Position numbers and translations under genes: made by a program
Origin: Pseudonocardia sp. CNS-139
GTDB taxonomy: Bacteria; Actinomycetota; Actinomycetes; Mycobacteriales; Pseudonocardiaceae
NCBI GenBank assembly: GCA_001942415.1
Contig: MKJX01000228.1
Span: 1 to 64,000, forward strand
Length of the DNA stretch: 64,000 nt
Reading direction: 5' to 3'
Notes under the pieces: generated by a model
Seen by the model: the letters and a program-made list of their open reading frames with translations, nothing else
Database searches by the model: none
What the model was told of the DNA's origin: nothing
Part shown: piece after piece, positions 1 through 64,000 of the stretch
Layout of the letters: the number at the start of each line of letters is the position of its first letter
Position numbering within the stretch: the first letter of the stretch is position 1

Positions 1-268
1 CCTCGACGTCCTCGACGTCCTCGGCGAAGAGGCGCCGCGCCCCGGCCGAGTCGGGTGCCGGCCCCAGGAACCCGGTCACCGCTCGGCCCGGTGCGAGCAC
101 CCGGTGGATCTCCGCGAGCCCGTCCGGCGTGGTGCCCACACCCCGCGGAAGCCCGTCACCACGTCGAACGACGCGTCGGGCCAGGGCAACGCGTTCATGT
201 CGCCGACCCGCAGGTCGCGGCCGGGTCGCGGTCCTCTCGCCGGTACGCGCGGGCGCCTGCGGTCCCAC
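1..268 (-). pseudogene. Class I SAM-dependent methyltransferase fragment
   Basis: Motifs of a UbiE/methyltransferase-11 protein can be read on the minus strand, in two frames: DLRVGDMNALPWPD, then FDVVTGFRGVW, then DGLAEIHRVLAPG, running off the left edge. A GGAGG box 5 nt upstream of GTG 268 suggests a start translationally coupled to the SARP gene, whose stop is at 271. Only about 20 codons precede the first motif, so the glycine-rich SAM-binding motif I is absent and there is a frame break near 140. It is either a remnant or a gene with an internal loss in the assembly. The substrate cannot be inferred. Confidence 0.5.
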
Positions 269-270
269 GG

Positions 271-2079
271 TCACCTCCTCCCCGGGTCCTCGACCATGCG
301 GACGAGCGCCGGGTTGTCGATCTCGGTGGCCAGCCGGCGCGCGGCGGCCAGCGCGGCCGTGTCGCCGAGCAGCCCGTGGTGCAGGTGGGCGCGGACCACG
401 AACTCGCGCATCTCGCAGCGCGCCGCGAGCTGCTGGAGGTCGGCCGCGAGCGGCCGGGCCCGCGCCTCGTCGCCGCGGCCGAGCAGCGCCCCCACGGCCG
501 TGTCCAGCACGTGCGCGTGCACCCAGCGGTACCGGTCGGAGACGCGGGTGATCCGCGTGTCGGCCTCGGCCAGCCAGCCGGCGGCGGCCGTGTGGTCGCC
601 CTTGTGCGCGTGCAGCAGGCTCATCCCGCGTGCGGACATCGCCTCCCAGCACGGATCGCCGAGCTGGCAGGCCATCGCCCACGCCCGTTCCAGCGCATCG
701 GCCGCCTCGTCGACGCGCCCGAGCCGCAGGTCCAGCTCGGCCTGCAGCGACTGCGGCCACGGCAGGAACGCGAACCACCGCTGCTCGCGCACGGCCTCCA
801 GCGAACGCGCGAGCGCGGCGCCGGCCTGGCTGTACTCGCCGCGCAGCAGGTGCGCGCGAGCCGCGATCGACAGCGACCAGCCCTCCTGCAGCCGGTTCCC
901 GCAGCTCACCGAGCGTTCGACGGACTCCGCGAGGTACGCGAACGCGGCCGGGTAGTCGCCCCGGTCCGACGCGTTCATCCCGCGGACGGCCAGCACTGTG
1001 GCGCACTCGTCGTCGGTCTCCGCGAGCCCGGCCGCCCGGGCCAGCCAGCGGTCGGCCGTGGCACGCCGGCCCGCCTGCACCTCGACGAACCCCAGCTCCC
1101 GGTAGGCCGTCACGGCGGTGGCCCGGTCGCCGGCCCGGGTGGCCAGCGCGGCCGCCTGGTGCAGCATCACCGAGCCCTCCTCGTCCCGGCCGCGGACCGC
1201 GTGCACGAGGGCCGAGCCCAGCGCCGCGCGGGCCCGGCCCTCCAGCGCGGCGTCCCCGCAGCGGGCCGCCTCCTCGGCCGCCTGCCGCAGCGACGCGAGC
1301 CCGGCCTCGACCGCGCCCGCGACCAGCGCCGCCTCCCCCGCGTCGAGCCGGCTCGACGCGGCCGCCCGGCCACCGCCCGGCCGGCCGGCCGGCACCACCG
1401 CGCCCGCGGTCGCCGCCTCCCGCACCGCCGCGGAGACCTCGATCCCCAGCTCGCGGCGCAGCAGGTCCTCGCACACCAGGGCCTGCCGCCGGGCCGCGTC
1501 CCGGTCGCCGGCCATCGCCAGGCTGCGGACCAGCAGCTCGTGGTTGCCCTCCTCCAGCGGGTTGCCCGCCACGGCCCGCGCCGCGTACGACACGGCCTCC
1601 CGGGCCCGGCCCTCCGCGAGCAGCGCAACCGCCGCCGTGCGGAGCCGGGCCTCCAGCAGGGCCGCGATCCGGTGCCGCTCGACCAGCAGCCACGACTCGT
1701 ACTCCGGGTGCGCCGCGAGCTGCATGCCCTCCAGCAGCTCGCCGCCCAGCCGCAGCAGCGGCGCCGCGTCGCCCCCGGTCGCGGTGATCGTCTCCAGGTC
1801 GACGGCGACCTGAGGACCGAGCCGCGGGCTGACCGGGTCACCGGCGAACGCGCCCGGCACACCCAGCGCGCGGCGCAGCTCGGCCAGCGTCCAGCGCAGC
1901 GCACCCAGCGGGTCGCCCGCCTCGCCGAACAGCAGCTCGGCCAGGTGGGAGCGGCCGACCGGACGCTCGTTCAGCAGCAGGTACGCGAGCAGCGCCCACG
2001 CCTTGCGGCCACGCGGGGCACGCACCCCGCCGCGGTCGTCCCGGACCGTGGGCGGGCCGAGCAGGTTGATCGTCACCAC
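271..2079 (-). CDS. SARP/BTAD-family transcriptional regulator with TPR region
   Basis: About 602 aa. The N-terminus (residues 1-95; INLLGPPTVRDD, RGRKAWALLAYLLLN) is an OmpR-like winged helix. Residues about 100-245 form the helical bacterial transcriptional activator domain. The rest is alanine-rich helical repeats of TPR type. There is no P-loop, so this is a short SARP and not the large AfsR/NB-ARC type. Start GTG 2079 is preferred because GGAGGA lies 5-6 nt upstream and the winged helix starts immediately; a longer in-frame start at 2187 has no such site. Family members activate nearby metabolic genes; the only candidate downstream is the overlapping methyltransferase fragment. No frame break is seen. 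Confidence 0.8.
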   Translation of the reverse strand: MVTINLLGPPTVRDDRGGVRAPRGRKAWALLAYLLLNERPVGRSHLAELLFGEAGDPLGALRWTLAELRRALGVPGAFAGDPVSPRLGPQVAVDLETITATGGDAAPLLRLGGELLEGMQLAAHPEYESWLLVERHRIAALLEARLRTAAVALLAEGRAREAVSYAARAVAGNPLEEGNHELLVRSLAMAGDRDAARRQALVCEDLLRRELGIEVSAAVREAATAGAVVPAGRPGGGRAAASSRLDAGEAALVAGAVEAGLASLRQAAEEAARCGDAALEGRARAALGSALVHAVRGRDEEGSVMLHQAAALATRAGDRATAVTAYRELGFVEVQAGRRATADRWLARAAGLAETDDECATVLAVRGMNASDRGDYPAAFAYLAESVERSVSCGNRLQEGWSLSIAARAHLLRGEYSQAGAALARSLEAVREQRWFAFLPWPQSLQAELDLRLGRVDEAADALERAWAMACQLGDPCWEAMSARGMSLLHAHKGDHTAAAGWLAEADTRITRVSDRYRWVHAHVLDTAVGALLGRGDEARARPLAADLQQLAARCEMREFVVRAHLHHGLLGDTAALAAARRLATEIDNPALVRMVEDPGRR

Positions 2080-2284
2080 GGCTTCCTCCTCGCCCGCAAC
2101 GATCCGCGAGCCCCGCGTGAACCGGCGTGTGACGCGCCCGTTCGGGGTCGTCTCACGCCACCTCACACGGTCTGCCTGAACCGTCACTCGGGTCCGGGAC
2201 GCCCGGCGCTACCGCCAAACCGGTCTCTCCTGCTCGCTCCTCCCGACCGCCCGCTCGTATCCGAGCTTCTCAGGGGGGTGAACG

Positions 2285-2308
2285 GCCTCCCCGGAAGCCG
2301 GGGGAGGC
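2285..2308 (-). terminator. Hairpin after the hsp20 gene
   Basis: GCCTCCCC and GGGGAGGC form a perfect 8-bp stem around an 8-nt loop, starting 5 nt beyond the hsp20 stop codon on the minus strand. There is no T tract, as is common in high-GC actinobacteria. It probably ends the hsp20 transcript before the SARP gene. Confidence 0.55.
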
Positions 2309-2313
2309 GCTCC

Positions 2314-2835
2314 TCAGTCCTTCTTCGGCTTCCCCGTCTGCACCGGGATGCTCCGCCCGGCGCTCGGGGTCACCTTCGGCAGGCGCAGCCGCAGCGTCCC
2401 GTTCTCCATCTCCGCCCTGGCCGCCTCGGCGTCGACGTCGCCGGGCAGCGTCACGCGGTAGTCGAACCGCCCGGACCGGCGCACGGTCCCCGGGTCCGCC
2501 TTCTCGCTCTTCCCGTTCTTCTCGGTCTTCCCCTCGGACCCGGCCGGCGGTTCCGACTGGCCGTACGCACCGGTGATCCGCAGCCGGCGGCCCTGCACGT
2601 CCACGGTGACGTCCTCGGGCCGCACGCCCGGCAGGTCGGCCTCGACCGCGTACTCGTCGTCGGACTCCTGCACGTCGACCGGCGGCGCCCACGCGGTGAC
2701 GGTGATCCGGGCGACGTCGGGGGACGCGGTGCTCAGCATCCGGTTCATCTGGTCGAACAGGTTGTCGACCCCCCACCGGCCGAAGGGGTCCCACTGGCGG
2801 ACGCGGTAGCGCCCGCGCCTGACCGGCAGCGACAC
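2314..2835 (-). CDS. Hsp20/alpha-crystallin small heat shock protein
   Basis: 173 aa, ATP-independent holdase chaperone. Residues about 45-160 carry the alpha-crystallin domain: the VDVQESDDEYAVEADLPGV strand region, RRLRITGAYG, and the C-terminal ENGTLRLRLPK signature. The tail has an I-x-V motif (SIPVQTG) used for oligomer contacts. A charged 20-residue Lys/Glu-rich insert interrupts the middle of the domain at about 95-115, longer than in typical bacterial Hsp20. The gene is intact. I saw no convincing CIRCE or HAIR (HspR) operator upstream. Confidence 0.9.
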   Translation of the reverse strand: MSLPVRRGRYRVRQWDPFGRWGVDNLFDQMNRMLSTASPDVARITVTAWAPPVDVQESDDEYAVEADLPGVRPEDVTVDVQGRRLRITGAYGQSEPPAGSEGKTEKNGKSEKADPGTVRRSGRFDYRVTLPGDVDAEAARAEMENGTLRLRLPKVTPSAGRSIPVQTGKPKKD

Positions 2836-2914
2836 GATGATCTCCCTCCGTCGGGCCTGTTTGGCGCCCGGCGGTTACCCGGTCCGGGAGATCGGCACGC
2901 GTGGCCGGGTGACC

Positions 2915-3671
2915 TCACTGCTCGAGCAGCCGCACGTCGAGCCGGCCGACGGTGGCCGGGTCCGAGATCATCTCCATGCCGCTGACCCGCCTCGCCGCGA
3001 CCGAGAACACGAACACCACCCGCACCTGCCCGCCCGGCGCCCACACCGCCCCGACCGCGCCGTCCACCAGCGCGAGCCGCGCGGCCCGCGCCCGTCCGGC
3101 GAACACGTGGGCGACCCCGGCCGGCCCGCGCACCTGCGGGGCCGGCGGCGGCGCGCCCGGGACCCCGGCCGCCGACGCGACGGCCCGCTCGTCCGCGCGC
3201 AGCACCACACCCGGGTCGAGCACGGTGAGCAGCGCGCCGAGCGCCGCCGCGCGACGCGGCGAGGAACGCCTCGACGACCCGGCGCTGCCGAGCCACGTCC
3301 GTCTCGGGGAGCCGCCGCGCCCTGCACCCGGCGGCGCGCGCGGCTGGCGAGCTGGCGGGTCGCCGTGGGCGTCCGCCCGACGATCGGCGCGATCTCGTCG
3401 AACGGCACCGCGAACATGTCGTGCAGCACGAACGCCAGCCGCTCCGCGGGCGCGAGCGTCTCCAGCACGACGAGCAGCGCCGGGCCGACCGAGTCGGCGA
3501 GCACCGCCTCCTCCTCCGGGTCGACGCCGCCGGCGTCCTGCTCGACCTCGTCGAGCGGCTCCTCGCGGCGTCGTCGGCCTCGCTGAGCGAGCCGAGCATC
3601 CGGAAGGCGACGGTGCGCAGGTGGGTGCGGTGCTCCTCGAACCGGTCGGTCAGCCGGTCGCGCTCGTCCAC
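2915..3671 (-). pseudogene. ECF41-type sigma factor (SigJ-like), region 2 missing and frames broken
   Basis: Three blocks read in successive frames. The first is the N-terminus (GTG 3671; RFEEHRTHLRTVAFRMLGS, SEADDA). The second is the sigma-4 region (EEPLDEVEQDAGG, VVLETLAPAERLAFVLHD, ARRRVQGA). The third is the SnoaL-like C-terminal domain (LDPGVVLRADERAVAS to RLDVRLLEQ) that is typical of ECF41. In the family about 40-45 residues covering sigma region 2.2-2.4 separate SEADDA from EEPL; here they are adjacent. That segment melts DNA and reads the -10 element, so the product could not work as a sigma factor if the loss is real. Two further single-base breaks near 3310 and 3245 look like the other sequencing-type indels. 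Confidence 0.75.
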
Positions 3672-3907
3672 AGCCCGTCCCTCACGTCGTTCGCGGATGC
3701 CGTCACACCCCTGACGAACACCCGGCCGCGAACGTGACCGCTACGCGTACGCGGCCGGAAACGTGCGCACGGCGGCGCGGGCCACCGCCTGCTGGAACTG
3801 CTGCGCCACCGCGGCCGGGTCGCCCGCGCGCAGCCGGCCGGCGAGCCCGCGAGTGGTGCCGGCATCCGACTGCGGTTGAACCCGTGGGTTCAGGAACCTG
3901 CGTTCCC
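3672..3907. other. Short gap with a possible coding remnant
   Basis: There is no complete gene here. On the minus strand a run of about 54 codons ends in AVRTFPAAYA and a stop near 3742. It has no credible start, and its upstream end runs into the spermidine-synthase-like stop at 3908. It could be the end of a gene whose front has been lost, as with the two neighbouring damaged genes. I do not recognise the family. Confidence 0.25.
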
Positions 3908-4775
3908 TCAGGGGCCGAAGAGGTCCGGGGGCGGGGCCGGGGAGCCGGTGGCCGTGGCGTCGGTGACCGGGCGGGCGCGCCGGTGAACCGCTCCAGCTCG
4001 GCGCCGTGCAGCACCCGGCCGCCGCCCGGGTCGCGCGCCACCCGCGTCCCGAGGGCGTCGACGGGCAGCGGGGTGCGGGACGCGACCAGCACGAGGTTGC
4101 CGAACCGGCGCCCGTGCAGGACGGCGGGATCGCTGATCAGGCACACGTGCGGGAACACCGCGCGCACCGTCGCGACCTGGGCTCGCGCGAACGCGAGCCG
4201 GTCACCGTCGGCGAGGTTGGCGGCGTACCCGCCGGCCGGGCCGAGCGCGGTGGCGACGGCCCGCACGAACTCGACGGACGTGAGGTGCCCCGGCGTGCGG
4301 CCCGCGGCGAAGACGTCCGTGACGACCAGGTCGAACCGGCCCGCCGGGGCCCGAGCAGCAACTCCCGCGCGTCCGCCGTGCGGATCTTGATGCGCCAGGA
4401 CCGCTCCAGCGGGAGCACGCGGCGGACCAGCTCGACGAGCCCGCCGTCGATCTCGGCGACGTGCTGGTCGGAGCGCGGCCGGGTGGCCGCGACGTACCGG
4501 GGCAGCGTCAGCCCGCCGCCGCCGAGGTGCAGCGCGCGCATCGGACGGCGCGGCGGCAGCGCGGTGTCGGCGACGTGGCCGAGCCGGCGGACGTACTCGA
4601 ACTCCAGATGCGTCGGATCGTCGAGATCGACGTGCGACTGCGGGGTACCGTCCAGGAGGAGCGTCCAGGCGCGTGGCCGTTCGCGGTCCGGCAGCAGCTC
4701 CACGAGGCCGGAGCCGACCCGCGCTCGCACCCGTGCCGCACGTGCGGCGCGCCGGCCACCGGAAGAACCGTCCAC
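3908..4775 (-). CDS. Spermidine synthase-like (SpeE fold) protein
   Basis: About 289 aa once two single-base breaks (near 4350 and 3965) are repaired. The N-terminus has SGLVELLPDRERPRAWTL and DGTPQSHVDLDDPTHLEFEY, matching the small N-terminal barrel of spermidine synthases. Residues about 95-125 carry the nucleotide-binding motif ALHLGGGGLTLPRY and the acidic loop AEIDGGLVELVRR. The middle has FDLVVTDVFAAGRTPGHLTS. Actinobacterial members of this fused/SpeE-like group are usually not proven polyamine synthases, so the substrate is uncertain. Start GTG 4775 is chosen because conserved sequence begins shortly after it; translation further upstream is Arg/Pro-rich and unlikely. The C-terminus ends PPDLFGP. 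Confidence 0.7.
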
Positions 4776-4831
4776 CGATCGAGTATCGGCCGCCGGGAAC
4801 CGTGGAGGGGGTTCGGACCGTCCAAGCTGAC

Positions 4832-5514
4832 ATGGAAGCGCGCGGGGGGCGGCCACGGGCATGGTGGCGGCGGGCACGGTGGGCCGTGGCGGCGGTCGTC
4901 GCACCGCTGCTCCTGATCGGGCCGTTCGCCTGGCTCCTGCTCACCACGAACGACCGGCGCACCACGCCCGAGCTCGTGCCGCAACGGCCCGTGGCGCTGG
5001 TGCTCGGCGCGGGCGTGCGCCCCGACGGGCGGCCGTCGCTGCTGCTGGCCCGGCGCCTGGACCTCGCCGCCGACCTCTACCACCGCGGCCGGGTCGACGC
5101 CGTGCTCGTGAGCGGCGACAACAGCGTCGAGACCTACAACGAGACCGACACGATGCGCGCCTACCTCGTCGCGGCGGGCGTGCCGGACGCCAAGATCGCC
5201 GGCGACTACGCCGGGTTCAGCACCTGGGACTCCTGCGCCCGGGCCGGCGCGATCTTCGGTGTCCGCGCGGCCACGGTCGTCACCCAGGCGTTCCACCTGC
5301 CGCGCGCCGTCGCGCTCTGCCGCGCGGCCGGGATCGACGCGGTCGGCGTCGGCGACCCGAGCCTCGCGTCCGCGGCTACGCCACCGTCTACGGCTGGGCC
5401 CGGGAGATCCCGGCCGCGTTCCCGGCTCTCGCCGACATGGCGTTCACCCCCGACCCGCGGTTCCTCGGCCCGTACGAGCCGGGCGTCGACAACGCCCTCG
5501 CCACGCCGCGCTGA
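4832..5514 (+). CDS. DUF218/SanA-YdcF-like membrane-anchored protein
   Basis: About 227 aa. One N-terminal transmembrane helix (residues about 17-38, AVVAPLLLIGPFAWLLL) follows a basic stretch. The DUF218 domain then has ALVLGAGVRPDGRPS, LLARRLDLAADLY, DAVLVSGDN, YNETDTMRAYLVAAGV and VVTQAFHLPRAV, the usual SanA/YdcF signatures. The family is linked to envelope integrity and vancomycin tolerance in enterobacteria; the enzymatic role is unknown. A single missing base near 5378 shifts the frame before GYATVYGWAREIPAAF; with it restored the protein ends at the normal place. Faces the lipoprotein gene at 5638 tail to tail. Confidence 0.8.
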
Positions 5515-5637
5515 GCCGGCGCGACGCCGGCCGCGCGGTCCGCGGCTCGGTCCCGGCGGACGGGCCGGGCCAACGCGCCCGAGCCTGCCGAGCCCGCCGG
5601 ACGGGCCGAGCCCGCCGGCGAGCCGAGCCGAACAGGG

Positions 5638-5958
5638 TCAGAAGGGCCGCACCCGCACGACGACCTCGGTGTCGGTCACGCTCTCGACCCCGACCGTGAA
5701 GCCCTCGGCGTTCGCCTCCCCGCCGACCGGCACGGTGATCGTCTGCCCGGCGACCTGGAGCTCGGCGGCGCCGTTCTGCACCCCGACCAGCCGGGCCTCG
5801 ATCCCGAGCACCGACACCGCGGCCTCGCCGCTGCGGGGGAACGTGATCGTGCAGCCGTTCACGCCGCAGTTGGTGTTCGACCCCGACCCGCCGCATCCGG
5901 AGACGAGCACGACGGCGAAGAGAACGGACAGAACGGACAAACCGACACGACGAACCAT
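5638..5958 (-). CDS. Small secreted lipoprotein of unknown function
   Basis: About 106 aa. Start ATG 5958 gives a classical lipoprotein signal: basic MVRRVG, a hydrophobic stretch, then the lipobox VSGC at residues about 18-21. The mature part is polar and Gly/Val-rich with one Cys pair (NTNCGVNGC) and beta-rich sequence ending VVVRVRPF. Longer in-frame translation from further upstream would bury the signal peptide and is rejected. I do not recognise the mature domain. The gene is intact and monocistronic, 81 nt downstream of the HTH gene stop at 6040. Confidence 0.7.
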   Translation of the reverse strand: MVRRVGLSVLSVLFAVVLVSGCGGSGSNTNCGVNGCTITFPRSGEAAVSVLGIEARLVGVQNGAAELQVAGQTITVPVGGEANAEGFTVGVESVTDTEVVVRVRPF

Positions 5959-6039
5959 GAAAGGGAGCCTACGTGCTCCACGGCACAAGACGGTGACCGC
6001 CCGCAGAACGGGCGACACCAGGAGCCTGCTCCAGGCGGG

Positions 6040-6945
6040 TCAGTCCCCGGCGCAGAGCCGCTTGAGGATCGCGGTGGACCGGGCCGGCGTCTCGGCCTGC
6101 ACGCTCACCCGCTCCATGACGGCGAGGTAGTCCTCCACCTCGTTGCGCTTGTCGAGGTAGACCGCGCTGTTGAGCTGCTCCAGGTACACGATGTCCGGGA
6201 GATCCGGCTCCGCGAACCGCAGGATCGTGAACGGGCCACCGGCCGCCGCGTGGCTCCCGAGCCGGAACGGCAGCACCTGCACGGTGACGTTCGGCAGCTC
6301 GCTCATCTCCAGCAGGTGCTCCAGCTGCGCCTTCATGACGTGCGGCGCGCCGAACGGGCGGCTCAGCGCGGCCTCGTCGATCACGGCCCACAGCTGCGGG
6401 GCGCCGGGCTCGTGCAGCATCTTCTGCCGGGTCATGCGCAGGTTCACGCGCCGGTCGATCTCGTCGGCCGACTCGGCCTGGTGCCCGACCAGGATGACGT
6501 TGCGCGCGTAGTCCTCGGTCTGCAGCAGGCCGGGGACGAACTGCACCTGGTAGGTCCGGATCACCCGCGCGGACTGCTCCAGCCCGAGGTACATCTCGAA
6601 CCACGCCGGGAGCACCGGCGCGTGCTGGTGCCACCAGCCGCGCGCGTTGGCCTGCTCGACCAGCTGGAGGAACTCGGCCCGCTCGGACTCGTCGTTGATG
6701 CCGTAGAGGTCGAGCAGGTCGACGATGTCGCGCACCTTGAACCCGACGCGCCCCAGCTCCAGGCGGCTGATCTTCGCGTGGGAGGCGCGGATGACATCCC
6801 CGGCGGCCTCGCGCGAGATCCCGTTGGCCTCGCGCCAGCGGCGGAGCTGGGTGCCGATGACGATGCGCAGGACAGTGGGCCCGCCGGGCTGGCCGGGGTC
6901 CACCGGCCGCTGGCCCGTCGCCCGCCCGCTCTGCTCTCGACTCAC
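6040..6945 (-). CDS. Scr1-type helix-turn-helix regulator (DUF5753)
   Basis: 301 aa. Residues about 26-85 form an XRE-like HTH (TQLRRWREANGISREAAGD, SHAKISRLELGR). Residues about 100-285 are DUF5753, with QFVPGLLQTEDYARN, RMTRQKML, VIDEAALSRPFG and the end motif SVYLDK/NEVEDYLAVM-like. This architecture, together with a DUF397 partner, is expanded in Streptomyces and other actinobacteria (BldB/WhiJ- and Scr1-like pairs) and acts in development or as a toxin-antitoxin-like module; the DUF397 protein usually counteracts the HTH protein. Start GTG 6945. It lies downstream of the DUF397 gene on the same strand, separated by a hairpin at 7058-7085. Confidence 0.88.
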   Translation of the reverse strand: MSREQSGRATGQRPVDPGQPGGPTVLRIVIGTQLRRWREANGISREAAGDVIRASHAKISRLELGRVGFKVRDIVDLLDLYGINDESERAEFLQLVEQANARGWWHQHAPVLPAWFEMYLGLEQSARVIRTYQVQFVPGLLQTEDYARNVILVGHQAESADEIDRRVNLRMTRQKMLHEPGAPQLWAVIDEAALSRPFGAPHVMKAQLEHLLEMSELPNVTVQVLPFRLGSHAAAGGPFTILRFAEPDLPDIVYLEQLNSAVYLDKRNEVEDYLAVMERVSVQAETPARSTAILKRLCAGD

Positions 6946-7057
6946 TGTTGTTCAACCCCCGTGGAACCTATGTCTGTCGGGTGCTCCCCGGCCGCCGGGA
7001 CGGCGTCAGCAGCCGGTACGGCGGGGACGTGCGGGCCGCCGACACGCAAAGAGCATA

Positions 7058-7085
7058 GACCGGCCGCGGTCTTCCGCGGCCGGTC
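7058..7085 (-). terminator. 12-bp perfect hairpin between DUF397 and HTH genes
   Basis: GACCGGCCGCGG and CCGCGGCCGGTC flank a 4-nt loop, a perfect stem 64 nt past the DUF397 stop on the minus strand. It probably terminates or attenuates transcription between the two partner genes, implying that the HTH gene has its own promoter in 6946-7057. Confidence 0.6.
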
Positions 7086-7148
7086 TTGCGCCAAGCTGCA
7101 GACCGCCTGGTCAGACGGTCGGGTCAGACGGTGTGACGGCCGGCGGGG

Positions 7149-7394
7149 TCAGACCGCCAGGTCGTCGAACTCGCCGTCCTTGGCGCCCTTGATGAAGGCC
7201 GCGATCTCCGCGCGCGTGTAGATGAGCGCGGGGCCGTGCGGGTCGCGGGAGTTGCGCACCGCGATCTCGCCGCCGGCCAGGGGAGCGACCTCGACGCAGT
7301 CACCGTTGGGGTTGCTGGCCTGGCTCTTGCGCCACGCCACCGCGCCCAGCCGGTCGGCCGAGATCCCGTTGTCGTCGATGTGCTGCATGTCCAC
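7149..7394 (-). CDS. DUF397 domain protein (partner of the Scr1-type HTH)
   Basis: 81 aa. The DUF397 core is plain: VAWRKSQASNPNGDCVEVA, then IAVRNSRDPHGPALIYTR and EIAAFIKGAKDGEFD at the end. Members are short proteins encoded next to DUF5753/XRE regulators and are thought to bind and antagonise them. Start GTG 7394 has GGGAGTGA upstream; ATG 7388 is also possible. The promoter region just upstream contains the tandem 12-bp repeat array at 7444-7491, a likely operator. Confidence 0.88.
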   Translation of the reverse strand: MDMQHIDDNGISADRLGAVAWRKSQASNPNGDCVEVAPLAGGEIAVRNSRDPHGPALIYTRAEIAAFIKGAKDGEFDDLAV

Positions 7395-7443
7395 TCACTC
7401 CCGACCCATGGGCCGCCGAGACGTCAACCTCGGTCGGCACGTC

Positions 7444-7491
7444 TTGCAGATGCAATTGCAGATGTTGTTGCAAAGGGGCTTGCGGATGCAA
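7444..7491. promoter_or_regulatory. Four tandem 12-bp repeats (iteron-like operator)
   Basis: Four units start exactly 12 bp apart at 7444, 7456, 7468 and 7480: TTGCAGATGCAA, TTGCAGATGTTG, TTGCAAAGGGGC, TTGCGGATGCAA. Units 1 and 4 are also near-palindromic (CTTGCGGATGCAAG in unit 4). The array lies in the 168-bp gap between the divergent DUF397 gene and the Cys-rich gene at 7581. A cooperative binding site for the neighbouring Scr1-type HTH protein is the simplest reading; this is inference from position. Confidence 0.6.
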
Positions 7492-7580
7492 GTCGTAGCC
7501 GACAGACTGTGATCACCGGCGCACGCCGCCGGACGATGACGTGAACACACGCTGACCGACCTGTGTGCGGAGTGGGGACC

Positions 7581-7853
7581 GTGAACAGACTTGGCTGGGG
7601 AACGGCGACGACCGAACCCACGCTGATGGCGGGTGCCACCGTGTCGGTGACCTGCATGGCCGACGGCCGGGCGCACGCGGTGCGCGACTCGGAGATCGCC
7701 GCGACGTCCAGCTGTCACAGTGGCTACTACTCCGCCGTCTGCGGACACGTCGTCACGCCCGCGTCGATGGTGGAGCCGGACGGCGAGCTGTGCCCCGGCT
7801 GCGCCGAGCGCGACGTCACCCACCGCCGCCGGCGCCGCGAGCGCTTCTACTAG
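7581..7853 (+). CDS. Small Cys-rich (zinc-ribbon-like) hypothetical protein
   Basis: About 90 aa from GTG 7581. The C-terminal half holds VCGHVVTPASM, then DGELCPGCAERD, then a basic tail RRRRRERFY. The spacing CG-x4-PAxM-x5-GExCPxC is shared with the protein encoded at 16654-16910, so the two are paralogues. The three conserved cysteines plus a further Cys or His upstream could bind one zinc. Divergent from DUF397/Scr1 genes across the 12-bp repeat array. Function unknown; a small partner of the nearby HTH protein is possible. Alternative starts are GTG 7563 and ATG 7626. Confidence 0.6.
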   Translation: MNRLGWGTATTEPTLMAGATVSVTCMADGRAHAVRDSEIAATSSCHSGYYSAVCGHVVTPASMVEPDGELCPGCAERDVTHRRRRRERFY

Positions 7854-7924
7854 CTGCAACGAAGAAGAGGGGACGGGCGGCTCCCGCGCCGCGGGGGCAG
7901 CAGGTGAAGCCGCCCGAACGTACG

Positions 7925-7955
7925 GCGGGGCCGGGGCGATGCGCCCCGGCCCCGC
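7925..7955. terminator. Bidirectional terminator, 14-bp perfect stem
   Basis: GCGGGGCCGGGGCG and CGCCCCGGCCCCGC face each other across three nucleotides, between the converging Cys-rich gene (stop 7853) and the sugar permease gene (stop 7974). The position and perfect symmetry fit a terminator working in both directions. Confidence 0.75.
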
Positions 7956-7973
7956 GTACCACCCCGGTCTGCG

Positions 7974-8948
7974 CTACCCCTTGAGCGCGCCCCCGAGCCC
8001 GGCAGTGCGCAGGAACGTCCGCTGGAACACCAGGAACAGCACCACCGGGATCAGCGCCGAGATCATCAGCGCGGCCAGCAGGATGTCCAGCTCGATCGAG
8101 CTCGCGAGCGTGGGCAGCCGCACCGAGAGCGGCTGCAGGTCCGGGTCGGGCAGCACGAGCAGCGGCCAGAGGAAGTCCTTCCACGCCGCGACGAACGCGA
8201 ACACCGAGATCACCCCGAGGATCGGCCGCGACATCGGCAGCAGCACCGACCAGAAGACCCGCAGCGGTCCCGCCCCGTCGATCCGGGCGGCCTCGAAGAT
8301 CTCCCCGGGCAGGTTGTCGAAGAACCGCTTGGCCAGCAGCACGTTGAACGCGTTGGCGCCGGCCGGCAGCCAGACCGCCCAGAACGTGTTGATCAGCGAC
8401 GCACCGAGCAGCGGCGGGCTGAGCACGGTCAGGTAGAGCGGGACGAGCAGCACCACGGCCGGCACGAAGAGCGTGCTCAGGACGAGCCAGTACAGCACCG
8501 GCCCGTAGCGCGGCCTGAGCACGGAGAGCGCGTAGCCGCCCGTCGTCGCGACGACCAGCTGCACGAGCCACGCCCCGACCGCGACGATCATGCTGTTGGC
8601 GAAGTGCAGGTCGATGTGCACCGACGTCCACGCCGTGCTCAGGTTCGCCCAGTCCACGCCGTTGGGGAAGAACGCCATCGGGTCACGCAGCGTGTCCTGT
8701 GTCGGCGTCAGCGCGGCCTTGACCAGCCACGCCATCGGCCCGAGCGAGACGACCACCAGCGCGGCCAGCAGCACCACCTGCGTCAGCCCGAGCCCGGTCC
8801 GCACCCGCGGTGTGCGCCACTCGGACGGCGAGACGATCCCGCGTACGACGGGCTCGGCCGCCCGCCCGCGCCGCCGGCCGGACGCCGGTGGCGGCGCCGC
8901 GGCCGGGGTGCGGGGAGCGGGCGGCCGGGTCCGGGTCGGCGTGCTCAC
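7974..8948 (-). CDS. Carbohydrate ABC transporter permease (MalG-type)
   Basis: 324 aa. A Pro/Arg-rich cytoplasmic N-terminus is followed by six hydrophobic segments, starting with TQVVLLAALVVVSLGPMAW. The loop ARIDGAGPLRVFWSVLLPMSRP is the EAA motif (EAA..DGA.....F..I.LP..RP) that docks the ATPase. MalG/YcjP type from its position and its C-terminal QRTFLRTAGLGGALKG end. GTG 8948 overlaps the stop of the upstream permease by GTGA, so the two are translationally coupled. No ATPase gene lies in the locus; actinobacterial sugar importers of this class usually share an MsiK-type ATPase encoded elsewhere. Confidence 0.9.
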   Translation of the reverse strand: MSTPTRTRPPAPRTPAAAPPPASGRRRGRAAEPVVRGIVSPSEWRTPRVRTGLGLTQVVLLAALVVVSLGPMAWLVKAALTPTQDTLRDPMAFFPNGVDWANLSTAWTSVHIDLHFANSMIVAVGAWLVQLVVATTGGYALSVLRPRYGPVLYWLVLSTLFVPAVVLLVPLYLTVLSPPLLGASLINTFWAVWLPAGANAFNVLLAKRFFDNLPGEIFEAARIDGAGPLRVFWSVLLPMSRPILGVISVFAFVAAWKDFLWPLLVLPDPDLQPLSVRLPTLASSIELDILLAALMISALIPVVLFLVFQRTFLRTAGLGGALKG

Positions 8949-9832
8949 GACGTGCTCCACGATCGGGTCAGCCAGAAGTAGAGGGCGGACAGCGCCGCGA
9001 GGAACACCGCCAGCATCAGGCTCAGCGCGGTCGCCGCGCCGTAGTCGCCGCCGAGGCTGGACGCGAACGCGTACTCGTAGATCAGCAGCAGCACGGTGAG
9101 CGTGGAGTTCGCCGGGCCGCCGCCGGTGAAGAGGAACGGCTCCAGGAAGACCTGCGACGTGCTGATGATCTGCAGGATCAGCGTCACCAGCAGCACGCCC
9201 CGCAGCTGCGGCATCGTGACGTGCCAGACCTTGCGCCACAGCCCCGCGCCGTCCACCTCGGCGGCCTCGTACAGCTCGTGCGGCACCGCGACCAGCGCGG
9301 CGAGGTAGATGATCACGGTGCCGCCGGCCGCCGCCCACGTCGCCTCCAGGACGAGCGCGGGCATCGCGGTCGTCGCCGACTGGAGCCACTGGAACGGGCC
9401 GAGCCCGAACCAGCCGAGGATCGTGTTGAACACGCCCTCGGGCCGCGCGTCGTAGAAGACCTTCCACATCAGCACCGCCACGACGGGCGGCACGACCACC
9501 GGCAGGTACGCGATCGCCGTGTAGAGCCCGCGGAAGCGGCGCACCTCGCTCATGATCACGGCCAGCACGAGCGGCACGGGGTAGCCGAGCACCAGCGCGA
9601 TCAGCGCGAACCACGCCGTGTTCTGCACGGCCGTCCACAGCAGCGGGTCCTCGAACACGGTCCGGAAGTTGTCGAGGCCCACGAACCGCGGGGCCGTCAC
9701 CAGGTTGGTCTGCTGCACGCTCATCACGGCGGCCCGCACGATCGGGAACCACGAGAACACGCCGAAGACCACGATCAGCGGCAGGAGGAAGAGGAAGGTC
9801 GAGAACCCACCCCGGCGGAACCAGGTCGTCAT
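8945..9832 (-). CDS. Carbohydrate ABC transporter permease (MalF-type)
   Basis: 295 aa with six predicted transmembrane helices (first: FSTFLFLLPLIVVFGVFSWF). The EAA loop reads YEAAEVDGAGLWRKVWHVTMPQLR. Conserved TNLVTAPRFVGLDNFRTVFED is the usual periplasmic entry motif of MalF/UgpA proteins. It follows the binding protein gene (66-nt gap) and overlaps the second permease. Intact. Confidence 0.9.
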   Translation of the reverse strand: MTTWFRRGGFSTFLFLLPLIVVFGVFSWFPIVRAAVMSVQQTNLVTAPRFVGLDNFRTVFEDPLLWTAVQNTAWFALIALVLGYPVPLVLAVIMSEVRRFRGLYTAIAYLPVVVPPVVAVLMWKVFYDARPEGVFNTILGWFGLGPFQWLQSATTAMPALVLEATWAAAGGTVIIYLAALVAVPHELYEAAEVDGAGLWRKVWHVTMPQLRGVLLVTLILQIISTSQVFLEPFLFTGGGPANSTLTVLLLIYEYAFASSLGGDYGAATALSLMLAVFLAALSALYFWLTRSWSTS

Positions 9833-9898
9833 GCCGGCACCTCATTCACGGCGTACGCGCGGCCGGCCGGGTGGTGGCCCGGCCGGCCGCGGCGTACG

Positions 9899-11269
9899 TC
9901 AGCCTCGGTCGAGGATTGTCTGGATCTCGGCGTCGGCCGTCGCCAGCAGCCCGCGTGCGTCGGCGTTCGGGTCGGTGAGCACCGACTGGACGACGGAGTC
10001 GAGCACCGCGTACATCTCCTGCGCGTGCGCCGGCGGCTCGCCGGCCAGGTCCTGCTCGAAGATCCCCTCGGTGAACGAGCTCATCTGGGCGAGCGGGACG
10101 TTGACGAACGGCTGGATCCAGGTGTTGTAGCGGTCGAGCGTGGCGCGGTCGAAGATCGGCAGCTCCGGCAGCCCGACCGGCTGGTCCGCGTCGGCGTTCG
10201 TCCGCGCGTCCAGCACCGCCGCGTCCTCACGCAGGTACTTGGACATGTAGTAGAAGTCGATCCACCGCGCGGCGGCCTCCTGCTGCTCCGGCGTGGCCCG
10301 CACGTTCACCGCGGCGAGCGTGCCGCCGCCGAGCAGCCCGGCCTCCGCGCCCGGCGCGAGCGGGAGTACCGCGAGCCCGTAGTCGTCCGGGTTGATGTTG
10401 TTCTGCTGGACGAGTGACTCGTAGACGTCCGACCCGCCCATGTACATGCCGATCCGCCCGGCGGCGAAGTCCTGGTTGATCGTTCCCCAGTCGTAGAGGA
10501 AGTTGCTGCCCATCGAGTTGTCGGTCCAGCGCATGTCCCGCAGCAGGCCCAGGGCCTGCTCCGCGTACCGGTTGTCGACGGTGGCCTCGACGTCCGCACC
10601 CTGCGTGGACTGCATCCGCCCGCCGAGCGCGTACGTCAGGCTGGTCAGCATCCAGCCGCCGGTGTTCTCCTGCGTCATCTGCGCGTAGCCGGCCTGGCCG
10701 GTGCGCTCGGCGATCTGCCGCGCGTACGTCCGCACGTCGTCCCACGTGGCCGGCGGGCGGCTCGGGTCGAGCCCGGCCTGCGCGAACAGCGTGCGGTTGT
10801 AGTGCAGCCCGACGCCGTACGCCGCCGTCGGGACGCCGAAGATCTGCCCGTCCTCGCTCTGCCCGGCGCGCAGCACGGTGTCGTTGAACCGGTCGGTGTA
10901 GCCGAAGCCCTCGACGTAGGAGGAGATGTCGGCGAGCTGGCCGCGCTCGATGAGGCCCTGGCCGTCGGTGAACGGCACCGTGAAGACGGTCGGCAGCGTG
11001 CCGCCCGCGAGCTGCGCGGTGAACGTCGGGCCCGTCCACTCGTACTCCTGCGAGGTCACGTCGATGCCCGGGTTCGCCGCCTCGAACTGGCGGACCTGCT
11101 CCTCGAACGCGTCGAACGCAGACTGCTCGCTGCCCGGCTTGAGACTGACCACCGATATCTGGACCGGGCCGCCGTCGGGCTGCTGCGACGACCCGCTGCA
11201 CCCGGCCAGCAGGCCGGCGACGGCTGCGGCCGCGGCGAGCGCGGCAGCAGTTCTCCGGTTGGACGTCAT
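9899..11269 (-). CDS. Extracellular sugar-binding lipoprotein of the ABC importer
   Basis: 456 aa, SBP family 1. The N-terminus MTSNRRTAAALAAAAA has a signal peptide with lipobox LLAGCSGS at about residues 20-24, giving a membrane-anchored receptor. The body shows VPTAAYGVGLHYNRTLFAQ, DPSRPPATWDDVRTYA, GRIGMYMGGSDVY and NVRATPEQQEAAARWIDF, all standard for malto-oligosaccharide or related sugar binders. Start ATG 11269 has GGGA upstream. It lies between the GH13 gene (35 nt upstream) and the permeases, so the ligand is probably an alpha-glucoside that the GH13 enzyme cleaves. Confidence 0.9.
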   Translation of the reverse strand: MTSNRRTAAALAAAAAVAGLLAGCSGSSQQPDGGPVQISVVSLKPGSEQSAFDAFEEQVRQFEAANPGIDVTSQEYEWTGPTFTAQLAGGTLPTVFTVPFTDGQGLIERGQLADISSYVEGFGYTDRFNDTVLRAGQSEDGQIFGVPTAAYGVGLHYNRTLFAQAGLDPSRPPATWDDVRTYARQIAERTGQAGYAQMTQENTGGWMLTSLTYALGGRMQSTQGADVEATVDNRYAEQALGLLRDMRWTDNSMGSNFLYDWGTINQDFAAGRIGMYMGGSDVYESLVQQNNINPDDYGLAVLPLAPGAEAGLLGGGTLAAVNVRATPEQQEAAARWIDFYYMSKYLREDAAVLDARTNADADQPVGLPELPIFDRATLDRYNTWIQPFVNVPLAQMSSFTEGIFEQDLAGEPPAHAQEMYAVLDSVVQSVLTDPNADARGLLATADAEIQTILDRG

Positions 11270-11304
11270 CGTCGTTCCCTCTCCCGTGGATCGGTGCCGT
11301 TGCT

Positions 11305-12961
11305 TCAGTTGCCAGGGGTGGTACGCAGCCAGACCGCGGTGTCGGTGGGCAGGTCGGCGCCGGTCAGCGGCCCGCTGGCCAGCAGCACCTCGTCGTGCGC
11401 GGGGAGCGGCACGGCGTGCGCGGCGAGGTTGACCACACACGCGAAGCCCGGCCCGCGCCGGAACGCGAGCACGTCGTCGCCGTTCGGGAACCACGTCATC
11501 GGGCCGTCGCCGAGCGCTTGTTCGGCGCGCCGGATGCGCAGCAACTCGCGGTAGAGCGCGAGCATCGAGCCCGGGTCGGCGAGCTGCGCCTCGACGGTCA
11601 GCGCGGCCCACTCGGCGGGCTGCGGCAGCCAGGTCGGCGCGGCGCCGTCGGGGCTGAACCCGAACGGCGGCGCGGTGCCCGACCACGGCAGCGGCACCCG
11701 GCACCCCTCGCGGCCGGGGTCGACGCCGCCGGAGCGGTGGAACATCGGGTCCCGCCGCAGCTCGACGTCCAGCTCCTCGTACTCCGGCAGCCCCAGCTCG
11801 TCGCCCTGGTAGACGTAGAGCGACCCGGGCAGGGCCGCGGTGAGCAGCGCCGCCGCGCGGGCCGCCGCCGCCCGAGCGCGAGGTCGGTGGGCGTGCCCAT
11901 CCGCTTGGCCTCGAAGGAGAACCCGCTCTCGGCGCGCCCGTAGCGCGTGACCGGCCGCGTCACGTCGTGGTTGGAGAGCACCCAGGTCGCGGGCGCGCCG
12001 ACGGGCGCGTGCGACGCGAGCGTGGTGTCGATGGACGTGCGCAGCTCGCGCGCGTCCCACGGGCGGGCGAGGAAGTCGAAGTTGAACGCGGTGTGCATCT
12101 CGTCCGGGCGCAGGTAGCGCACGAACCGCTCGACGTCGGGCAGCCAGACCTCGCCGACGAGGATGCGCTCGCCGCGGGTGACGTCGGCCGGGTACGAGTC
12201 GGCGACCCGCCGCCAGCTGCGGTAGATGTCGTGCAGCGCGTCGCGGTCGGCGGCCGGGTGCTCGCCCGGGCCGGGGTCGGCGGGCACCTCGGGCAGCGCC
12301 GGGTCCTTGACGAGCAGGGCCGCCGAGTCGACGCGGACGCCCGCGACCCCGCGGTCGAACCAGAACCGCAGCACGTCCTCGTGCTCACGGCGGACGTCCG
12401 GGTGGTCCCAGTTCACGTCGGGCTGCTCGGGGCTGAACAGGTGCAGGTACCACTCCCCCGGCGTGCCGTCGGGGTTCTTCGTGCGGGTCCACGTCTCGCC
12501 GTTGAACGGCGACGGCCAGCGCGTCGGCGGCTCGTCGCCGCCGGGCCCGCGGCCGGGGTGGAACCAGAACCGGGCGCGCTCGGGCGAGCCGGGGCCGGCG
12601 ACCAGCGCGGCCCGGAACCACTCGTGCTGGTCGGAGAGGTGGTTCGGGACCACGTCGACGATGGTGCGGATACCCCGCGCCAGGGCCGCCGCGATCAGCT
12701 CCTCCGCCTCGGCGAGCGTGCCGAACGCGGGGTCGATCACCCGGTAGTCGGCGACGTCGTAGCCGCCGTCGGCCATCGGCGACGCGTACCAGGGCGTGAT
12801 CCAGAGGGCGTCGACGCCGAGGTCGGCGAGGTACCCGAGCCGGGACCGGACACCGGCGAGGTCACCGACGCGTCGCCGTTCCCGTCGGCGAAGCTGCGCG
12901 GGTAGACCTCGTAGATCACCGCATCGCGCCACCAGGGCCGCCTCGATGCCGCCTCGGCCAT
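11305..12961 (-). CDS. GH13 alpha-glucosidase (oligo-1,6-glucosidase/trehalulose-type)
   Basis: About 552 aa after repair of single-base breaks near 12868 and 11880. The N-terminus WWRDAVIYEVYPRSFADGNGD is the family hallmark. The catalytic barrel shows DVVPNHLSDQHEWF, the nucleophile Asp in GVRVDSAA, the acid/base Glu in ILVGEVWLPD and the stabilising Asp in LSNHDVTRP. LPGSLYVYQGDELGLPEYEE follows the second break. It is cytoplasmic (no signal peptide) and first in the operon with the ABC importer, so it likely hydrolyses the imported oligosaccharide to glucose. Exact linkage cannot be read. Start ATG 12961. Confidence 0.87.
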
Positions 12962-13063
12962 GCCACCTCACTCGCAGTCACCCGTTCGTGTGCGCGAGAA
13001 GGTATCCGTGCCTCACAGATCAGCGCAAGACACTCACATCATCAGAGCAAGAAATAGACTGAA

Positions 13064-14077
13064 TCACTCCCTGAAAGGCGCAGTCGAGGACCGCACGACG
13101 AGCTCCGGCTCGAACATCAGCTCCCCGGTGCGCACACGCTCGCCCTCCAGCTGGTGCACCAGGAGATCGACGGCGGCCCGGCCCATCGCCTCGATCGGCT
13201 GCCGCACCGTGGTGAGCGCCGGGTCGACGCACGTCATCAGCGCGGAGTCGTCGTAGCCGATCACCGAGACGTCCTGCGGGACGGCGAGGCCGCGCCGGCG
13301 GGCCGCCCGGATCGCGCCCAGCGCCAGCGGGTCGCTCGCACAGATCACGCCCGTGACACCGTGGTCGAGCAGCCGCAGCATCGACGCCTGGCCGCTCTCC
13401 AGCGAGAACATCGCGTGCTCGACGAGCGCCGCGGCGTCGTCCACCGAGCGGCCGGCGCGGGCGTGCGCGGCGAGGAAGGCCTCGTGCTTGCGCCGCGACG
13501 GGACGTGGTCGGCCGGGCCGAGCAGCAGCCCGATCCGCTGGTGCCCCAGCGCCACGAGGTGGCCGAACGCCTGCTCGGCGGCCACCGCGTCGTCGCACGA
13601 CACCTGCGGGAACCCGAGCCCGTCGATCGCCGCGTTCGTCAGCACGGTGGGGAGCTTGCGCTGCAGCAGCAGGTCGTAGTGCCCGTGCGGGGCGTCGGCC
13701 TCGGTGTAGAGCCCGCCGGCGAAGATCGCGCCGGACGCCTGCTGCTGCAGGAGCAGGTCGACGTACTCGGCCTCGCTCACGCCGCCCGCCGAGCTCGTGT
13801 AGAGCAGCGCGGTGAGCCCGTGCTGGGCCAGCGCGCCGCCGACCACCTCCGCGAACGCCGGGAAGATCGGGTTCTGCAGCTCCGGCAGCACGAGCCCGAC
13901 CAGCCGGGCGCGCTCGCCGCGCAGCCGGGTGGGCCGCTCGTAGCCGAGCACGTCGAGCGCGGTGAGCACCGCCTCGCGCGTGGCCTCCGAGACGCCGGGC
14001 TTGCCGTTCAGCACCCGGCTGACGGTGGCCTCGCTCACCCCCACCTTCTGTGCCACCACGGCCAGCCGTCGAGTCAT
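13064..14077 (-). CDS. LacI-family repressor of the alpha-glucoside operon
   Basis: 337 aa. Residues 1-50 are the LacI HTH (VVAQKVGVSEATVSRVLNGK, GVSEATREAVLTALDVLGYE). The rest is a periplasmic-binding-protein-like sensor domain (LVGLVLPELQNPIFPAFAEV, GVICASDPLALGAIRAARRRG, ISVIGYDDSALMTC-type motif). It precedes the GH13 gene by 102 nt on the same strand. A palindrome ACGCAAACTCTTGCGT lies 24 nt upstream of its ATG, and a TTGCGC half-site lies in the gap before the GH13 gene, which suggests autoregulation and control of the operon. Intact. Confidence 0.9.
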   Translation of the reverse strand: MTRRLAVVAQKVGVSEATVSRVLNGKPGVSEATREAVLTALDVLGYERPTRLRGERARLVGLVLPELQNPIFPAFAEVVGGALAQHGLTALLYTSSAGGVSEAEYVDLLLQQQASGAIFAGGLYTEADAPHGHYDLLLQRKLPTVLTNAAIDGLGFPQVSCDDAVAAEQAFGHLVALGHQRIGLLLGPADHVPSRRKHEAFLAAHARAGRSVDDAAALVEHAMFSLESGQASMLRLLDHGVTGVICASDPLALGAIRAARRRGLAVPQDVSVIGYDDSALMTCVDPALTTVRQPIEAMGRAAVDLLVHQLEGERVRTGELMFEPELVVRSSTAPFRE

Positions 14078-14100
14078 GGCCGCAACTCTAGCGCAAGGTC

Positions 14101-14116
14101 ACGCAAACTCTTGCGT
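14101..14116. promoter_or_regulatory. Putative LacI-family operator
   Basis: ACGCAA-ACTC-TTGCGT is a perfect 6-4-6 inverted repeat, 24 nt upstream of the LacI start. A GCGCAA half-site adjoins it at 14091-14096. A related TCTTGCGC half-site is at about 13023-13030, between LacI and the GH13 gene. LacI-type operators in actinobacteria are often A/T-flanked palindromes with a central CG, which this resembles only loosely. Confidence 0.5.
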
Positions 14117-14243
14117 GGCTTACGTCCCACTTGCAGCGTAGTGCACACCTTCCGGGGGACCGTCGAACGGGTCGCCGATGCAACCTGCGGCGTCCGGGGC
14201 GGGTAGGCGGCTGTCACGTTCACGACCGCGGAGGTAACCCCCG

Positions 14244-15032
14244 ATGTTCGACACCCTGCTGACGGCGCTGGGCGACGCCATGCGCACCGTCGCCGTGTTC
14301 GTGCCACAGCTGCTGCTGTTCCTCGTCGTCCTGCTGATCGGCTGGCTCGTCGCGAAGGGCCTGCGCAAGCTGACCGAGACCGTGCTGGACCGGCTGCACT
14401 TCGACCGGGCCGTCGAGCGGGGCGGGATCGGTCGGGCGCTGGCCCAGTCGAAGTACGACGCGAGCGACCTGATCGCGATGCTCGTCTACTACGCGGTGCT
14501 GCTGATCACGCTGCAGCTGGCGTTCGGCGCGTTCGGGCCCAACCCGATCAGCAACCTGCTCTCCGGCATCGTCGCGTTCCTACCGCGGATCGCCGTCGCG
14601 ATCATCATCGTGGTCGTCGCCTCGGCCATCGCCGCCGCCGTCAAGGACCTGATCATGGGCGCGATGGGCGGGCTCTCCTACGGCCGCGTCGTCGCGAACG
14701 TCGTCTCGATCTTCATCATCGCGCTCGGCGTGATCGCCGCGCTGAGCCAGATGGGCATCGCGATCGCCGTGACGCTGCCCGTGCTCGTCGCGGTGCTGGC
14801 GACGGTCGGCGGCATCCTGGTCGTCGGCGTCGGCGGCGGGCTCATCCGCCCGATGCAGCAGCGGTGGGAGAACTGGCTCAGCCGGGCCGAGGCCGAGGCC
14901 CCGCAGGCCCGGGCGCACGCCGAGGCCTACCAGCGCGGGCGCGAGGACGCCACGCGCCCGGTCGCCGCGGACCGCGACCTCGACGACGTCACGGAGCCCA
15001 TGGGCGGGACGCGCCGCGACCCGGGCCGCTGA
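14244..15032 (+). CDS. Small-conductance mechanosensitive channel-like membrane protein (CmpX-type)
   Basis: 262 aa with about five transmembrane helices (VPQLLLFLVVLLIGWLVAKG; AMLVYYAVLLITLQLAFGAF; RIAVAIIIVVVASAIAAAV; VVSIFIIALGVIAAL; PVLVAVLATVGGILVVGVGGG). The conserved GPNPISNLLSGIVAFLPR and SGIxxFLPKIxxA-type motif occurs in the 'conserved TM helix' proteins related to MscS, such as CmpX. The C-terminus is charged and cytoplasmic. A GGAGGTAA ribosome-binding site precedes ATG 14244. Probable role in osmotic or envelope stress; gating is not shown by sequence. Confidence 0.75.
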   Translation: MFDTLLTALGDAMRTVAVFVPQLLLFLVVLLIGWLVAKGLRKLTETVLDRLHFDRAVERGGIGRALAQSKYDASDLIAMLVYYAVLLITLQLAFGAFGPNPISNLLSGIVAFLPRIAVAIIIVVVASAIAAAVKDLIMGAMGGLSYGRVVANVVSIFIIALGVIAALSQMGIAIAVTLPVLVAVLATVGGILVVGVGGGLIRPMQQRWENWLSRAEAEAPQARAHAEAYQRGREDATRPVAADRDLDDVTEPMGGTRRDPGR

Positions 15033-15055
15033 CCGGCGGGCCGACCACGACACCC

Positions 15056-15090
15056 AGCGGAGCCGGTCGACGAGCTGTCCCGGCTCCGCT
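15056..15090. terminator. Bidirectional terminator hairpin
   Basis: AGCGGAGCCGG and CCGGCTCCGCT form an 11-bp perfect stem with a 13-nt loop, between the converging channel gene (stop 15032) and the small gene ending at 15103. Confidence 0.7.
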
Positions 15091-15102
15091 GTGGACCAGC
15101 GG

Positions 15103-15489
15103 TCAGGCGCCGTCCGCCGCGGGGCACGTCCCCGTGGCCGGGCGGCGCCATTCGTCGTCCCGGCTCAGCGCGCAGACGGCCACGACGCGCAGCGTCAGCC
15201 AGTCGGCGCGGTGCCAGGCGTCGCCGACGGCGGCGCGCAACCCGGCGCCGTCCGTCCCGGACTGGTCGAGCAGGCCCTTGGCGTAGCCCGCGAGCAGCAC
15301 GGCCCCGGCGACGGCGGCCGAACCCTCGACGCCGAGCAGCAGGATGTCGCGCACCGCGGCGGCGTGCTGGTCGACCACCGCCGAGACGGCAGGGACCGCC
15401 GCGACCGCCACGAGCCCGGCCGCACCCACCTGGTCCATCAGCCGGTCGAGGCAGCGCTGCGCCCGCCACTCGACGACCTGCCCGAACAC
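15103..15489 (-). CDS. Small hypothetical protein, DUF6401-like
   Basis: About 128 aa from GTG 15489. It is rich in Ala/Val with AAGLVAVAAVPAVSAVVDQHAAAVRD-type helical sequence (positions about 20-45), LAGYAKGLLDQ and TLRVVAVCALSRDDEW near the end. It resembles the short DUF6401 proteins of Pseudonocardiales from memory; I am not certain. The start is unclear: TTG 15549 is also in frame and lies 8 nt past the stop of the XRE gene, which could couple the two. Possible function with that regulator is unknown. Confidence 0.5.
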   Translation of the reverse strand: MFGQVVEWRAQRCLDRLMDQVGAAGLVAVAAVPAVSAVVDQHAAAVRDILLLGVEGSAAVAGAVLLAGYAKGLLDQSGTDGAGLRAAVGDAWHRADWLTLRVVAVCALSRDDEWRRPATGTCPAADGA

Positions 15490-15556
15490 GCGCAGCAGAG
15501 TAGCGCCACGAACGGGGGACGCCGGTCGCCTGTGATGGGCGGAACGCAACGACCGC

Positions 15557-16494
15557 TCAGGCGCGGGTCAGCTCCCAGGAGCCCGTGCCGATGGCGAACG
15601 CCTTGTCCGGTCCGAGCCAGCGGCCGGTCATGGTACGGCCGGTCGGGTCGAGGACGAGTTGCAGGATCCCGTGGTAGACGGCACCGCGGTAGTAGCCGTC
15701 GGTGGCGGTGCGTTCGGTCCAGGAGCCGGTGACCAGCAGCCCGTCGGCGCGCAGGTCCAGCTCGACCGTGCCGGTGTCGTCGGGCTCGCTGCGGCCGCGC
15801 AGCCGGTCGCCCTCCGCGTGCAGGCGCACCCGGTGGGCGCCTTCGAGCTCCTCGTCGCGGCCGGTGCTGAAGTAGCGGTAGCGGCTGAGCCACAGACCGG
15901 CCAGCTCGGGGGCCTTCGGTCCGGATCCCATCGCCGCGGTCGGGGTGGTGCTGGACCGCCCGGCCGCGACCGCGGTGGCGGCGGAGAGCTTGAGCAGCAA
16001 CGCGCGTCGCTCGGGGCGGGGAAGCCGTTGGGCCCAGTGGTCCATGGTGCGGGACAGCTCATCCAGCTCCAGGTGTCCGACCTGCCAGGCCAGTGCTCCC
16101 GACTCGCGCCGGCGGTCGCGGCGTCGTCGAGATCGGACCGGTGCTCGTCGGCCGCGCGGTGCTCGCCCCACCCCGCCAGCAGGTCGGTCACGTCGCAGGC
16201 GTAGAGCTGGGCGAGCCGGTCGAGCACGACGAGTGACGGCGCGTTCCCGCTCGGGCCCGGCCAGTTCTCCCAGGCCGAGAACGTCTTGAACGTCTTCGGG
16301 TCGTCCGGCCACAGCGCGGTCCACGCCTCGGCCGCCTCGGCCTGGCCCCACCCGTGGGCCAGCCGCATCGCGACCAGGCGCCCAGCCCGTACCGGTCCCG
16401 CAGTCGCGGCGATCGTCGCCCACGACCGGCCTTGCCGCCGCAGGGATGCGGCGAGTTCGAGTTGTTCCTGGCGGCGGGCGGAGCGGGCCGTCAT
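15557..16494 (-). CDS. XRE-like regulator with C-terminal beta-rich domain
   Basis: About 312 aa with one base restored near 16115. The N-terminus (MTARSARRQEQLELAASL, RRQGRSWATIAATAG) and VAMRLAHGWGQAEAAEAWT, TFSAWENWPGPS, LVVLDRLAQLYACDVTDLL form a helix-turn-helix region found in large actinobacterial regulators. The middle part ALLLKLSAATAVAAG may be a helical linker. The C-terminal 110 residues are beta-rich (LAGLWLSRYRYFSTGRDE, VRLHAEGDRLRGRS, LLVTGSWTERTATDGYYRG, TMTGRWLGPDKAFAIGTGSW) and resemble a lipocalin-like sensor, by inference. Divergent from the Cys-rich gene at 16654, paralleling the 6-8 kb locus. Confidence 0.6.
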
Positions 16495-16653
16495 GGAGCC
16501 GGACGCTACTCCGCGCCGGGCCGGGAGTCACCGCGCGGATTGGCGTCGCTACGGGATGTTCACCAGCGCCGATCCACCCGAGGCTGCTCCTGCTGCCACC
16601 ACCCAGCCGAAGGAGGACGTCGTGATCGCGGTCCAGGAGCGGGCGGGCTGAGC

Positions 16654-16910
16654 GTGTACTGGCACGACACCACGTCCGTCACCGAGCAGTTCGGGGCCGG
16701 GCTCACGCACCAGTCTACGACGGCGTTCTCGGGCCGGCCGACGGCGAACCGCTGCGCACGGCGTGCGGCCGGCTCATCACGCCGGCCCCGATGAGCGCAC
16801 CCCTCGGGGAACCGTGTCCGTTCTGCGCGATGCGGCTGACCGGGCGGCCTCAACAGGGAGCGCGGCCGCGCCGGTCGCTGCTGCGGCGCCGGCGGGCGCG
16901 CGGACGGTAG
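16654..16910 (+). CDS. Second small Cys-rich (zinc-ribbon-like) protein
   Basis: About 85 aa with one missing base restored near 16714. Starts VYWHDTTSVTEQF at GTG 16654; after the break it reads VYDGVLGPADGEPLR, then ACGRLITPAPM, LGEPCPFCAMRL and an Arg-rich tail. The CG-x4-PAxM-x5-GExCPxC pattern matches the protein at 7581-7853. Both sit divergent from an HTH-type regulator. Ends two bases before the stop of the opposing membrane protein gene. Function unknown. Confidence 0.55.
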
Positions 16911-16911
16911 C

Positions 16912-17205
16912 TCACAGCCAGATGCCGGGCCCTCCGAACGGGCCGCGGTCGGACGGGTCGTCCTCCCGTTCCTCGTGTGGTGCCGTCGTCTCCGCCGTGC
17001 GCAGGAGCCACCAGACCGCCCCGAACGCCACGACGACCACCACGGCGAACACCGAGCCGGTCAACGAGACGAGGCCCAGAATGATCGTGGCCATCACCCA
17101 GTACGGCACGGCCGTCTCGCCCGGCCGTGTCTCGACGTCCTCGCCGGCGTCGTGGCGACGCATCATCTCGGCGAGCTGCTGGTCGTCGTCCGCGCTCCAC
17201 TCCAT
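16912..17205 (-). CDS. Small two-helix membrane protein
   Basis: 97 aa. An acidic N-terminus (MEWSADDDQQLAEMMRRHD) precedes two hydrophobic segments in VPYWVMATIILGLVSLTG and SVFAVVVVVAFGAVWWLL, followed by an acidic tail ending GGPGIWL. ATG 17205 is chosen because GGAGGTGA lies 6 nt upstream. No recognised domain; the layout resembles DUF1707-adjacent actinobacterial membrane proteins, but that is weak. Confidence 0.6.
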   Translation of the reverse strand: MEWSADDDQQLAEMMRRHDAGEDVETRPGETAVPYWVMATIILGLVSLTGSVFAVVVVVAFGAVWWLLRTAETTAPHEEREDDPSDRGPFGGPGIWL

Positions 17206-17289
17206 GCCGCTCACCTCCATGGACGGGAGTACCCCACCTGACCCATCCGCCACACGGCCGATACCCGTGGCCTGGGGGAGCGGCGCGCC

Positions 17290-18069
17290 TTACGCCATTG
17301 CTCCCCTGGCGTCGAGGTGCCCGGCCAGCGAGGCGGCTGCCTGCTGGAGTAGGGGCACGATACGCTCGACTGCGGCCCACGTCACGCGTGTCTCCGGGCC
17401 CGATACGGAGAGCGCGGTGGAGGCCGGTCCGCCGGGCACCGCAACCGCCACACAGCGCACACCCAGCTCCTGTTCCGCGTCGTCCACGGCGTAGCCCTGC
17501 TGTCGCACGCGGTCCAGCTCGCGGGCGAGCCGGTCGGGGTCGGTGATCGTGTGCGGGGTCTGCGCGGGCATCCCGGCGCGGGCCAGCGCGGCCCGCGCGT
17601 CGGCCGACGGGAGCTGGGCGAGCAGCACCTTCCCCACGCCCGTGCAGTGCACGGGCACGCGCCGCCCGACCTCGGTGAACATCCGCATCGAGTGCCGTGA
17701 GGGCACCTGCGCCACGTAGACGACGGCGTCCCCGTCGAGCATCGCGAGGTTGGCGGTCTCGCCGGCGAGGTCGACGAGCTCGGTGAGCGTCGGGCGGGCC
17801 CACTCCCCCAGCATCCGGGACGCCGCGTCGCCCAGTCCGATCAGCCGCGGGCCGAGCGCGTAGCGGCGGGACGGGAGCTGGCGGACGTAGCCCGACGCCA
17901 CCATCGTGCGGACGATGCGGTGGATCGTGGGCAGCGGGAGGCCCGTTCGGACGGCGAGCTCGGACAGCGCGACGCCGCCGCCGGCCTCGGCCATGTGTTC
18001 GAGCAGCGCGAAGGCGCGGTCGAGCGACTGTACGCCGCCACCGCGCTCCTGAGGCGCCGCACCGCCCAT
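17290..18069 (-). CDS. IclR-family transcriptional regulator
   Basis: 259 aa. Residues 14-75 form the winged HTH (QSLDRAFALLEHMAE, LSELAVRTGLPLPTIHRIVRTM, YVRQLPSRRYALGPRLI). The effector domain has NLAMLDGDAVVYVAQVPS, VHCTGVGKVLLAQLP and VDDAEQELGVRCVAVAVPG, the usual IclR signature region. Relatives sense small acids such as glyoxylate, allantoin or aromatic catabolites. It follows the crotonase gene after 43 nt on the same strand. IclR-type palindromes in the gap at 21405-21641 make the two divergent operons there its likely targets. Confidence 0.9.
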   Translation of the reverse strand: MGGAAPQERGGGVQSLDRAFALLEHMAEAGGGVALSELAVRTGLPLPTIHRIVRTMVASGYVRQLPSRRYALGPRLIGLGDAASRMLGEWARPTLTELVDLAGETANLAMLDGDAVVYVAQVPSRHSMRMFTEVGRRVPVHCTGVGKVLLAQLPSADARAALARAGMPAQTPHTITDPDRLARELDRVRQQGYAVDDAEQELGVRCVAVAVPGGPASTALSVSGPETRVTWAAVERIVPLLQQAAASLAGHLDARGAMA

Positions 18070-18112
18070 GGCACTCCTCCAGGTCAGGGGCCCCTCAGAC
18101 TACTGAGGAGGG

Positions 18113-18882
18113 TCACTCCCCCGTCCACGTCGGCCGTTCCTTCGCCGCGAACGCCGCCACGGCCGCCTGGAAGTCCTTGCTGCCGTACACGCGCGCGACG
18201 ACGTCGTCGCCGTCGGGCAGGCCGGCGCGGCGCAGCCGGTTGAGCATCTGCTTGGTCCCCCACATGCTCAGCGGCGAGTGCGCGGCGAGCGCCTCGACCG
18301 TGCTCGCGAGCGCGGCGTCCAGCCCGGACACGTCCTCCGCGAGCTGCGTGACGAACCCGGCGGCGTGCGCCTCGGCGGCCGTCAGCAGGCGCGCCCGCAG
18401 CAGCATGTCGAGCGTCCGGGCGCGGCCGAGGTGGGCCTCGACCAGCGCGATCGTGTCCATCGAGAGGCAGTTGCCCAGCGTCCGGGCGATCGGGACGCCG
18501 AACCGCGCGTCGCGGGTGGCGATGCGCAGGTCGCAGGCGGCGGCGATGGCGAGCCCACCGCCCACGCAGTAGCCGTCCACCGCGGCGACGGTCGGCACGG
18601 CCGTGTCCTCCAGCCGGCGCAGGACGCGCGTGATCCGCTCCTCGTACGCGACGCCCGCGGCGCCGTCGAACCCGGCGAACTGCGCGATGTCGGTCCCGGA
18701 GACGAACGCCCGGCCCCCGGCGCCGCGCAGCACGAGCACCCGGACGTCGGGGTTGGCGTCGGCCGCGGCGCACGCGTCGTGCAGGCCTCGTACATCGCGA
18801 AGGTGAGGGCGTTGTGCGCCTGCGGGCGGTTGAAGGTGACCTGCAGAACGGGCCCGTCCTGCTCGACCAGCAGATCCGTCAT
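18113..18882 (-). CDS. Enoyl-CoA hydratase/isomerase (crotonase) family protein
   Basis: About 256 aa once a G is restored near 18795 (a GGG read as GG in the codons before LHDACAAAD). Crotonase-fold motifs: VTFNRPQAHNALTF, GRAFVSGTDIAQF (oxyanion hole strand) and AAVDGYCVGGGLAIAAACD (second oxyanion glycine). The acidic residues at the EAHLGRARTLDML position are not both those of true hydratases, so isomerase, hydrolase or lyase activity is possible. ATG 18882 overlaps the CoA-transferase stop by ATGA. Shares an operon with that gene and the carrier, so it likely acts on the CoA ester made there. Confidence 0.85.
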
Positions 18883-20059
18883 GAGCCCATGGTCGCCAGC
18901 AGGGCGTCGATCTCAGAGGGTGTGTACCCGACCTCACCCAGGACGGTGCGCGTGTCGGCCCCGAGCAGCGGGCCTGCGCCGCCGCGGCGGACGGGGGTGC
19001 CGGACAGCCGCATCGGCGAGCCCAGCTGGCGGACGGGCCCGAGATCCGGGTGGTCGGCGTCCCAGAAGTAGCCGCGTTCGGTCAGGTGGGGGTCGGTGAA
19101 GACCTGCCCGAAGTCGTTGATCGGCGCGCACGGCACGCCGTGCTCCTCCAGTGCGGCGACGACGTCGGCGGCGGCCCGCCCGCGGGTGACGGCCTCGATC
19201 GCGGCGACGAGCTCGGCGCGGTGCGCGTGCCGGGTGGACGGGCCGGCGTAGCGCGGGTCGGCGGGCAGGTCGCCGAGGCCGAGCGCGGCGCACAGCCCGT
19301 CCCAGGTGCGCGGGGTGATCGCGCCGAGCGTCACGAACCCGTCGGCGCAGCGCACGGCCTGGTAGGGCGCCTGCGCCTGGTGCGCGGTGCCGAGCGGACG
19401 CCCGACCTCGCCGGTCGCGAAGTACCGGCCCGCCTCCCAGACGGCGAGCGACACCCCCGACTCCAGCAGCGACACGTCCACGGACTGGCCCCGCCCGTCG
19501 CGGTCGTGGGCCCGCAGCGCGGCGGTCACGGCGAGGGCGGTGTAGAGGCCGGCGACGAGGTCGCAGATCGGCACGCCGACCTTCGCCGGGTCGCCGTCGG
19601 GGCTGCCGGTGATGCTCATGAGGCCGGAGCGGGCCTGAGCCATGATGTCCAGCCCGGGCAGCGCCGCGAGCGGCCCGTCCTGCCCGAACCCGGAGGCCGA
19701 CGCGTACACGAGCTGCGGGTTGCGCCGCTGCAACGCGTACGGGCCGAGCCCGAGGCGGGTCATCGCGCCCGGGCGCAGGTTCTCCACCAGCGCGTCGGCT
19801 CCATCGGCGAGCCGCAGGAACGCGGCGCGGCCGGCGTCGGTCTTGAGGTCGAGCGCCACCGACTCCTTGTTGCGGTTGAGCCGGGCGAACGGCGAGCTGT
19901 GCCCGTCGAGGAACGGGCCGGTGGCGCGGGTCGGGTCGGGCGCGGCCGGGTTCTCGACCTTGATCACCCGCGCGCCGAGGTCGCGAGCTGCATGGTGGCG
20001 AACGGCGCCGCCATGAACACGCCGACCTCGAGCACGGTGAGGCCGGTGAGCGGGGGCAT
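18879..20059 (-). CDS. CaiB/BaiF family (class III) CoA-transferase
   Basis: 393 aa with one G restored near 19985 (LADLGARVIKVENP region). N-terminal GLTVLEVGVFMAAPFATMQL; then NRNKESVALDLKTDAGR, VENLRPGAMTRLGLG, SGFGQDGPLAALPGLDIMAQA, GQSVDVSLLESGVSL. These are standard for the interlocked-dimer CoA-transferases, whose catalytic Asp lies in the GxD motif (PGLD). C-terminal GVPCAPINDFGQVFTDPHL and GADTRTVLGEVGYTPSEIDAL. Expected to transfer CoA between a donor and an organic acid, here probably the dicarboxylate imported by the adjacent MatC-like carrier. The start ATG 20059 lies 3 nt past the carrier stop. Confidence 0.88.
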
Positions 20060-20061
20060 CC

Positions 20062-21404
20062 CTACAGCCAACCCGGCACCACCAGCAGCAGCCAGGTGAC
20101 GAGCGGCGCGATCGCCACCATCGAGAAGCCCCACACCATGAGCCGCCGGTAGACGTGCTCGCGGCGCTCCTCCGGTGTGTTCGCGACGACGAGCGCGCCG
20201 GACGTCGAGAACGGGCTGGAGTCGACCACGGACGACGAGAGCGCGAGCGCGGTGATCAGCCCGACCGGCCCGACGAACCCGGCCAGCAGGAACGGCACCG
20301 CGAGCGGGATCAGCGCGCCGAGGATGCCGGTCGTCGACGCGAACGCCGACACCGCGGCGCCGATGTAGCAGATCACGAGCGCGGCGAGCAGCGGCACGCC
20401 GATCCCGGCCACCTGGTTGCCGAGGAAGTCGATCGTGCCCATCTCGTCCATCAGGTTGACGTAGGTGACGATCCCGCAGATCAGCAGCACCGTCGGCCAG
20501 GCGACCTGGGCGACCGCGCCCCGGTAGGCGTTGGGCGCGACCAGCGAGAGCACCACGCCGCCGTGATCGCGAGCAGCCCGACGTCGAGCTGGAACGCGAG
20601 CGCGCCGACCGCGAGCCCGACCAGTGCGACGAGCGTCAGCGAGCGGTTGAGGTCGAGTGCGGTGACGGGCGGGCGCTCGTCGCCGTCGAACGCGGCCCCG
20701 GTCGCGCCGGTCGTGCGCGCGGTCGCTGCGCCCGGACCGCCCCTGTCGGCGACGGCGGCCGCCGCGGGCTCGGGCTCGGCGACGCGGCCCAGCAGCTCCC
20801 GGCCGCCGAACAGGAAGAACACCACCACGTTCAGCAGCAGGTTGAACACGAAACTCGCGGCGAACAGGAAGAGCGGACTCCCCGGCAGCTCGTTCTGCGC
20901 CACGACGTTGTTCGTGATCGAACCGAAGATGCTGATCGGCGAGAACCCGCCGGCGCTGGCCCCGTTGATGATCGACAGGCCCATCAGCACGGGGCTGATG
21001 CGGTGGCGCAGCGCGAAGCTGAGGCCGACCGGCGCGATGATCGCGACGGCCGCCGGGACGACGGACCCCGCCGCCGTCAGCACGGCGGTGACCAGGAACA
21101 TGATCCACGGGATCAGCGCGATGCGGCCGGCCACCGCGCGCACCGCGTTGTGGACGAGCCAGTCGACGGTGCCGTTGGCCCGCGCGATCGCGAACAGGAA
21201 CGTGACGCCGACGAGCGTCACGAACAGGTCGCCGGGGAACTGGGCGAAGATCCCGTCCGCCACCTCGTCCGGCGGGCCCGGGAGCACCAGCGACCCGATC
21301 ACGAACGCCGCGACCAGCGACAGCGCGCCGAGGTTGACGGGCAGCACGGTCGCGACGACGAACGCGGCCACGAGTGCCAGGATCGAGACGACTTCGAGGG
21401 ACAT
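20062..21404 (-). CDS. MatC-like dicarboxylate carrier (ion transporter superfamily)
   Basis: 447 aa with one base restored near 20570. About twelve hydrophobic segments. The N-terminal half matches the dicarboxylate carrier MatC domain from memory: VVATVLPVNLGALSLVAAFV, FPGDLFVTLVGVTFLFAIA, NGTVDWLVHNAVR, RIALIPWIMFLV, INGASAGGFSPISIFGSI. The loop between halves (residues about 215-250) is Ala/Pro-rich and acidic. The C-terminal half has VTYVNLMDEMGTIDFLG and DSSPFSTSGALVVAN. Likely imports malonate or another short dicarboxylate. First gene of the operon with the CoA-transferase and crotonase; GAGGAGAACGC precedes ATG 21404. Confidence 0.82.
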
Positions 21405-21446
21405 GCGTTCTCCTCACGGCGGCGATGTCGGAGGGTGAGCAGCATT

Positions 21447-21461
21447 TTCCGTATTGCGGAA
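21447..21461. promoter_or_regulatory. Putative IclR-type operator 1
   Basis: TTCCG-TATTG-CGGAA is a perfect 5-5-5 inverted repeat, the classic IclR-family architecture, 43 nt upstream of the carrier gene start in the divergent promoter region. Confidence 0.6.
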
Positions 21462-21608
21462 GGTCGATTTCGAGAGTGAGTATGGCGGCGGTCACAGGGC
21501 CGTGCAACCGAACGGGCGACAGTTCTGCTGGGCGGAATGGAGCAGCACAGGCAGCACGTCCCGCGTACCACATCTGTGGACGCGGTTGACCGCCATGCGG
21601 TAGACCTC

Positions 21609-21622
21609 TTCCGCGATACGAA
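21609..21622. promoter_or_regulatory. Putative IclR-type operator 2 (one base short)
   Basis: The reverse complement reads TTCGTATCGCGGAA. It equals the first operator apart from T-to-C in the spacer and one missing C. It lies 20 nt upstream of the aminotransferase start. Given the many single-base losses in this sequence, the missing C may be an error. Confidence 0.4.
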
Positions 21623-21641
21623 CAACGACGATCGGGGAGCC

Positions 21642-22814
21642 GTGGCGCACACGACCGGAGGCCGGCACTTCCTGCAGATCCCGGGGCCGACGAACGTGCG
21701 GACCGGGTGCTGCGGGCGATGTCCGCACCCACGATCGACCACCGGGGACCCGATTTCGTCGAGCTGACGCGAACGGTGCTCGCCGCGCTCGGCCCGGTGT
21801 TCGGCACCACCGGGCCCGTTGTCGTCTACCCGTCGTCCGGCACGGGCGCGTGGGAGGCGGCGCTGGTCAACACGCTGAGCCCGGGCGACCGCGTGCTCAT
21901 CGGCGAGACCGGGCAGTTCTCGACGCTCTGGGCCGAGCTGGCCGGGCGGATCGGGCTGCAGGTCGACGTCATCCCCGGCGACTGGCGCCGCGGCGTGGAC
22001 CCCGACGCCGTCGCGCAGCGGCTCGCCACCGACACCGGCCACACGATCAAGGCCGTGTGCGTGGTGCACAACGAGACGTCCACCGGCGTCACGAGCCGGG
22101 TGCCGAGGTCCGGGCGGCGCTCGACGCGGCCAGGCACCCCGCGCTGCTGCTCGTCGACACGATCTCGTCGCTGGCCTCGATCGAGTACCGGCACGACGCG
22201 TGGGGCGTCGACGTCACGGTCGCGGGTCGCAGAAGGGCCTGATGCTCCCGCCGGGCCTGGGTTTCAACGCCGTGAGCGCGAAGGCGCTGGCCGCGTCCCG
22301 GGACGCCCGGCTGCCGCGGGCCTACTGGGACTGGGCGCCGGTGCTGGCCGCCAACGGGGGCGGCTCGTTCCCGTACACGCCGGCGACGAACCTGCTCTAC
22401 GGGCTGCGCGAGGCGTGCGCGATGCTCGCCGAGGAGGGTCTGACGAACGTCTTCGCGCGCCACCAGCGGCACGCCGCGGCCACCCGCGCGGCCGTCCGGG
22501 CGTGGGGGCTGGAGGTGCTCTGCGCGGACGAGCGCGAGCACTCCGGGTCGCTGACGGCCGTGCTGCTGCCTGACGGGCACGACGCCGACGGCGTGCGCCG
22601 GATCGTGCTGGAGAAGTTCGACATGTCGCTGGGCACCGGGCTCGGGCGCCTCGCCGGGAAGGTGTTCCGCATCGGGCACCTCGGCCACTTCAACGACCTG
22701 ACGCTCGCGGGCACGCTGGCCGGCGTGCAGATGGGGCTGCAGCTGGCCGGGGTGCCGGTGAAGCCGGGCGGGGTGGAGGCGGCGCTCGACGTGCTGCGCG
22801 AGGCGGCGGCGTGA
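21642..22814 (+). CDS. Class V aminotransferase, alanine/serine-glyoxylate type
   Basis: About 391 aa after restoring single bases near 21697, 22103 and 22229; the frame steps down by one each time, ending in phase. N-terminal HFLQIPGPTNV is the hallmark of alanine- and serine-glyoxylate aminotransferases. Then VVYPSSGTGAWEAALVN, RVLIGETGQFSTLWA, VVHNETSTGV, LLLVDTISSLAS (PLP-binding Asp) and SQKGLMLPPG with the Schiff-base Lys. C-terminal KVFRIGHLGHFNDLTLAGTLAGVQMGL is also diagnostic. Start GTG 21642. The stop overlaps the next gene by 4 nt. Glyoxylate or a related 2-oxo acid is the probable acceptor. Confidence 0.88.
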
Positions 22815-25741
22815 GCGACCTCGCCGCCGCCCTGCGCCGGGAGATCGAGGGCGAGGTCCTCGACGACGACTACAGCCGCCACCTCTTCTCCCGCGACGCC
22901 AGCATGTACGCGATCACCCCGCGGGGTGTGGTCGCGCCGCGGCACGCCGGGGACGTCGTGGCGGCCGTGCGGGTCGCGGCCGAGCACGGCGCGGCGGTGC
23001 TCCCCCGCGGCGCCGGCACGAGCCTCGCCGGGCAGACCGTCGGCGACGCGCTGGTGCTCGACCTCTCCCGGCACATGAGCGCGATCCTCGACCTCGACCC
23101 GGAGGCGCGCACCGCGCGCGTCCAGCCCGGGGTGGTGCAGGACCAGCTCAACCGGGCGGCCGGGGCGCACGGCTGATGTTCGGGCCGGACACGTCCACGT
23201 CCAACCGGGCGACGCTCGGCGGCATGATCGGCAACAACTCGGCCGGCAGCGGCTCGGTGCGCTACGGGATGACGATCGACCACGTCCGGGCGCTGGAGGT
23301 CGTGCTCTCCGACGCGTCAACGGCCCGTTTCGCACCGGTCGACGAGGCGGAACGGGCCCGGCGGGCCGGCGGCGGCTCGCTGGAGGCGCGCCTGTACCGG
23401 GAGCTGCCCGCGCTGGTGGCCCGCAACCGCGACGCGATCGCGCGCGGCTTCCCCACGATGTGGCGCCGGGCGGGCGGCTACCGGCTCGACCGGCTCGCCT
23501 CCGACGGGCCGTTCGACCTCTCGACGTTCGTCGTCGGCTCGGAGGGGACGCTCGTCGTCGCGACGGAGGCCGAGGTCGGGCTCGTGCCCAAGCCCGCGGT
23601 CACCGTGATCGCGGTGGGGCACTTCCGCTCGACGCAGGCCGCGATCGCGGCCACCGAGGACGCGCTGTCGTGCGACCCGGCCGCCGTCGAGCTGATGGAC
23701 CGCACGATCCTCGACCTCTCCCGGCAGAAGATCGAGTACGCCGCGCTCGGCACGATCCTGCACGACGACCCGGACGCGCTGCTCTTCGTCTCGTTCAGCG
23801 GGGAGGACCGCGCGGAGCTGACCGCGCAGCTCGACCGGCTCGTCGCGCTGTGGGAGAAGCACGGGCACGGCTACCACACGCTGCGCGCCGAGACGCCGGC
23901 CCAGCAGGGCGCGCTGCTCAAGGTGCGCAAGTCCGGGCTGGGGCTGCTCATGGCCGCGAGCACCGGGTCGAACCGGCCGCTCGCGTTCGTCGAGGACACG
24001 GCCGTCGACCCGCTGCGGCTGGCCGAGTACACGGAGCGGTTCGCGAAGGTGCTGGACCGGCACGGGATGCGGGCCGGGTTCTACGGCCACTGCTCGGTGG
24101 GCTGCCTGCACATCCGCCCGTTCGTCGACCTCTCCCGGCCGGACGAGGTCGTGCGGATGCGGGCGGTCGCGGAGGAGATCCGCGACCTCGTCGCCGAGTT
24201 CGGCGGCGCCAACTCGTCCGAGCACGGCGACGGGCTCGCGCGTTCGGAGTTCAACCGGCAGCTCTTCGGCGACGCCCTGTACGAGGCGATGCGCGAGGTC
24301 AAGGCGCTGTTCGACCCGGACGGCCGGCTCAACCCCGGCAAGATCGTCGACGCGCCGGCGATGACCGAGCACCTGCGCGAGCCCGCGCTGCCCCCGGCCG
24401 GCCCGCTCACCACTGCACTCGACCTCACCGTGCTGTCCGGCGGCGAGCACGGGATGCGCGGCGCGGCGGACCGCTGCCAGAACATCGGCCTGTGCCGCAA
24501 GACCGACGCCGGGGTGATGTGCCCGTCGTACCAGGCCACCCGGCGCGAGGAGGACTCCACCCGCGGCCGGGCGAACGCGCTGGTCAAGGCCCTGTCGACG
24601 GCGGACCCGAAGGCCGCGCTCGCGGACGGGCGGCTGCACGAGGTGCTCGACCTGTGCCTCATGTGCAAGGCGTGCAAGAGCGAGTGCCGCTGTCGGTGGA
24701 CATGGCGACCCTCAAGTCCGAGGCGCTGCACCACAAGCACGAGACGTCCGGCGTGCCGCTGCGGTCACGGGTGTTCGCCGGCATCCGCACGCTCAACCGG
24801 CTCGGCTCGGCGACGGCGCCGCTCTCGAACCTCCCCGGCCGCGTCCGGGCGGGCCGCCGGCTGCTGGGGCTGGCCCCGGAGCGCCCGCTCCCGGCGTTCA
24901 CCCGGGCGACCCTCCCGAGGTGGTTCCGCAGTCGCGACCGCGGCCGCGGGTTGCAGCAAAGCCACCCTGACGCCGCCACGTTGCATGAGGGTGGCTTTGC
25001 TGCAACGGGGACGGGGAGCCGGGGCACGCTCACCTTCCTCGCCGACTCGTTCACCAGCTTCACCGAGCCCGCCGTCGGCATCGCGGCCGTCGAGCTGCTG
25101 GAGCGGGCCGGGTGGGAGGTTCGGCTGGAGGCGGGCGGCTGCTGCGGGCGGGCGGCGTTCTCGAAGGGCCTGCTCGACCAGGCGGAACAGCAGCGACCGG
25201 GCTGGTCGACGCGCTGGCCGGGACGTCCGGGCCGATCGTCGGCGTCGAGCCGTCCTGCCTGCTGACGCTGCGCGACGAGCACCGCGCCCTGCTCGGCGCG
25301 GACGACACGCGGGTCACCGACGTGGCCGGGCGGGCCCGGCTGGTCGACGAGCTGCTCGTCGAGGCGATCGACGACGGCAGCCTGCCGCTGAGCGCCGATG
25401 CCTGGCCGGCCGGGCACCGGATCCTCTTCCACGGCCACTGCCACCAGAAGGCCGAGGTGGGCACGGCCGCGACCGTCGCGCTGCTGAAGCGCATCCCCGG
25501 CGCCGAGGTCGTCGAGGTGGACGCCGGGTGCTGCGGGATGGCCGGGTCGTTCGGGTTCGAGGCCGAGCACTACGCCGTGTCGATGCAGGTGGGCGAGGAC
25601 CGGCTGTTCCCCGCCGTGCGCGCAGAGCCGGCCGGCACGGTCGTGGCCGCGACCGGGGTGTCGTGCCGCCAGCAGATCGCGCACGGCACCGAGCGGCGCG
25701 CGCACCACCCCGTGGAGCTGATCCGCGCGGCGCTCGCGTAG
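22811..25741 (+). CDS. FAD-linked oxidase fused to Fe-S/CCG domains (D-lactate/glycolate dehydrogenase type)
   Basis: About 977 aa after restoring three single bases (near 23170, 24690, 25190). Residues 1-450: PCMH-type FAD domain (LPRGAGTSLAGQTVGDALVLDLS, TLGGMIGNNSAGSGSVRYG) and C-terminal substrate cap (YGHCSVGCLHIRPF, EHGDGLARSEFN). Residues 550-620: two 4Fe-4S clusters (CQNIGLCRK, CPSYQATRREEDSTRGRAN, CLMCKACKSEC). Residues about 750-970: two CCG domains (GGCCGRAAFSKGLLDQ; FHGHCHQKAE; DAGCCGMAGSFGFE). The order fits membrane-associated quinone-linked 2-hydroxyacid dehydrogenases. The linker before the CCG part (about residue 715) contains a 57-bp palindromic element read in frame. Coupled to the aminotransferase by a 4-nt overlap. 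Confidence 0.88.
24950..25006 (+). repeat. 57-bp palindromic element, in frame within a coding gene (copy A)
   Basis: Arms GTTGCAGCAAAGCCACCCT and its exact reverse complement (19 bp) enclose a 19-nt core. Copy B at 42440-42496 has the same arms and the same 57-bp length. The element adds exactly 19 codons (LQQSHPDAAT...) to the variable linker of the FAD/Fe-S dehydrogenase with no stop and no frame change. Confidence 0.85.
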
Positions 25742-25743
25742 GC

Positions 25744-25860
25744 GCGACTCGCGCGCACGAATCCAGCGACTCGCGCGCACTTTCGCAGCGACTCGCGGGC
25801 CGTTCCGCGAGTCGCGGGAATAGTGCGCGCGAGTCGGGGTCTGGGTGCACGCGAGTCGCG
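25744..25860. repeat. Intergenic palindromic repeat cluster, locus 1
   Basis: Units of GCGACTCGCGCGCAC occur forward at 25744 and again after AATCCA, then inverted (GTGCGCGCGAGTCG) near 25824, with further CGCGAGTCGCGGG variants. It fills the gap between the converging dehydrogenase and asparaginase genes. The same units recur at 56323-56401. It can fold into large hairpins and may serve as terminator. Confidence 0.75.
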
Positions 25861-25866
25861 GGCCGC

Positions 25867-26804
25867 TCAGAACGCCGGGCGGACCTCGCCGACCGGCTCG
25901 CCGTGGCCCAGCACGGGCACGCGGCCGATCCCGTCCGGGATCTCGACGTCCAGCGCCCGCAGCGCCGCGACCGCCACCGGCGCCACCGCCCGCGGGCCGC
26001 CGTCGGCGATCTTGAGCGCGATCGCGCGGCCGTCCGGCAGGGCCGCGGCGAACACGCCCTCGGCGCCGTCCTTCGCGACCAGCCCGGGGACGGCCGCGAT
26101 CAGGTCCGTCACGAACCGGCCGGTGCCGCCGATGAAGCCCGGGTAGGCGTTGACCGCTGTCGCCACCCGGTGCTCGGGCGTGCCCGGCGGCGCCGCCGCG
26201 ATCAGCGCGAACGCGCGGGCGAGCCCCGCGACCGTGCAGGAGAAGAGCGGCGCGCCGCAGCCGTCGACCGCGACGTGCTCGGGCTCGGCGCCGGTCAGCT
26301 CGGCCACCGTGGCCCGCACGGCCTTCTGCAGCGGGTGGACCGGCTCGCGGTAGGTCGCGGTGTCCCAGCCCGCCGCGACACAGGTGGCGAGCATCGCCGC
26401 GTGCTTGCCCGAGCAGTTCTGGGTGAGCGGGGTGGGCCCGTTGCCGCCCAGGCGCCACGCGTGCGCCGCCTCGGCGTTCAGGGGGAGGTCCGGGGTGTTC
26501 TGCAGGTCGGCCTCGGTCAGCCCGGCGCCGGCGAGGATGCGCCGGGCCGCGTCCCGGTGCGCGGGCTCGCCCGAATGGCTCGCACACGCGAGTGCGAGCA
26601 GCTCGCCGTCGACGTCGAGCCCCGCGCGCAGCATCGCGACGGCCTGCACGGGCTTGAGCGACGAGCGCGGGAACACCGTGCGTCCGGGTCACCCAGCCGT
26701 ACCGCCGCAGTACCACCCGTGACCTGCGCGATCACGTGCCCGAGGTGCACGGACTCGACCACGCCGCCGCGCACGACGTGCGCCACCGGCGCCGCCCGTT
26801 CCAT
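25867..26804 (-). CDS. Asparaginase II-type (PF06089-like) protein
   Basis: About 312 aa with one C restored near 26690 (LGDPDRTVFPRSSLKP). Motifs of this actinobacterial/rhizobial family: HVVRGGVVESVHLGHV, FPRSSLKPVQAVAM, ACASHSGEPAH, LTQNCSGKHAAMLATC, VDGCGAPLFSCTVAGLARAF and NAYPGFIGGTGRFVTDLI. The family is unrelated in sequence to AnsA/AnsB and includes the thermolabile rhizobial L-asparaginase; the Ser and Lys in SSLK and CSGKH are probably catalytic. ATG 26804 or GTG 26807 start. Monocistronic. Not linked obviously to neighbours. Confidence 0.85.
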
Positions 26805-26902
26805 CACGGCTCGACGTTAGGCCGCACAGGCGCTCACGCACCGCAATCTGATCGACACCCAGTCGAATGTCACAAGTCACCCACATGAGCGCTACTTAGC
26901 GG

Positions 26903-27535
26903 GTGATCAAAACTACGCTGCGTGGCGCAGTTCTCGTGTTCCTGTCCGTCGCACTGATCCTCGGCCTCGCCGGCCCGGCGTCCGCCGCTCCTCCCGCCAT
27001 CCCGTCGGAGGCCACCGCCCGCTCCCAGCTCGCCGCCCTCACCGTGCGGGCGCCGGGCTCGATGTCCGGCTACTCGCGCGACCGCTTCCCGCACTGGCGT
27101 TCGCAGCCCGGCGGCTGCGACACGCGCGACCGCGTGCTGGAGCGCGACGGCACCCAGATCCAGTACGGCTCCGGCTGCAACGTGGTCGGCGGCCGCTGGG
27201 TCTCGCCGTACGACGGCGGCGTCTGGACCGACCCGGCCGACGTCGACATCGACCACATCGTCCCGCTCGCCGAGGCGTGGCGCTCCGGCGCGGCGTCCTG
27301 GACGGACTCCCGGCGCGGCGACTTCGCCAACGACATGTCCGGCCCGCAGCTGATCGCGGTGACCGACAACGTCAACCAGTCGAAGGGCGACCAGCCGCCG
27401 CACGAGTGGCAGCCGCCGCTGACCGGGTACTGGTGCACGTACGCGCGCATGTGGATCGGCACGAAGTCCCGCTGGGGGCTGTCTATCGTCGCCGCCGAGC
27501 GGACCACGCTCACCCAGATGCTCGACCGCTGCTGA
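26903..27535 (+). CDS. Secreted HNH-type endonuclease (DUF1524/GmrSD-like)
   Basis: 210 aa. Signal peptide at residues 1-29 (VIKTTLRGAVLVFLSVAL, cleavage after ASA). Mature protein has CDTRDRVLERD, SGCNVVGGRWVSPYDG, then the core DVDIDHIVPLAEAWRSGA with the metal-binding DHIVPL, followed by RRGDFANDMSGPQLIAVTDNVNQSKGD, the N-x-x-K/D helix of the ββα-metal fold. Actinobacteria encode many such exported HNH nucleases, thought to scavenge or degrade extracellular DNA. GTG 26903 start. Intact. Confidence 0.87.
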   Translation: MIKTTLRGAVLVFLSVALILGLAGPASAAPPAIPSEATARSQLAALTVRAPGSMSGYSRDRFPHWRSQPGGCDTRDRVLERDGTQIQYGSGCNVVGGRWVSPYDGGVWTDPADVDIDHIVPLAEAWRSGAASWTDSRRGDFANDMSGPQLIAVTDNVNQSKGDQPPHEWQPPLTGYWCTYARMWIGTKSRWGLSIVAAERTTLTQMLDRC

Positions 27536-27560
27536 CCGACCTGACGAGGTACCGACCGCC

Positions 27561-27814
27561 ATGCCCTACCAGCACAGCTCCCCCGTGACCCCGCCGCCGC
27601 GGCGGAGTGTGGACCGACGAGGTCGCGTGGTGACCGGCCCGCTGGAGCTGCGCACCGACTGCTCCGACGACGGCGAGGTGCGGGTCCAGGTCCGGTACGA
27701 GGGCGCGACGAGTGGTACGCGGTGCGCGGCGGCACCGGCCGGCTGAAGGACCCGGCCGACGCCGAGGTGCTGCACACCGTGCTCGTCGGCGTGCTCCACC
27801 GGCCCACGGGCTGA
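27561..27814 (+). CDS. Small hypothetical protein
   Basis: About 84 aa with one base restored near 27709. MPYQHSSPVTPPPRRSV, then VTGPLELRTDCSDDGEVRVQVRYEG, DEWYAVRGGTGRL and VLHTVLVGVLHRPTG. The second half looks like a compact beta protein common next to secreted proteins in actinobacteria. Starts 25 nt after the nuclease stop, so probably co-transcribed. No domain recognised. Confidence 0.5.
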
Positions 27815-27897
27815 CCCCGCCGTACGCCGGGAGCGGTAGCCCGACGCACTCCCGGCGACGGACGTGGCGGGCGCGCCCGGTCTTCTACCGTGACCGG

Positions 27898-29062
27898 GTG
27901 CGTCCGCCGCAGCGTTCCGAGCGGTCCCCGGCCTGGTGGCTCGGGGTGCTCGTGCTGCCCGTGGTCGTCGGCGCGGTCACCGTGGCCGGCACGCTCGCCG
28001 CGCAGCCGCACGTCGCGCCGACCCGGCTGCTCGACCCGCTCGGGTTCGTCCTGCTGCTGGCCGGGCCGGCCGCGCTCGTCCTGCGGTATCTGCACCCGCC
28101 CGCCGTCTACGCGGGACGGCCGCCCTGCTCGTCACCTACCTGGCGTTCGGCTACCCGTTCGGGCCCGCGCCGCTGGCCGCCGTCATCGCGCTGTGGACGG
28201 CCGTGCGTCCGGGCACCGCGCGCCCGCGTACGTGACCACGGCGTTCGCGTTCCCGGCGATCGTGCTCGCGCACGTGTTGCAGCACCCGGAGCTGGGCTTC
28301 CCGCTGACGGGGGCGTCCGGGTGGCTGGCGTGGGTCGCCGCGTTCGTCGCCGCCGCGGAGCTGTGGCGGGCCCGCCGCGAACGCATCGCGCAGGCCCGCG
28401 CCGCAGCCGCCGAGGCCGAACGCCGGCGCGGCAGCGAGGAACGGCTGCGGATGGCCCGCGACCTGCACGACGCGCTCGGGCACCACATCTCGCTGATCAA
28501 CGTGCAGTCCGGGGTGGCGCTCTACCTGATGGACGACGACCCGGAGCAGGCACGCTCGGCGCTGGCGGCGATCAAGCGGTCCAGCCGCGACCTGCTGCAG
28601 GAGATGCGCGCGACGCTCGGCGTGCTGCGCGGGGTGGACGAGCAGCCGCCGCAGCACCCGGCGGCAGGGCTCGGCCGCATGCCGGAGCTGGTCGAGGCCA
28701 CCCGCGCGGCCGGGCTGCCCGTCACCGTGCAGGTGAACGGCGAGCCGCGCGCGCTTCCACCGAGCGTCGACGCGGCCGCGTACCGGATCATCCAGGAGGC
28801 GCTGACCAACGCACGCACGCACGCGGGCCCGGCCAGCGCGTCGGTGCACCTCACCTACACCGAGGACGGACTGCTGATGCGGATCGACGACGACGGCGCC
28901 GGGCCCGGCGCGCCGGGCACCGACGGCCACTCCGGCGGCAACGGCCTGCCCGGGATGCGCGAGCGGGCCGCCGCGCTGGGCGGGACGCTCGCCGCGGGGG
29001 CGCGGCCGGGCGGCGGGTTCCGCGTCGACGCGCACCTGCTCACGACCGGGGAGGCCCGGTGA
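27898..29062 (+). CDS. NarL-type sensor histidine kinase (HisKA_3)
   Basis: About 388 aa with two bases restored (near 28115 and 28215). Four to five transmembrane segments in residues 10-150 (WWLGVLVLPVVVGAVTVAG; LGFVLLLAGPAALVLRY; LLVTYLAFGYPFG; WLAWVAAFVAAAE). The dimerisation/phosphoacceptor motif is RMARDLHDALGHHISLINVQ, with His in LHDALGHH. The ATPase domain shows AYRIIQEALTNARTHAG (N box), LLMRIDDDGAG and GNGLPGMRERAAALGG. No extracytoplasmic sensor loop, so the signal is probably in the membrane. The stop overlaps the regulator start by 4 nt. Confidence 0.88.
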
Positions 29063-29736
29063 TCGGGGTGCTGCTGGCCGACGACCAGGCGCTCGTGCGG
29101 GCCGGGTTCCGCGCGCTGCTGCGCGCCCAGCCGGACATCGACGTGGTCGGCGAGGCCGAGGACGGCATCGAGGCCCTGAAGGTGGCCCGCGACGTGCGCC
29201 CGGACGTCGTGCTGATGGACATCCGCATGCCGGGCCGCAACGGCCTCGACGCCACCCGCGACATCGTCGCCGACCCGCGGCTGACCGGCGTGCGCGTGAT
29301 CGTGCTGACGACGTTCGCCGAGGACGCGTACGTCTTCGACGCCATCCGCAACGGGGCCAGCGGGTTCCTGGTGAAGGACATCGAGCCCGTCGAGCTCGTG
29401 CACGCGATCCGGGTGGTGCACCGCGGCGACGCGCTGCTCTCCCCCGTCGTCACCCGGCGGCTGATCGAGGAGTTCGCCGCCCGCGCGAAGCCGCCGCAGC
29501 CGGCCCGGCAGGTCACGGCGCTGCTCCAGCAGCTCACCGAACGCGAGCGTGAGGTCGTCGCGCTGGTGGCCGCCGGGCTGTCCAACGACGAGATCGCCGA
29601 GCGGCTCGTCGTCAGCCCGGCGACGGCGAAGACGCACGTCAGCCGGGCCATGATCAAGCTCGGCGCGCGGGACCGGGCCCAGGTAGTGGTTCTTGCCTAT
29701 GAGAGTGGACTGGTTCGACCAGGCTGGACCGGATAA
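29059..29736 (+). CDS. NarL/LuxR-family response regulator
   Basis: 225 aa. Receiver domain: VLLADDQALVRAGFRALL, phosphoacceptor Asp in DVVLMDIRMPG, Thr in VIVLTTF, Lys in GFLVKD. Output domain: LTEREREVVALVAAGLSNDEIAERLVVSPATAKTHVSR (LuxR HTH, positions about 160-200). It starts at GTG 29059 within the kinase stop codon. The adjacent MHS transporter gene starts 26 nt downstream and is a possible target. Confidence 0.93.
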   Translation: MIGVLLADDQALVRAGFRALLRAQPDIDVVGEAEDGIEALKVARDVRPDVVLMDIRMPGRNGLDATRDIVADPRLTGVRVIVLTTFAEDAYVFDAIRNGASGFLVKDIEPVELVHAIRVVHRGDALLSPVVTRRLIEEFAARAKPPQPARQVTALLQQLTEREREVVALVAAGLSNDEIAERLVVSPATAKTHVSRAMIKLGARDRAQVVVLAYESGLVRPGWTG

Positions 29737-29762
29737 CCCGCGGCGGCGCCCATCATTCGGGC

Positions 29763-31069
29763 GTGACAGCTCAGGGAGGGGCGGTCGCCGCCGCGGAAGC
29801 GGGCTCGCGACCGGAACAGCTCAGGCGCGTGGCGATCGCCAGCGCCGTCGGCACGACGATCGAGTGGTACGACTTCTTCCTCTACTCCACGGCCACGGCC
29901 CTGGTCTTCGGCTCGCAGTTCTTCTCGCCGCTGAGCCCGGCCTCCGGCACCCTCGCGGCGTTCGCGACGCTCGGCGTCGGCTTCCTGGCCCGGCCGGTCG
30001 GCGGCATCCTCTGGGGCCACTTCGGCGACCGCGTCGGCCGCAAGGCGATGCTCGTGTCGTCCCTGCTGCTGATGGGCGTCGCGACGGTCGGGGTCGGGCT
30101 GCTGCCCACGTTCGCCCAGATCGGGGTGTTCGCGCCGATCCTGCTGCTGGTGATGCGGCTGCTGCAGGGCCTCAGCGCGGGCGGCGAGTGGGGCGGCGCG
30201 GCGCTCATGGCCGTCGAGCACGCGCCCGAGGGCCGGCGCGGGCGCTACGGCGCGTACTCCCAGATCGGCGTGCGGCCGGACTGATCCTCGCGCAGCTGAT
30301 GTTCGTGGTGGTCGGGGCCGTGGTGGGCAGCGAGCAGTTCCTGGCCTGGGGATGGCGGCTGCCGTTCCTGTTCAGCATCGTGCTCGTCGCGGTCGGGCTG
30401 TTCATCCGGCTCCGCGTGGAGGAGAGCCCCGTCTTCCGGGCGCTGGAGAGCCGGCAGGCGCGGGCCCGCATGCCCATGCTCGACGTACTGCGCGAGCGGC
30501 CGCGCCAGCTGCTCACGGCCACGGCGAGCTTCGTCGCGAACACCGCGATCGGCTACGTCTTCCTCGCCTACCTGCTCTCCTACGGGACGTCGGTGCTGGG
30601 GGTCGACCGCACCACGATGCTCGTGGTGGTGATCGCCGGCAGCGTGTCGCTGCTGGTCAGCATCCTGATCTCGGCGCGATGGTCGGACCGGGCCGGCCGC
30701 CGCCCGGCTCCTACCTCTACGGCTCGGTGCTGCTCGTCGTGTGGCCGGTGCCGTTCTTCCTGCTGGTCGACACCGCGTCGCCGGCGCTCATGATCGCGCG
30801 GTGGTCGGGCTGACGATCGGGCTCGGCGTGACGTACGGGCCGCAGCCGGCGCTGTTCTCGGAGCTGTTCGAGCCGCGCTACCGCTACTCCGGGGCGTCGT
30901 TCTCCTACGCCATGGGTGCCGTGCTCGGCGGCGGCTTCGCGCCGCTGGTGGCCACGGCCCTCTACACGCCACCGGCACGTCGCTGTGGACCTCGCTCTAC
31001 ATGGTGCTGATGGCGCTGGTCAGCCTCGTGGCGGTGCTGGCGATCCCGGAGACCTGGCGCCGCCCCTAG
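29763..31069 (+). CDS. MHS-family MFS transporter, first tandem copy
   Basis: About 436 aa after restoring four single bases (near 30270, 30703, 30805, 30970). Twelve hydrophobic segments. SAVGTTIEWYDFFLYSTA, GGILWGHFGDRVGRKAML (loop 2-3 MFS motif), LQGLSAGGEWGGAALM and RLRVEESPVFRAL identify the metabolite:H+ symporter (ShiA/KgtP/ProP) group. Substrates in the group are carboxylates, shikimate or betaines. Long identical DNA stretches are shared with the copy at 31494-32784, so this is a tandem duplication. GTG 29763 start. The stop overlaps the stop of the converging cupin gene. Confidence 0.87.
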
Positions 31070-31407
31070 AGATCCACGGGCCGCACGGACGACTCCACGA
31101 GCACGGCGACCATGCCCGTGTCCGTGCCCGACTCGTGCGCCTCGCCCGGCGCCCACAGCGCGGCGACACCGGGAGCGACCGGGTGCCGCACCCCGTCCCC
31201 GCCCGCGGCCCAGCCGGCCCCGGCCACCACGGCGAACGTCTGCCAGCCGGTGGCCGGGTGCCGGCCGATCCCGCCGCCCGGTGCGAGCCGTGCGACGTGC
31301 ACGCTCGTGCGGCCGGACGCGGCCGCGAACACGGCGAGCGGACCGATCTCGACGCCGGTGCTGCCGAAACGGGTGACGGCATCCGCCGGAAGCGTGATGA
31401 TCTCCAC
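31066..31407 (-). CDS. Small cupin-domain protein
   Basis: 113 aa from GTG 31407. A single beta-barrel: VHVARLAPGGGIGRHPATGWQTF (first cupin motif, with one His), VVAGAGWAAGGDGVRH, then PGVAALWAPGEAHESGTDTG (second motif, with His). The metal-binding Glu/His set is partial. Sits antisense between the duplicated transporters and overlaps the stop of the first. May act on, or sense, the transported compound. Confidence 0.75.
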   Translation of the reverse strand: MEIITLPADAVTRFGSTGVEIGPLAVFAAASGRTSVHVARLAPGGGIGRHPATGWQTFAVVAGAGWAAGGDGVRHPVAPGVAALWAPGEAHESGTDTGMVAVLVESSVRPVDL

Positions 31408-31493
31408 GGCCCCGATGATCCCCGGTTGGACCGGTTGACGTAGCCGCGCGGCCACCGCATTGTGGGCCGACCAGCGCATCGGGGGGTGGCCGC

Positions 31494-32784
31494 ATGGGTG
31501 CGGATCAGGCGGTGGCGGCGGGTCCCGGCCCGACCAGCTCAGGCGCGGGCGCTCGCGAGCGCCGTCGGCACCACGATCGAGTGGTACGACTACTTCATCT
31601 ACTCCACGGCGGCCGCGCTCGTCTTCGGCCCCCAGTTCTTCTCGTCGCTCCCGCCCTCGTGGGGCACCCTCGCCTCGTTCGCGACGCTCGGCGTCGGCTT
31701 CGTCGCGCGGCCGGTCGGCGGGATCCTGTGGGGCCACTTCGGCGACCGCGTCGGGCGCAAGGCGATGCTCGTCGCTTCGCTGCTGCTGATGGGCGTCGCG
31801 ACGGTCGGGGTCGGGCTGCTGCCGACCTACGGGCAGATCGGCATCGCCGCGCCGCTCCTGCTGGTCGTGCTGCGACTGTTGCAGGGCCTCAGCGCGGGCG
31901 GCGAGTGGGGCGGCGCGGCGCTCATGGCCGTCGAGCACGCGCCCGCGGGGCAGCGCGGCCGCTACGGCTCCTACGCGCAGATCGGCGTGCCGGCCGGGCT
32001 GATCCTCGCGCAGGTGGTGTTCGCGCTGGTCGGGCTCGTGGGCGAGGAGCAGTTCGCCGCGTGGGGCTGGCGGCTGCCGTTCCTGTTCAGCATCGTGCTC
32101 GTCGGGGTCGGGCTGTTCATCCGGCTCCGCGTGGAGGAGAGCCCGGTCTTCCGGGCACTGCGTCACGACCGGGCCCGGCTGCCGATGGTCGACGTCTTCC
32201 GCGAGCGGCCGCGCGAGGTTGTGACGGCGTCGCTCAGCTTCGTCGCCAACAACGCGATCGGCTACGTCTTCCTCGCCTACCTGCTCTCCTACGGGACGTC
32301 GGTGCTGGGGGTCGACCGCACCACGATGCTCGTGGTGGTGATCGTCGGCAGCGTGTCGTGGCTGGTCAGCATCATGCTGTCGGCGCAGTGGTCGGACCTC
32401 GTCGGGCGCCGCCCGGTCTACCTGTACGGCTCGGTGCTGCTGGTGGTCTGGCCGGTGCCGTTCTTCCTGCTCGTCGACACCCGCTCCACCGCACTCATGA
32501 TCGTCGCCGTGGTCGTGCTGACGGTCGCACTCGGGGCGACGTACGGGCCGCAGTCCGCGCTCTTCGCGGAGATGTTCGAGCCGCGCTACCGCTACAGCGG
32601 GGCCTCGTTCTCCTACGCCGCCGGTGCGGTGCTCGGCGGCGGGTTCGCGCCGCTCGTCGCGACGGCGTTGCAGACCTCCACCGGCACCTCGCTGGCCGTG
32701 TCCGGCTACATGGTGCTGACGGCGCTGGTCAGCCTGGGCGCGGTGCTCGCGGTCCGGGAGACCTGGCGGCCCCAAGGCACCTGA
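31494..32784 (+). CDS. MHS-family MFS transporter, second tandem copy
   Basis: About 430 aa with two bases restored near 31530-31550. From ALASAVGTTIEWYDYFIYS to the end the frame is clean. The same MHS motifs as the first copy (GHFGDRVGRKAML, LSAGGEWGGAALMAVEH, LRVEESPVFRALR). It differs by an RHDRARLPMV loop and by IMLSAQWSDLVGRRPV. Blocks such as the codons for YLLSYGTSVLGVDRTTMLV are identical at DNA level in both, pointing to recent duplication or gene conversion. Likely start ATG 31494. Confidence 0.87.
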
Positions 32785-32848
32785 CGAGGCCGGCTCACCC
32801 GTCCGGCGGACGTCCGTTTCGGCGGGCCGGGCCGGTCCATCCCGTGCC

Positions 32849-33184
32849 ATGGGGCTGACGATCGACGAACCCGCCCGGCTGGAGGGCACCGACGTGCGCG
32901 GTGCGGACGGCACCAAGCTCGGCAACGTCGAGGCGGTGTACTACGACAACGAGACCGACCTCGCCGAGTGGGTCTCGGTGCGCAGCGGCGTCTTCGGGTC
33001 GCGGATGTCGATCGTGCCGCTGCGCACGGCCGAGTACGACGGGCGCGAGCTGCGCGTCCCGTACGACCGGGCGAAGCTGCGGGCCGCCCCGGGCCACGAC
33101 GTCCCCGGCGAGCTGTCGCCGGGCGACGAGGAGGCGCTGATCCGCCACTACGGCATCGCCGACGAGGTGGACCGGCCGAGATAG
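32849..33184 (+). CDS. PRC-barrel domain protein
   Basis: 111 aa. LEGTDVRGADGTKLGNVEAVYYDNETD, WVSVRSGVFGSRMSIVPL and ELRVPYDRAKLRAAPG form a PRC-barrel like that at the N-terminus of many actinobacterial stress proteins. C-terminal LSPGDEEALIRHYG is a common appended motif. Function unknown, often stress-linked. ATG 32849. Its last 37 nt overlap the 3' end of the converging GNAT gene. Confidence 0.85.
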   Translation: MGLTIDEPARLEGTDVRGADGTKLGNVEAVYYDNETDLAEWVSVRSGVFGSRMSIVPLRTAEYDGRELRVPYDRAKLRAAPGHDVPGELSPGDEEALIRHYGIADEVDRPR

Positions 33185-33764
33185 CGCACACCGGCCGCGC
33201 CGGGGACCGGGATCTCGGTGAACCCGAGCCGGTCGTAGAACGCCCGGGCCCGCACGTTCGCGGGCGCACCCCGAGGTGGACGCGCGGCACCCCGGCCCGG
33301 TCGAGCGCGGTGAGGAACTCCGTCATGAGCCGCCGGCCGTGGCCGGCGCCCTGGAAGGGCGGGAGCAGGTCGATGTGCAGATGGGCGGGGTGGTCGGCCA
33401 CCTCGGGCACGAGCATGCGCTCCGGATGGTGCAGCAGCGCGGTCATGCTGTCGGCGGGCGTGGTGGCCGGGTCGCTCGGGAGCGGGTACCGGTCCGCGAC
33501 GGCCGGCAGCCACTCCCGGCGGAACCGCTCGACGAACGCCGCGGTGTCCGCGGTGCCCAGCACGTACCCGACCGCGGTGCCGGCCTCGTCGAGGACGAAG
33601 GCCAGCTCGGGCTCCAGCTCGACGTAGGGCAGCGCGAAGATGTCGGCCAGCAGGTGCGGGTCGGGGTAGGTCGCGCTCGCGTCCTCGCCGGCGTCCCCGG
33701 TGCGGATGCAGACCTCGGCGACGGCGGCGCGGTCGGACGGGCGGTAGCGGCGGACGGCGGGCAT
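33148..33764 (-). CDS. GNAT-family N-acetyltransferase
   Basis: About 205 aa with one base restored near 33268. Begins MPAVRRYRPSDRAAVAEVC; central FVLDEAGTAVGYVLGT; acetyl-CoA loop LLPPFQGAGHGRRLMTEFL (Q/R-x-x-G-x-G/A); then VRARAFYDRLGFTEIPV. Architecture resembles hyaluronidase-associated (OGA-type) acetyltransferases of about 200 aa. Substrate unknown. Confidence 0.82.
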
Positions 33765-33786
33765 CCCACCATCATCGAGGTCCCGG

Positions 33787-35108
33787 TCACTCCGTGCCCT
33801 CGTCGCCCACGCCGGAGCGGGCGATGCCGGCGAGCACCGCGAGCGCGGGCGTCAGCACCTCCACCGGCGCGGCCAGCGCGAGCCGTACGGCGTTGGGCGC
33901 GTGCCCGGGCCCGACGGCGAACGCCGCGGCCGGGGTGACCGCGATGCCACGCCGCGCGGCGGCCGCCACGAACGTCTCGGCCCGCCACGGCGGCGGCAGC
34001 TCCCACCAGCAGTGGTACGAGCCCGGGTCGGCGCGCACGGCGAAGCCGGCGAGCAGGTCGGCCACCAGCTCCTGCCGGGCGGCTGCGGCCGCGCGTTTCC
34101 CCGTCTCCAGCTCGGCGACGATCCCGCCGGCCATCAGCCGGGTCGCCGCCTCCAGCGCGAACCCCTGCGGCGCCCAGCCGCCGGAGCGGGCCGCGGCGGC
34201 GATCGTGTCCCGGCGGGCCGGCGGGGGCACGGCGAACCCGAGCGTCAGCCCCGGCGCGACCCGCTTGGACAGGCTGTCGACCAGCACCGTCCGCTCCGGC
34301 GCGAGGCTCGCGAGCGGCGTGGGCCCGGGCCGCAGGAACGCGTAGATCGTGTCCTCGACGACCGGCAGGTCCAGCTCGGTGAGCACCGCGGCGAGGTCGG
34401 CCCGGCGACGGTCGGACATCGTCACGCCGAGCGGGTTGTGCAGCGTCGGCTGGACGTAGACCGCGTCCAGGCGGCCCGCGGCCCGGACGGCGTCGGGCAG
34501 CAGGCCGTCGGCGTCCATCGCGAGCGGGACCAGCTCGATCCCGAGCCGCACCGCGATCGCCCGCACCACCGGGTACGTCAGCGCCTCGACGCCCAGCCGC
34601 CCGCCGATCGGCACGAGCGCCCCGAGAGTGGCCGCGATGGCCTGCCGGCCGCTGCCGGTGAACAGCAGGGTGTCCCGGTCGGGCGTCCAGCCGTCCCGGG
34701 CGAGCACGGCGGCGGCCGCCGTCCGGGCCTGCGGGTGCCGGTGGTGCTGCCCGGACGGAGTGCGGTGGACAGCGCGTCGGGGCGCAGCAGCCCGTCGAGC
34801 AGGGGCGCGACCAGCTCCTCCTGGCCGGGCAGCAGCGGGAAGTTCTGCTCCATGTCCACCCGGCCCGGGCCCACCGGATCGCCGACGGCCGGGAGCGGGG
34901 GCACGGCCCGCACGAACGTGCCGCGTCCGACCTCGCCGGTCACCAGGCCGCGGCGGGTGAGCTCGGCGTAGACGCGGGCCGCGGTGGAGACGGCGACCCC
35001 GTGGTCGCGCGCGAACCGGCGCTGGGTGACCAGCCGGTCCCCGGGCCGCAGCCGGCCGCCCGCGATGTCGGCGGCGACGGTGTCGGCGAGCGCGCGATAG
35101 TCATCCAC
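33787..35108 (-). CDS. MocR-type GntR regulator with aminotransferase-like domain
   Basis: About 440 aa with one base restored near 34757. Residues 1-70 form a GntR winged HTH (LADTVAADIAGGRLRPGDRL, RRFARDHGVAVSTAARVYAEL, GRGTFVRA). Residues about 90-440 are a fold-type I PLP domain: GSGRQAIAATLGALV, QPTLHNPLGVTMSDRRR, VVEDTIYAFLRPG, and VLVDSLSKRVAPGLTLGF with the Schiff-base Lys in SLSK. Such regulators sense PLP or amino compounds and usually control a divergent gene; here that is the hydrolase at 35198. Start GTG 35108. TTCATTG-CCGT-CAATGAA lies just upstream. Confidence 0.88.
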
Positions 35109-35120
35109 GATTGCTCCGAG

Positions 35121-35138
35121 TTCATTGCCGTCAATGAA
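35121..35138. promoter_or_regulatory. Putative MocR/GntR operator
   Basis: TTCATTG-CCGT-CAATGAA is a perfect 7-4-7 inverted repeat in an unusually AT-rich 89-bp divergent promoter region, 12 nt upstream of the regulator start and about 60 nt upstream of the hydrolase. Confidence 0.6.
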
Positions 35139-35197
35139 TCCTCTTGAGTTGCCATTTTGCACCGCGCAGACTCGGTACGGCAACGAGAGGAACCCCG

Positions 35198-35986
35198 ATG
35201 CGGACCATCGCGCTCGACCGCGCCACCCTCGCCTACGACGACGCCGGGCCCGACACCGGCGTCCCGCTGCTGCTCGTGCACGGGCACCCGTTCGACCGCT
35301 CGATGTGGCGCCCCCAAGCTCGCCCGGTTCGCGCAGCACCGCCGGGTCGTGGCCCCCCGACCTGCGCGGCTACGGCGCGAGCCCGGGCACCGTGGACACC
35401 TGGGGCGCGTTCGCCGACGACCTCGCCGCCCTCATGGACGCCGTGCGCGTGCCGCGACCTGTCGTGGGGTGCTCTCGATGGGCGGGCAGATCGCGCTGGA
35501 CCTGTGGGCCCGCCACCCCGAGCGGGTCGCCGGGCTCCTGCTGGCGGACACGAGCGCCGAGGGCGAGACCGCCGAGTCGCACGCGGCCCGGCTGGCGCAG
35601 GCGGCGCGGCTCGTCGCCGAGGGCATGGACCCGTACGCCGTCGAGACGCTCTACCGGATGGTCGCGCCGGACGCCGACCGGCCGATCGCGCCCGGCACGT
35701 GCTCGCGATGATGCGGACGACCGACCCCACCGGCGCGGCCGCGGCCCAGCGGGCCCGCGCCGACCGGCCCGACCGCACCCGCGACCTGGCCGGCGTCCGG
35801 GTGCCGACGGTGGTGGTGGTCGGCAGCGAGGACGAGTTCGTCCCCGTCCTCGACGCGGCCGGGCTGGCCGACCGGATCCCCGGCGCGGAGCTCGTGGTCG
35901 TGGACGGCGCCGCGCACATGCCCAACCTGGAGCGTCCGGAGGCGTTCGACGCGGCGCTGGAACGGCTGCTGAGCCGCGTCGTGTGA
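35198..35986 (+). CDS. Alpha/beta hydrolase
   Basis: About 262 aa once four indels are corrected. Two are an extra C within C runs near 35314 and 35354; two are missing bases near 35465 and 35697. Motifs: LLLVHGHPFDRSMW (oxyanion HG), PDLRGYGAS, nucleophile elbow expected as LSMGG near 35475, then TVVVVGSEDEFVPV (acid) and VVVDGAAHMPNLERPEAF (catalytic His in GAAH). Group of haloperoxidase-like/esterase hydrolases. Divergent from the MocR-type regulator, probably its target. RBS AGAGGA before ATG 35198. Confidence 0.83.
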   Translation: MRTIALDRATLAYDDAGPDTGVPLLLVHGHPFDRSMWRPQARPVRAAPPGRGPPTCAATARARAPWTPGARSPTTSPPSWTPCACRDLSWGALDGRADRAGPVGPPPRAGRRAPAGGHERRGRDRRVARGPAGAGGAARRRGHGPVRRRDALPDGRAGRRPADRARHVLAMMRTTDPTGAAAAQRARADRPDRTRDLAGVRVPTVVVVGSEDEFVPVLDAAGLADRIPGAELVVVDGAAHMPNLERPEAFDAALERLLSRVV

Positions 35987-36099
35987 GTCGGCCGATGGGC
36001 GATGAGCGGGCCTGAGCCCAGCCCCCGCCCTCCCGAGGGGGGCGACCCCGGCTCCAGCCTATCGATCACACGGGCGGTGGCGGGGTGGTCGGCAGGATC

Positions 36100-36127
36100 T
36101 GTGGACAACCGTGCGCGATGTGGACAA
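36100..36127 (+). promoter_or_regulatory. Two perfect actinobacterial DnaA boxes
   Basis: TGTGGACAA occurs at 36100-36108 and 36119-36127, same orientation, 19 bp apart. This is the exact complement of TTGTCCACA, the consensus DnaA box of Streptomyces and relatives. They lie in the 260-bp gap (35987-36246) upstream of the UPF0718 permease. No dnaA, dnaN or further clustered boxes were seen, so this is not an origin. Confidence 0.55.
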
Positions 36128-36246
36128 CTCCATGCGTAGGGGCGCCCGGGGCGTCGTCGCTCCGGCATGGCCGGCCCGAGCACCCGGCGGGTGAGAGATC
36201 TGCCGTTCGGGCCCGGGCGCGGCGGGTGGATGGCAGCATCCGGTCC

Positions 36247-37236
36247 GTGACCATCGCTCCCCCGGCCCGTTCACCGGTCCGGGTCACGTCGCTGCACGTC
36301 TTCTGCGCGGTGCTGCTGGTCGCGGTGCTGGCCCGGCCGCTGCTCACCGACGCGCTCTCCGCGCCCGTGCTGCGGACGGCCGCCACCGTGTTCGTGGCCG
36401 TCTGCGTGCAGGCGATCCCGTTCCTCGTGTTCGGGGTGCTGCTCTCGGGGCTCATCGCCGCCTTCGTGTCGCCGGCCGCGTTGCGCCGGGTGCTGCCGTC
36501 GCGGCCGGCCGTCGCCGTGCCGGTCGCGGGCGCGGCCGGCCTGGTGCTCCCGGGCTGCGAGTGCGCGTCCGTGCCGGTGGCGCGCCGGCTGATCGGGCAG
36601 GGCGTGCCGGACGCGGCCGCGCTCACGTTCCTGCTGGCCGCGCCCGCGATCAACCCGGTGGTGCTGGTGGCGACGGCCGTCGCGTTCCCGGGCGAGCCGC
36701 GCATGGTCCTCGCGCGGTTCCTCGGCTCGCTGGCCACCGCGTGCGTGCTGGGCTGGCTCTGGCAGCGGCTCGGCCGGGTGGAGTGGATCGCCGAACGGGC
36801 CCGGCGGGCGGCGCCCGCCGTGTCCGGACGCGGACGGTGGGCGGTGCTCGCCGAGACCGCGCGCCACGACCTCGTCTCCGCAGGCGGGTTCCTCGTGGTC
36901 GGCGCGCTCACGGCGGCGACGCTCTCCGTGCTGGTCCCGCCCGCGTGGATGGACGCGCTCGCCGGGCAGATCGTGCTCGCCGTCGGGGTGATGGCGGTGC
37001 TCGCGGTGGTGCTCGCGCTGTGCAGCGAGGCCGACGCGTTCGTCGCCGCATCGCTCTCGATGCTCCCGCTGCTGCCCCGGCTGGTGTTCCTCGTCGTCGG
37101 CCCGGCCGTCGACGTCAAGCTGATCGCGCTGCAGGCCGGCACGTTCGGCCGGGCGTTCGCGCTCCGGTTCGCGCCGGCCACGTTCGTCGTGGCCGTGCTG
37201 TGCGCGGTCGGGGCCGGGCTGGCGGTCCTGCCGTGA
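36247..37236 (+). CDS. UPF0718-type permease (YraQ/DUF318 family)
   Basis: 329 aa with about eight transmembrane helices. The signature AAGLVLPGCECASVPVARRLI with Pro-Gly-Cys-Glu-Cys lies in helix 3, followed by FLLAAPAINPVVLVAT; the repeat in the second half has LALCSEADAFVAAS. The family is proposed to move metal ions or other small solutes, but no member is well characterised. GTG 36247 is chosen because upstream in-frame sequence is Arg/Pro-rich and overlaps the DnaA boxes. Overlaps the next gene by 4 nt; the pair is a conserved unit. Confidence 0.8.
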   Translation: MTIAPPARSPVRVTSLHVFCAVLLVAVLARPLLTDALSAPVLRTAATVFVAVCVQAIPFLVFGVLLSGLIAAFVSPAALRRVLPSRPAVAVPVAGAAGLVLPGCECASVPVARRLIGQGVPDAAALTFLLAAPAINPVVLVATAVAFPGEPRMVLARFLGSLATACVLGWLWQRLGRVEWIAERARRAAPAVSGRGRWAVLAETARHDLVSAGGFLVVGALTAATLSVLVPPAWMDALAGQIVLAVGVMAVLAVVLALCSEADAFVAASLSMLPLLPRLVFLVVGPAVDVKLIALQAGTFGRAFALRFAPATFVVAVLCAVGAGLAVLP

Positions 37237-37934
37237 GGCGCGACACCCAGCACGTCCTGCTCGTGCTGCTCGGCGGGGCGCTGCTGCGGATCGCGGCCGA
37301 CGACACCTACCTGCGCTATGTCCGCCCGTCGCACCGCTGGCTGCTGATCGGGGCGGGCGCGGTGATCGTCGTGCTGGCCGTCGTGGCGCTCGTCCGCGAC
37401 CGGGTCGCCGCCGTCCCCCACGGGCCCGACCACGACCACGCGGGCGCCGAACGGCACGTCCCGTGGCTGCTGCTCGTTCCCGTGCTGGTGATCGCGCTGG
37501 TCGCGCCGCCCGCGCTGGGCGCCGACGCCGTCAGCCGGGCCGGCCCCGCCAACGCCGTCGTGCAGGCGGCCGACGCGTTCCCGGCGCTCCCGGACGGCCC
37601 GGTCGACCTCACCGTCGGCGAGTTCGTGGCGCGCGCGGCCTGGGACACCACCGGCAGCCTGGACGGGCGCGAGGTCGTGCTCACCGGGTTCGCCGTGCGC
37701 CGCGGCGCCGCGACCGACCTCGCCCGCATGACCATCGCGTGCTGCGCCGCCGACGCCCGTCCCAACCGCGTCCGGCTCGTCGGTGACCTCGGCGACGTCG
37801 CTCCGGACACCTGGCTGCGGGTGGTGGGCTCGGTGCAGCCGGGGAGCGCGACGGCCGCCACGGGCTACGTCCCGGCGATGACGGTCACGGCCGCGACGAC
37901 GATCCCGGCGCCGCCGGACCCGTACGAGTACTAG
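37233..37934 (+). CDS. TIGR03943 family (DUF1980/YcgQ-like) membrane protein
   Basis: 233 aa. Two N-terminal helices (HVLLVLLGGALLRIAAD; WLLIGAGAVIVVLAVVALV), a His/Asp-rich loop (HGPDHDHAGAERH), a third helix (WLLLVPVLVIALVAPPAL), then an extracytoplasmic beta domain with REVVLTGFAVRRGAATDLARM and TIACCAADARP. The Cys pair and His-rich loop suggest metal contact. In other bacteria this pair is found in zinc-responsive loci; here that remains inference. GTG 37233. Confidence 0.8.
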   Translation: MRRDTQHVLLVLLGGALLRIAADDTYLRYVRPSHRWLLIGAGAVIVVLAVVALVRDRVAAVPHGPDHDHAGAERHVPWLLLVPVLVIALVAPPALGADAVSRAGPANAVVQAADAFPALPDGPVDLTVGEFVARAAWDTTGSLDGREVVLTGFAVRRGAATDLARMTIACCAADARPNRVRLVGDLGDVAPDTWLRVVGSVQPGSATAATGYVPAMTVTAATTIPAPPDPYEY

Positions 37935-37965
37935 CTCTACTCGAGTACGGCGACCGGACACACCA

Positions 37966-38005
37966 GGAGGCCACGCCCGCGCTCCCCACCGCGGACGTGG
38001 CCTCC
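37966..38005. terminator. Strong bidirectional terminator
   Basis: GGAGGCCACG pairs perfectly with CGTGGCCTCC, with an additional inner CCGCG/CGCGG pairing, 32 nt past the TIGR03943 stop and 14 nt before the stop of the opposing ABC permease. It is followed on the plus strand by GGTTCCCCCC. Confidence 0.75.
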
Positions 38006-38018
38006 GGTTCCCCCCTGG

Positions 38019-38713
38019 CTAGGGCGTCGCGCGCCGCAGAGCCAGCCAGCCGGCCGCCCCGAGCACGACGGCGAGGATCGCCGGGTAGAGGGTCAGCAGC
38101 GTGAACGTGGACTGGTCGACGAAGAACGCCCCACCGCAGGCCACCACCCCTGCCACGTGACCAGCAGGACCAGGCCGCCGACCACCACCGCCGCGCCGAT
38201 CGACAGCGTGTAGACGCCGGCCGACCCCCAGCGCTTGAACACCACCCCGCCGAAGACGCCGGCCGCGGACATGACGAGGAACGGCACGAGGTAGGTGAGC
38301 CAGAGCTGGAAGGGGTCGTCCGGCAGGAACGGCAGCGCCGTGAAGTGCACGCCGACGCCCCAGCCGCCCGTCGCGACCTCGATCGTGTGCAGCACCAGCA
38401 GGACGGCCGAGAAGAACACCGACTGCACGAGCACGAGCAGCCCGGTGCCGGCGTAGAACGCCCGGCGGGTCACGCTCATCCCGAGGGCGAGCGGGAAGAC
38501 CTGGGTCATCGTCTGTACGTGGGTGACCAGCATGACGATGTAGATCGAGATCAGCGCCCCGGTGACCCGGTTGTCCGGCGGGACGTCGTTCACGACCGCC
38601 CCGAAGACCAGGATGTTGAACGCCATGACGACGGCCAGGATCACGAGCGGCCACCCGAAGATCGTCATCCAGTTGACGGTCTGGATGCGGGCCACGTCGA
38701 CCACCCTCCTCAT
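38019..38713 (-). CDS. ABC transporter permease of a YtrA-regulated exporter
   Basis: About 231 aa with one base restored near 38148. Six hydrophobic segments: WPLVILAVVMAFNILVFGAV; ALISIYIVMLVTHVQTMTQV; AGTGLLVLVQSVFFSAVLLV; WLTYLVPFLVMSAAGVFGGVV; IGAAVVVGGLVLLVTW; LYPAILAVVLGAAGWLAL. No recognised substrate motif. Overlaps the ATPase gene stop by 4 nt. Together with the GntR gene it forms a three-gene operon typical of Gram-positive stress or peptide exporters. Confidence 0.78.
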
Positions 38714-39592
38714 CGGGGACCTCCGTTCCCGGCGGCGACGGGGTCGCCGGCCTGCGTGGTGCGGATGACGAGCTGCTGCAGCGAGACCGGCTCGAACTCG
38801 AGCCCGGCGATGGCGGGCCGGTCGGGCGCACCGGAGACGGTGACCCGCAGGAACCCGCCGAGCTGCTCGCGGTGCAGCACCGTGCGCCCGGCGACGAAGG
38901 TCTCGACGGCCGGCGCGGGCCCGGTCACGGTCACGGCCCGGCCGCGCAGCGTGTCGGCGTCCTCGTCGAGCAGGATGCGGCCCTTGTCGATCAGCACGAC
39001 GTGCTCGATCAGGTCGCTGACCTCGTCGATCAGGTGGGTCGAGAGCACCACCGTGCGCGGGTGCTCGGCGTAGTCGGCGAGCAGCCGGTCGTAGAACATC
39101 TGCCGCGCCACGGCGTCGAGGCCGAGGTAGGGCTCGTCGAAGAACGTCAGCGGGGCGCGCGACGCCAGCCCGATGATCACGCCGACGGCCGACAGCATGC
39201 CGCGCGACAGCTTCTTGACCTGCCGGTTCTGCGGGAGCGAGAAGTCGGCGAGCAGGTCCTGCGCGAAGGCCCGTCCCAGTTCGGGAAGAGCAGCGCGGCG
39301 GCGCGCATCGCGTGCTTCACCTTGAAGCGTCCGGGTAGCGCTGGCTCTCCTTGATGAAGCACACCCGGTTGAGCACGCGCGCGTTCTCGTACGGGTGCTC
39401 GCCGAAGACCTCGATCGTGCCCGACGTCGCGAAGGCCTGCCCGGTGAGCACCTGCATCACGGTGGTCTTGCCGGCGCCGTTGCGCCCGAGCAGCCCGTGG
39501 ATGCGGTTCTCGGCGAGCTCGATGCTCACCCCGTCCAGCGCGGTGACGTCGCCGTAGCGCTTGGTCACCCCGCTCATGCGCACGACGTTCAT
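38710..39592 (-). CDS. ABC transporter ATP-binding protein
   Basis: About 294 aa with two single bases restored near 39345 and 39280. Walker A GLLGRNGAGKTTVMQVL; Q-loop in RVCFIKESQRYPDA; signature is degenerate (KKLSRGMLSAVGVIIGLA rather than LSGGQ); Walker B APLTFFDEPYLGLDA; switch His in VVLSTHLIDE. The C-terminal 90 residues form an extra regulatory domain. Drug/peptide-export (CcmA/YtrB) class. ATG 39592 overlaps the regulator stop by ATGA. Confidence 0.85.
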
Positions 39593-39984
39593 GCGTCCTC
39601 CCCCCAGGAGTCGAGGAGCTTCTTGATCTCGTCGACGTCCATTCCGAGCTTGCGGGCCTCCGCGAGCAGCGGGGCCACGTACTGCCGCGCGAAGTCCTCG
39701 CGGCGGCGTTCCAACAGCTGCGTCCGCGCGCCGGCGGCGACGAACATGCCGATCCCTCGTCTCTTGTAGAGGACTCCGTCGGCCACGAGCTGGTTGACGC
39801 CCTTCGCCGCCGTGGCCGGGTTGATGCGGTGGAAGGCCGCGAGCTCGTTGGTCGAGGGCACCTGCGACTCCTCCGGCAGCGTGCCGTCGACGATCGAGCT
39901 CTCGATCTGCTCGGCGATCTGCAGGAAGAGCGGCCGTCCGTCGTCCTTCACCCCGACCCCCGAGCCTTCGGTCCGTCGGTTCAT
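39589..39984 (-). CDS. GntR-family regulator, YtrA subfamily
   Basis: 131 aa. Winged HTH: RPLFLQIAEQIESSIVDGTL, ESQVPSTNELAAFHRINPATAAKGVNQL, GVLYKRRGIGMFVA. The short C-terminal dimerisation part (LLERRREDFARQYVAPLLAEAR, IKKLLDSW) lacks the ligand-binding domain of other GntR proteins, which defines YtrA. First gene of the ABC operon, probably a repressor of it. Its ATG lies inside an AT-rich inverted repeat, so the mRNA may be leaderless. Confidence 0.9.
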   Translation of the reverse strand: MNRRTEGSGVGVKDDGRPLFLQIAEQIESSIVDGTLPEESQVPSTNELAAFHRINPATAAKGVNQLVADGVLYKRRGIGMFVAAGARTQLLERRREDFARQYVAPLLAEARKLGMDVDEIKKLLDSWGEDA

Positions 39985-39996
39985 TACTCATGTAAT
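39983..39996. promoter_or_regulatory. Putative YtrA operator overlapping the start codon
   Basis: ATTAC-TCAT-GTAAT is a perfect 5-4-5 inverted repeat in an AT-rich patch (ATTACTCATGTAATTAA). It covers the first bases of the GntR start codon at 39984. The position fits autorepression by occlusion of transcription start. Confidence 0.5.
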
Positions 39997-40059
39997 TAAC
40001 CATGGGACCAACGAGCCTCGATGTCAAGCCCTGTCGGAGGCCGCCTCTAGCCTCTCGTC

Positions 40060-40907
40060 GTGCCGTCGCTCCTGCACGAGGTCCTCGTCGAGATGTTCCG
40101 GGACCAACCCTCGCTGGCGGCCGAGGTACTCGCCGGACCGCTCGGTGTCCCGCTGCCGGAGTTCACCCAGGCAGAGGTGTCGTCCGGTGACCTGACCGAC
40201 ACCGCGCCCACCGAGTACCGGGCCGATGCGGTGGTCACGCTCACCACCGACGGCGGGGAGCCGGTGCTCGGTGTGGTGGTCGAGGTGCAGCTGCGGTTCG
40301 ACGAGCGCAAGCGGCGCAGCTGGGCGGCGTACGTCGCCACGCTCTACGCGCGCCTGGGCCGCCCGGTGGAGCTGCTCGTCGTGTGCCCGAACGCCGGTGT
40401 GGCCGCGCGGTACACGAAGCCGATCGTGTTCGGACGGGGGAACGTCGTGACACCGCTCGTGCTGGGGCCGGGTGAGGTGCCGGTCATCACCGACGCGGAC
40501 CGGGCGAAGCGCAACCCGGAGATGACGGTGTTGTCGGCGCTGGCCCACGGGCGTCATCCCGAGGGCCGAACGGTGCTGGTGGCGGTGCTGGCGGCACTCG
40601 AAGTCGTCGATCAAGATCGAGCGAACCTGTATGCTGACTTCCTGTTGGTGGAGCTGCCTGCCGCAGCCCGGGCCTACCTGGAGGCGTGTATGACTGCCAC
40701 GACCGGGGACCGCTACCACAGCAACTTCGCCCGCCGCTACTTCAGCCAGGCGAAGCCAACGCGGTGCTCACCGTGCTGGACGCGCGGGGCATCGAGGTGT
40801 CCGACGAGCTGCGCAAGCAGATCGCCGGGTGCACGGATCTGGAACAGCTCGAGATGTGGATCCGCCGCGCCGTCACGGTCCGCACGGCGCAAGAGCTGCT
40901 CGCCTGA
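40060..40907 (+). CDS. PD-(D/E)XK-like (Rpn-related) conserved hypothetical protein
   Basis: About 282 aa with one base restored near 40755. LLHEVLVEMFRDQPSLAAEVL, then EYRADAVVTL, GVVVEVQLRFDERKRRSWAAYVATL (Asp ... Glu-x-Gln, a PD-(D/E)XK-like core), VELLVVCPNAGVAARYTKPI, ITDADRAKRNPEMTVLSALAHGR. C-terminal QLEMWIRRAVTVRTAQELLA. A family abundant in Frankia and Pseudonocardiales, often in many paralogues; nuclease activity is inferred only from the fold signature. Start GTG 40060. Confidence 0.65.
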
Positions 40908-40909
40908 CC

Positions 40910-41557
40910 TCAGCGGCGGCGCTCGACGGCCCAGCCGGCGGCCGCAGCGGCCCCGGCCAGCACCACCGCGAGCAGCGCGGACGCAACGGGCGGCGGCCCG
41001 CCGTCCACGATCGCGCCCACGGCCGTCCCGACCGGCGGGAGCCACGGCTGCACAGCCGTGACCGTCACGATCGCCACGCCCAGGCAGAACGACCAGCCGA
41101 TCCGGCGGACGAAGGGGCGGGCGCAGACCAGCCCGACGGCCGTGCCCGCCGCCGCGGCCGCGAGGTGCGCGACCAGGCCCGTCAGCACCAGCGCCGCCGG
41201 GTACGGGTGGCGTGGGACGACGAGCGGCACCAGCACCGGTAGCTGGGCCATCACCAGCCCGCCGGCCAGCGCGACCAGCGCGGTCCCCGCGGCGACGCGT
41301 CCGTAGCCGCCTGCTGACACCGCCGTGACGGGCCGCTGCTCGGGCGCCTCCGCGTTCGCGACGACCAGCGCGAGCCAGGCGGCGAGCGGGTACAGCGCGA
41401 ACGCGGTGGCCGGCCAGACCCCGGGCGCCGGGCCCGGGTCGCCGCCGTAGAGCACGCCGAGCACGGCCCCGTACGCGAGCACGGGGAGCAGCCAGCGCTG
41501 CGACCGCAGCACGTCGGCGGCGACGTACCGGGCCACGGCGAGCGTCCGCGACGTCAT
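40910..41557 (-). CDS. ABC transporter membrane protein (hypothetical exporter)
   Basis: 215 aa, about six transmembrane helices: LLPVLAYGAVLGVLYGGDPG, ATAFALYPLAAWLALVVAN, GTALVALAGGLVMAQLPVLV, ALVLTGLVAHLAAAAAGTAV, FCLGVAIVTVTAVQPWL, SALLAVVLAGAAAAAGWAV. Overlaps the ATPase gene stop by ATGA, so they form one transporter. No substrate clue. Confidence 0.75.
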   Translation of the reverse strand: MTSRTLAVARYVAADVLRSQRWLLPVLAYGAVLGVLYGGDPGPAPGVWPATAFALYPLAAWLALVVANAEAPEQRPVTAVSAGGYGRVAAGTALVALAGGLVMAQLPVLVPLVVPRHPYPAALVLTGLVAHLAAAAAGTAVGLVCARPFVRRIGWSFCLGVAIVTVTAVQPWLPPVGTAVGAIVDGGPPPVASALLAVVLAGAAAAAGWAVERRR

Positions 41558-42393
41558 TCGCGCCACACCCCGAGCACCGAGCAGCCGTGCCGCAGTGCGG
41601 CGACGAGGACGGCGTCTCCACAGGTCACGGGCACCTGGACGGTCAGCGAGCCGGGCCCGCTCCACCACTCCCGCACCGCCGGCAGCACGCGCAGCGCGGC
41701 GGCCGGGTCGCCCGTGCAGCGCAGCTCCACGACCGTGAACGCGGCCTCGTCGGGCGGGCCGTCGGGGGCCGGCTCCTCCTGCGTGAGCCGCCCGCCGGCC
41801 AGCCGCAGGACGTGCGCGCCGGGCAGGGCGGGGCCGCGGCCGGTGTGGTCGGCGACGAGCACAGCGGCGTCGGACGGGAGCAGCCCGTCGAGCGCCGCGG
41901 CGGCACGGGCGTCGAGCGCGGCCCACGGCTCGTCGAGGACGACGAGCCCGGCCCCGCACGACAACGCCTGCGCGAGCCCGACCTTCTGCACGTTGCCGGA
42001 CGAGAGCTGGGCGACGGGCGCGTCGGCGTCGCCGGAGAAGCCGAGCGCGTCGAGGATCTCGGCGGCGCTCGGCCGCATTGTCGACGGTGCCCGCCCGGCG
42101 GCCGACCGCGGCACGCCGTGGAGGGCGGCGAGGTGGCGCAGGTAGGCCCGCACCGGCATGCGCGGCGACGCCGGGACGCGGCCCGGGAGGAACCCGACCA
42201 CGGCCGGGCGGCCGGTCACCGTGCCGGCGGTCGGGGCGGTGGCTCCGGCGGCGATCCGCAGCAGCGTGGACTTGCCGCTGCCGTTGCCGCCCACCACGAC
42301 GACCGGCCGCCCGGGCCGGACCTCAAGGTCGACCCCCGCCAGCACCTCACCGACGCCGGGGTAGCTCTTGCGCACCCCCGCCAGCCGGACCAC
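41554..42393 (-). CDS. ABC transporter ATP-binding protein
   Basis: 279 aa. Walker A VVVGGNGSGKSTLLRIAAG; signature VAQLSSGNVQKVGLAQAL (LSSGN); Walker B GLVVLDEPWAALDARA; switch VLVADHTG. C-terminal 60 residues (VVELRCTGDPAAALRVLPAV) form an extra domain. Start GTG 42393, as conserved sequence VRLAGVRKSYPGV begins there; in-frame reading upstream runs through the palindromic element at 42440-42496 and is not credible. Confidence 0.82.
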   Translation of the reverse strand: MVRLAGVRKSYPGVGEVLAGVDLEVRPGRPVVVVGGNGSGKSTLLRIAAGATAPTAGTVTGRPAVVGFLPGRVPASPRMPVRAYLRHLAALHGVPRSAAGRAPSTMRPSAAEILDALGFSGDADAPVAQLSSGNVQKVGLAQALSCGAGLVVLDEPWAALDARAAAALDGLLPSDAAVLVADHTGRGPALPGAHVLRLAGGRLTQEEPAPDGPPDEAAFTVVELRCTGDPAAALRVLPAVREWWSGPGSLTVQVPVTCGDAVLVAALRHGCSVLGVWRE

Positions 42394-42439
42394 GGGGTGA
42401 TGCTCCCGCAGTCCCGGCGACCCGCCAGCCCGGACCCCC

Positions 42440-42496
42440 GTTGCAGCAAAGCCACCCTCACGCCACGTGGCTGCATGAGGGTGGCTTTGCTGCAAC
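42440..42496 (-). repeat. 57-bp palindromic element (copy B)
   Basis: The same 57-bp length and the same 19-bp arms as copy A at 24950-25006; here pairing extends to 21 bp (GTTGCAGCAAAGCCACCCTC plus A). The core CGCCACGTGGCTGCA itself contains GCCACGTGGC. It begins 15 nt past the fadJ stop (42512) and ends 46 nt before the ABC ATPase start, so it may act as terminator for the fad operon. Confidence 0.85.
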
Positions 42497-42511
42497 CCGG
42501 GGCCAACCCGG

Positions 42512-44654
42512 TCAGGCGCGCTTGCGCAGGCTCTCCGGCACCTCGAAGCGCCTGCCGTACCGCTTCGCGAACTCGTCGGCGCGGGCCACGAACCCCGCTA
42601 CCCCGCCCGGGAAGCCCTCCACGTACTGGACGACGCCGCCGGTCCAGGGCGGGAAGCCGATGCCGAAGATCGAGCCGATGTTGGCGTCCGGCACGGACGT
42701 CAGCACGCCCTCGTCGAAGCACCGCTGGGTCTCGATGGCCTCGATCACCAGCATGCGCTCGGCCAGCTCGTGCAGGTCGACCTCGTGGTTCGTGGCGCCG
42801 AGCTGCTCCCGCAGCCCCGGCCAGAGCCGGGTGCGCCTTCCGTCCTCGTACTCGTAGAACCCGGCGCCGGTGCTCTTGCCCTTGCGGCCGAACTCGTCGA
42901 CGAGCCGGTCGAGCACGGCCTCCGCCGGGTGCGGCTCCCACGTGCCGCCGGCCGCCTCGACGGCGCCCGCGACTCGTTGCGGATCTTCTGCGGCAGCGTG
43001 AGCGTCAGCTCGTCCATCAGCTGCAGCACGGGCGCCGGGTAGCCGGCCTGCGACGACGCCTGCTCGATCGTCTGCGGGTCGATGCCCTCGGCGAGCATCG
43101 CGACACCCTCGTTGATGAACGTGCCGATCACGCGGCTGGTGAAGAACCCGCGGCTGTCGTTGACGACGATCGGCGTCTTCTTGATCGCCAGCGTGACGTC
43201 GAAGGCCTTCGCGATCGTGGCGTCGGAGGTCCGCTCGCCGCGGATGATCTCCACCAGCGGCATCTTGTCGACCGGCGAGAAGAAGTGCAGGCCGATGAAG
43301 TCGCCCTGGCGGTCGAGCCCGGCGGCCAGCTCCGTGATCGGCAGCGTGGAGGTGTTGGAGCACAGCAGCGCGTCCGGCTCGACGACCTTCATCGCCTCGC
43401 GGAAGACCTCCTGCTTGAGCTGCAGCGACTCGAAGACGGCCTCGATCACCGTGTCGCAGCCGGCGAGGTCGTTGTAGTCGGCGGTCGGGGTGATGCGCGA
43501 CAGCAGCGCCTCGCCCTTCTCCAGCGTGGTCCGCCCGCGCTTGACGCCCTTCGCGACGAGGCCCTCGGAGTAGGTCTTGCCCTTCTCCGCCGCCTCCAGC
43601 GAGACGTCCTTCAGCACGACATCCCAGCCGGCGAGCGCGCACACGTACGCGATGCCGGCGCCCATCATCCCGGCGCCGAGCACGGCGACCCTGCGCGGCT
43701 GCCACTTCTCGTGGCCCTCGGGCCGCGAGCCGCCGCCCGAGATGTGCTGCAGGTCGTAGAAGAACGCCTTGGTCATGTTCTTCGCGGTCTGGCCGACGAC
43801 CAGCTCCGTGAAGTAGCGCGCCTCGATCCGGAAGGCCGTGTCGACGTCGACCTGCGTGCTCTCGACGGCCGCGGCGAGGATGTTGCGCGGAGCGGGCATC
43901 GGAGCGCCCTTGAGCTGCTTGCGCAGGTTGGCCGGGAACGCCGGGAGGATCGACGCGAGCTTCGGGCTCGACGGGGTGCCGCCGGGGATCCGGTAGCCCG
44001 GCTCCTCCCACGGCTGACGGGACTCGGGGTGGGCGGCGATCCAGGCCCGTGCCTTCTCCAGCATCTCCTCCGGAGTCGCGGCCAGCTCGTCGACGATGCC
44101 GACCTCGACGGCCCTCGCCGGCTTGTGCCGCTGGCCCTGGACCAGCACGTTCATCACGGCGTTGGCGATGCCGAGCATCCGCACGGTGCGCACCACGCCC
44201 CCGCCGCCGGGCAGCAGGCCGAGCGTCACCTCGGGCTGCCCGTAGACGCCGCCGGGCGCGCGAGGCCGATGCGGTGGTGGCAGGCGAGCGCGATCTCCAG
44301 CCCGCCGCCCAGCGCCGTGCCGTTCATCGCCGCGACGACCGGCTTGCCGAGCGTCTCCAGCTTGCGCAGCTGGCGCTTGACCGTCATGGACTGCTCCATG
44401 ACCACGGGCGCGTCGGCCGGCGTCGCCTTGCTCAGGAAGTCGAGGTCGCCGCCCGCGAAGAAGGTCTTCTTCGCGGAGGTGACGATCACGCCGGCGATGT
44501 TCTCCTTGTCGGCGGCCAGCGCGTCGACGCACTCGCCCATCGCCGCGATGTAGCGGTCGTTCATCGTGTTGGCGCTGCGGCCCGGGTCGTCGAGCGTGAC
44601 GACGACGATGCCGTCGGCGCCCTTCTCCCAGCGGACGGCCTTCTGGTCGGACAC
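42512..44654 (-). CDS. fadJ: Fatty-acid oxidation multifunctional enzyme (FadJ/FadB type)
   Basis: About 714 aa with two bases restored near 44262 and 42975. Residues 1-200 crotonase domain: [13 protein letters not shown] and [19 protein letters not shown], then [20 protein letters not shown] with the catalytic Glu region. Residues about 320-500 3-hydroxyacyl-CoA dehydrogenase NAD domain: [72 protein letters not shown]-terminal helices complete the enzyme. It hydrates enoyl-CoA and oxidises 3-hydroxyacyl-CoA. Follows the thiolase gene by 11 nt. Start GTG 44654. Confidence 0.92.
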
Positions 44655-44665
44655 TGCGTATCCCT

Positions 44666-45889
44666 TCAGGAGAGGCGCTCGACGACGGTGGCGATGCCCA
44701 TGCCGCCGCCGACGCACAGCGTGGCGACGCCGAACCGCTGGTCGCGGCGCTCCAGCTCGTCGACCAGCGTGCCGAGGATCATCGCGCCGGTGGCCCCGAG
44801 CGGGTGACCCATCGCGATCGCCCCGCCGTTGACGTTGACCTTCTCGTGCGAGACGCCCATGTCCTTCATGAACCGCAGGACGACGGCGGCGAAGGCCTCG
44901 TTCATCTCGAAGAGATCGATGTCCTCGACGCTCAGCCCGGCACGCGCGAGCGCCTTGCGGGTGGCCGGCGCCGGGCCGGTGAGCATGATCGTCGGGTCGG
45001 AGCCGGAGAGCGCGGTGGCGACGATCCGGGCGCGCGGGGTGAGCCCGGCGGCCTTCCCGGCGGCCTCGGTGCCGACGAGCACGAGCGCGGCCCCGTCGAC
45101 GATGCCGGAGGAGTTGCCCGCGGTGTGGACGTGGTCGATCCTCTCGACCCAGTGGTAGCGCTGCAGCGCGACGGCGTCGAACCCGCCCTGGTCGCCGACC
45201 ATCGCGAACGACGGCTGCAGCCCGCCGAGGGCCTCCAGGGTGGTGCCGGCGCGGACGTGCTCGTCGCGGTCGAGCACGGTGAGGCCGTTGCGGTCGCGCA
45301 CGGGCACGACCGAGCGGGCGAAGTAGCCGTTGGCCCACGCCTTGGCCGCGCGGGTCTGCGACTCCAGCGCGTAGGCGTCGACGTCGTCGCGGCCCCAGCC
45401 CTCCAGCGTGGCGATGAGGTCGGCGCCGATGCCCTGCGGCACGAACCCGGTCTCGTAGGACGTCTCGGGGTCCATCGCCCACGCGCCGCCGTCCGAGCCC
45501 ATCGGCACCCGGGACATCACCTCGACGCCGCCGGCGAGCACGAAGTCGGCCATGCCGGCGCGCACCTGGTGGGCCGCGTTGTTGACGGCCTCCAGCCCCG
45601 ACGCGCAGAAGCGGTTGAGCTGCACGCCGGCCGTGGTGTCGGGCAGCCCGCCGAGGATCGCGGCCGTCTTGGCGATGTCGCCGCCCTGGTCGCCGATCGG
45701 CGAGACGACGCCGAGCACGAGGTCGTCGACGCGGGTGGCGTCCAGCTCGGGGAAACGGGCGCGCAGCTCGTGGATCAGCCCGACGACCAGCGTGACGGGC
45801 TTGGTCTCGTACAGCGAGCCGGTCGCCTTGCCCCGGCCCCGTGGAGTGCGGATGGCGTCGTAGACGAACGCCTCGGGGATCTCGCTCAT
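44666..45889 (-). CDS. fadA: Acetyl-CoA C-acyltransferase (thiolase, FadA type)
   Basis: 407 aa, full length. Active site Cys in [13 protein letters not shown]-terminal His in [17 protein letters not shown]-type segment and second Cys in [14 protein letters not shown]; the NEAF motif is in [11 protein letters not shown]. Cleaves 3-oxoacyl-CoA. With fadJ it provides the last three steps of a beta-oxidation turn. Divergent from a MerR regulator with an operator-like palindrome in between. Intact. Confidence 0.94.
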
Positions 45890-45931
45890 CGCTGGAGCAC
45901 CTCTCGTCGATGGCCCAAGCTCCACCAGCTT

Positions 45932-45952
45932 TGTTACAGCAGAACTGTCACA
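45932..45952. promoter_or_regulatory. Putative MerR-type operator
   Basis: TGTTACAG-CAGAA-CTGTCACA is an 8-5-8 inverted repeat with one mismatch, in the 93-bp gap between thiolase and the MerR-family gene. The spacing and position suit a MerR site within a promoter. Confidence 0.6.
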
Positions 45953-45982
45953 TGGGTCAAGGCGTGCCGTAACCTCCCACCC

Positions 45983-46711
45983 ATGGCCGCGCCATCCCTA
46001 CCCGACCAGGCCGATCTCATGACGATCGACCAGCTGGCGGCGCGCACGGGGATCACGGTCCGCAACATCCGGTACTACGCCGGGCGCGGCCTCCTCCCGC
46101 CCCCGCAGCTGCGCGGCCGCACCGGCCTCTACGGGCCCGACCATCTGGCGAGGCTCGAACTGGTGAGCGAGCTGTCGGCGCTCGGCTTCACGCTCTCGGC
46201 GATCGAGAGCCACCTCGAACGCCTCCCGCCGACGGCGGGCGCGGCCGACCTGGCCCTGCAGCGCGTGCTGCTCACGCCCTGGGTGCCGGAGGAGATCGAG
46301 GAGATCGACCGGGAGGAGCTGGTGCGCCGCGCCGGGCGGCCGCTCAGCACCGACGACGTCGACGCGCTGCACCGGCTCGGCGCGCTCACCCCGCTGGCCG
46401 GCGAGCGGGTGCAGCTGCACGGCGCCGGGGCGCTGACCAGCGCGCTCGCCGTGATCGACTCCGGGCTGCCGCCGGACGTCTGGCGGCGGGCCAACGAGCT
46501 GATCCAGAAGCACACCGCCGCCCTGGCCGACGACCTCATGACGATGTTCCAGGACGAGGTGCTCCAGCCCTACCGCGACCGCGGCCGCCGCGCCGACGAG
46601 CGCGCGCGGCTGGCCACCGCGCTGTCGCAGCTCAAGCCCGTGACCGTGCACGGCGTGGTCACGGCGTTCGGGCGCGCGGTCAACCGGGCGATCCGCGACC
46701 GGATCGGTTAG
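45983..46711 (+). CDS. MerR-family regulator of the fadA-fadJ operon
   Basis: 242 aa. Residues 12-80 carry the MerR HTH ([54 protein letters not shown]). The C-terminal 160 residues are helical and without the Cys cluster of metal sensors, so an acyl-CoA or fatty acid effector is possible. Start ATG 45983. Divergent from fadA. Confidence 0.87.
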
Positions 46712-46716
46712 GCGGC

Positions 46717-47127
46717 GTGTTCACGCAGCCGATCACCGTCCGCTACTTCGAGGTCGACGGGCAGGGCGTCGTCTTCAACGCCTGGTACCTGGCCTACTTC
46801 GACGAGGCCATGACGGCCTACCTGACCGCGCGCGGGCTGCCGTACCCGAAGCTGCAGGCCGCCGGGTACGAGGTGCAGGTCGTGCGCACGGAGATCGACT
46901 GGCGGTCGGGCCTGCGCTGGCAGGACGCGGCGGAGGTGGCCGTCGCGACCGCGCGGATCGGCCGCACGAGCTTCGCGATCGACTTCGAGGTGCGCCGGGA
47001 CGGGCACGAGGTCACCTGCTCCGCGCGCACCGTGTACGTCGTGACGGGCGCCGACGGCTCCGGCAAACGTGAGATCCCGCCGATCGTCCGTGACGCGCTC
47101 GGCGAGCCGGCACCGCTGCGAGCATGA
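46717..47127 (+). CDS. Hotdog-fold acyl-CoA thioesterase (4HBT family)
   Basis: 136 aa. Begins [31 protein letters not shown], the active-site Asp/Asn helix region of 4-hydroxybenzoyl-CoA thioesterase-like proteins; then [19 protein letters not shown] and [13 protein letters not shown]. Starts 5 nt after the MerR stop, so probably in that operon and related to acyl-CoA turnover. Confidence 0.88.
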
Positions 47128-47165
47128 TTCGGCACCGGAGACGAGCTTCCGAGGAAGGACCCCGA

Positions 47166-47698
47166 ATGAGCCGCAACCCCTACGACGAGCTGCCGGACGT
47201 CCCGACGTTCGACGTCACGAGCACCGACGTCACCCACGACCAGGAACTGTCGTCGCCGCAGGTCAGCGGCCTGATGGGAGCCGGTGGCGAGGACGCCTCG
47301 CCGCAGCTGTCGTGGAGCGGGTTCCCCGAGGGCACCAAGTCGTTCGCGGTGACCGTCTACGACCCGGACGCCCCCACGGCGTCCGGGTTCTGGCACTGGG
47401 CCGTCTTCGACATCCCGGCCTCGGTCACCTCCCTGCCGACCGGCGCGGGCGACGACGAGGGCAGCGGCCTGCCCGCGGGCGCCGTCCAGCTCGCCAACGA
47501 CGCCGGGCTCAGGCGCTACGTCGGCGCCGCCCCGCCGCCCGGGCACGGCCCGCACCACTACCACGTGGTCGTGCACGCCGTGGACGTCGAGAGCTCGGCA
47601 TCCCGGCGGAGGCCCGCCCGGCGTTCCTCGGCTTCAACCTGTTCAGCCACACCCTGGCCCGCGCCTCGATCGTCCCCACCTACGAGAACAAGGGCTGA
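47166..47698 (+). CDS. YbhB/YbcL-type PEBP-family protein
   Basis: About 177 aa with one base restored near 47602. Motifs: [27 protein letters not shown] (ligand site DPDAP), [36 protein letters not shown] (GxHRY-like pocket) and [19 protein letters not shown]. Phosphatidylethanolamine-binding fold; bacterial function uncertain. GAGGAAGG precedes ATG 47166. Confidence 0.9.
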
Positions 47699-47711
47699 GG
47701 CCGGCCGGCGG

Positions 47712-48107
47712 TCAGGGGAACTCGTAGTCGAACGTGTAGGTGTGCTCGCCGTCGTCGGCGCGGACGATCGCGAGCTCCCCGCGCAGGCCGGTCAGGTCGC
47801 CGCTGCCCGTGCCGGGCACGACGTCCACCCGGAAGTCACCGCTGCCGTCCGCCGCGCCGACGGCCGAGTGGCGCAGTACGAACGCGCCCTTGCGGCCGTC
47901 GACGTCGGCGGTGACGCGCTCGATCCCGACGTAGGCCGCGGCGCCGTCCGGCGCGAACACCTGCAGGATCTCCGCGGTGCTCGAGCCGGCGAGCCCGCCC
48001 TCGAACGTCTTCGTGTTGCGCACCCGGACGCGCTTGGCGCCGTCCTGCTCGTCGATGGCGTCCTCGTCCCAGCTCGTGAGGTCGAAGCGGCCCGTCGTGG
48101 TGGTCAT
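47712..48107 (-). CDS. DUF3224 family protein
   Basis: 131 aa, eight-stranded barrel-like: [63 protein letters not shown] and [16 protein letters not shown] are typical DUF3224. Probably lipocalin/AOC-like binding fold; function unknown. ATG 48107 overlaps the upstream gene stop by ATGA. Confidence 0.85.
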
Positions 48108-49081
48108 GCCGGGATCATCGGGCGGGCCACGGCGCCGCGATTGGACGAACGCGACAGCCGGTGCGCGGCGTGGGTCAGCATCGCCCGCACGACGTACGGG
48201 TGCACCCGCCGGACCACGGCGCTGTAGGCCCGCCCACGGCGGTTGTGCACGCGCACCACGGTGGTCAGCACGACGTGGGAGCGCCTGCGGCGCACCGAGG
48301 CCCGGAAGTCGAGGTGGCCGGCGTCGGACCCGAGCAGGACCTCGCCGTCGGCCCGGTCGACGGTGTCGAAGGCCCCGGACCCACCGCGCTCGATGCCGAC
48401 CAGCCCGACCAGCAGCTCCCGCAGCCCGAGCAGCGCGAGCACCCCGAGCGGCGGGTCGCGGAAGATCGCGTCGGCCCAGACCTGCGGGTCGTCGGGCGTG
48501 CCGGGCCGGGCGCGCACGGCGTGGGCGTCGGCCCAGTCGACGCGCGGCAGCGCGTTCGCGAGCAGCCCGCCGCCACCCGGGACCGGCACGGGGTGCGCCC
48601 GGTCGGTGACGAACACCCGGGTCAGCACGTGCACCCACGGCGACCAGCGGGCCGGCCGGCCCGGCTCGCGGCCGGTGGCCCGCTCGGCGTTGTCCAGCAG
48701 GTCCTCCAGCAGCGCGTCGTGCAGCCACCGGACGCCCAGCGGCCAGCCCAGCCGCATCGCGCCGCGGGTGCGCCCGTCGATCGTGTGGCGCAGCAGCGTG
48801 CCCGGGCCGGCGCGCTCGGCCGTGAACGTGTGCGTGCCGTCCACCCCGACTCCGGGGTCGACGGTGAACTCGACGCGCCGGCCCGGCTCGTGCGCGGTGA
48901 CCCGGTAGCGGATCGCGCCGTGCCGGCCTGCGGCGCCGACGGCCACCGGGCCGTCCAGCTCCATCGGCATCCACGCCGGGTTCGGCCAGAGCACGTCGTC
49001 GGGACCGCCCAGCCGGTCGAGCAGCGGCCCGACCTCCTCCAGGGGTGCCGCCACCAGCCGTTCGTGCACGTTGCGCACCAT
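48104..49081 (-). CDS. SRPBCC-like plus DUF2867 protein
   Basis: 325 aa. Residues 1-150 resemble a polyketide-cyclase/SRPBCC fold ([71 protein letters not shown] region). Residues about 190-325 are DUF2867 ([67 protein letters not shown]). GGAGGCGGCGAC precedes ATG 49081. Divergent from a TetR gene across palindromic sites. Confidence 0.78.
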
Positions 49082-49100
49082 GTCGCCGCCTCCGTACGCC

Positions 49101-49133
49101 ACCGTATGGTGAGACCGTACGCTACCGTACGGT
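49101..49133. promoter_or_regulatory. TetR-type operator cluster
   Basis: The 53-bp divergent gap holds ACCGTATGGT (49101-49110), ACCGTACGCT and the perfect palindrome ACCGTACGGT (49124-49133, ending 1 nt before the TetR start), plus another CCGTACGC at about 49092. Repeated half-sites suggest cooperative binding of the TetR dimer. Confidence 0.65.
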
Positions 49134-49134
49134 C

Positions 49135-49707
49135 ATGGCCGGACGGAAGCGCCTCTCCACGCAGGACTGGACGGCGGCGGCGCTGGAGGCGCTCGCGGCG
49201 GGCGGCGTCGGAGCCGTGGCCGTCGAGCCGATCGCGGCCCGGCTCGGCACCACGAAGGGCAGCTTCTACTGGCACTTCTCCGGCCGGGACGCGCTGCTCG
49301 CGGCGGCCCTGCAGGAGTGGGAGCGGATCGCGACCGACCAGGTCATCACGCTGATCGAGGGCGAGCCCGACCTGCGGCGACGGCTTCGGCTGCTGCTCGC
49401 CGTCGCCCTCGGACACGCGGGCGGGCCGTACGGCGGCCGGATCGAGCTGGCCCTGCAGCCGAGCGCGGCGCACCCGCTGGTCGCCCCTGCCCTCGCCCGC
49501 GTCACGCGGCGGCGGCTCGACTACCTGACCGCGATGTTCCGCGGTCTCGGCTTCGCGCCCGACGCGGCCCGGCAGCGCAGCCTGCTCGCCTACAGCGCCT
49601 ACCTCGGGCACGCGCAGCTCGCGCACACCGCACCCGAGCTGGCGCCGTCCGCGGACGCGCTGCCCGCCTACGTGGACGCGACGATCGACGCGCTGACCGC
49701 CCCCTGA
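49135..49707 (+). CDS. TetR-family repressor
   Basis: 190 aa. Residues 8-55 carry the [43 protein letters not shown]. The helical C-terminal domain is unremarkable. It likely represses itself and the divergent DUF2867/DUF3224 operon. ATG 49135 immediately follows an operator palindrome. Confidence 0.9.
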
Positions 49708-49856
49708 CGGTCGGGACCGCCCCCGCCGGCCGGGCGACCCTCACCCTCCGGCCAGTGGTCGCCGCGCTCGATCACCGGCCGGACGGTCCCCGGCGGACGA
49801 TCACATGGCACGCTTCGCATGAATGCTCGGAGCAGTCACGGGAGGGCGAGGAAGCC

Positions 49857-50941
49857 ATGCCGCAAGAGGTCCGCGGGGTCGTCGCGCACGGCAAGGGAAA
49901 GCCGGTCTCGCTGGAGACGATCGTCGTACCGGACCCGGGGCCCGGTGAGGCGGTCGTCCGCGTGCAGGCCTGCGGGGTGTGCCACACCGACCTGCACTAC
50001 CGCGAGGGCGGGATCAACGACGAGTTCCCGTTCCTGCTCGGGCACGAGGCCGCCGGCGTCGTCGAGACGGTCGGCGAGGGCGTCGCGGAGGTCGCGCCGG
50101 GCGACTTCGTGATCCTCAACTGGCGCGCGGTCGACGGCACCTGCCGGGCCTGCCGCCGCGGCGAGCCCTGGTACTGCTTCTCCACCCACAACGCCGAGCG
50201 CAGGATGACTCTCGCCTCGGGCGAGGAGCTGACCCCGGCGCTGGGCATCGGCGCGTTCGTCGAGAAGACGCTCGTGCACGCCGGGCAGTGCACGAAGGTG
50301 AACCCCGCGGTCAAGCCCGAGGTCGCGGGCCTGCTCGGCTGCGGCGTGATGGCCGGCATCGGCGCGCGATCAACACGGGCAGGGTCGGCCGCGGCGACTC
50401 GATCGCCGTGATCGGCTGCGGCGGTGTCGGGAACGCGGCCATCGCCGGGGCCCGGCTGGCCGGCGCCAGCACGATCATCGGCATCGACGTGGACGACCGG
50501 AAGCTCGCGTGGGCGAAGGAGTTCGGCGCGACGCACACGGTCAACTCCCGCGAGCAGGACCCGGTCGAGGCCGTGCAGGCGCTCACCGACGGCAACGGCG
50601 CGAACGTCGTGGTCGAGGCCGTCGGCCGGCCGGAGACGTACAAGCAGGCGTTCTACGCGCGCGACCTGGCCGGCACCGTGGTGCTGGTCGGCGTGCCCAC
50701 CCCCGACATGACGGTCGAGCTGCCGCTCATCGACGTGTTCGGCCGTGGCGGCGCGCTCAAGTCGTCCTGGTACGGCGACTGCCTGCCGACGCGCGACTTC
50801 CCGATGCTCGTCGACCTGCACCTGCAGGGGCGGCTCCCGCTGGACCGGTTCGTCACCGAGACGATCGGGCTGGACGACGTCGAGGCCGCGTTCGAGAAGA
50901 TGCACAAGGGCGAGGTGCTGCGGTCGGTGGTCCTGCTGTGA
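49857..50941 (+). CDS. mscR: S-(hydroxymethyl)mycothiol dehydrogenase
   Basis: About 361 aa with one base restored near 50370. Zinc-dependent medium-chain dehydrogenase: [32 protein letters not shown] (catalytic zinc Cys and His), [14 protein letters not shown] (structural zinc cysteines), [13 protein letters not shown]-like NAD fold ([17 protein letters not shown]), and [17 protein letters not shown] near the end. The sequence is that of mycothiol-dependent formaldehyde dehydrogenases. Oxidises the formaldehyde-mycothiol adduct, useful to an organism with a methyl/alkyl-oxidising monooxygenase. Overlaps the next gene by GTGA. Confidence 0.92.
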
Positions 50942-51564
50942 GCCCGATCGGCCACGTCGTCACCTCCGGCACGTTCTCGCTGGACGGCGGCACCTGGGAC
51001 GTCGACAACAACGTGTGGATCGTCGGCGACGAGCGCGAGGTGCTCGTCGTCGACGCCCCGCACGACGCCGACGCCATCGCGGCCGCCGTCGGGGACCGGC
51101 GGGTGGTGGCACTCGTGTGCACGCACGCGCACGACGACCACGTCAACCGGGCGCCGGAGCTGGCCGACCGGTTCGGCGCGCCGGTCCTGCTGAACCCGGC
51201 CGAGGCGCCGCTCTGGGAGATCACCCACCCGGACCGCAAGCCGGACCGCGAGCTCGCCGACGGCGAGATGCTCACCGCGGGCGGGGTGGAGCTGCGCGTG
51301 CTGCTGACGCCCGGCCACTCCCCCGGCTCGTCGTGCCTTTACGCGCCCGACCTGGGCGCGGTGTTCACCGGCGACACCCTCTTCCGGGGTGGGCCAGGGG
51401 CGACCGGGCGGTCCTACTCCGACTTCGGGACGATCATCGGGTCGATCCGGGACCGGCTGCTCGCGCTCCCGGCCGACACGGCCGTGCACACCGGCCACGG
51501 CGACTCGACGACCATCGGCACCGAGCTGCCGCACCTGGAGGCGTGGATCGCGCGGGGGCACTAG
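50938..51564 (+). CDS. MBL-fold hydrolase, mscR partner
   Basis: 208 aa. Metal site [14 protein letters not shown] (HxHxDH), [12 protein letters not shown] (His), [10 protein letters not shown] (Asp) and [19 protein letters not shown] (His), glyoxalase II type. Coupled to mscR by a 4-nt overlap, as in many actinobacteria, where it is thought to hydrolyse S-formylmycothiol to formate. GTG 50938. Confidence 0.9.
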
Positions 51565-51565
51565 G

Positions 51566-51581
51566 TAGCACTTAGGTGCTA
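51566..51581. promoter_or_regulatory. Toxin-antitoxin autoregulation site
   Basis: TAGCAC-TTAG-GTGCTA is a perfect 6-4-6 inverted repeat, 10 nt upstream of the antitoxin ATG and directly after the MBL hydrolase stop. It is a typical place for antitoxin-toxin complex binding. Confidence 0.65.
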
Positions 51582-51591
51582 CTCTGGCTTC

Positions 51592-51885
51592 ATGAGTGAG
51601 CCGGAGAGCATCGGCATCCGCGAGCTGCGTCAGCACGCCTCGCGGTACGTCGCCATGGCAAAGCAGGGCAAACGCGTGCCGGTGACGGAACGGGGAAGGC
51701 TCGTGGCCTACCTCGTGCCTGCCGAGGAGCCCAACTCGAAGCTGGACCGCCTCGCGGCCGCCGGCCAGCTCCACCGCGGAACCGGCATGGGTTTCGCCGA
51801 CCTGCTACCCCCGCCACCGGCTCCACCCGGCAGCCGTCCGTTGAGCGAGGTGCTGCAGGAAATGCGCGACGAGGAACGGTATTGA
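51592..51885 (+). CDS. Phd/YefM-type antitoxin
   Basis: 97 aa. IGIRELRQHASRYVAMAKQGKRVPVTERGRLVAYLVP is the Phd/VapB DNA-binding N-terminus; a disordered Pro-rich middle (LLPPPPAPPGSRP) precedes a short helix LSEVLQEMRDEERY that would neutralise the toxin. The stop overlaps the toxin start. Confidence 0.9.
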   Translation: MSEPESIGIRELRQHASRYVAMAKQGKRVPVTERGRLVAYLVPAEEPNSKLDRLAAAGQLHRGTGMGFADLLPPPPAPPGSRPLSEVLQEMRDEERY

Positions 51886-52268
51886 TCTACTTCGACACAT
51901 CGGCGTTGCTCAAGCTCGTCAGGAAGGAACCCGGCTCGGACGAGCTCGTCACCTACATCGGCGACCGCACGGACTTCCTGTCGAGCAAGCTGCTCGTGGT
52001 CGAGTCCCGGCGCGGCGTGCTCAGGGAGGACGTCGGCATGCTTCCGCGCGTCGACCTGTTCCTCTCACGCATCGACACGATCAGCATCTCGGACGCGATC
52101 ATCGAGTCCGCGAGCCGACTGACCGATCGGCATCTCCGCTCACTGGACGCGATCCACATCGCCACCGCACTCGTCGTCCGCGAAGAGATCGAAGTGCTGC
52201 TCAGCTACGACAAGCGGCTGTTGGCCGTCGCCGAGGCCCACGGCATCCCGACCGCAGCGCCGGCCTGA
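51882..52268 (+). CDS. vapC: VapC-type PIN-domain ribonuclease toxin
   Basis: 128 aa from TTG 51882. PIN acidic residues: IYFDTSALLKLVRKE (Asp), VVESRRGVL (Glu), RHLRSLDAIHIATAL (Asp), LLSYDKRLLAVAEAHG (Asp). Mg-dependent RNase expected. TTG start within the antitoxin stop gives coupled, weaker translation. Intact, with lower GC than neighbours in places, consistent with a mobile TA module. Confidence 0.92.
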   Translation: MIYFDTSALLKLVRKEPGSDELVTYIGDRTDFLSSKLLVVESRRGVLREDVGMLPRVDLFLSRIDTISISDAIIESASRLTDRHLRSLDAIHIATALVVREEIEVLLSYDKRLLAVAEAHGIPTAAPA

Positions 52269-52275
52269 TCCGCCG

Positions 52276-53255
<980 letters not shown>

Positions 53256-53375
53256 CCCGCCGAGCTTACGGACGGGCTGTGTCGTGCGCCCCAGTCCCGG
53301 CCCGCGTCTCAGATTGAGCTGTCCGCGCGCCCGAATCCCCTCTATCGTCCGTTCTTAGCTATCACTCACACGATC

Positions 53376-53391
53376 GTTAGGCATGGCTAAC
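53376..53391. promoter_or_regulatory. MntR/DtxR-like operator
   Basis: GTTAGGCATGGCTAAC is an inverted repeat (GTTAG/CTAAC around GCATGG), 2 nt upstream of the ATG of the metal-binding protein gene. TTAGG...CTAA half-sites are typical of DtxR/MntR-family repressors in actinobacteria. The position implies a very short or absent leader. Confidence 0.6.
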
Positions 53392-53393
53392 AA

Positions 53394-54358
53394 ATGGCCG
53401 GTAGACCATCCGTCCTGCGCCGCTTCGTGCTGGCCGTCGCCGCACTCGGGCTGCTGTCGCTCACCGCGTGCGCCACCACCCCGGCAGCCGGCGAGGCACC
53501 CCTCGGCGAGCGGCCCCTGCGCGTCACGACCACCACGAACTTCATCACCGACACCGTCGCGGCGATCGGCGGGGCACGGGTGCAGGTCACCGGCCTGATG
53601 GGTCCCGGCGTCGACCCGCACCTCTACCGGGCGAGCGCGGGCGACGTGCAGACCCTGCGCGACGCGACGTGATCTTCTACGGCGGGCTGCAGCTGGAGGG
53701 CCGGATGGCCGACCTGCTCGCCGACCTCTCCACCCGCCAGGTCACGAAGGCCATCACCGACGACATCCCGCGCGACGAGCTGCTCGCGCCCGAACCGGGG
53801 ACGGCCGAGCAGTACGACCCGCACGTCTGGTTCGACGTCGGGCTGTGGGCGCACGCGAGCCGCACGATCGCGGCGACGCTCACCGAACGCGACCCCGCGC
53901 ACGCCGCCGACTACCGGGCCGGGCTCGACCGCTACCTGGCCCAGCTCGACGAGCTCGACGCCTACGTCCGCGACCGGCTGGCCCCGATCCCGCCGGAGCG
54001 GCGGCTCCTCGTCACCTCGCACGACGCGTTCGAGTACTTCGGCCGCCGCTACGACCTCGACGTCGCCGGCATCCAGGGCATCTCCACCGCCGCCGAGGCG
54101 ACCACCGCCGACGTCGAGCGGGTGGCCGCGTTGATCGCGGACCGGCACGTGCCCGCGGTGTTCGTCGAGTCGAGCGTGCCGCCGCAGACGATCGACGCGC
54201 TCGTCGCCGCGGCCGCGCAGCGCGGGGCGCACGTACGGGTGGGGGCCGAGCTGTTCACCGACGCCGCCGGCGAACCCGGCACACCCGAGGGCACGTACGT
54301 GGGGATGCTGCGCGCCAACGCCGACCGCATCGCGGACGGGCTGGGCGGAGCGCAGTGA
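53394..54358 (+). CDS. Metal ABC transporter substrate-binding lipoprotein (Mn-type)
   Basis: About 321 aa with one base restored near 53670. Lipobox LTACATT at residues 22-28. Cluster A-I fold: VTTTTNFITDTVAAIGG, MGPGVDPHLY (His ligand 1), YDPHVWFDV (His ligand 2), GIQGISTAAEATTADVERV (Glu where zinc proteins have His) and ELFTDAAGEPGTPEGTY (Asp ligand). The His2-Glu-Asp set matches manganese/iron binders such as PsaA/MntC more than zinc binders. First gene of a four-gene importer. Confidence 0.87.
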
Positions 54359-54368
54359 GGGAGGAACC

Positions 54369-55137
54369 GTGCTGACCAGCTCGTCGATCCAGGCCGTCCC
54401 GGAGGGGACCCGCGCCGGCCACGCGCTGGAGGTCCGGCACCTGACCGTCTCGTACCGGTCGGCGCCCGTGCTCTGGGAGGTCTCGGCGCACTTCCCCACC
54501 GGGCAGCTCTCCGCGATCGTCGGGCCGAACGGCGCAGGCAAGTCCACGCTGCTCAAGGCCGCGCTCGGGCTCGTCCCCGCGGACGCGGCCGGGTGGTCGT
54601 CGACGGCGTCGAGGGCCGGGACGCGCTCGACCGCGTCGCCTACGTGCCGCAGCGCGAGTCGGTGGACTGGGACTTCCCCATCACCGTCGGCGAGGTCGTC
54701 GAGATGGGCCGCTACCGCAGCACGGGCTGGTTCCGGCGGGTCGGACGGGCCGACCGGGCGATCGCCGCCGACTGCCTGGAGCGCGTCGGGATGGCGCGGT
54801 ACGGGCGCCGCCAGATCGGCCAGCTCTCCGGCGGGCAGCGCCAGCGCGTGTTCCTGGCCCGGGCCCTCGCCCAGCGCGCGCCGTGCTCGTGATGGACGAG
54901 CCGTTCGCCGGGATCGACGCCCGCACCCAGGCGGACCTGCTCGGGCTGCTCGGCGAGCTGCGCGACGGCGGGACGTCCGTGATCGTCGTGCACCACGACA
55001 TGGGCCAGGTGCGCGCTGCGTTCGACTGGACGCTGCTGCTCAACGTCCGCGCGCTCGGCTGTGGCCCGACCGCCGAGGTCCTCACGCCCGACGCCGTGCG
55101 CGCCGCGTACGGGGCCGACCCGGCCTGGACGGGCTGA
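54369..55137 (+). CDS. Metal ABC transporter ATPase
   Basis: About 256 aa with two bases restored near 54590 and 54880. Walker [39 protein letters not shown] (Q-loop); signature [19 protein letters not shown]; Walker [20 protein letters not shown] switch. Start GTG 54369 with GGGAGGAACC upstream, 10 nt after the binding protein stop. Confidence 0.9.
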
Positions 55138-55142
55138 GCGCC

Positions 55143-56311
55143 GTGTTCGGTCTCCCCTACACCGACGCCGTCGTGGTCGCCGGCGCGCTCGTGCTGGGCA
55201 TCACCAGCGGCGTGCTCGGGGCGTTCGCGGTGCTGCGCCGGCGCAGCCTCGTCGGGGACGCCGTCGCGCACTCGACGCTGCCCGGCGTCTGCATCGCGTT
55301 CCTCGTCGCGGGGGTGAAGGACGTACCCGGCCTGCTGGTCGGCGCCGCGGTGGCCGGGGTGGTGGCGGCGCTGCTGATGGTCGGCATCGAGCGGTCGAGC
55401 CGCATCCCGCCGGACGCCGCGACCGGCGTGGTGCTCTCCGGGTTCTTCGCGCTCGGCGTGGTGCTGCTGACCCACCTCGCCAACTCCACCGACGCCGACC
55501 AGGCCGGCCTGGAGAACTACCTCTTCGGGCAGGCCGCCGGGCTGCTCGCGAGCGACGTGGCCGTGATGGCCGGGCTCGGAGTGGTGGCGCTGGTCGTCGT
55601 CGGCGTCGCGCGGCGGGCGCTCACCGCCACGCTCTTCGACCCCGGCTACGCGGGCGCGATCGGGCTGCCGGTGCGGGTTCTGGAGACCGTGATGACGGCG
55701 CTGCTGGTCGTCGCGGTGGTGATCGGGGTGCGGATCGTCGGGGCGATCCTGATGGTCGCGATGCTCGTCGTCCCGACCGTGACGGCGCGCCAGCTCGCCG
55801 ACCGCTTCCCACGGGTGCTGCTGCTGGCCGGCGTCGTCGGGGCGCTGGTCGGGGTGGCCGGCGCGCTGACGGCCACCCGCGGCGAGCTGCCGACCGGGCC
55901 GGTGGTCGTGCTCACCGGGTTCGCGGTGGCGGTGGCCGCGCTGATGTTCGCGCCCGGCCGGGGCGTGCTGTGGCGGACGCGCCGGCTCGCGGCCCGGCGC
56001 CGGGCCGTGCGCCGCGACGCCGTGCTCGCCGACCCCGCAGCGCCCGTCACCGGTCCGGGCGACCGGCTGACCAGGGCGGGGCTGCGCCGGCAGGGACTGC
56101 TCGCCGCCGACGGCCGCACGCTGACGCCCGCGGGCGAACGCGCCGCCGCCGACCTGGCCGACCGCCGGGCGCTGTGGACGGCCTGGCTCGCGCACGGCCC
56201 GTCCGTCCACCTGCCGGACGCCCGCGAACCGACCCGGCCGACCTGCGCGCCAGCCTCGGCGAGGACGCCGTCGCCCAGCTCCGCGCCCTGTCCGGCCGGG
56301 CCCAACCATGA
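55143..56311 (+). CDS. Metal ABC transporter permease 1 with C-terminal winged-helix-like extension
   Basis: About 389 aa with one base restored near 56230. Residues 1-290: eight or nine helices of the ABC-3 family (GAFAVLRRRSLVGDAVAHSTLPGVCIAFL, VLSGFFALGVVLLT, VRIVGAILMVAMLVVPTVTARQL). The last 90 residues are soluble: LTRAGLRRQGLLAADGRTLTPAGERAA resembles the DtxR-like winged helix appended to some Mn/Fe permeases (TroC/MntC/SitC). Two permeases per operon also fit a Tro/Sit-type manganese importer. Confidence 0.87.
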
Positions 56312-56322
56312 CCCGCGAACAC

Positions 56323-56401
56323 GCGACTCGCGCGCACTTTTCCAGCGACTCGCGCACAGACCCGCGAGTCGCTGGATTCGTGCGCGCGAGTCGCTGGATT
56401 C
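56323..56401. repeat. Intergenic palindromic repeat cluster, locus 2
   Basis: GCGACTCGCGCGCAC (forward), AGCGACTCGCGCAC, then inverted CGCGAGTCGCTGGATTCG twice with GTGCGCGCGAGTCG between. The units are the same as at 25744-25860. It lies between the two permease genes of the metal importer; it may form a hairpin that lowers expression of permease 2. Confidence 0.75.
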
Positions 56402-56434
56402 GGGTGGGCGAGTTGCTGATGGGAGGGGTGGAGC

Positions 56435-57334
56435 GTGCCTGACGGGCTGGTGATCGTCATCGTCGCCGGGCTCGTGGCGACGGCGTGCGGGTTGCTGGGG
56501 CCCTTCCTCGTGCTGCGCCGGATCGCCCTGCTCTCCGACGCCGTCAGCCACGCGGTGCTGCCCGGGATCGTCGCGGTCTGGCTGGTGGCGCAGACCCGCG
56601 CCCCGCTGCCGGTGATCATCGGCGCCGCGGCGTTCGCGGTGGTCTGCGTGCTCGCGATCGACGCGCTGCGCGCCACCGGCCTGGTCGCCTCCGACGCCGC
56701 GATCGCGCTGGTCTTCCCCGCTCTCTTCGCGCTCGGCGTCCTGGGCATCACCCGGTTCGCCTCGGGCATCCACCTCGACCTCGACGCGACGATCTACGGC
56801 GAGATCGCGTTCGTCCCGTTCGACACGGTGCAGGTCGGCGGGTTCGAGATGGCGCGGTCCGGGCTGGTGCTCGCCGGGGTGGTGGCGCTCAACCTGGTGC
56901 TCGTCACGCTGCTGTGGAAGGAGCTCAAGGCCACGACGTTCGACCCGGACTTCAGCGCGACCGTCCGCCTGCGCCCCCGCCTGCTGTCGCGTCTCCTGCT
57001 GGTCGCCGTCGCGATCACGGCCGTGGCCTCGTTCGACGCGGTCGGCGCGATCCTCGTCGTGACGCTGCTGATCGTGCCGGCGGCCACCGCGTACCTGCTG
57101 ACCGACCGGCTCGCCGTGATGGTCGGGCTGGCGGTCGGCGTCGGGTGGGTCGGCGCGGCGGGCGGGTACGCGCTGGCGCTGCCGCTGGACAGCTCCATCG
57201 CGGGCGCGATGGGCCTGGTCTGCACGGCGTGCTTCGTGGTGGCGCTGCTGGCCTCGCCGAAGCGCGGTGTGCTCGCCCGGTGGCTGCGCAGGGCTCGCCG
57301 CGCCCCCGTCGCCCCGCCTGCGGTCAGCCCGTGA
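56435..57334 (+). CDS. Metal ABC transporter permease 2
   Basis: 299 aa, ABC-3 family with eight or nine helices: LLGPFLVLRRIALLSDAVSHAVLPGIVAVWL, LDLDATIYGEIAFVPFD, FDAVGAILVVTLLIVPAATAYLL. C-terminus basic. Start GTG 56435, 123 nt after permease 1 across the repeat cluster. The stop overlaps the 3' end of the converging siderophore-binding gene by 11 nt. Confidence 0.9.
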   Translation: MPDGLVIVIVAGLVATACGLLGPFLVLRRIALLSDAVSHAVLPGIVAVWLVAQTRAPLPVIIGAAAFAVVCVLAIDALRATGLVASDAAIALVFPALFALGVLGITRFASGIHLDLDATIYGEIAFVPFDTVQVGGFEMARSGLVLAGVVALNLVLVTLLWKELKATTFDPDFSATVRLRPRLLSRLLLVAVAITAVASFDAVGAILVVTLLIVPAATAYLLTDRLAVMVGLAVGVGWVGAAGGYALALPLDSSIAGAMGLVCTACFVVALLASPKRGVLARWLRRARRAPVAPPAVSP

Positions 57335-58313
57335 CGCGGGCCAGCTCCGGCTCGATCGCGTCGAGCGCGTACGGGATGCTGAGCACGGTGTTCCAGCCGA
57401 ACGCCGCCTCGACGTCGCCCTCCAGGAAGATCGAGCGCGCCTCCCGGCTGACGGCGAGCTGCTGCACGAGCTGGTTCTGCTCGACCGTCGCGCGGCCGCC
57501 GGGCGTGAACGACAGCTGGTCCCAGATCAGCACGTCGCGGTCGAGCATGCTGGTCTGCTCGAAGCTCAGCGTCGCGTAGAACTGCTCGCCCGCGAGCGCG
57601 TCGATCTCGGCCGGCACGGTGAGACCGAGCTCGGTGAAGAAGCGCGAGCGCGGGTCCTCGGACGCGAACACGCCGATGTTCTCCGGACCGAACGCCGCCA
57701 CGACCACCGAGCGCCCCGCGAGCTGCGGGTTGGCGGACCGGATGGCGGCGAACCGCGCCTCCAGGTCGGTGACGAGCCGTTCGGCCTCGGCGCCGCGGCC
57801 GAGCGCCTGGCCGATCAGCCGGGTGGTCTCCTGCCACGGCGAGCCGTAGTCGACGTGGTCGCCGGACTGGGTCACGGTCGGCGCGATGCGGGAGAGCTGC
57901 TGGTACTCCCCCTCCGTGATCCCGGAGTAGACGCCGAGGATCAGGTCGGGGTCGAGCGCCGCGACGCGTTCCAGGTCGACCGTGTCCATGACGAGGATCT
58001 CCGGGTCGGAGCCGGCCGCCGCGTCCTCGGCCCACGGGTGGATCACGTCGTCCTGCGGCCCGTACCACCAGCGCACGCCCACCGGCTGCACGCCGAGCGC
58101 GTAGACGAAGTCGTGCTCCTGGTAGCCGATCGTGACGACCCGCTGCGGCGGTGCCGGGATCGTGGTCGTGCCGTACTTGTGCTCGACCGTCGCGGGGAAG
58201 GCTCCGCTCGTCCCCGGCTCGGCGGGCGCCGGCGCCTCCGCCGTACCACCGCAGCCCGCGAGCAGTACCGCGACCGCCGCGCCGAGCGCGGCCAGGATCC
58301 GGCTGTGCCTCAT
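57324..58313 (-). CDS. Iron-siderophore ABC transporter binding lipoprotein
   Basis: 329 aa. Signal peptide with lipobox LLAGCGG at about residues 17-23. FepB/FhuD-like class III fold: TTTIPAPPQRVVTIGYQEHDFVYALGV, DPDLILGVYSGITEGEY, LSRIAPTV, VVVAAFGPENIGVFASED, DRDVLIWDQLSF. Ligand unknown (hydroxamate or catecholate). GGAGGTGGGTGG precedes ATG 58313. An IdeR-like box lies just upstream. No permease genes adjacent. Confidence 0.88.
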   Translation of the reverse strand: MRHSRILAALGAAVAVLLAGCGGTAEAPAPAEPGTSGAFPATVEHKYGTTTIPAPPQRVVTIGYQEHDFVYALGVQPVGVRWWYGPQDDVIHPWAEDAAAGSDPEILVMDTVDLERVAALDPDLILGVYSGITEGEYQQLSRIAPTVTQSGDHVDYGSPWQETTRLIGQALGRGAEAERLVTDLEARFAAIRSANPQLAGRSVVVAAFGPENIGVFASEDPRSRFFTELGLTVPAEIDALAGEQFYATLSFEQTSMLDRDVLIWDQLSFTPGGRATVEQNQLVQQLAVSREARSIFLEGDVEAAFGWNTVLSIPYALDAIEPELARVTG

Positions 58314-58333
58314 CCACCCACCTCCGTCGAGAG

Positions 58334-58351
58334 AAGGGCAGCCTAACCTCA
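58334..58351. promoter_or_regulatory. Putative IdeR/DtxR iron box
   Basis: On the minus strand TGAGGTTAGGCTGCCCTT aligns with the IdeR/DtxR consensus TTAGGTTAGSCTAACCTAA, the left half being near-perfect. It lies about 20 nt upstream of the siderophore-binding gene start. Confidence 0.55.
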
Positions 58352-58376
58352 TCATTCACCCGTCCAGCGACGTACG

Positions 58377-58963
58377 GTGCGAATCGTGATCTGGCCCGAC
58401 GCCGCGTTCCCCGCCGATCCGTACCCCGGCGCCGTGCCCCCTTCCTCCTACGTGCACGCCGACGGGATGGCGCACGCGCTGGACGGCGGCGGCCCGCCCG
58501 GTCGGCACGTCGGCGGCGTCCCGCTCGACGCCTGGCTCGCCGAGCGCGGCGCCGCACCGGCGGCCGGGCGCGTCCCGGTGCTCGCGTACGGCTCCAACCG
58601 CTGCCCGAGCAAGATCACCTGGCTGCGCACGGCGCTGGGGCTCGGCGCCGACCCGGTGGTCGTGCTGCTCGCCCGGACCACCGGCGTGGCCGCGGTCTGG
58701 GCCGCCGGCCTGCGGAAACGCGACGGCCAGCGGCCCGCGGTGCTCGCCGCCGCACCCGGCGCGACGGAGCAGCACGCGGTCTGGCTCGCCACCCCCGAGC
58801 AGGTCACCGTGCTGGACCGCTGCGAGGGCCGCGGCGAGCGGTTCCGGCTCGCCCGGCTGCGCACGGGCACCGTCACCACCGACGACGGGATGCGCGTCGA
58901 CCGGCCGTGGGTCCCATTGAGCGCCGACCGCACACAGCTCCGGGCTCCGCACACATGTTCTGA
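58377..58963 (+). CDS. Gamma-glutamylcyclotransferase-like (GGCT fold) protein
   Basis: About 190 aa. The loop VPVLAYGSNRCPSKITWL is the YGSN substrate loop of the AIG2/GGCT family; later ARTTGVAAVWAAGLRKRDGQRPAVLAA and EQHAVWLATPEQVTVLDRCEGRG fit the barrel. The 3' end is unsure: in the main frame translation runs on through the hairpin at 58945 without a stop, and a one-base shift near 58915 gives the stop at 58963. GTG 58377. Confidence 0.65.
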
Positions 58964-58976
58964 CATGTGTGCGGAG
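58945..58976. terminator. Long palindrome between converging genes
   Basis: CTCCGCACACATGT and ACATGTGTGCGGAG form a 14-bp perfect stem with a TCTG loop. Imperfect pairing continues outward (GCTCCGGG / CCCGGAGC and CACACA / TGTGTG), giving a roughly 30-bp hairpin. It is probably a bidirectional terminator, possibly a repeat unit of the type seen elsewhere in the window, though I found only one copy. Confidence 0.7.
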
Positions 58977-59015
58977 GCCCGGAGCCTTGTGTGGTGGGCC
59001 GGCGCGGCTCGTGGG

Positions 59016-60129
59016 TCAGGCGCCGGCCGCCACCGCGGGGGCGGCGTGCGCCTGGCGGCCGATGCGGTACAGCCGTGCGGCGTTGTCGCCGAGGACCGCC
59101 CGCTTGGCGGACGTGTCGAAGCGCGGGTAGCGGTGGCGGAGGTGGTCGGGGAAGCGGTAGGTCGCGAGCTCCCGCACCAGCCGCCCGGGCCGGACCAGCG
59201 GGAACCCGCTGCCGAAGAGCAGCCGGTCGGCGCCGAACGCCCGCAGCAGCGCGCCGAACGCGTGCGCGAAGTCCTCGGAGCCGATCCACGGCATGATCTC
59301 GGTGAGCAGCACGTGGACGTTCGGCAGCGCCGCGAGCCGGCACAGCCGCGTCTCCTGCAGGCAGCCCGCGCCCAGCACGAACCGGACGTGCGGGAGCGCG
59401 CCGGCCAGCGCACGGAACTGGGCCGGGTCGAAACCGGCCGGTGCGACGCGCTCGGCAGCGCGGTTGCGCACGGGCAGCGCCGAACCGGCCTGCACGGGCT
59501 CGGCCCAGCGCGGCACCCGGGGCGGGCGGTCCCGCGCCGCCCCGGGCGGGGGCTCTGGGCCGTCGAACTCGCGCCTCCACGGCGCCGGGAGGGTCGACGG
59601 CCCGACCCCTATGTGGACGCGTCCGCACCGGCCGCGGCGCATCGGGCGAGGGTGCGCCGCAGCCACGGGTCGTCCAGCCGCTGCCAGCCGCGCGGGCGGT
59701 GGCGCTCGCAGAGGGTGAGGCCGCGCAGGTCGAACCGGCGCACGCGCGGCCCGAGACCGCGCGCGCCCGGCTGACCGCCGCCGGGGTCCAGCTCGCCGCT
59801 GAGGACGAACCGTCCCGGCATCCAGCCGGCCATCTCCGCGTGCCACTCCAGCGGGCTGAAGCCGAGCACGAACAGGTCGCCGAGCACCACCGGCTGCAGG
59901 ACGGCGCGGTCCACGAACCCGCCGTCGAACACGTCGCGCAGCAGCGTGCGCTCGGTGACCCGTTCCACCTCGTGCCGGGGTACGCCGTTCCCGTCCAGCT
60001 CCCGCTGCCTGCGCAGCAGGTCCGTGGCGTACGCCTCCCCCGCCGGGATCGCCTGGTTGTGCGGGCTCGCGTCCACACGTGCACCTGGGCGTCCACGACG
60101 AGGATGCGCTGCCCCCCGACGGTGTACAC
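59016..60129 (-). CDS. Amidohydrolase-2 family protein of the monooxygenase cluster
   Basis: About 371 aa with two bases restored (near 60076, a GGG read as GG giving VHVWDASPHNQAIP, and near 59612). Metal motif VVDAQVHVW (HxH equivalent). Then EAYATDLLRRQRELDGNGVPRHEVE, VLQPVVLGDLFVLGFSPLEW, AGCLQETRLCRLAALPNVHVLLTEIMPWIGSEDF and LLFGSGFPLVRPGRLVREL. Relatives sit beside groEL in propane and THF monooxygenase clusters of Rhodococcus, Mycobacterium and Pseudonocardia (prmF-like); a role in maturation or in downstream metabolism has been suggested. GTG 60129, 20 nt after the chaperonin stop. Confidence 0.8.
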
Positions 60130-60149
60130 GAGCGTCCCCGGCGTCCCGC

Positions 60150-61951
<1,802 letters not shown>

Positions 61952-62323
61952 CTACGAGACCGGCTTCAGGTCGAAGTCGAGGTACTCCGCGGCGTCCTCG
62001 GGGTTGGCGAACATGATCGTCCGGTCGTCGAGGTGGACCATGCGGCCGTAGTGGGTGGACATCGCCTCCTCGAACTCGGCGGCGTTGAACCAGCCCTCCT
62101 CCTCGCCGGCCTCGTCGTCGACGTCGACGTACACCACCTCGAACTTGCCCTTGCCGTCGACGCGGATCATCGAGGGCAGGTGGGTGACGGCGACGTTGTC
62201 CAGACGGGACAGCACGTTCGCGATGAGCACCCCGACCTGGCTGTTCATCAGGGTGAACCCGCACATGTTCGACGCGGTGTTGTCCGACTTGAACGGACTC
62301 TCGGCAGTCTTGAAGGCAGTCAC
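61952..62323 (-). CDS. prmD: Monooxygenase coupling (effector) protein
   Basis: 123 aa. SDNTASNMCGFTLMNSQVGVLIANVL and VTHLPSMIRVDGKGKFEVVYVDVDDEAG, GWFNAAEFEEAMSTHYGRMVHLDDRTIMF are typical of MmoB/DmpM-type proteins of group 5 soluble di-iron monooxygenases. It binds the hydroxylase and gates electron transfer. GTG 62323 overlaps the hydroxylase beta stop by GTGA. ThmC of THF monooxygenase is equally possible as an orthologue. Confidence 0.9.
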   Translation of the reverse strand: MTAFKTAESPFKSDNTASNMCGFTLMNSQVGVLIANVLSRLDNVAVTHLPSMIRVDGKGKFEVVYVDVDDEAGEEEGWFNAAEFEEAMSTHYGRMVHLDDRTIMFANPEDAAEYLDFDLKPVS

Positions 62324-63522
62324 TGCTTCAGCTCCTCGGGGGTGTCGAGACCGAGATCCCGGCAGATCCCGGCGAAGCGGTTCTTGGCCTTGTCGAGGCT
62401 GTCCTCGAACCGCGGCGGCTTGTGGTCGGGCTGCGACCACAGGGGCTGCATGGTCCGCGCCGCCTCGAGCGCCTGCGGCACCCAGTGCGACAGCCAGCCC
62501 TGCAGGAGCCCCCGGTTGTGCCCGGCGAACTCCCGGTCCTGGACGAGCGGGCCGAAGCACGCGACCGTCCAGCGCAGGTCGCGCTGCGAGTAGTCGAACT
62601 CACCGGCGCCCACGACCGTCGGGGTCACGAAGTCCCCGTTCGGCGCGGCCGACTGCATCACGAGGTTGCTGCGGAACAGCTCGCCGAGCAGCGGCTCGAA
62701 CACCACGTTCGCGGCGAACACGGCCTCGCCCCAGTCGTCCTGGACCGCGGTGAGGGCCTCGGTGACCTTGCGGGCGCCCTGCCACTCGGCGTCGGAGTTC
62801 CACGCCTCGATGTGGGCGGACCCGTCGAAGCCCTCGATCTCCTCGCTGAGCGTCAGGTTGTAGAGCGCGAGGTCCTGCGCGAAGCGGATCTTGCGCGCGC
62901 TGTTGGCCGCCAGCGCCGTGTTGTGCATGTTCGTCGGCGCCGACCGCTCGTTGCCGGCGAACACGTACAGCCCGAGGATGTGCTCGATGTGCATCCACGC
63001 GCCGACGTTGCGCTCGACGAACTTCACCCAGTTCGGCGTCCAGAACTCGAACGCCTTGGCGTTGCGGGCGTTGTCGACGTTCTGGGTGAGCTGCCGGACG
63101 ACGTTCGCGTTGTACCGGTAGAGGGTCTGCTCCCACTCCTCGTTCGGGTCGCGGAACTCGTGCCAGCCGTGGGCCGGCCAGTTCTCGACCGGAAGGCCGC
63201 CGGTGCCGGGGCCGCGCTGCGGCTCGGCCTGGTCGACGCCCCAGGCCTTCAGCTTGGTCCAGTGCAGCGGGTAGCCACCCTCGCCGTTGGCGAAGCCGTA
63301 GATCCAGCCCTGCGTCAGGTAGTGGCGCGGGTCGGGCTGGACGTCGACGGTGACGTCCTCGTAGTGGGTCTGCTTGCGCTTCGCAGGCTTGAAGTAGTTG
63401 TACCGTCGGGCGCTCGCGCCGGAGTCCGGGAACTCGCGGGCCCCCGCCTCGGCGTCCGTGAAGACGGGCTTGGGAACGCTGCGTTCCGGGCGTGCGCTCG
63501 AAGTCTCCGTGGTGGTGGTCAC
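62320..63522 (-). CDS. prmC: Propane/THF-type monooxygenase hydroxylase beta subunit
   Basis: 400 aa, intact. YNYFKPAKRKQTHYEDVTVDVQPDPRHYLTQGW (N-terminal arm) and LYRYNANVVRQLTQNVDNARN, WVKFVERNVGAWMHIEHILGLYVFAGNERSAPTNMHN are characteristic of the beta subunit of group 5 enzymes. It has no iron ligands of its own and packs against the alpha subunit, which must lie beyond the right edge. Gene order (alpha)-reductase-beta-coupling matches prmABCD and thmADBC, so the substrate class (propane or cyclic ether) cannot be decided here. Confidence 0.92.
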   Translation of the reverse strand: MTTTTETSSARPERSVPKPVFTDAEAGAREFPDSGASARRYNYFKPAKRKQTHYEDVTVDVQPDPRHYLTQGWIYGFANGEGGYPLHWTKLKAWGVDQAEPQRGPGTGGLPVENWPAHGWHEFRDPNEEWEQTLYRYNANVVRQLTQNVDNARNAKAFEFWTPNWVKFVERNVGAWMHIEHILGLYVFAGNERSAPTNMHNTALAANSARKIRFAQDLALYNLTLSEEIEGFDGSAHIEAWNSDAEWQGARKVTEALTAVQDDWGEAVFAANVVFEPLLGELFRSNLVMQSAAPNGDFVTPTVVGAGEFDYSQRDLRWTVACFGPLVQDREFAGHNRGLLQGWLSHWVPQALEAARTMQPLWSQPDHKPPRFEDSLDKAKNRFAGICRDLGLDTPEELKQ

Positions 63523-63540
63523 TGGCCGTCTGCCTTCCGC

Positions 63541-64000
63541 TCAGCCTTCCGGTTCACCGGTGGTGGTGAACTTGTCGTAGAAGATCTGGTTCTCACTGAC
63601 TCCCAGCGCGGTCAGCGTCGCGATGGCCGCATCGACCATCGGTGGCGGACCGCAGACATAGGCATCGACTCCCTCCAGTCCGGACTCGCGCCGTTTCACG
63701 ACCTCTGTGATCAGTCCGGTCTCGCCCTCCCATCCGTCGCCGTCCGAGGTTCGGACAGAGCCGGGACGTAGGTGAGACCGGGCAATCTGCCGGCGAGCTC
63801 CGCGAGCTCGTCGGAGAAGCAGAGATCGCGGATCGTGCGGGCCCCGTAGTAGAAGGTGACCTTGCGTTCGACACCGCGCTCGGCCATCGAGCGCAGCAGC
63901 CCCAGCATCGGAGCCATCCCCGCGCCGCCGCCGACGAAAACCAGATCGCCCGTGCGGCTCTCCCGCAGGGTGAAGGTCCCGAACGGGGCTTCCACCGTGA
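63541..64000 (-). CDS. prmB: Monooxygenase reductase, C-terminal part (partial)
   Basis: C-terminal 150 residues of a ferredoxin-NADH reductase running off the right edge. FAD/NAD domain: DLVFVGGGAGMAPMLGLLRSM (NAD pyrophosphate loop), RKVTFYYGARTIRDLCF, then after one missing base near 63755 GLITEVVKRRESGLEGVDAYVCGPPPMVDAAIATL (CGPPPM motif) and ENQIFYDKFTTTGEPEG. The 2Fe-2S domain would be beyond the window. Stop 63541, 18 nt before the beta subunit start. Confidence 0.88.
   Translation of the reverse strand, partial: HGGSPVRDLHPAGEPHGRSGFRRRRRGDGSDAGAAALDGRARCRTQGHLLLRGPHDPRSLLLRRARGARRQIARSHLRPGSVRTSDGDGWEGETGLITEVVKRRESGLEGVDAYVCGPPPMVDAAIATLTALGVSENQIFYDKFTTTGEPEG

Follow-up and report, generated by a model that had tools for sequence, protein, structure and literature searches.

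A 57-bp palindrome repeated behind stop codons of Pseudonocardia sp. CNS-139, with in-frame copies in three protein genes

The draft genome of Pseudonocardia sp. CNS-139 (G000; 7.1 Mb in 250 contigs, 78.5% complete) holds at least 62 full copies of a 57-bp palindromic element, with both arms in the same register throughout: 59 of the 62 were not called in genes (for some of these, at contig ends, only one neighboring gene is visible), and three lie within coding sequence, with a same-frame coding signal on both sides. We consider this element to be, most likely, a dispersed palindrome similar to REPs and Rickettsia palindromic elements (RPEs) that acts mainly as a hairpin at mRNA 3′ ends, has presumably been moved by some means, and can be accommodated by flexible linkers in proteins. 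The first-pass annotation had described two copies and proposed a search for others; these exist in number. In the literature searched, we found no description of such palindromes in Pseudonocardia.

Within the window, i.e., the whole stretch of 64,000 nucleotides that was analyzed, both of those copies are real, each 57 bp long with perfect 19-bp arms: one at 24950–25006, whose + strand with its edge codons reads GLQQSHPDAATLHEGGFAAT, and one at 42440–42496. The former consists of a left arm, GTTGCAGCAAAGCCACCCT (24950–24968, + strand), a variable 19-bp core (24969–24987), and a right arm (24988–25006, − strand) that is the reverse complement of the left. Allowing up to three mismatches, the arm has four matches in the window, all exact, and none in 100 window shuffles; together with 97 exact matches of the 16-mer arm across the genome (reversed control, 0), this rules out a chance palindrome. 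The second copy occupies a gap flanked by two − strand genes, 15 bp past the stop codon of the upstream gene. Folded as RNA, the copy at 24950–25006 reaches −46.7 kcal/mol (z −4.95) and the copy at 42440–42496 a z of −9.5 on the − strand and −8.4 on the + strand, so that z ranges from −5 to −9.5 over both.

The copy at 24950–25006 lies in a + strand coding block called as one stretch (21707–25741, with several frameshifts in the draft), the second part of which, from about 22811, is by orthologue alignment a dehydrogenase with FAD-oxidase, 4Fe-4S, and CCG parts. An open frame of 728 codons (23079–25262) passes through the element, which confirms that it is read in frame, and codon use is coding-like in the 60 codons on each side. 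Frameshifts occur in the draft gene near 23170, 24684, and 25193, and the insert lies in the intact stretch between the latter two. Pfam returned no match for the window ORF 23079–25262, and the gene is identified through its orthologues; that of P. acaciae (L163) carries FAD_binding_4, FAD-oxidase_C, Fer4_8, and CCG. A sequence search for PDB relatives of the C-terminal part gave none. By our gene model, apparent within-gene frameshifts are numerous across 18000–59000, some of them plain gene junctions, and their frequency across the window suggests that the draft contains indel errors and that the genes are not decaying; such errors may depress the measured completeness.

Genome-wide, a search for paired arms returned 61 palindromes, and 65 sites were fetched, window included: 62 full elements and three with one arm only. 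These come from 72 raw fuzzy matches, i.e., 62 full copies, four arm-only rows (L073 twice, L075, and L087), and six chance matches; four of the full copies are short of their first or last base at a contig end, and the copy at C172:61034 is outside the set. All 62 sequences, as extracted, differ from one another, yet the arms barely vary while the core drifts: columns 5–9, 12–14, and 16–18 are invariant in 62/62 copies, columns 3, 4, 10, 11, and 15 have one deviating copy each, the right arm is equally constant, and core columns 19–39 vary around the invariant G23, C24, G34, and C35. Judged by this alignment, the much greater conservation of the arms suggests selection on a recognized sequence and not on an RNA hairpin alone, which counts against the reading we favor.

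Two column pairs of the core are seldom complementary. The pair 22/36 (24971/24985 in the window) reads C-A in 32 copies, T-G in 24, T-A in 5, and C-G in 1, giving 6 Watson–Crick pairs where 30.7 are expected from partner shuffling; for 25/33 the figures are 11 and 29.5, and for either pair 0/5000 shuffles were as low. Weaker deficits were seen at 27/31 (24 vs 32.6 expected) and 19/39 (35 vs 40.6). Asymmetry at 22/36 is only loosely coupled to that at 25/33 (26 copies concordant, 17 discordant), and neither is tied to transcription direction; an RNA-strand preference for U-G at 22/36 was rejected, as the co-directional copies hold 10 CA, 9 TG, 1 CG, and 1 TA.

Next to genes, the element has a marked preference for the space behind stop codons. 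Using gene calls from a simple codon-usage model that allows frameshifts, applied to a frameshift-rich draft, we classified 53 intergenic copies (one of them arm-only): 29 have convergent flanking genes, 22 co-directional ones, and 2 divergent ones, while the remaining fetched sites are at contig ends (7) or called in genes (5). Background gaps in five related genome regions (n = 1,075) comprise 177 convergent and 359 divergent ones, so that the copies are enriched in the former (Fisher p = 9e-10) and depleted in the latter (p = 5e-7); the window's own two-sided gaps (n = 56) include 12 of each. Measured from the stop codon, copies have a median distance of 13 bp on the left side and 15 bp on the right; where the flanking genes are co-directional, 18 of 21 copies are closer to the upstream stop. 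The same bias is seen for palindromes of repeat families in the five other genome regions: 42 of the 76 intergenic ones are convergent (p = 2e-13), and the model placed 10 of 86 in genes, a count that may include miscalls. A spread mainly through genes is not borne out, with three of 62 full copies inside them.

Rickettsia is the best-known source of in-frame palindromes in proteins, and the first-pass annotation's comparison with the elements of that genus proved apt. Beside the dehydrogenase in the window, in-gene copies occur in CobN (L074; 1,084 bits to CobN/Mg-chelatase) and in L065, a paralogous FAD-oxidase/Fer4/CCG dehydrogenase, where the linker is the same and the reading frame differs. 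Of the arm-only sites, L073 is in frame with a rhodanese domain, possibly upstream of the true start, and L075 is in frame with CbiA and GATase_3 domains; L073, L075, and L087 have the form GCAGCAAAGCCACCCTGCTGC and resemble a shorter one-arm hairpin. The proposal that a length divisible by three lets the element spread fails, because its in-frame relatives within genes measure 44, 53, and 55 bp: 57 bp, or 19 codons, is unnecessary, and the net frame at coding sites is preserved by the flanks. In a structure model of the orthologue from strain MH-G8, the insert (residues 183–201) runs from the end of a helix into coil ahead of a strand and is mostly low-confidence coil (pLDDT about 61–64).

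Comparison with orthologues supports an insertion into a variable linker, as the first reading had supposed. The linker region finds a match at E 1e-3 in 57 of the 62 genus genomes, 26 of them close (E below 1e-20), and in orthologues that carry no palindrome the linker is short and the extra residues are missing: their matches end near query residue 84 and restart near 106, or are gapped there. In a wider set, where the linker was measured in 70 of 80 loci, 57 of the 70 are 13–19 residues long and a palindrome score above 12 was reached only in Pseudonocardia. Six of 26 dehydrogenase loci, our own included, carry a strong palindrome; 20 fall below the cut. What fills the linker differs between strains: an GTTCAGGAAAGCCAC...GTGGCTTTCCTGAAC element in G011 (strain MH-G8), G034, and G016, an GCCAGGAAAGCCACTTT... 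element in G050, two GTCAGCAAAGCCACTTT units in G049, and a GTTCCTGAAC remnant in G022, while P. eucalypti has GCGAGTCGGC repeats with no long palindrome and P. acaciae has CCGTGAGTGGTAAGCGG..., which is unrelated in sequence and comes from a family that numbers 17 palindromes over 400 kb of the P. acaciae genome. On a tree built from the rest of the dehydrogenase (25 sequences, some deeper nodes poorly supported), occupied and empty sites are interleaved, and G004, the sister of G011 (support 0.97), has an empty linker.

The same holds for CobN, which has a match in 60 of the 62 genus genomes: among the best 30 loci of those 60 genomes, our own included, 15 carry a strong palindrome, compared with 5 random coding windows out of 600. 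One linker accounts for thirteen of the 15, drawn from several families, and a second for two; in G027 (L340) and G003 (L342), this second, downstream linker holds other in-frame palindromes. For the paralogous dehydrogenase, counted likewise over the best 30 loci, 4 have a strong palindrome and 26 are below the cut. Other Pseudonocardia species carry other families, partly unrelated, in frame at the dehydrogenase and CobN linkers. We found no description, in the literature searched, of unrelated palindrome families being exchanged at common coding linkers across a genus.

The sequence is not widely shared. None of the other 99 genomes compared contains the exact 16-mer arm, and none of the other 61 genomes of the genus contains paired arms; elsewhere in the phylum, 6 of 395 genomes each yielded a single match, in every case with a different core and spacing, and a scan of public genomes, which may omit G000 itself, gave none. 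The arm core CAGSAAAGCCAC is abundant (at least 15 matches on a strand) in 19 of the 62 genus genomes and absent from 20. Its counts on the two strands, 496/491 in G050, 137/138 in G018, and 115/117 in G016, reflect an expansion of the family there.

Turnover can be followed site by site among relatives of G034, to which DNA identity over 400-kb regions is about 88% for G022 and G049 and about 82% for G011. We made 162 comparisons of palindrome sites, 86 of which were not alignable; they are directed, so that one site may count twice, and rows involving four chance coding sequences were removed by hand. The 76 alignable comparisons found the same family in 27 cases, a broken member in 14, another listed family in 11, another palindrome in 2, an empty site in 10, and neither a palindrome nor an empty gap in 12; these last 12 count against the reading we favor. 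At one site, F1 in G034 and G049 corresponds to F7 in G022 and F6 in G011.

Of the target-site duplications that the first-pass annotation proposed to look for, and that would mark a MITE moved by a DDE transposase, none of 4 bp or more (4–10 bp, exact) occurs in 56 flank pairs, so that transposition is only presumed. Shorter duplications are close to shuffled values at 3 bp (4 vs 3.9) and slightly in excess at 2 bp (12 vs 8.9) and 1 bp (24 vs 18.1), which makes a target duplication of 1–2 bp possible. Stems of individual copies did not continue into their flanks more than in shuffles, the flanks being merely C-rich on the left and G-rich on the right. The Y1 (RAYT) transposase (PF01797/Y1_Tnp) is absent from the 78.5%-complete G000, where a gene in the missing part is possible, and was found in 5 of the 62 genus genomes, unrelated to copy number; RAYT as the mover is thus not supported.

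As an RNA, the hairpin has no U-tract. Three or more U within 8 nt past the hairpin occur in 1 of 56 copies on the + strand and 0 of 56 on the − strand, and terminator scans of two window stretches were empty, so that an intrinsic terminator with a U-tract is not supported; Rfam gave no hit at the gathering threshold in window positions 20000–60000. Structured 3′ ends of this kind have a precedent: for Streptomyces clavuligerus, the part of PMC8269248 drawn on here counts 353 structured 3′ ends without a U-tract against 182 with one, and discusses the former as I-shaped terminators or as trimmed Rho-dependent ends. Most likely, the element acts as an mRNA 3′-end hairpin without a U-tract.

Pseudonocardia genomes harbor several palindrome families, some unrelated in sequence, whose usual place is directly past a stop codon. 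There, we propose, the very stable hairpin of the transcript would most likely mark and protect the mRNA 3′ end, after Rho-dependent or U-less termination and exonuclease trimming back to the hairpin, and a copy between convergent genes could serve both strands. Copies would be gained, lost, and swapped for other families at the same addresses, in whichever direction each change ran. The copy at 24950 would be a passenger in a flexible linker, its inserted peptide presumably neutral: because the hairpin has no U-tract, it need not halt transcription inside a gene, and because it is also open in several frames, such an insertion should be survivable as long as the net frame is kept.

Among known repeats, the element is best placed as a REP/RPE-like dispersed palindrome without the GTAG/CGTC tag and without the size and gene preference of RPEs. 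It shows the broad traits of REPs (palindromic, near-identical arms, many copies, mostly extragenic near 3′ ends), and the tag appears near either end as GTAG in 1, CTAC in 1, CGTC in 9, and GACG in 6 of 56 copies. REPIN and IS200/IS605-type MITEs are short palindromes with imperfect stems that are spread in trans; the element resembles them in being a short palindrome with an imperfect stem and differs in that G000 has no Y1 transposase. According to the portion of PMC3733652 consulted, REPs measure 20–40 bp and are found chiefly in convergent and co-directional gaps, in many cases no more than 20 bp from a 3′ end; genes host some of them, also in species other than Rickettsia, and CGTC REPs lack a known transposase. 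By that partial account, the element shares with REPs its multi-copy palindromes, gene-orientation bias, 3′-end proximity, and occasional location in genes, but is 57 bp long, has different families at one coding address in relatives, and comes from an assembly without RAYT. RPEs, as excerpted from PMC10969869, are about 150 bp long with nearly half in ORFs; the likeness is that several palindromic families are in frame in unrelated protein genes, the difference that the element is 57 bp, has three of 62 full copies in ORFs, and lies chiefly behind stop codons. In the pneumococcus, the extract of PMC3049150 describes SPRITE, BOX, and RUP as hairpin repeats enriched between convergent genes, and SPRITE as being near 3′ ends, with a U-rich tail, and suggested to be co-opted as terminators. 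Both SPRITE and our element are hairpins near 3′ ends, although the U-rich tail is SPRITE's alone; the likeness is one of description from that extract.

Several other explanations can be weighed against the dispersed 3′-end hairpin. The palindromes could be old insertions, one ancestral palindrome per address, homogenized within each genome by gene conversion or selection. The 27 of 76 orthologous sites with the same family and the 14 with broken members fit such concerted evolution, as does the way F1 varies by species while keeping its arm core AAAGCCAC and a 37-nt arm-to-arm step (G048, G049, and G000). We nevertheless regard it as unlikely: unrelated families at one address (F1 vs F2, F4, F6, and F7, and the CCGTGAGTGG in the P. 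acaciae dehydrogenase) are hard to derive by conversion from a single ancestor, the tree mixes empty sites with occupied ones, and cores remain diverse. Ordinary intrinsic terminators that share sequence by chance would account for stable hairpins at medians of 13 and 15 bp past stops, often in convergent gaps. The missing U-tract, a stem that is invariant rather than compensating, and in-frame copies within genes make this decidedly unlikely, while a terminator of the U-less kind is possible given the U-less structured 3′ ends of Streptomyces in the consulted part of PMC8269248.

Were the arms instead binding sites for a sequence-specific DNA protein, e.g., one involved in nucleoid or chromosome organization, and under selection as such, their near-invariance in 62 copies with a drifting core would be expected, and so would the avoidance of pairing at 22/36 and 25/33 whatever the gene direction. 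We hold this to be improbable, since it leaves unexplained both the 13–15 bp post-stop position and the swapping of families at one address, and since arms differ among species. Least credible to us is a coding-specific function, in which a hairpin in the CobN or dehydrogenase mRNA is selected, e.g., to pause the ribosome at a domain boundary, and any palindrome suffices. Palindromes of several families at linkers in 15 of the 30 best-matching CobN loci speak for it; the lack of a strong palindrome in 15/30 CobN, 20/26 dehydrogenase, and 26/30 paralogue loci indicates that a coding hairpin is not essential there.

A bolder reading, which we consider doubtful, is that palindrome addresses are fixed, i.e., behind stops and at the CobN and FAD/Fe-S dehydrogenase linkers, and that unrelated families repeatedly replace each other there, in frame where the site is coding. 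If so, there would be an unrecognized mechanism of hairpin exchange or homing guided by a hairpin, already present or extruded, and not by a target sequence, and coding linkers would be durable sockets for exchangeable palindromes. REP-decorated genes do occur elsewhere than in Rickettsia, as the portion of PMC3733652 used here reports; here, an actinobacterial genus has in-frame palindromes at linkers common to several species, filled by differing families and accompanied by many post-stop copies. These sites offer natural replicates for studying the movement of palindromes for which no transposase is known, their possible role in defining mRNA 3′ ends in high-G+C bacteria, and the ways in which proteins accommodate parasitic peptides.

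Two minor observations concern the genome at large. Contigs C16, C48, C185, C190, C235, and C238 of G000 start or end at one copy or a few bases from it, as if the palindrome had broken the assembly there. Finally, a second palindromic family (GCGACTCGCG...) is present in the window at 25743–25860, directly past the dehydrogenase stop, and at 56323–56416 in another gap; its GCGACTCGCGSG has 129/131 matches in G000, against 10/5 for the reversed control.
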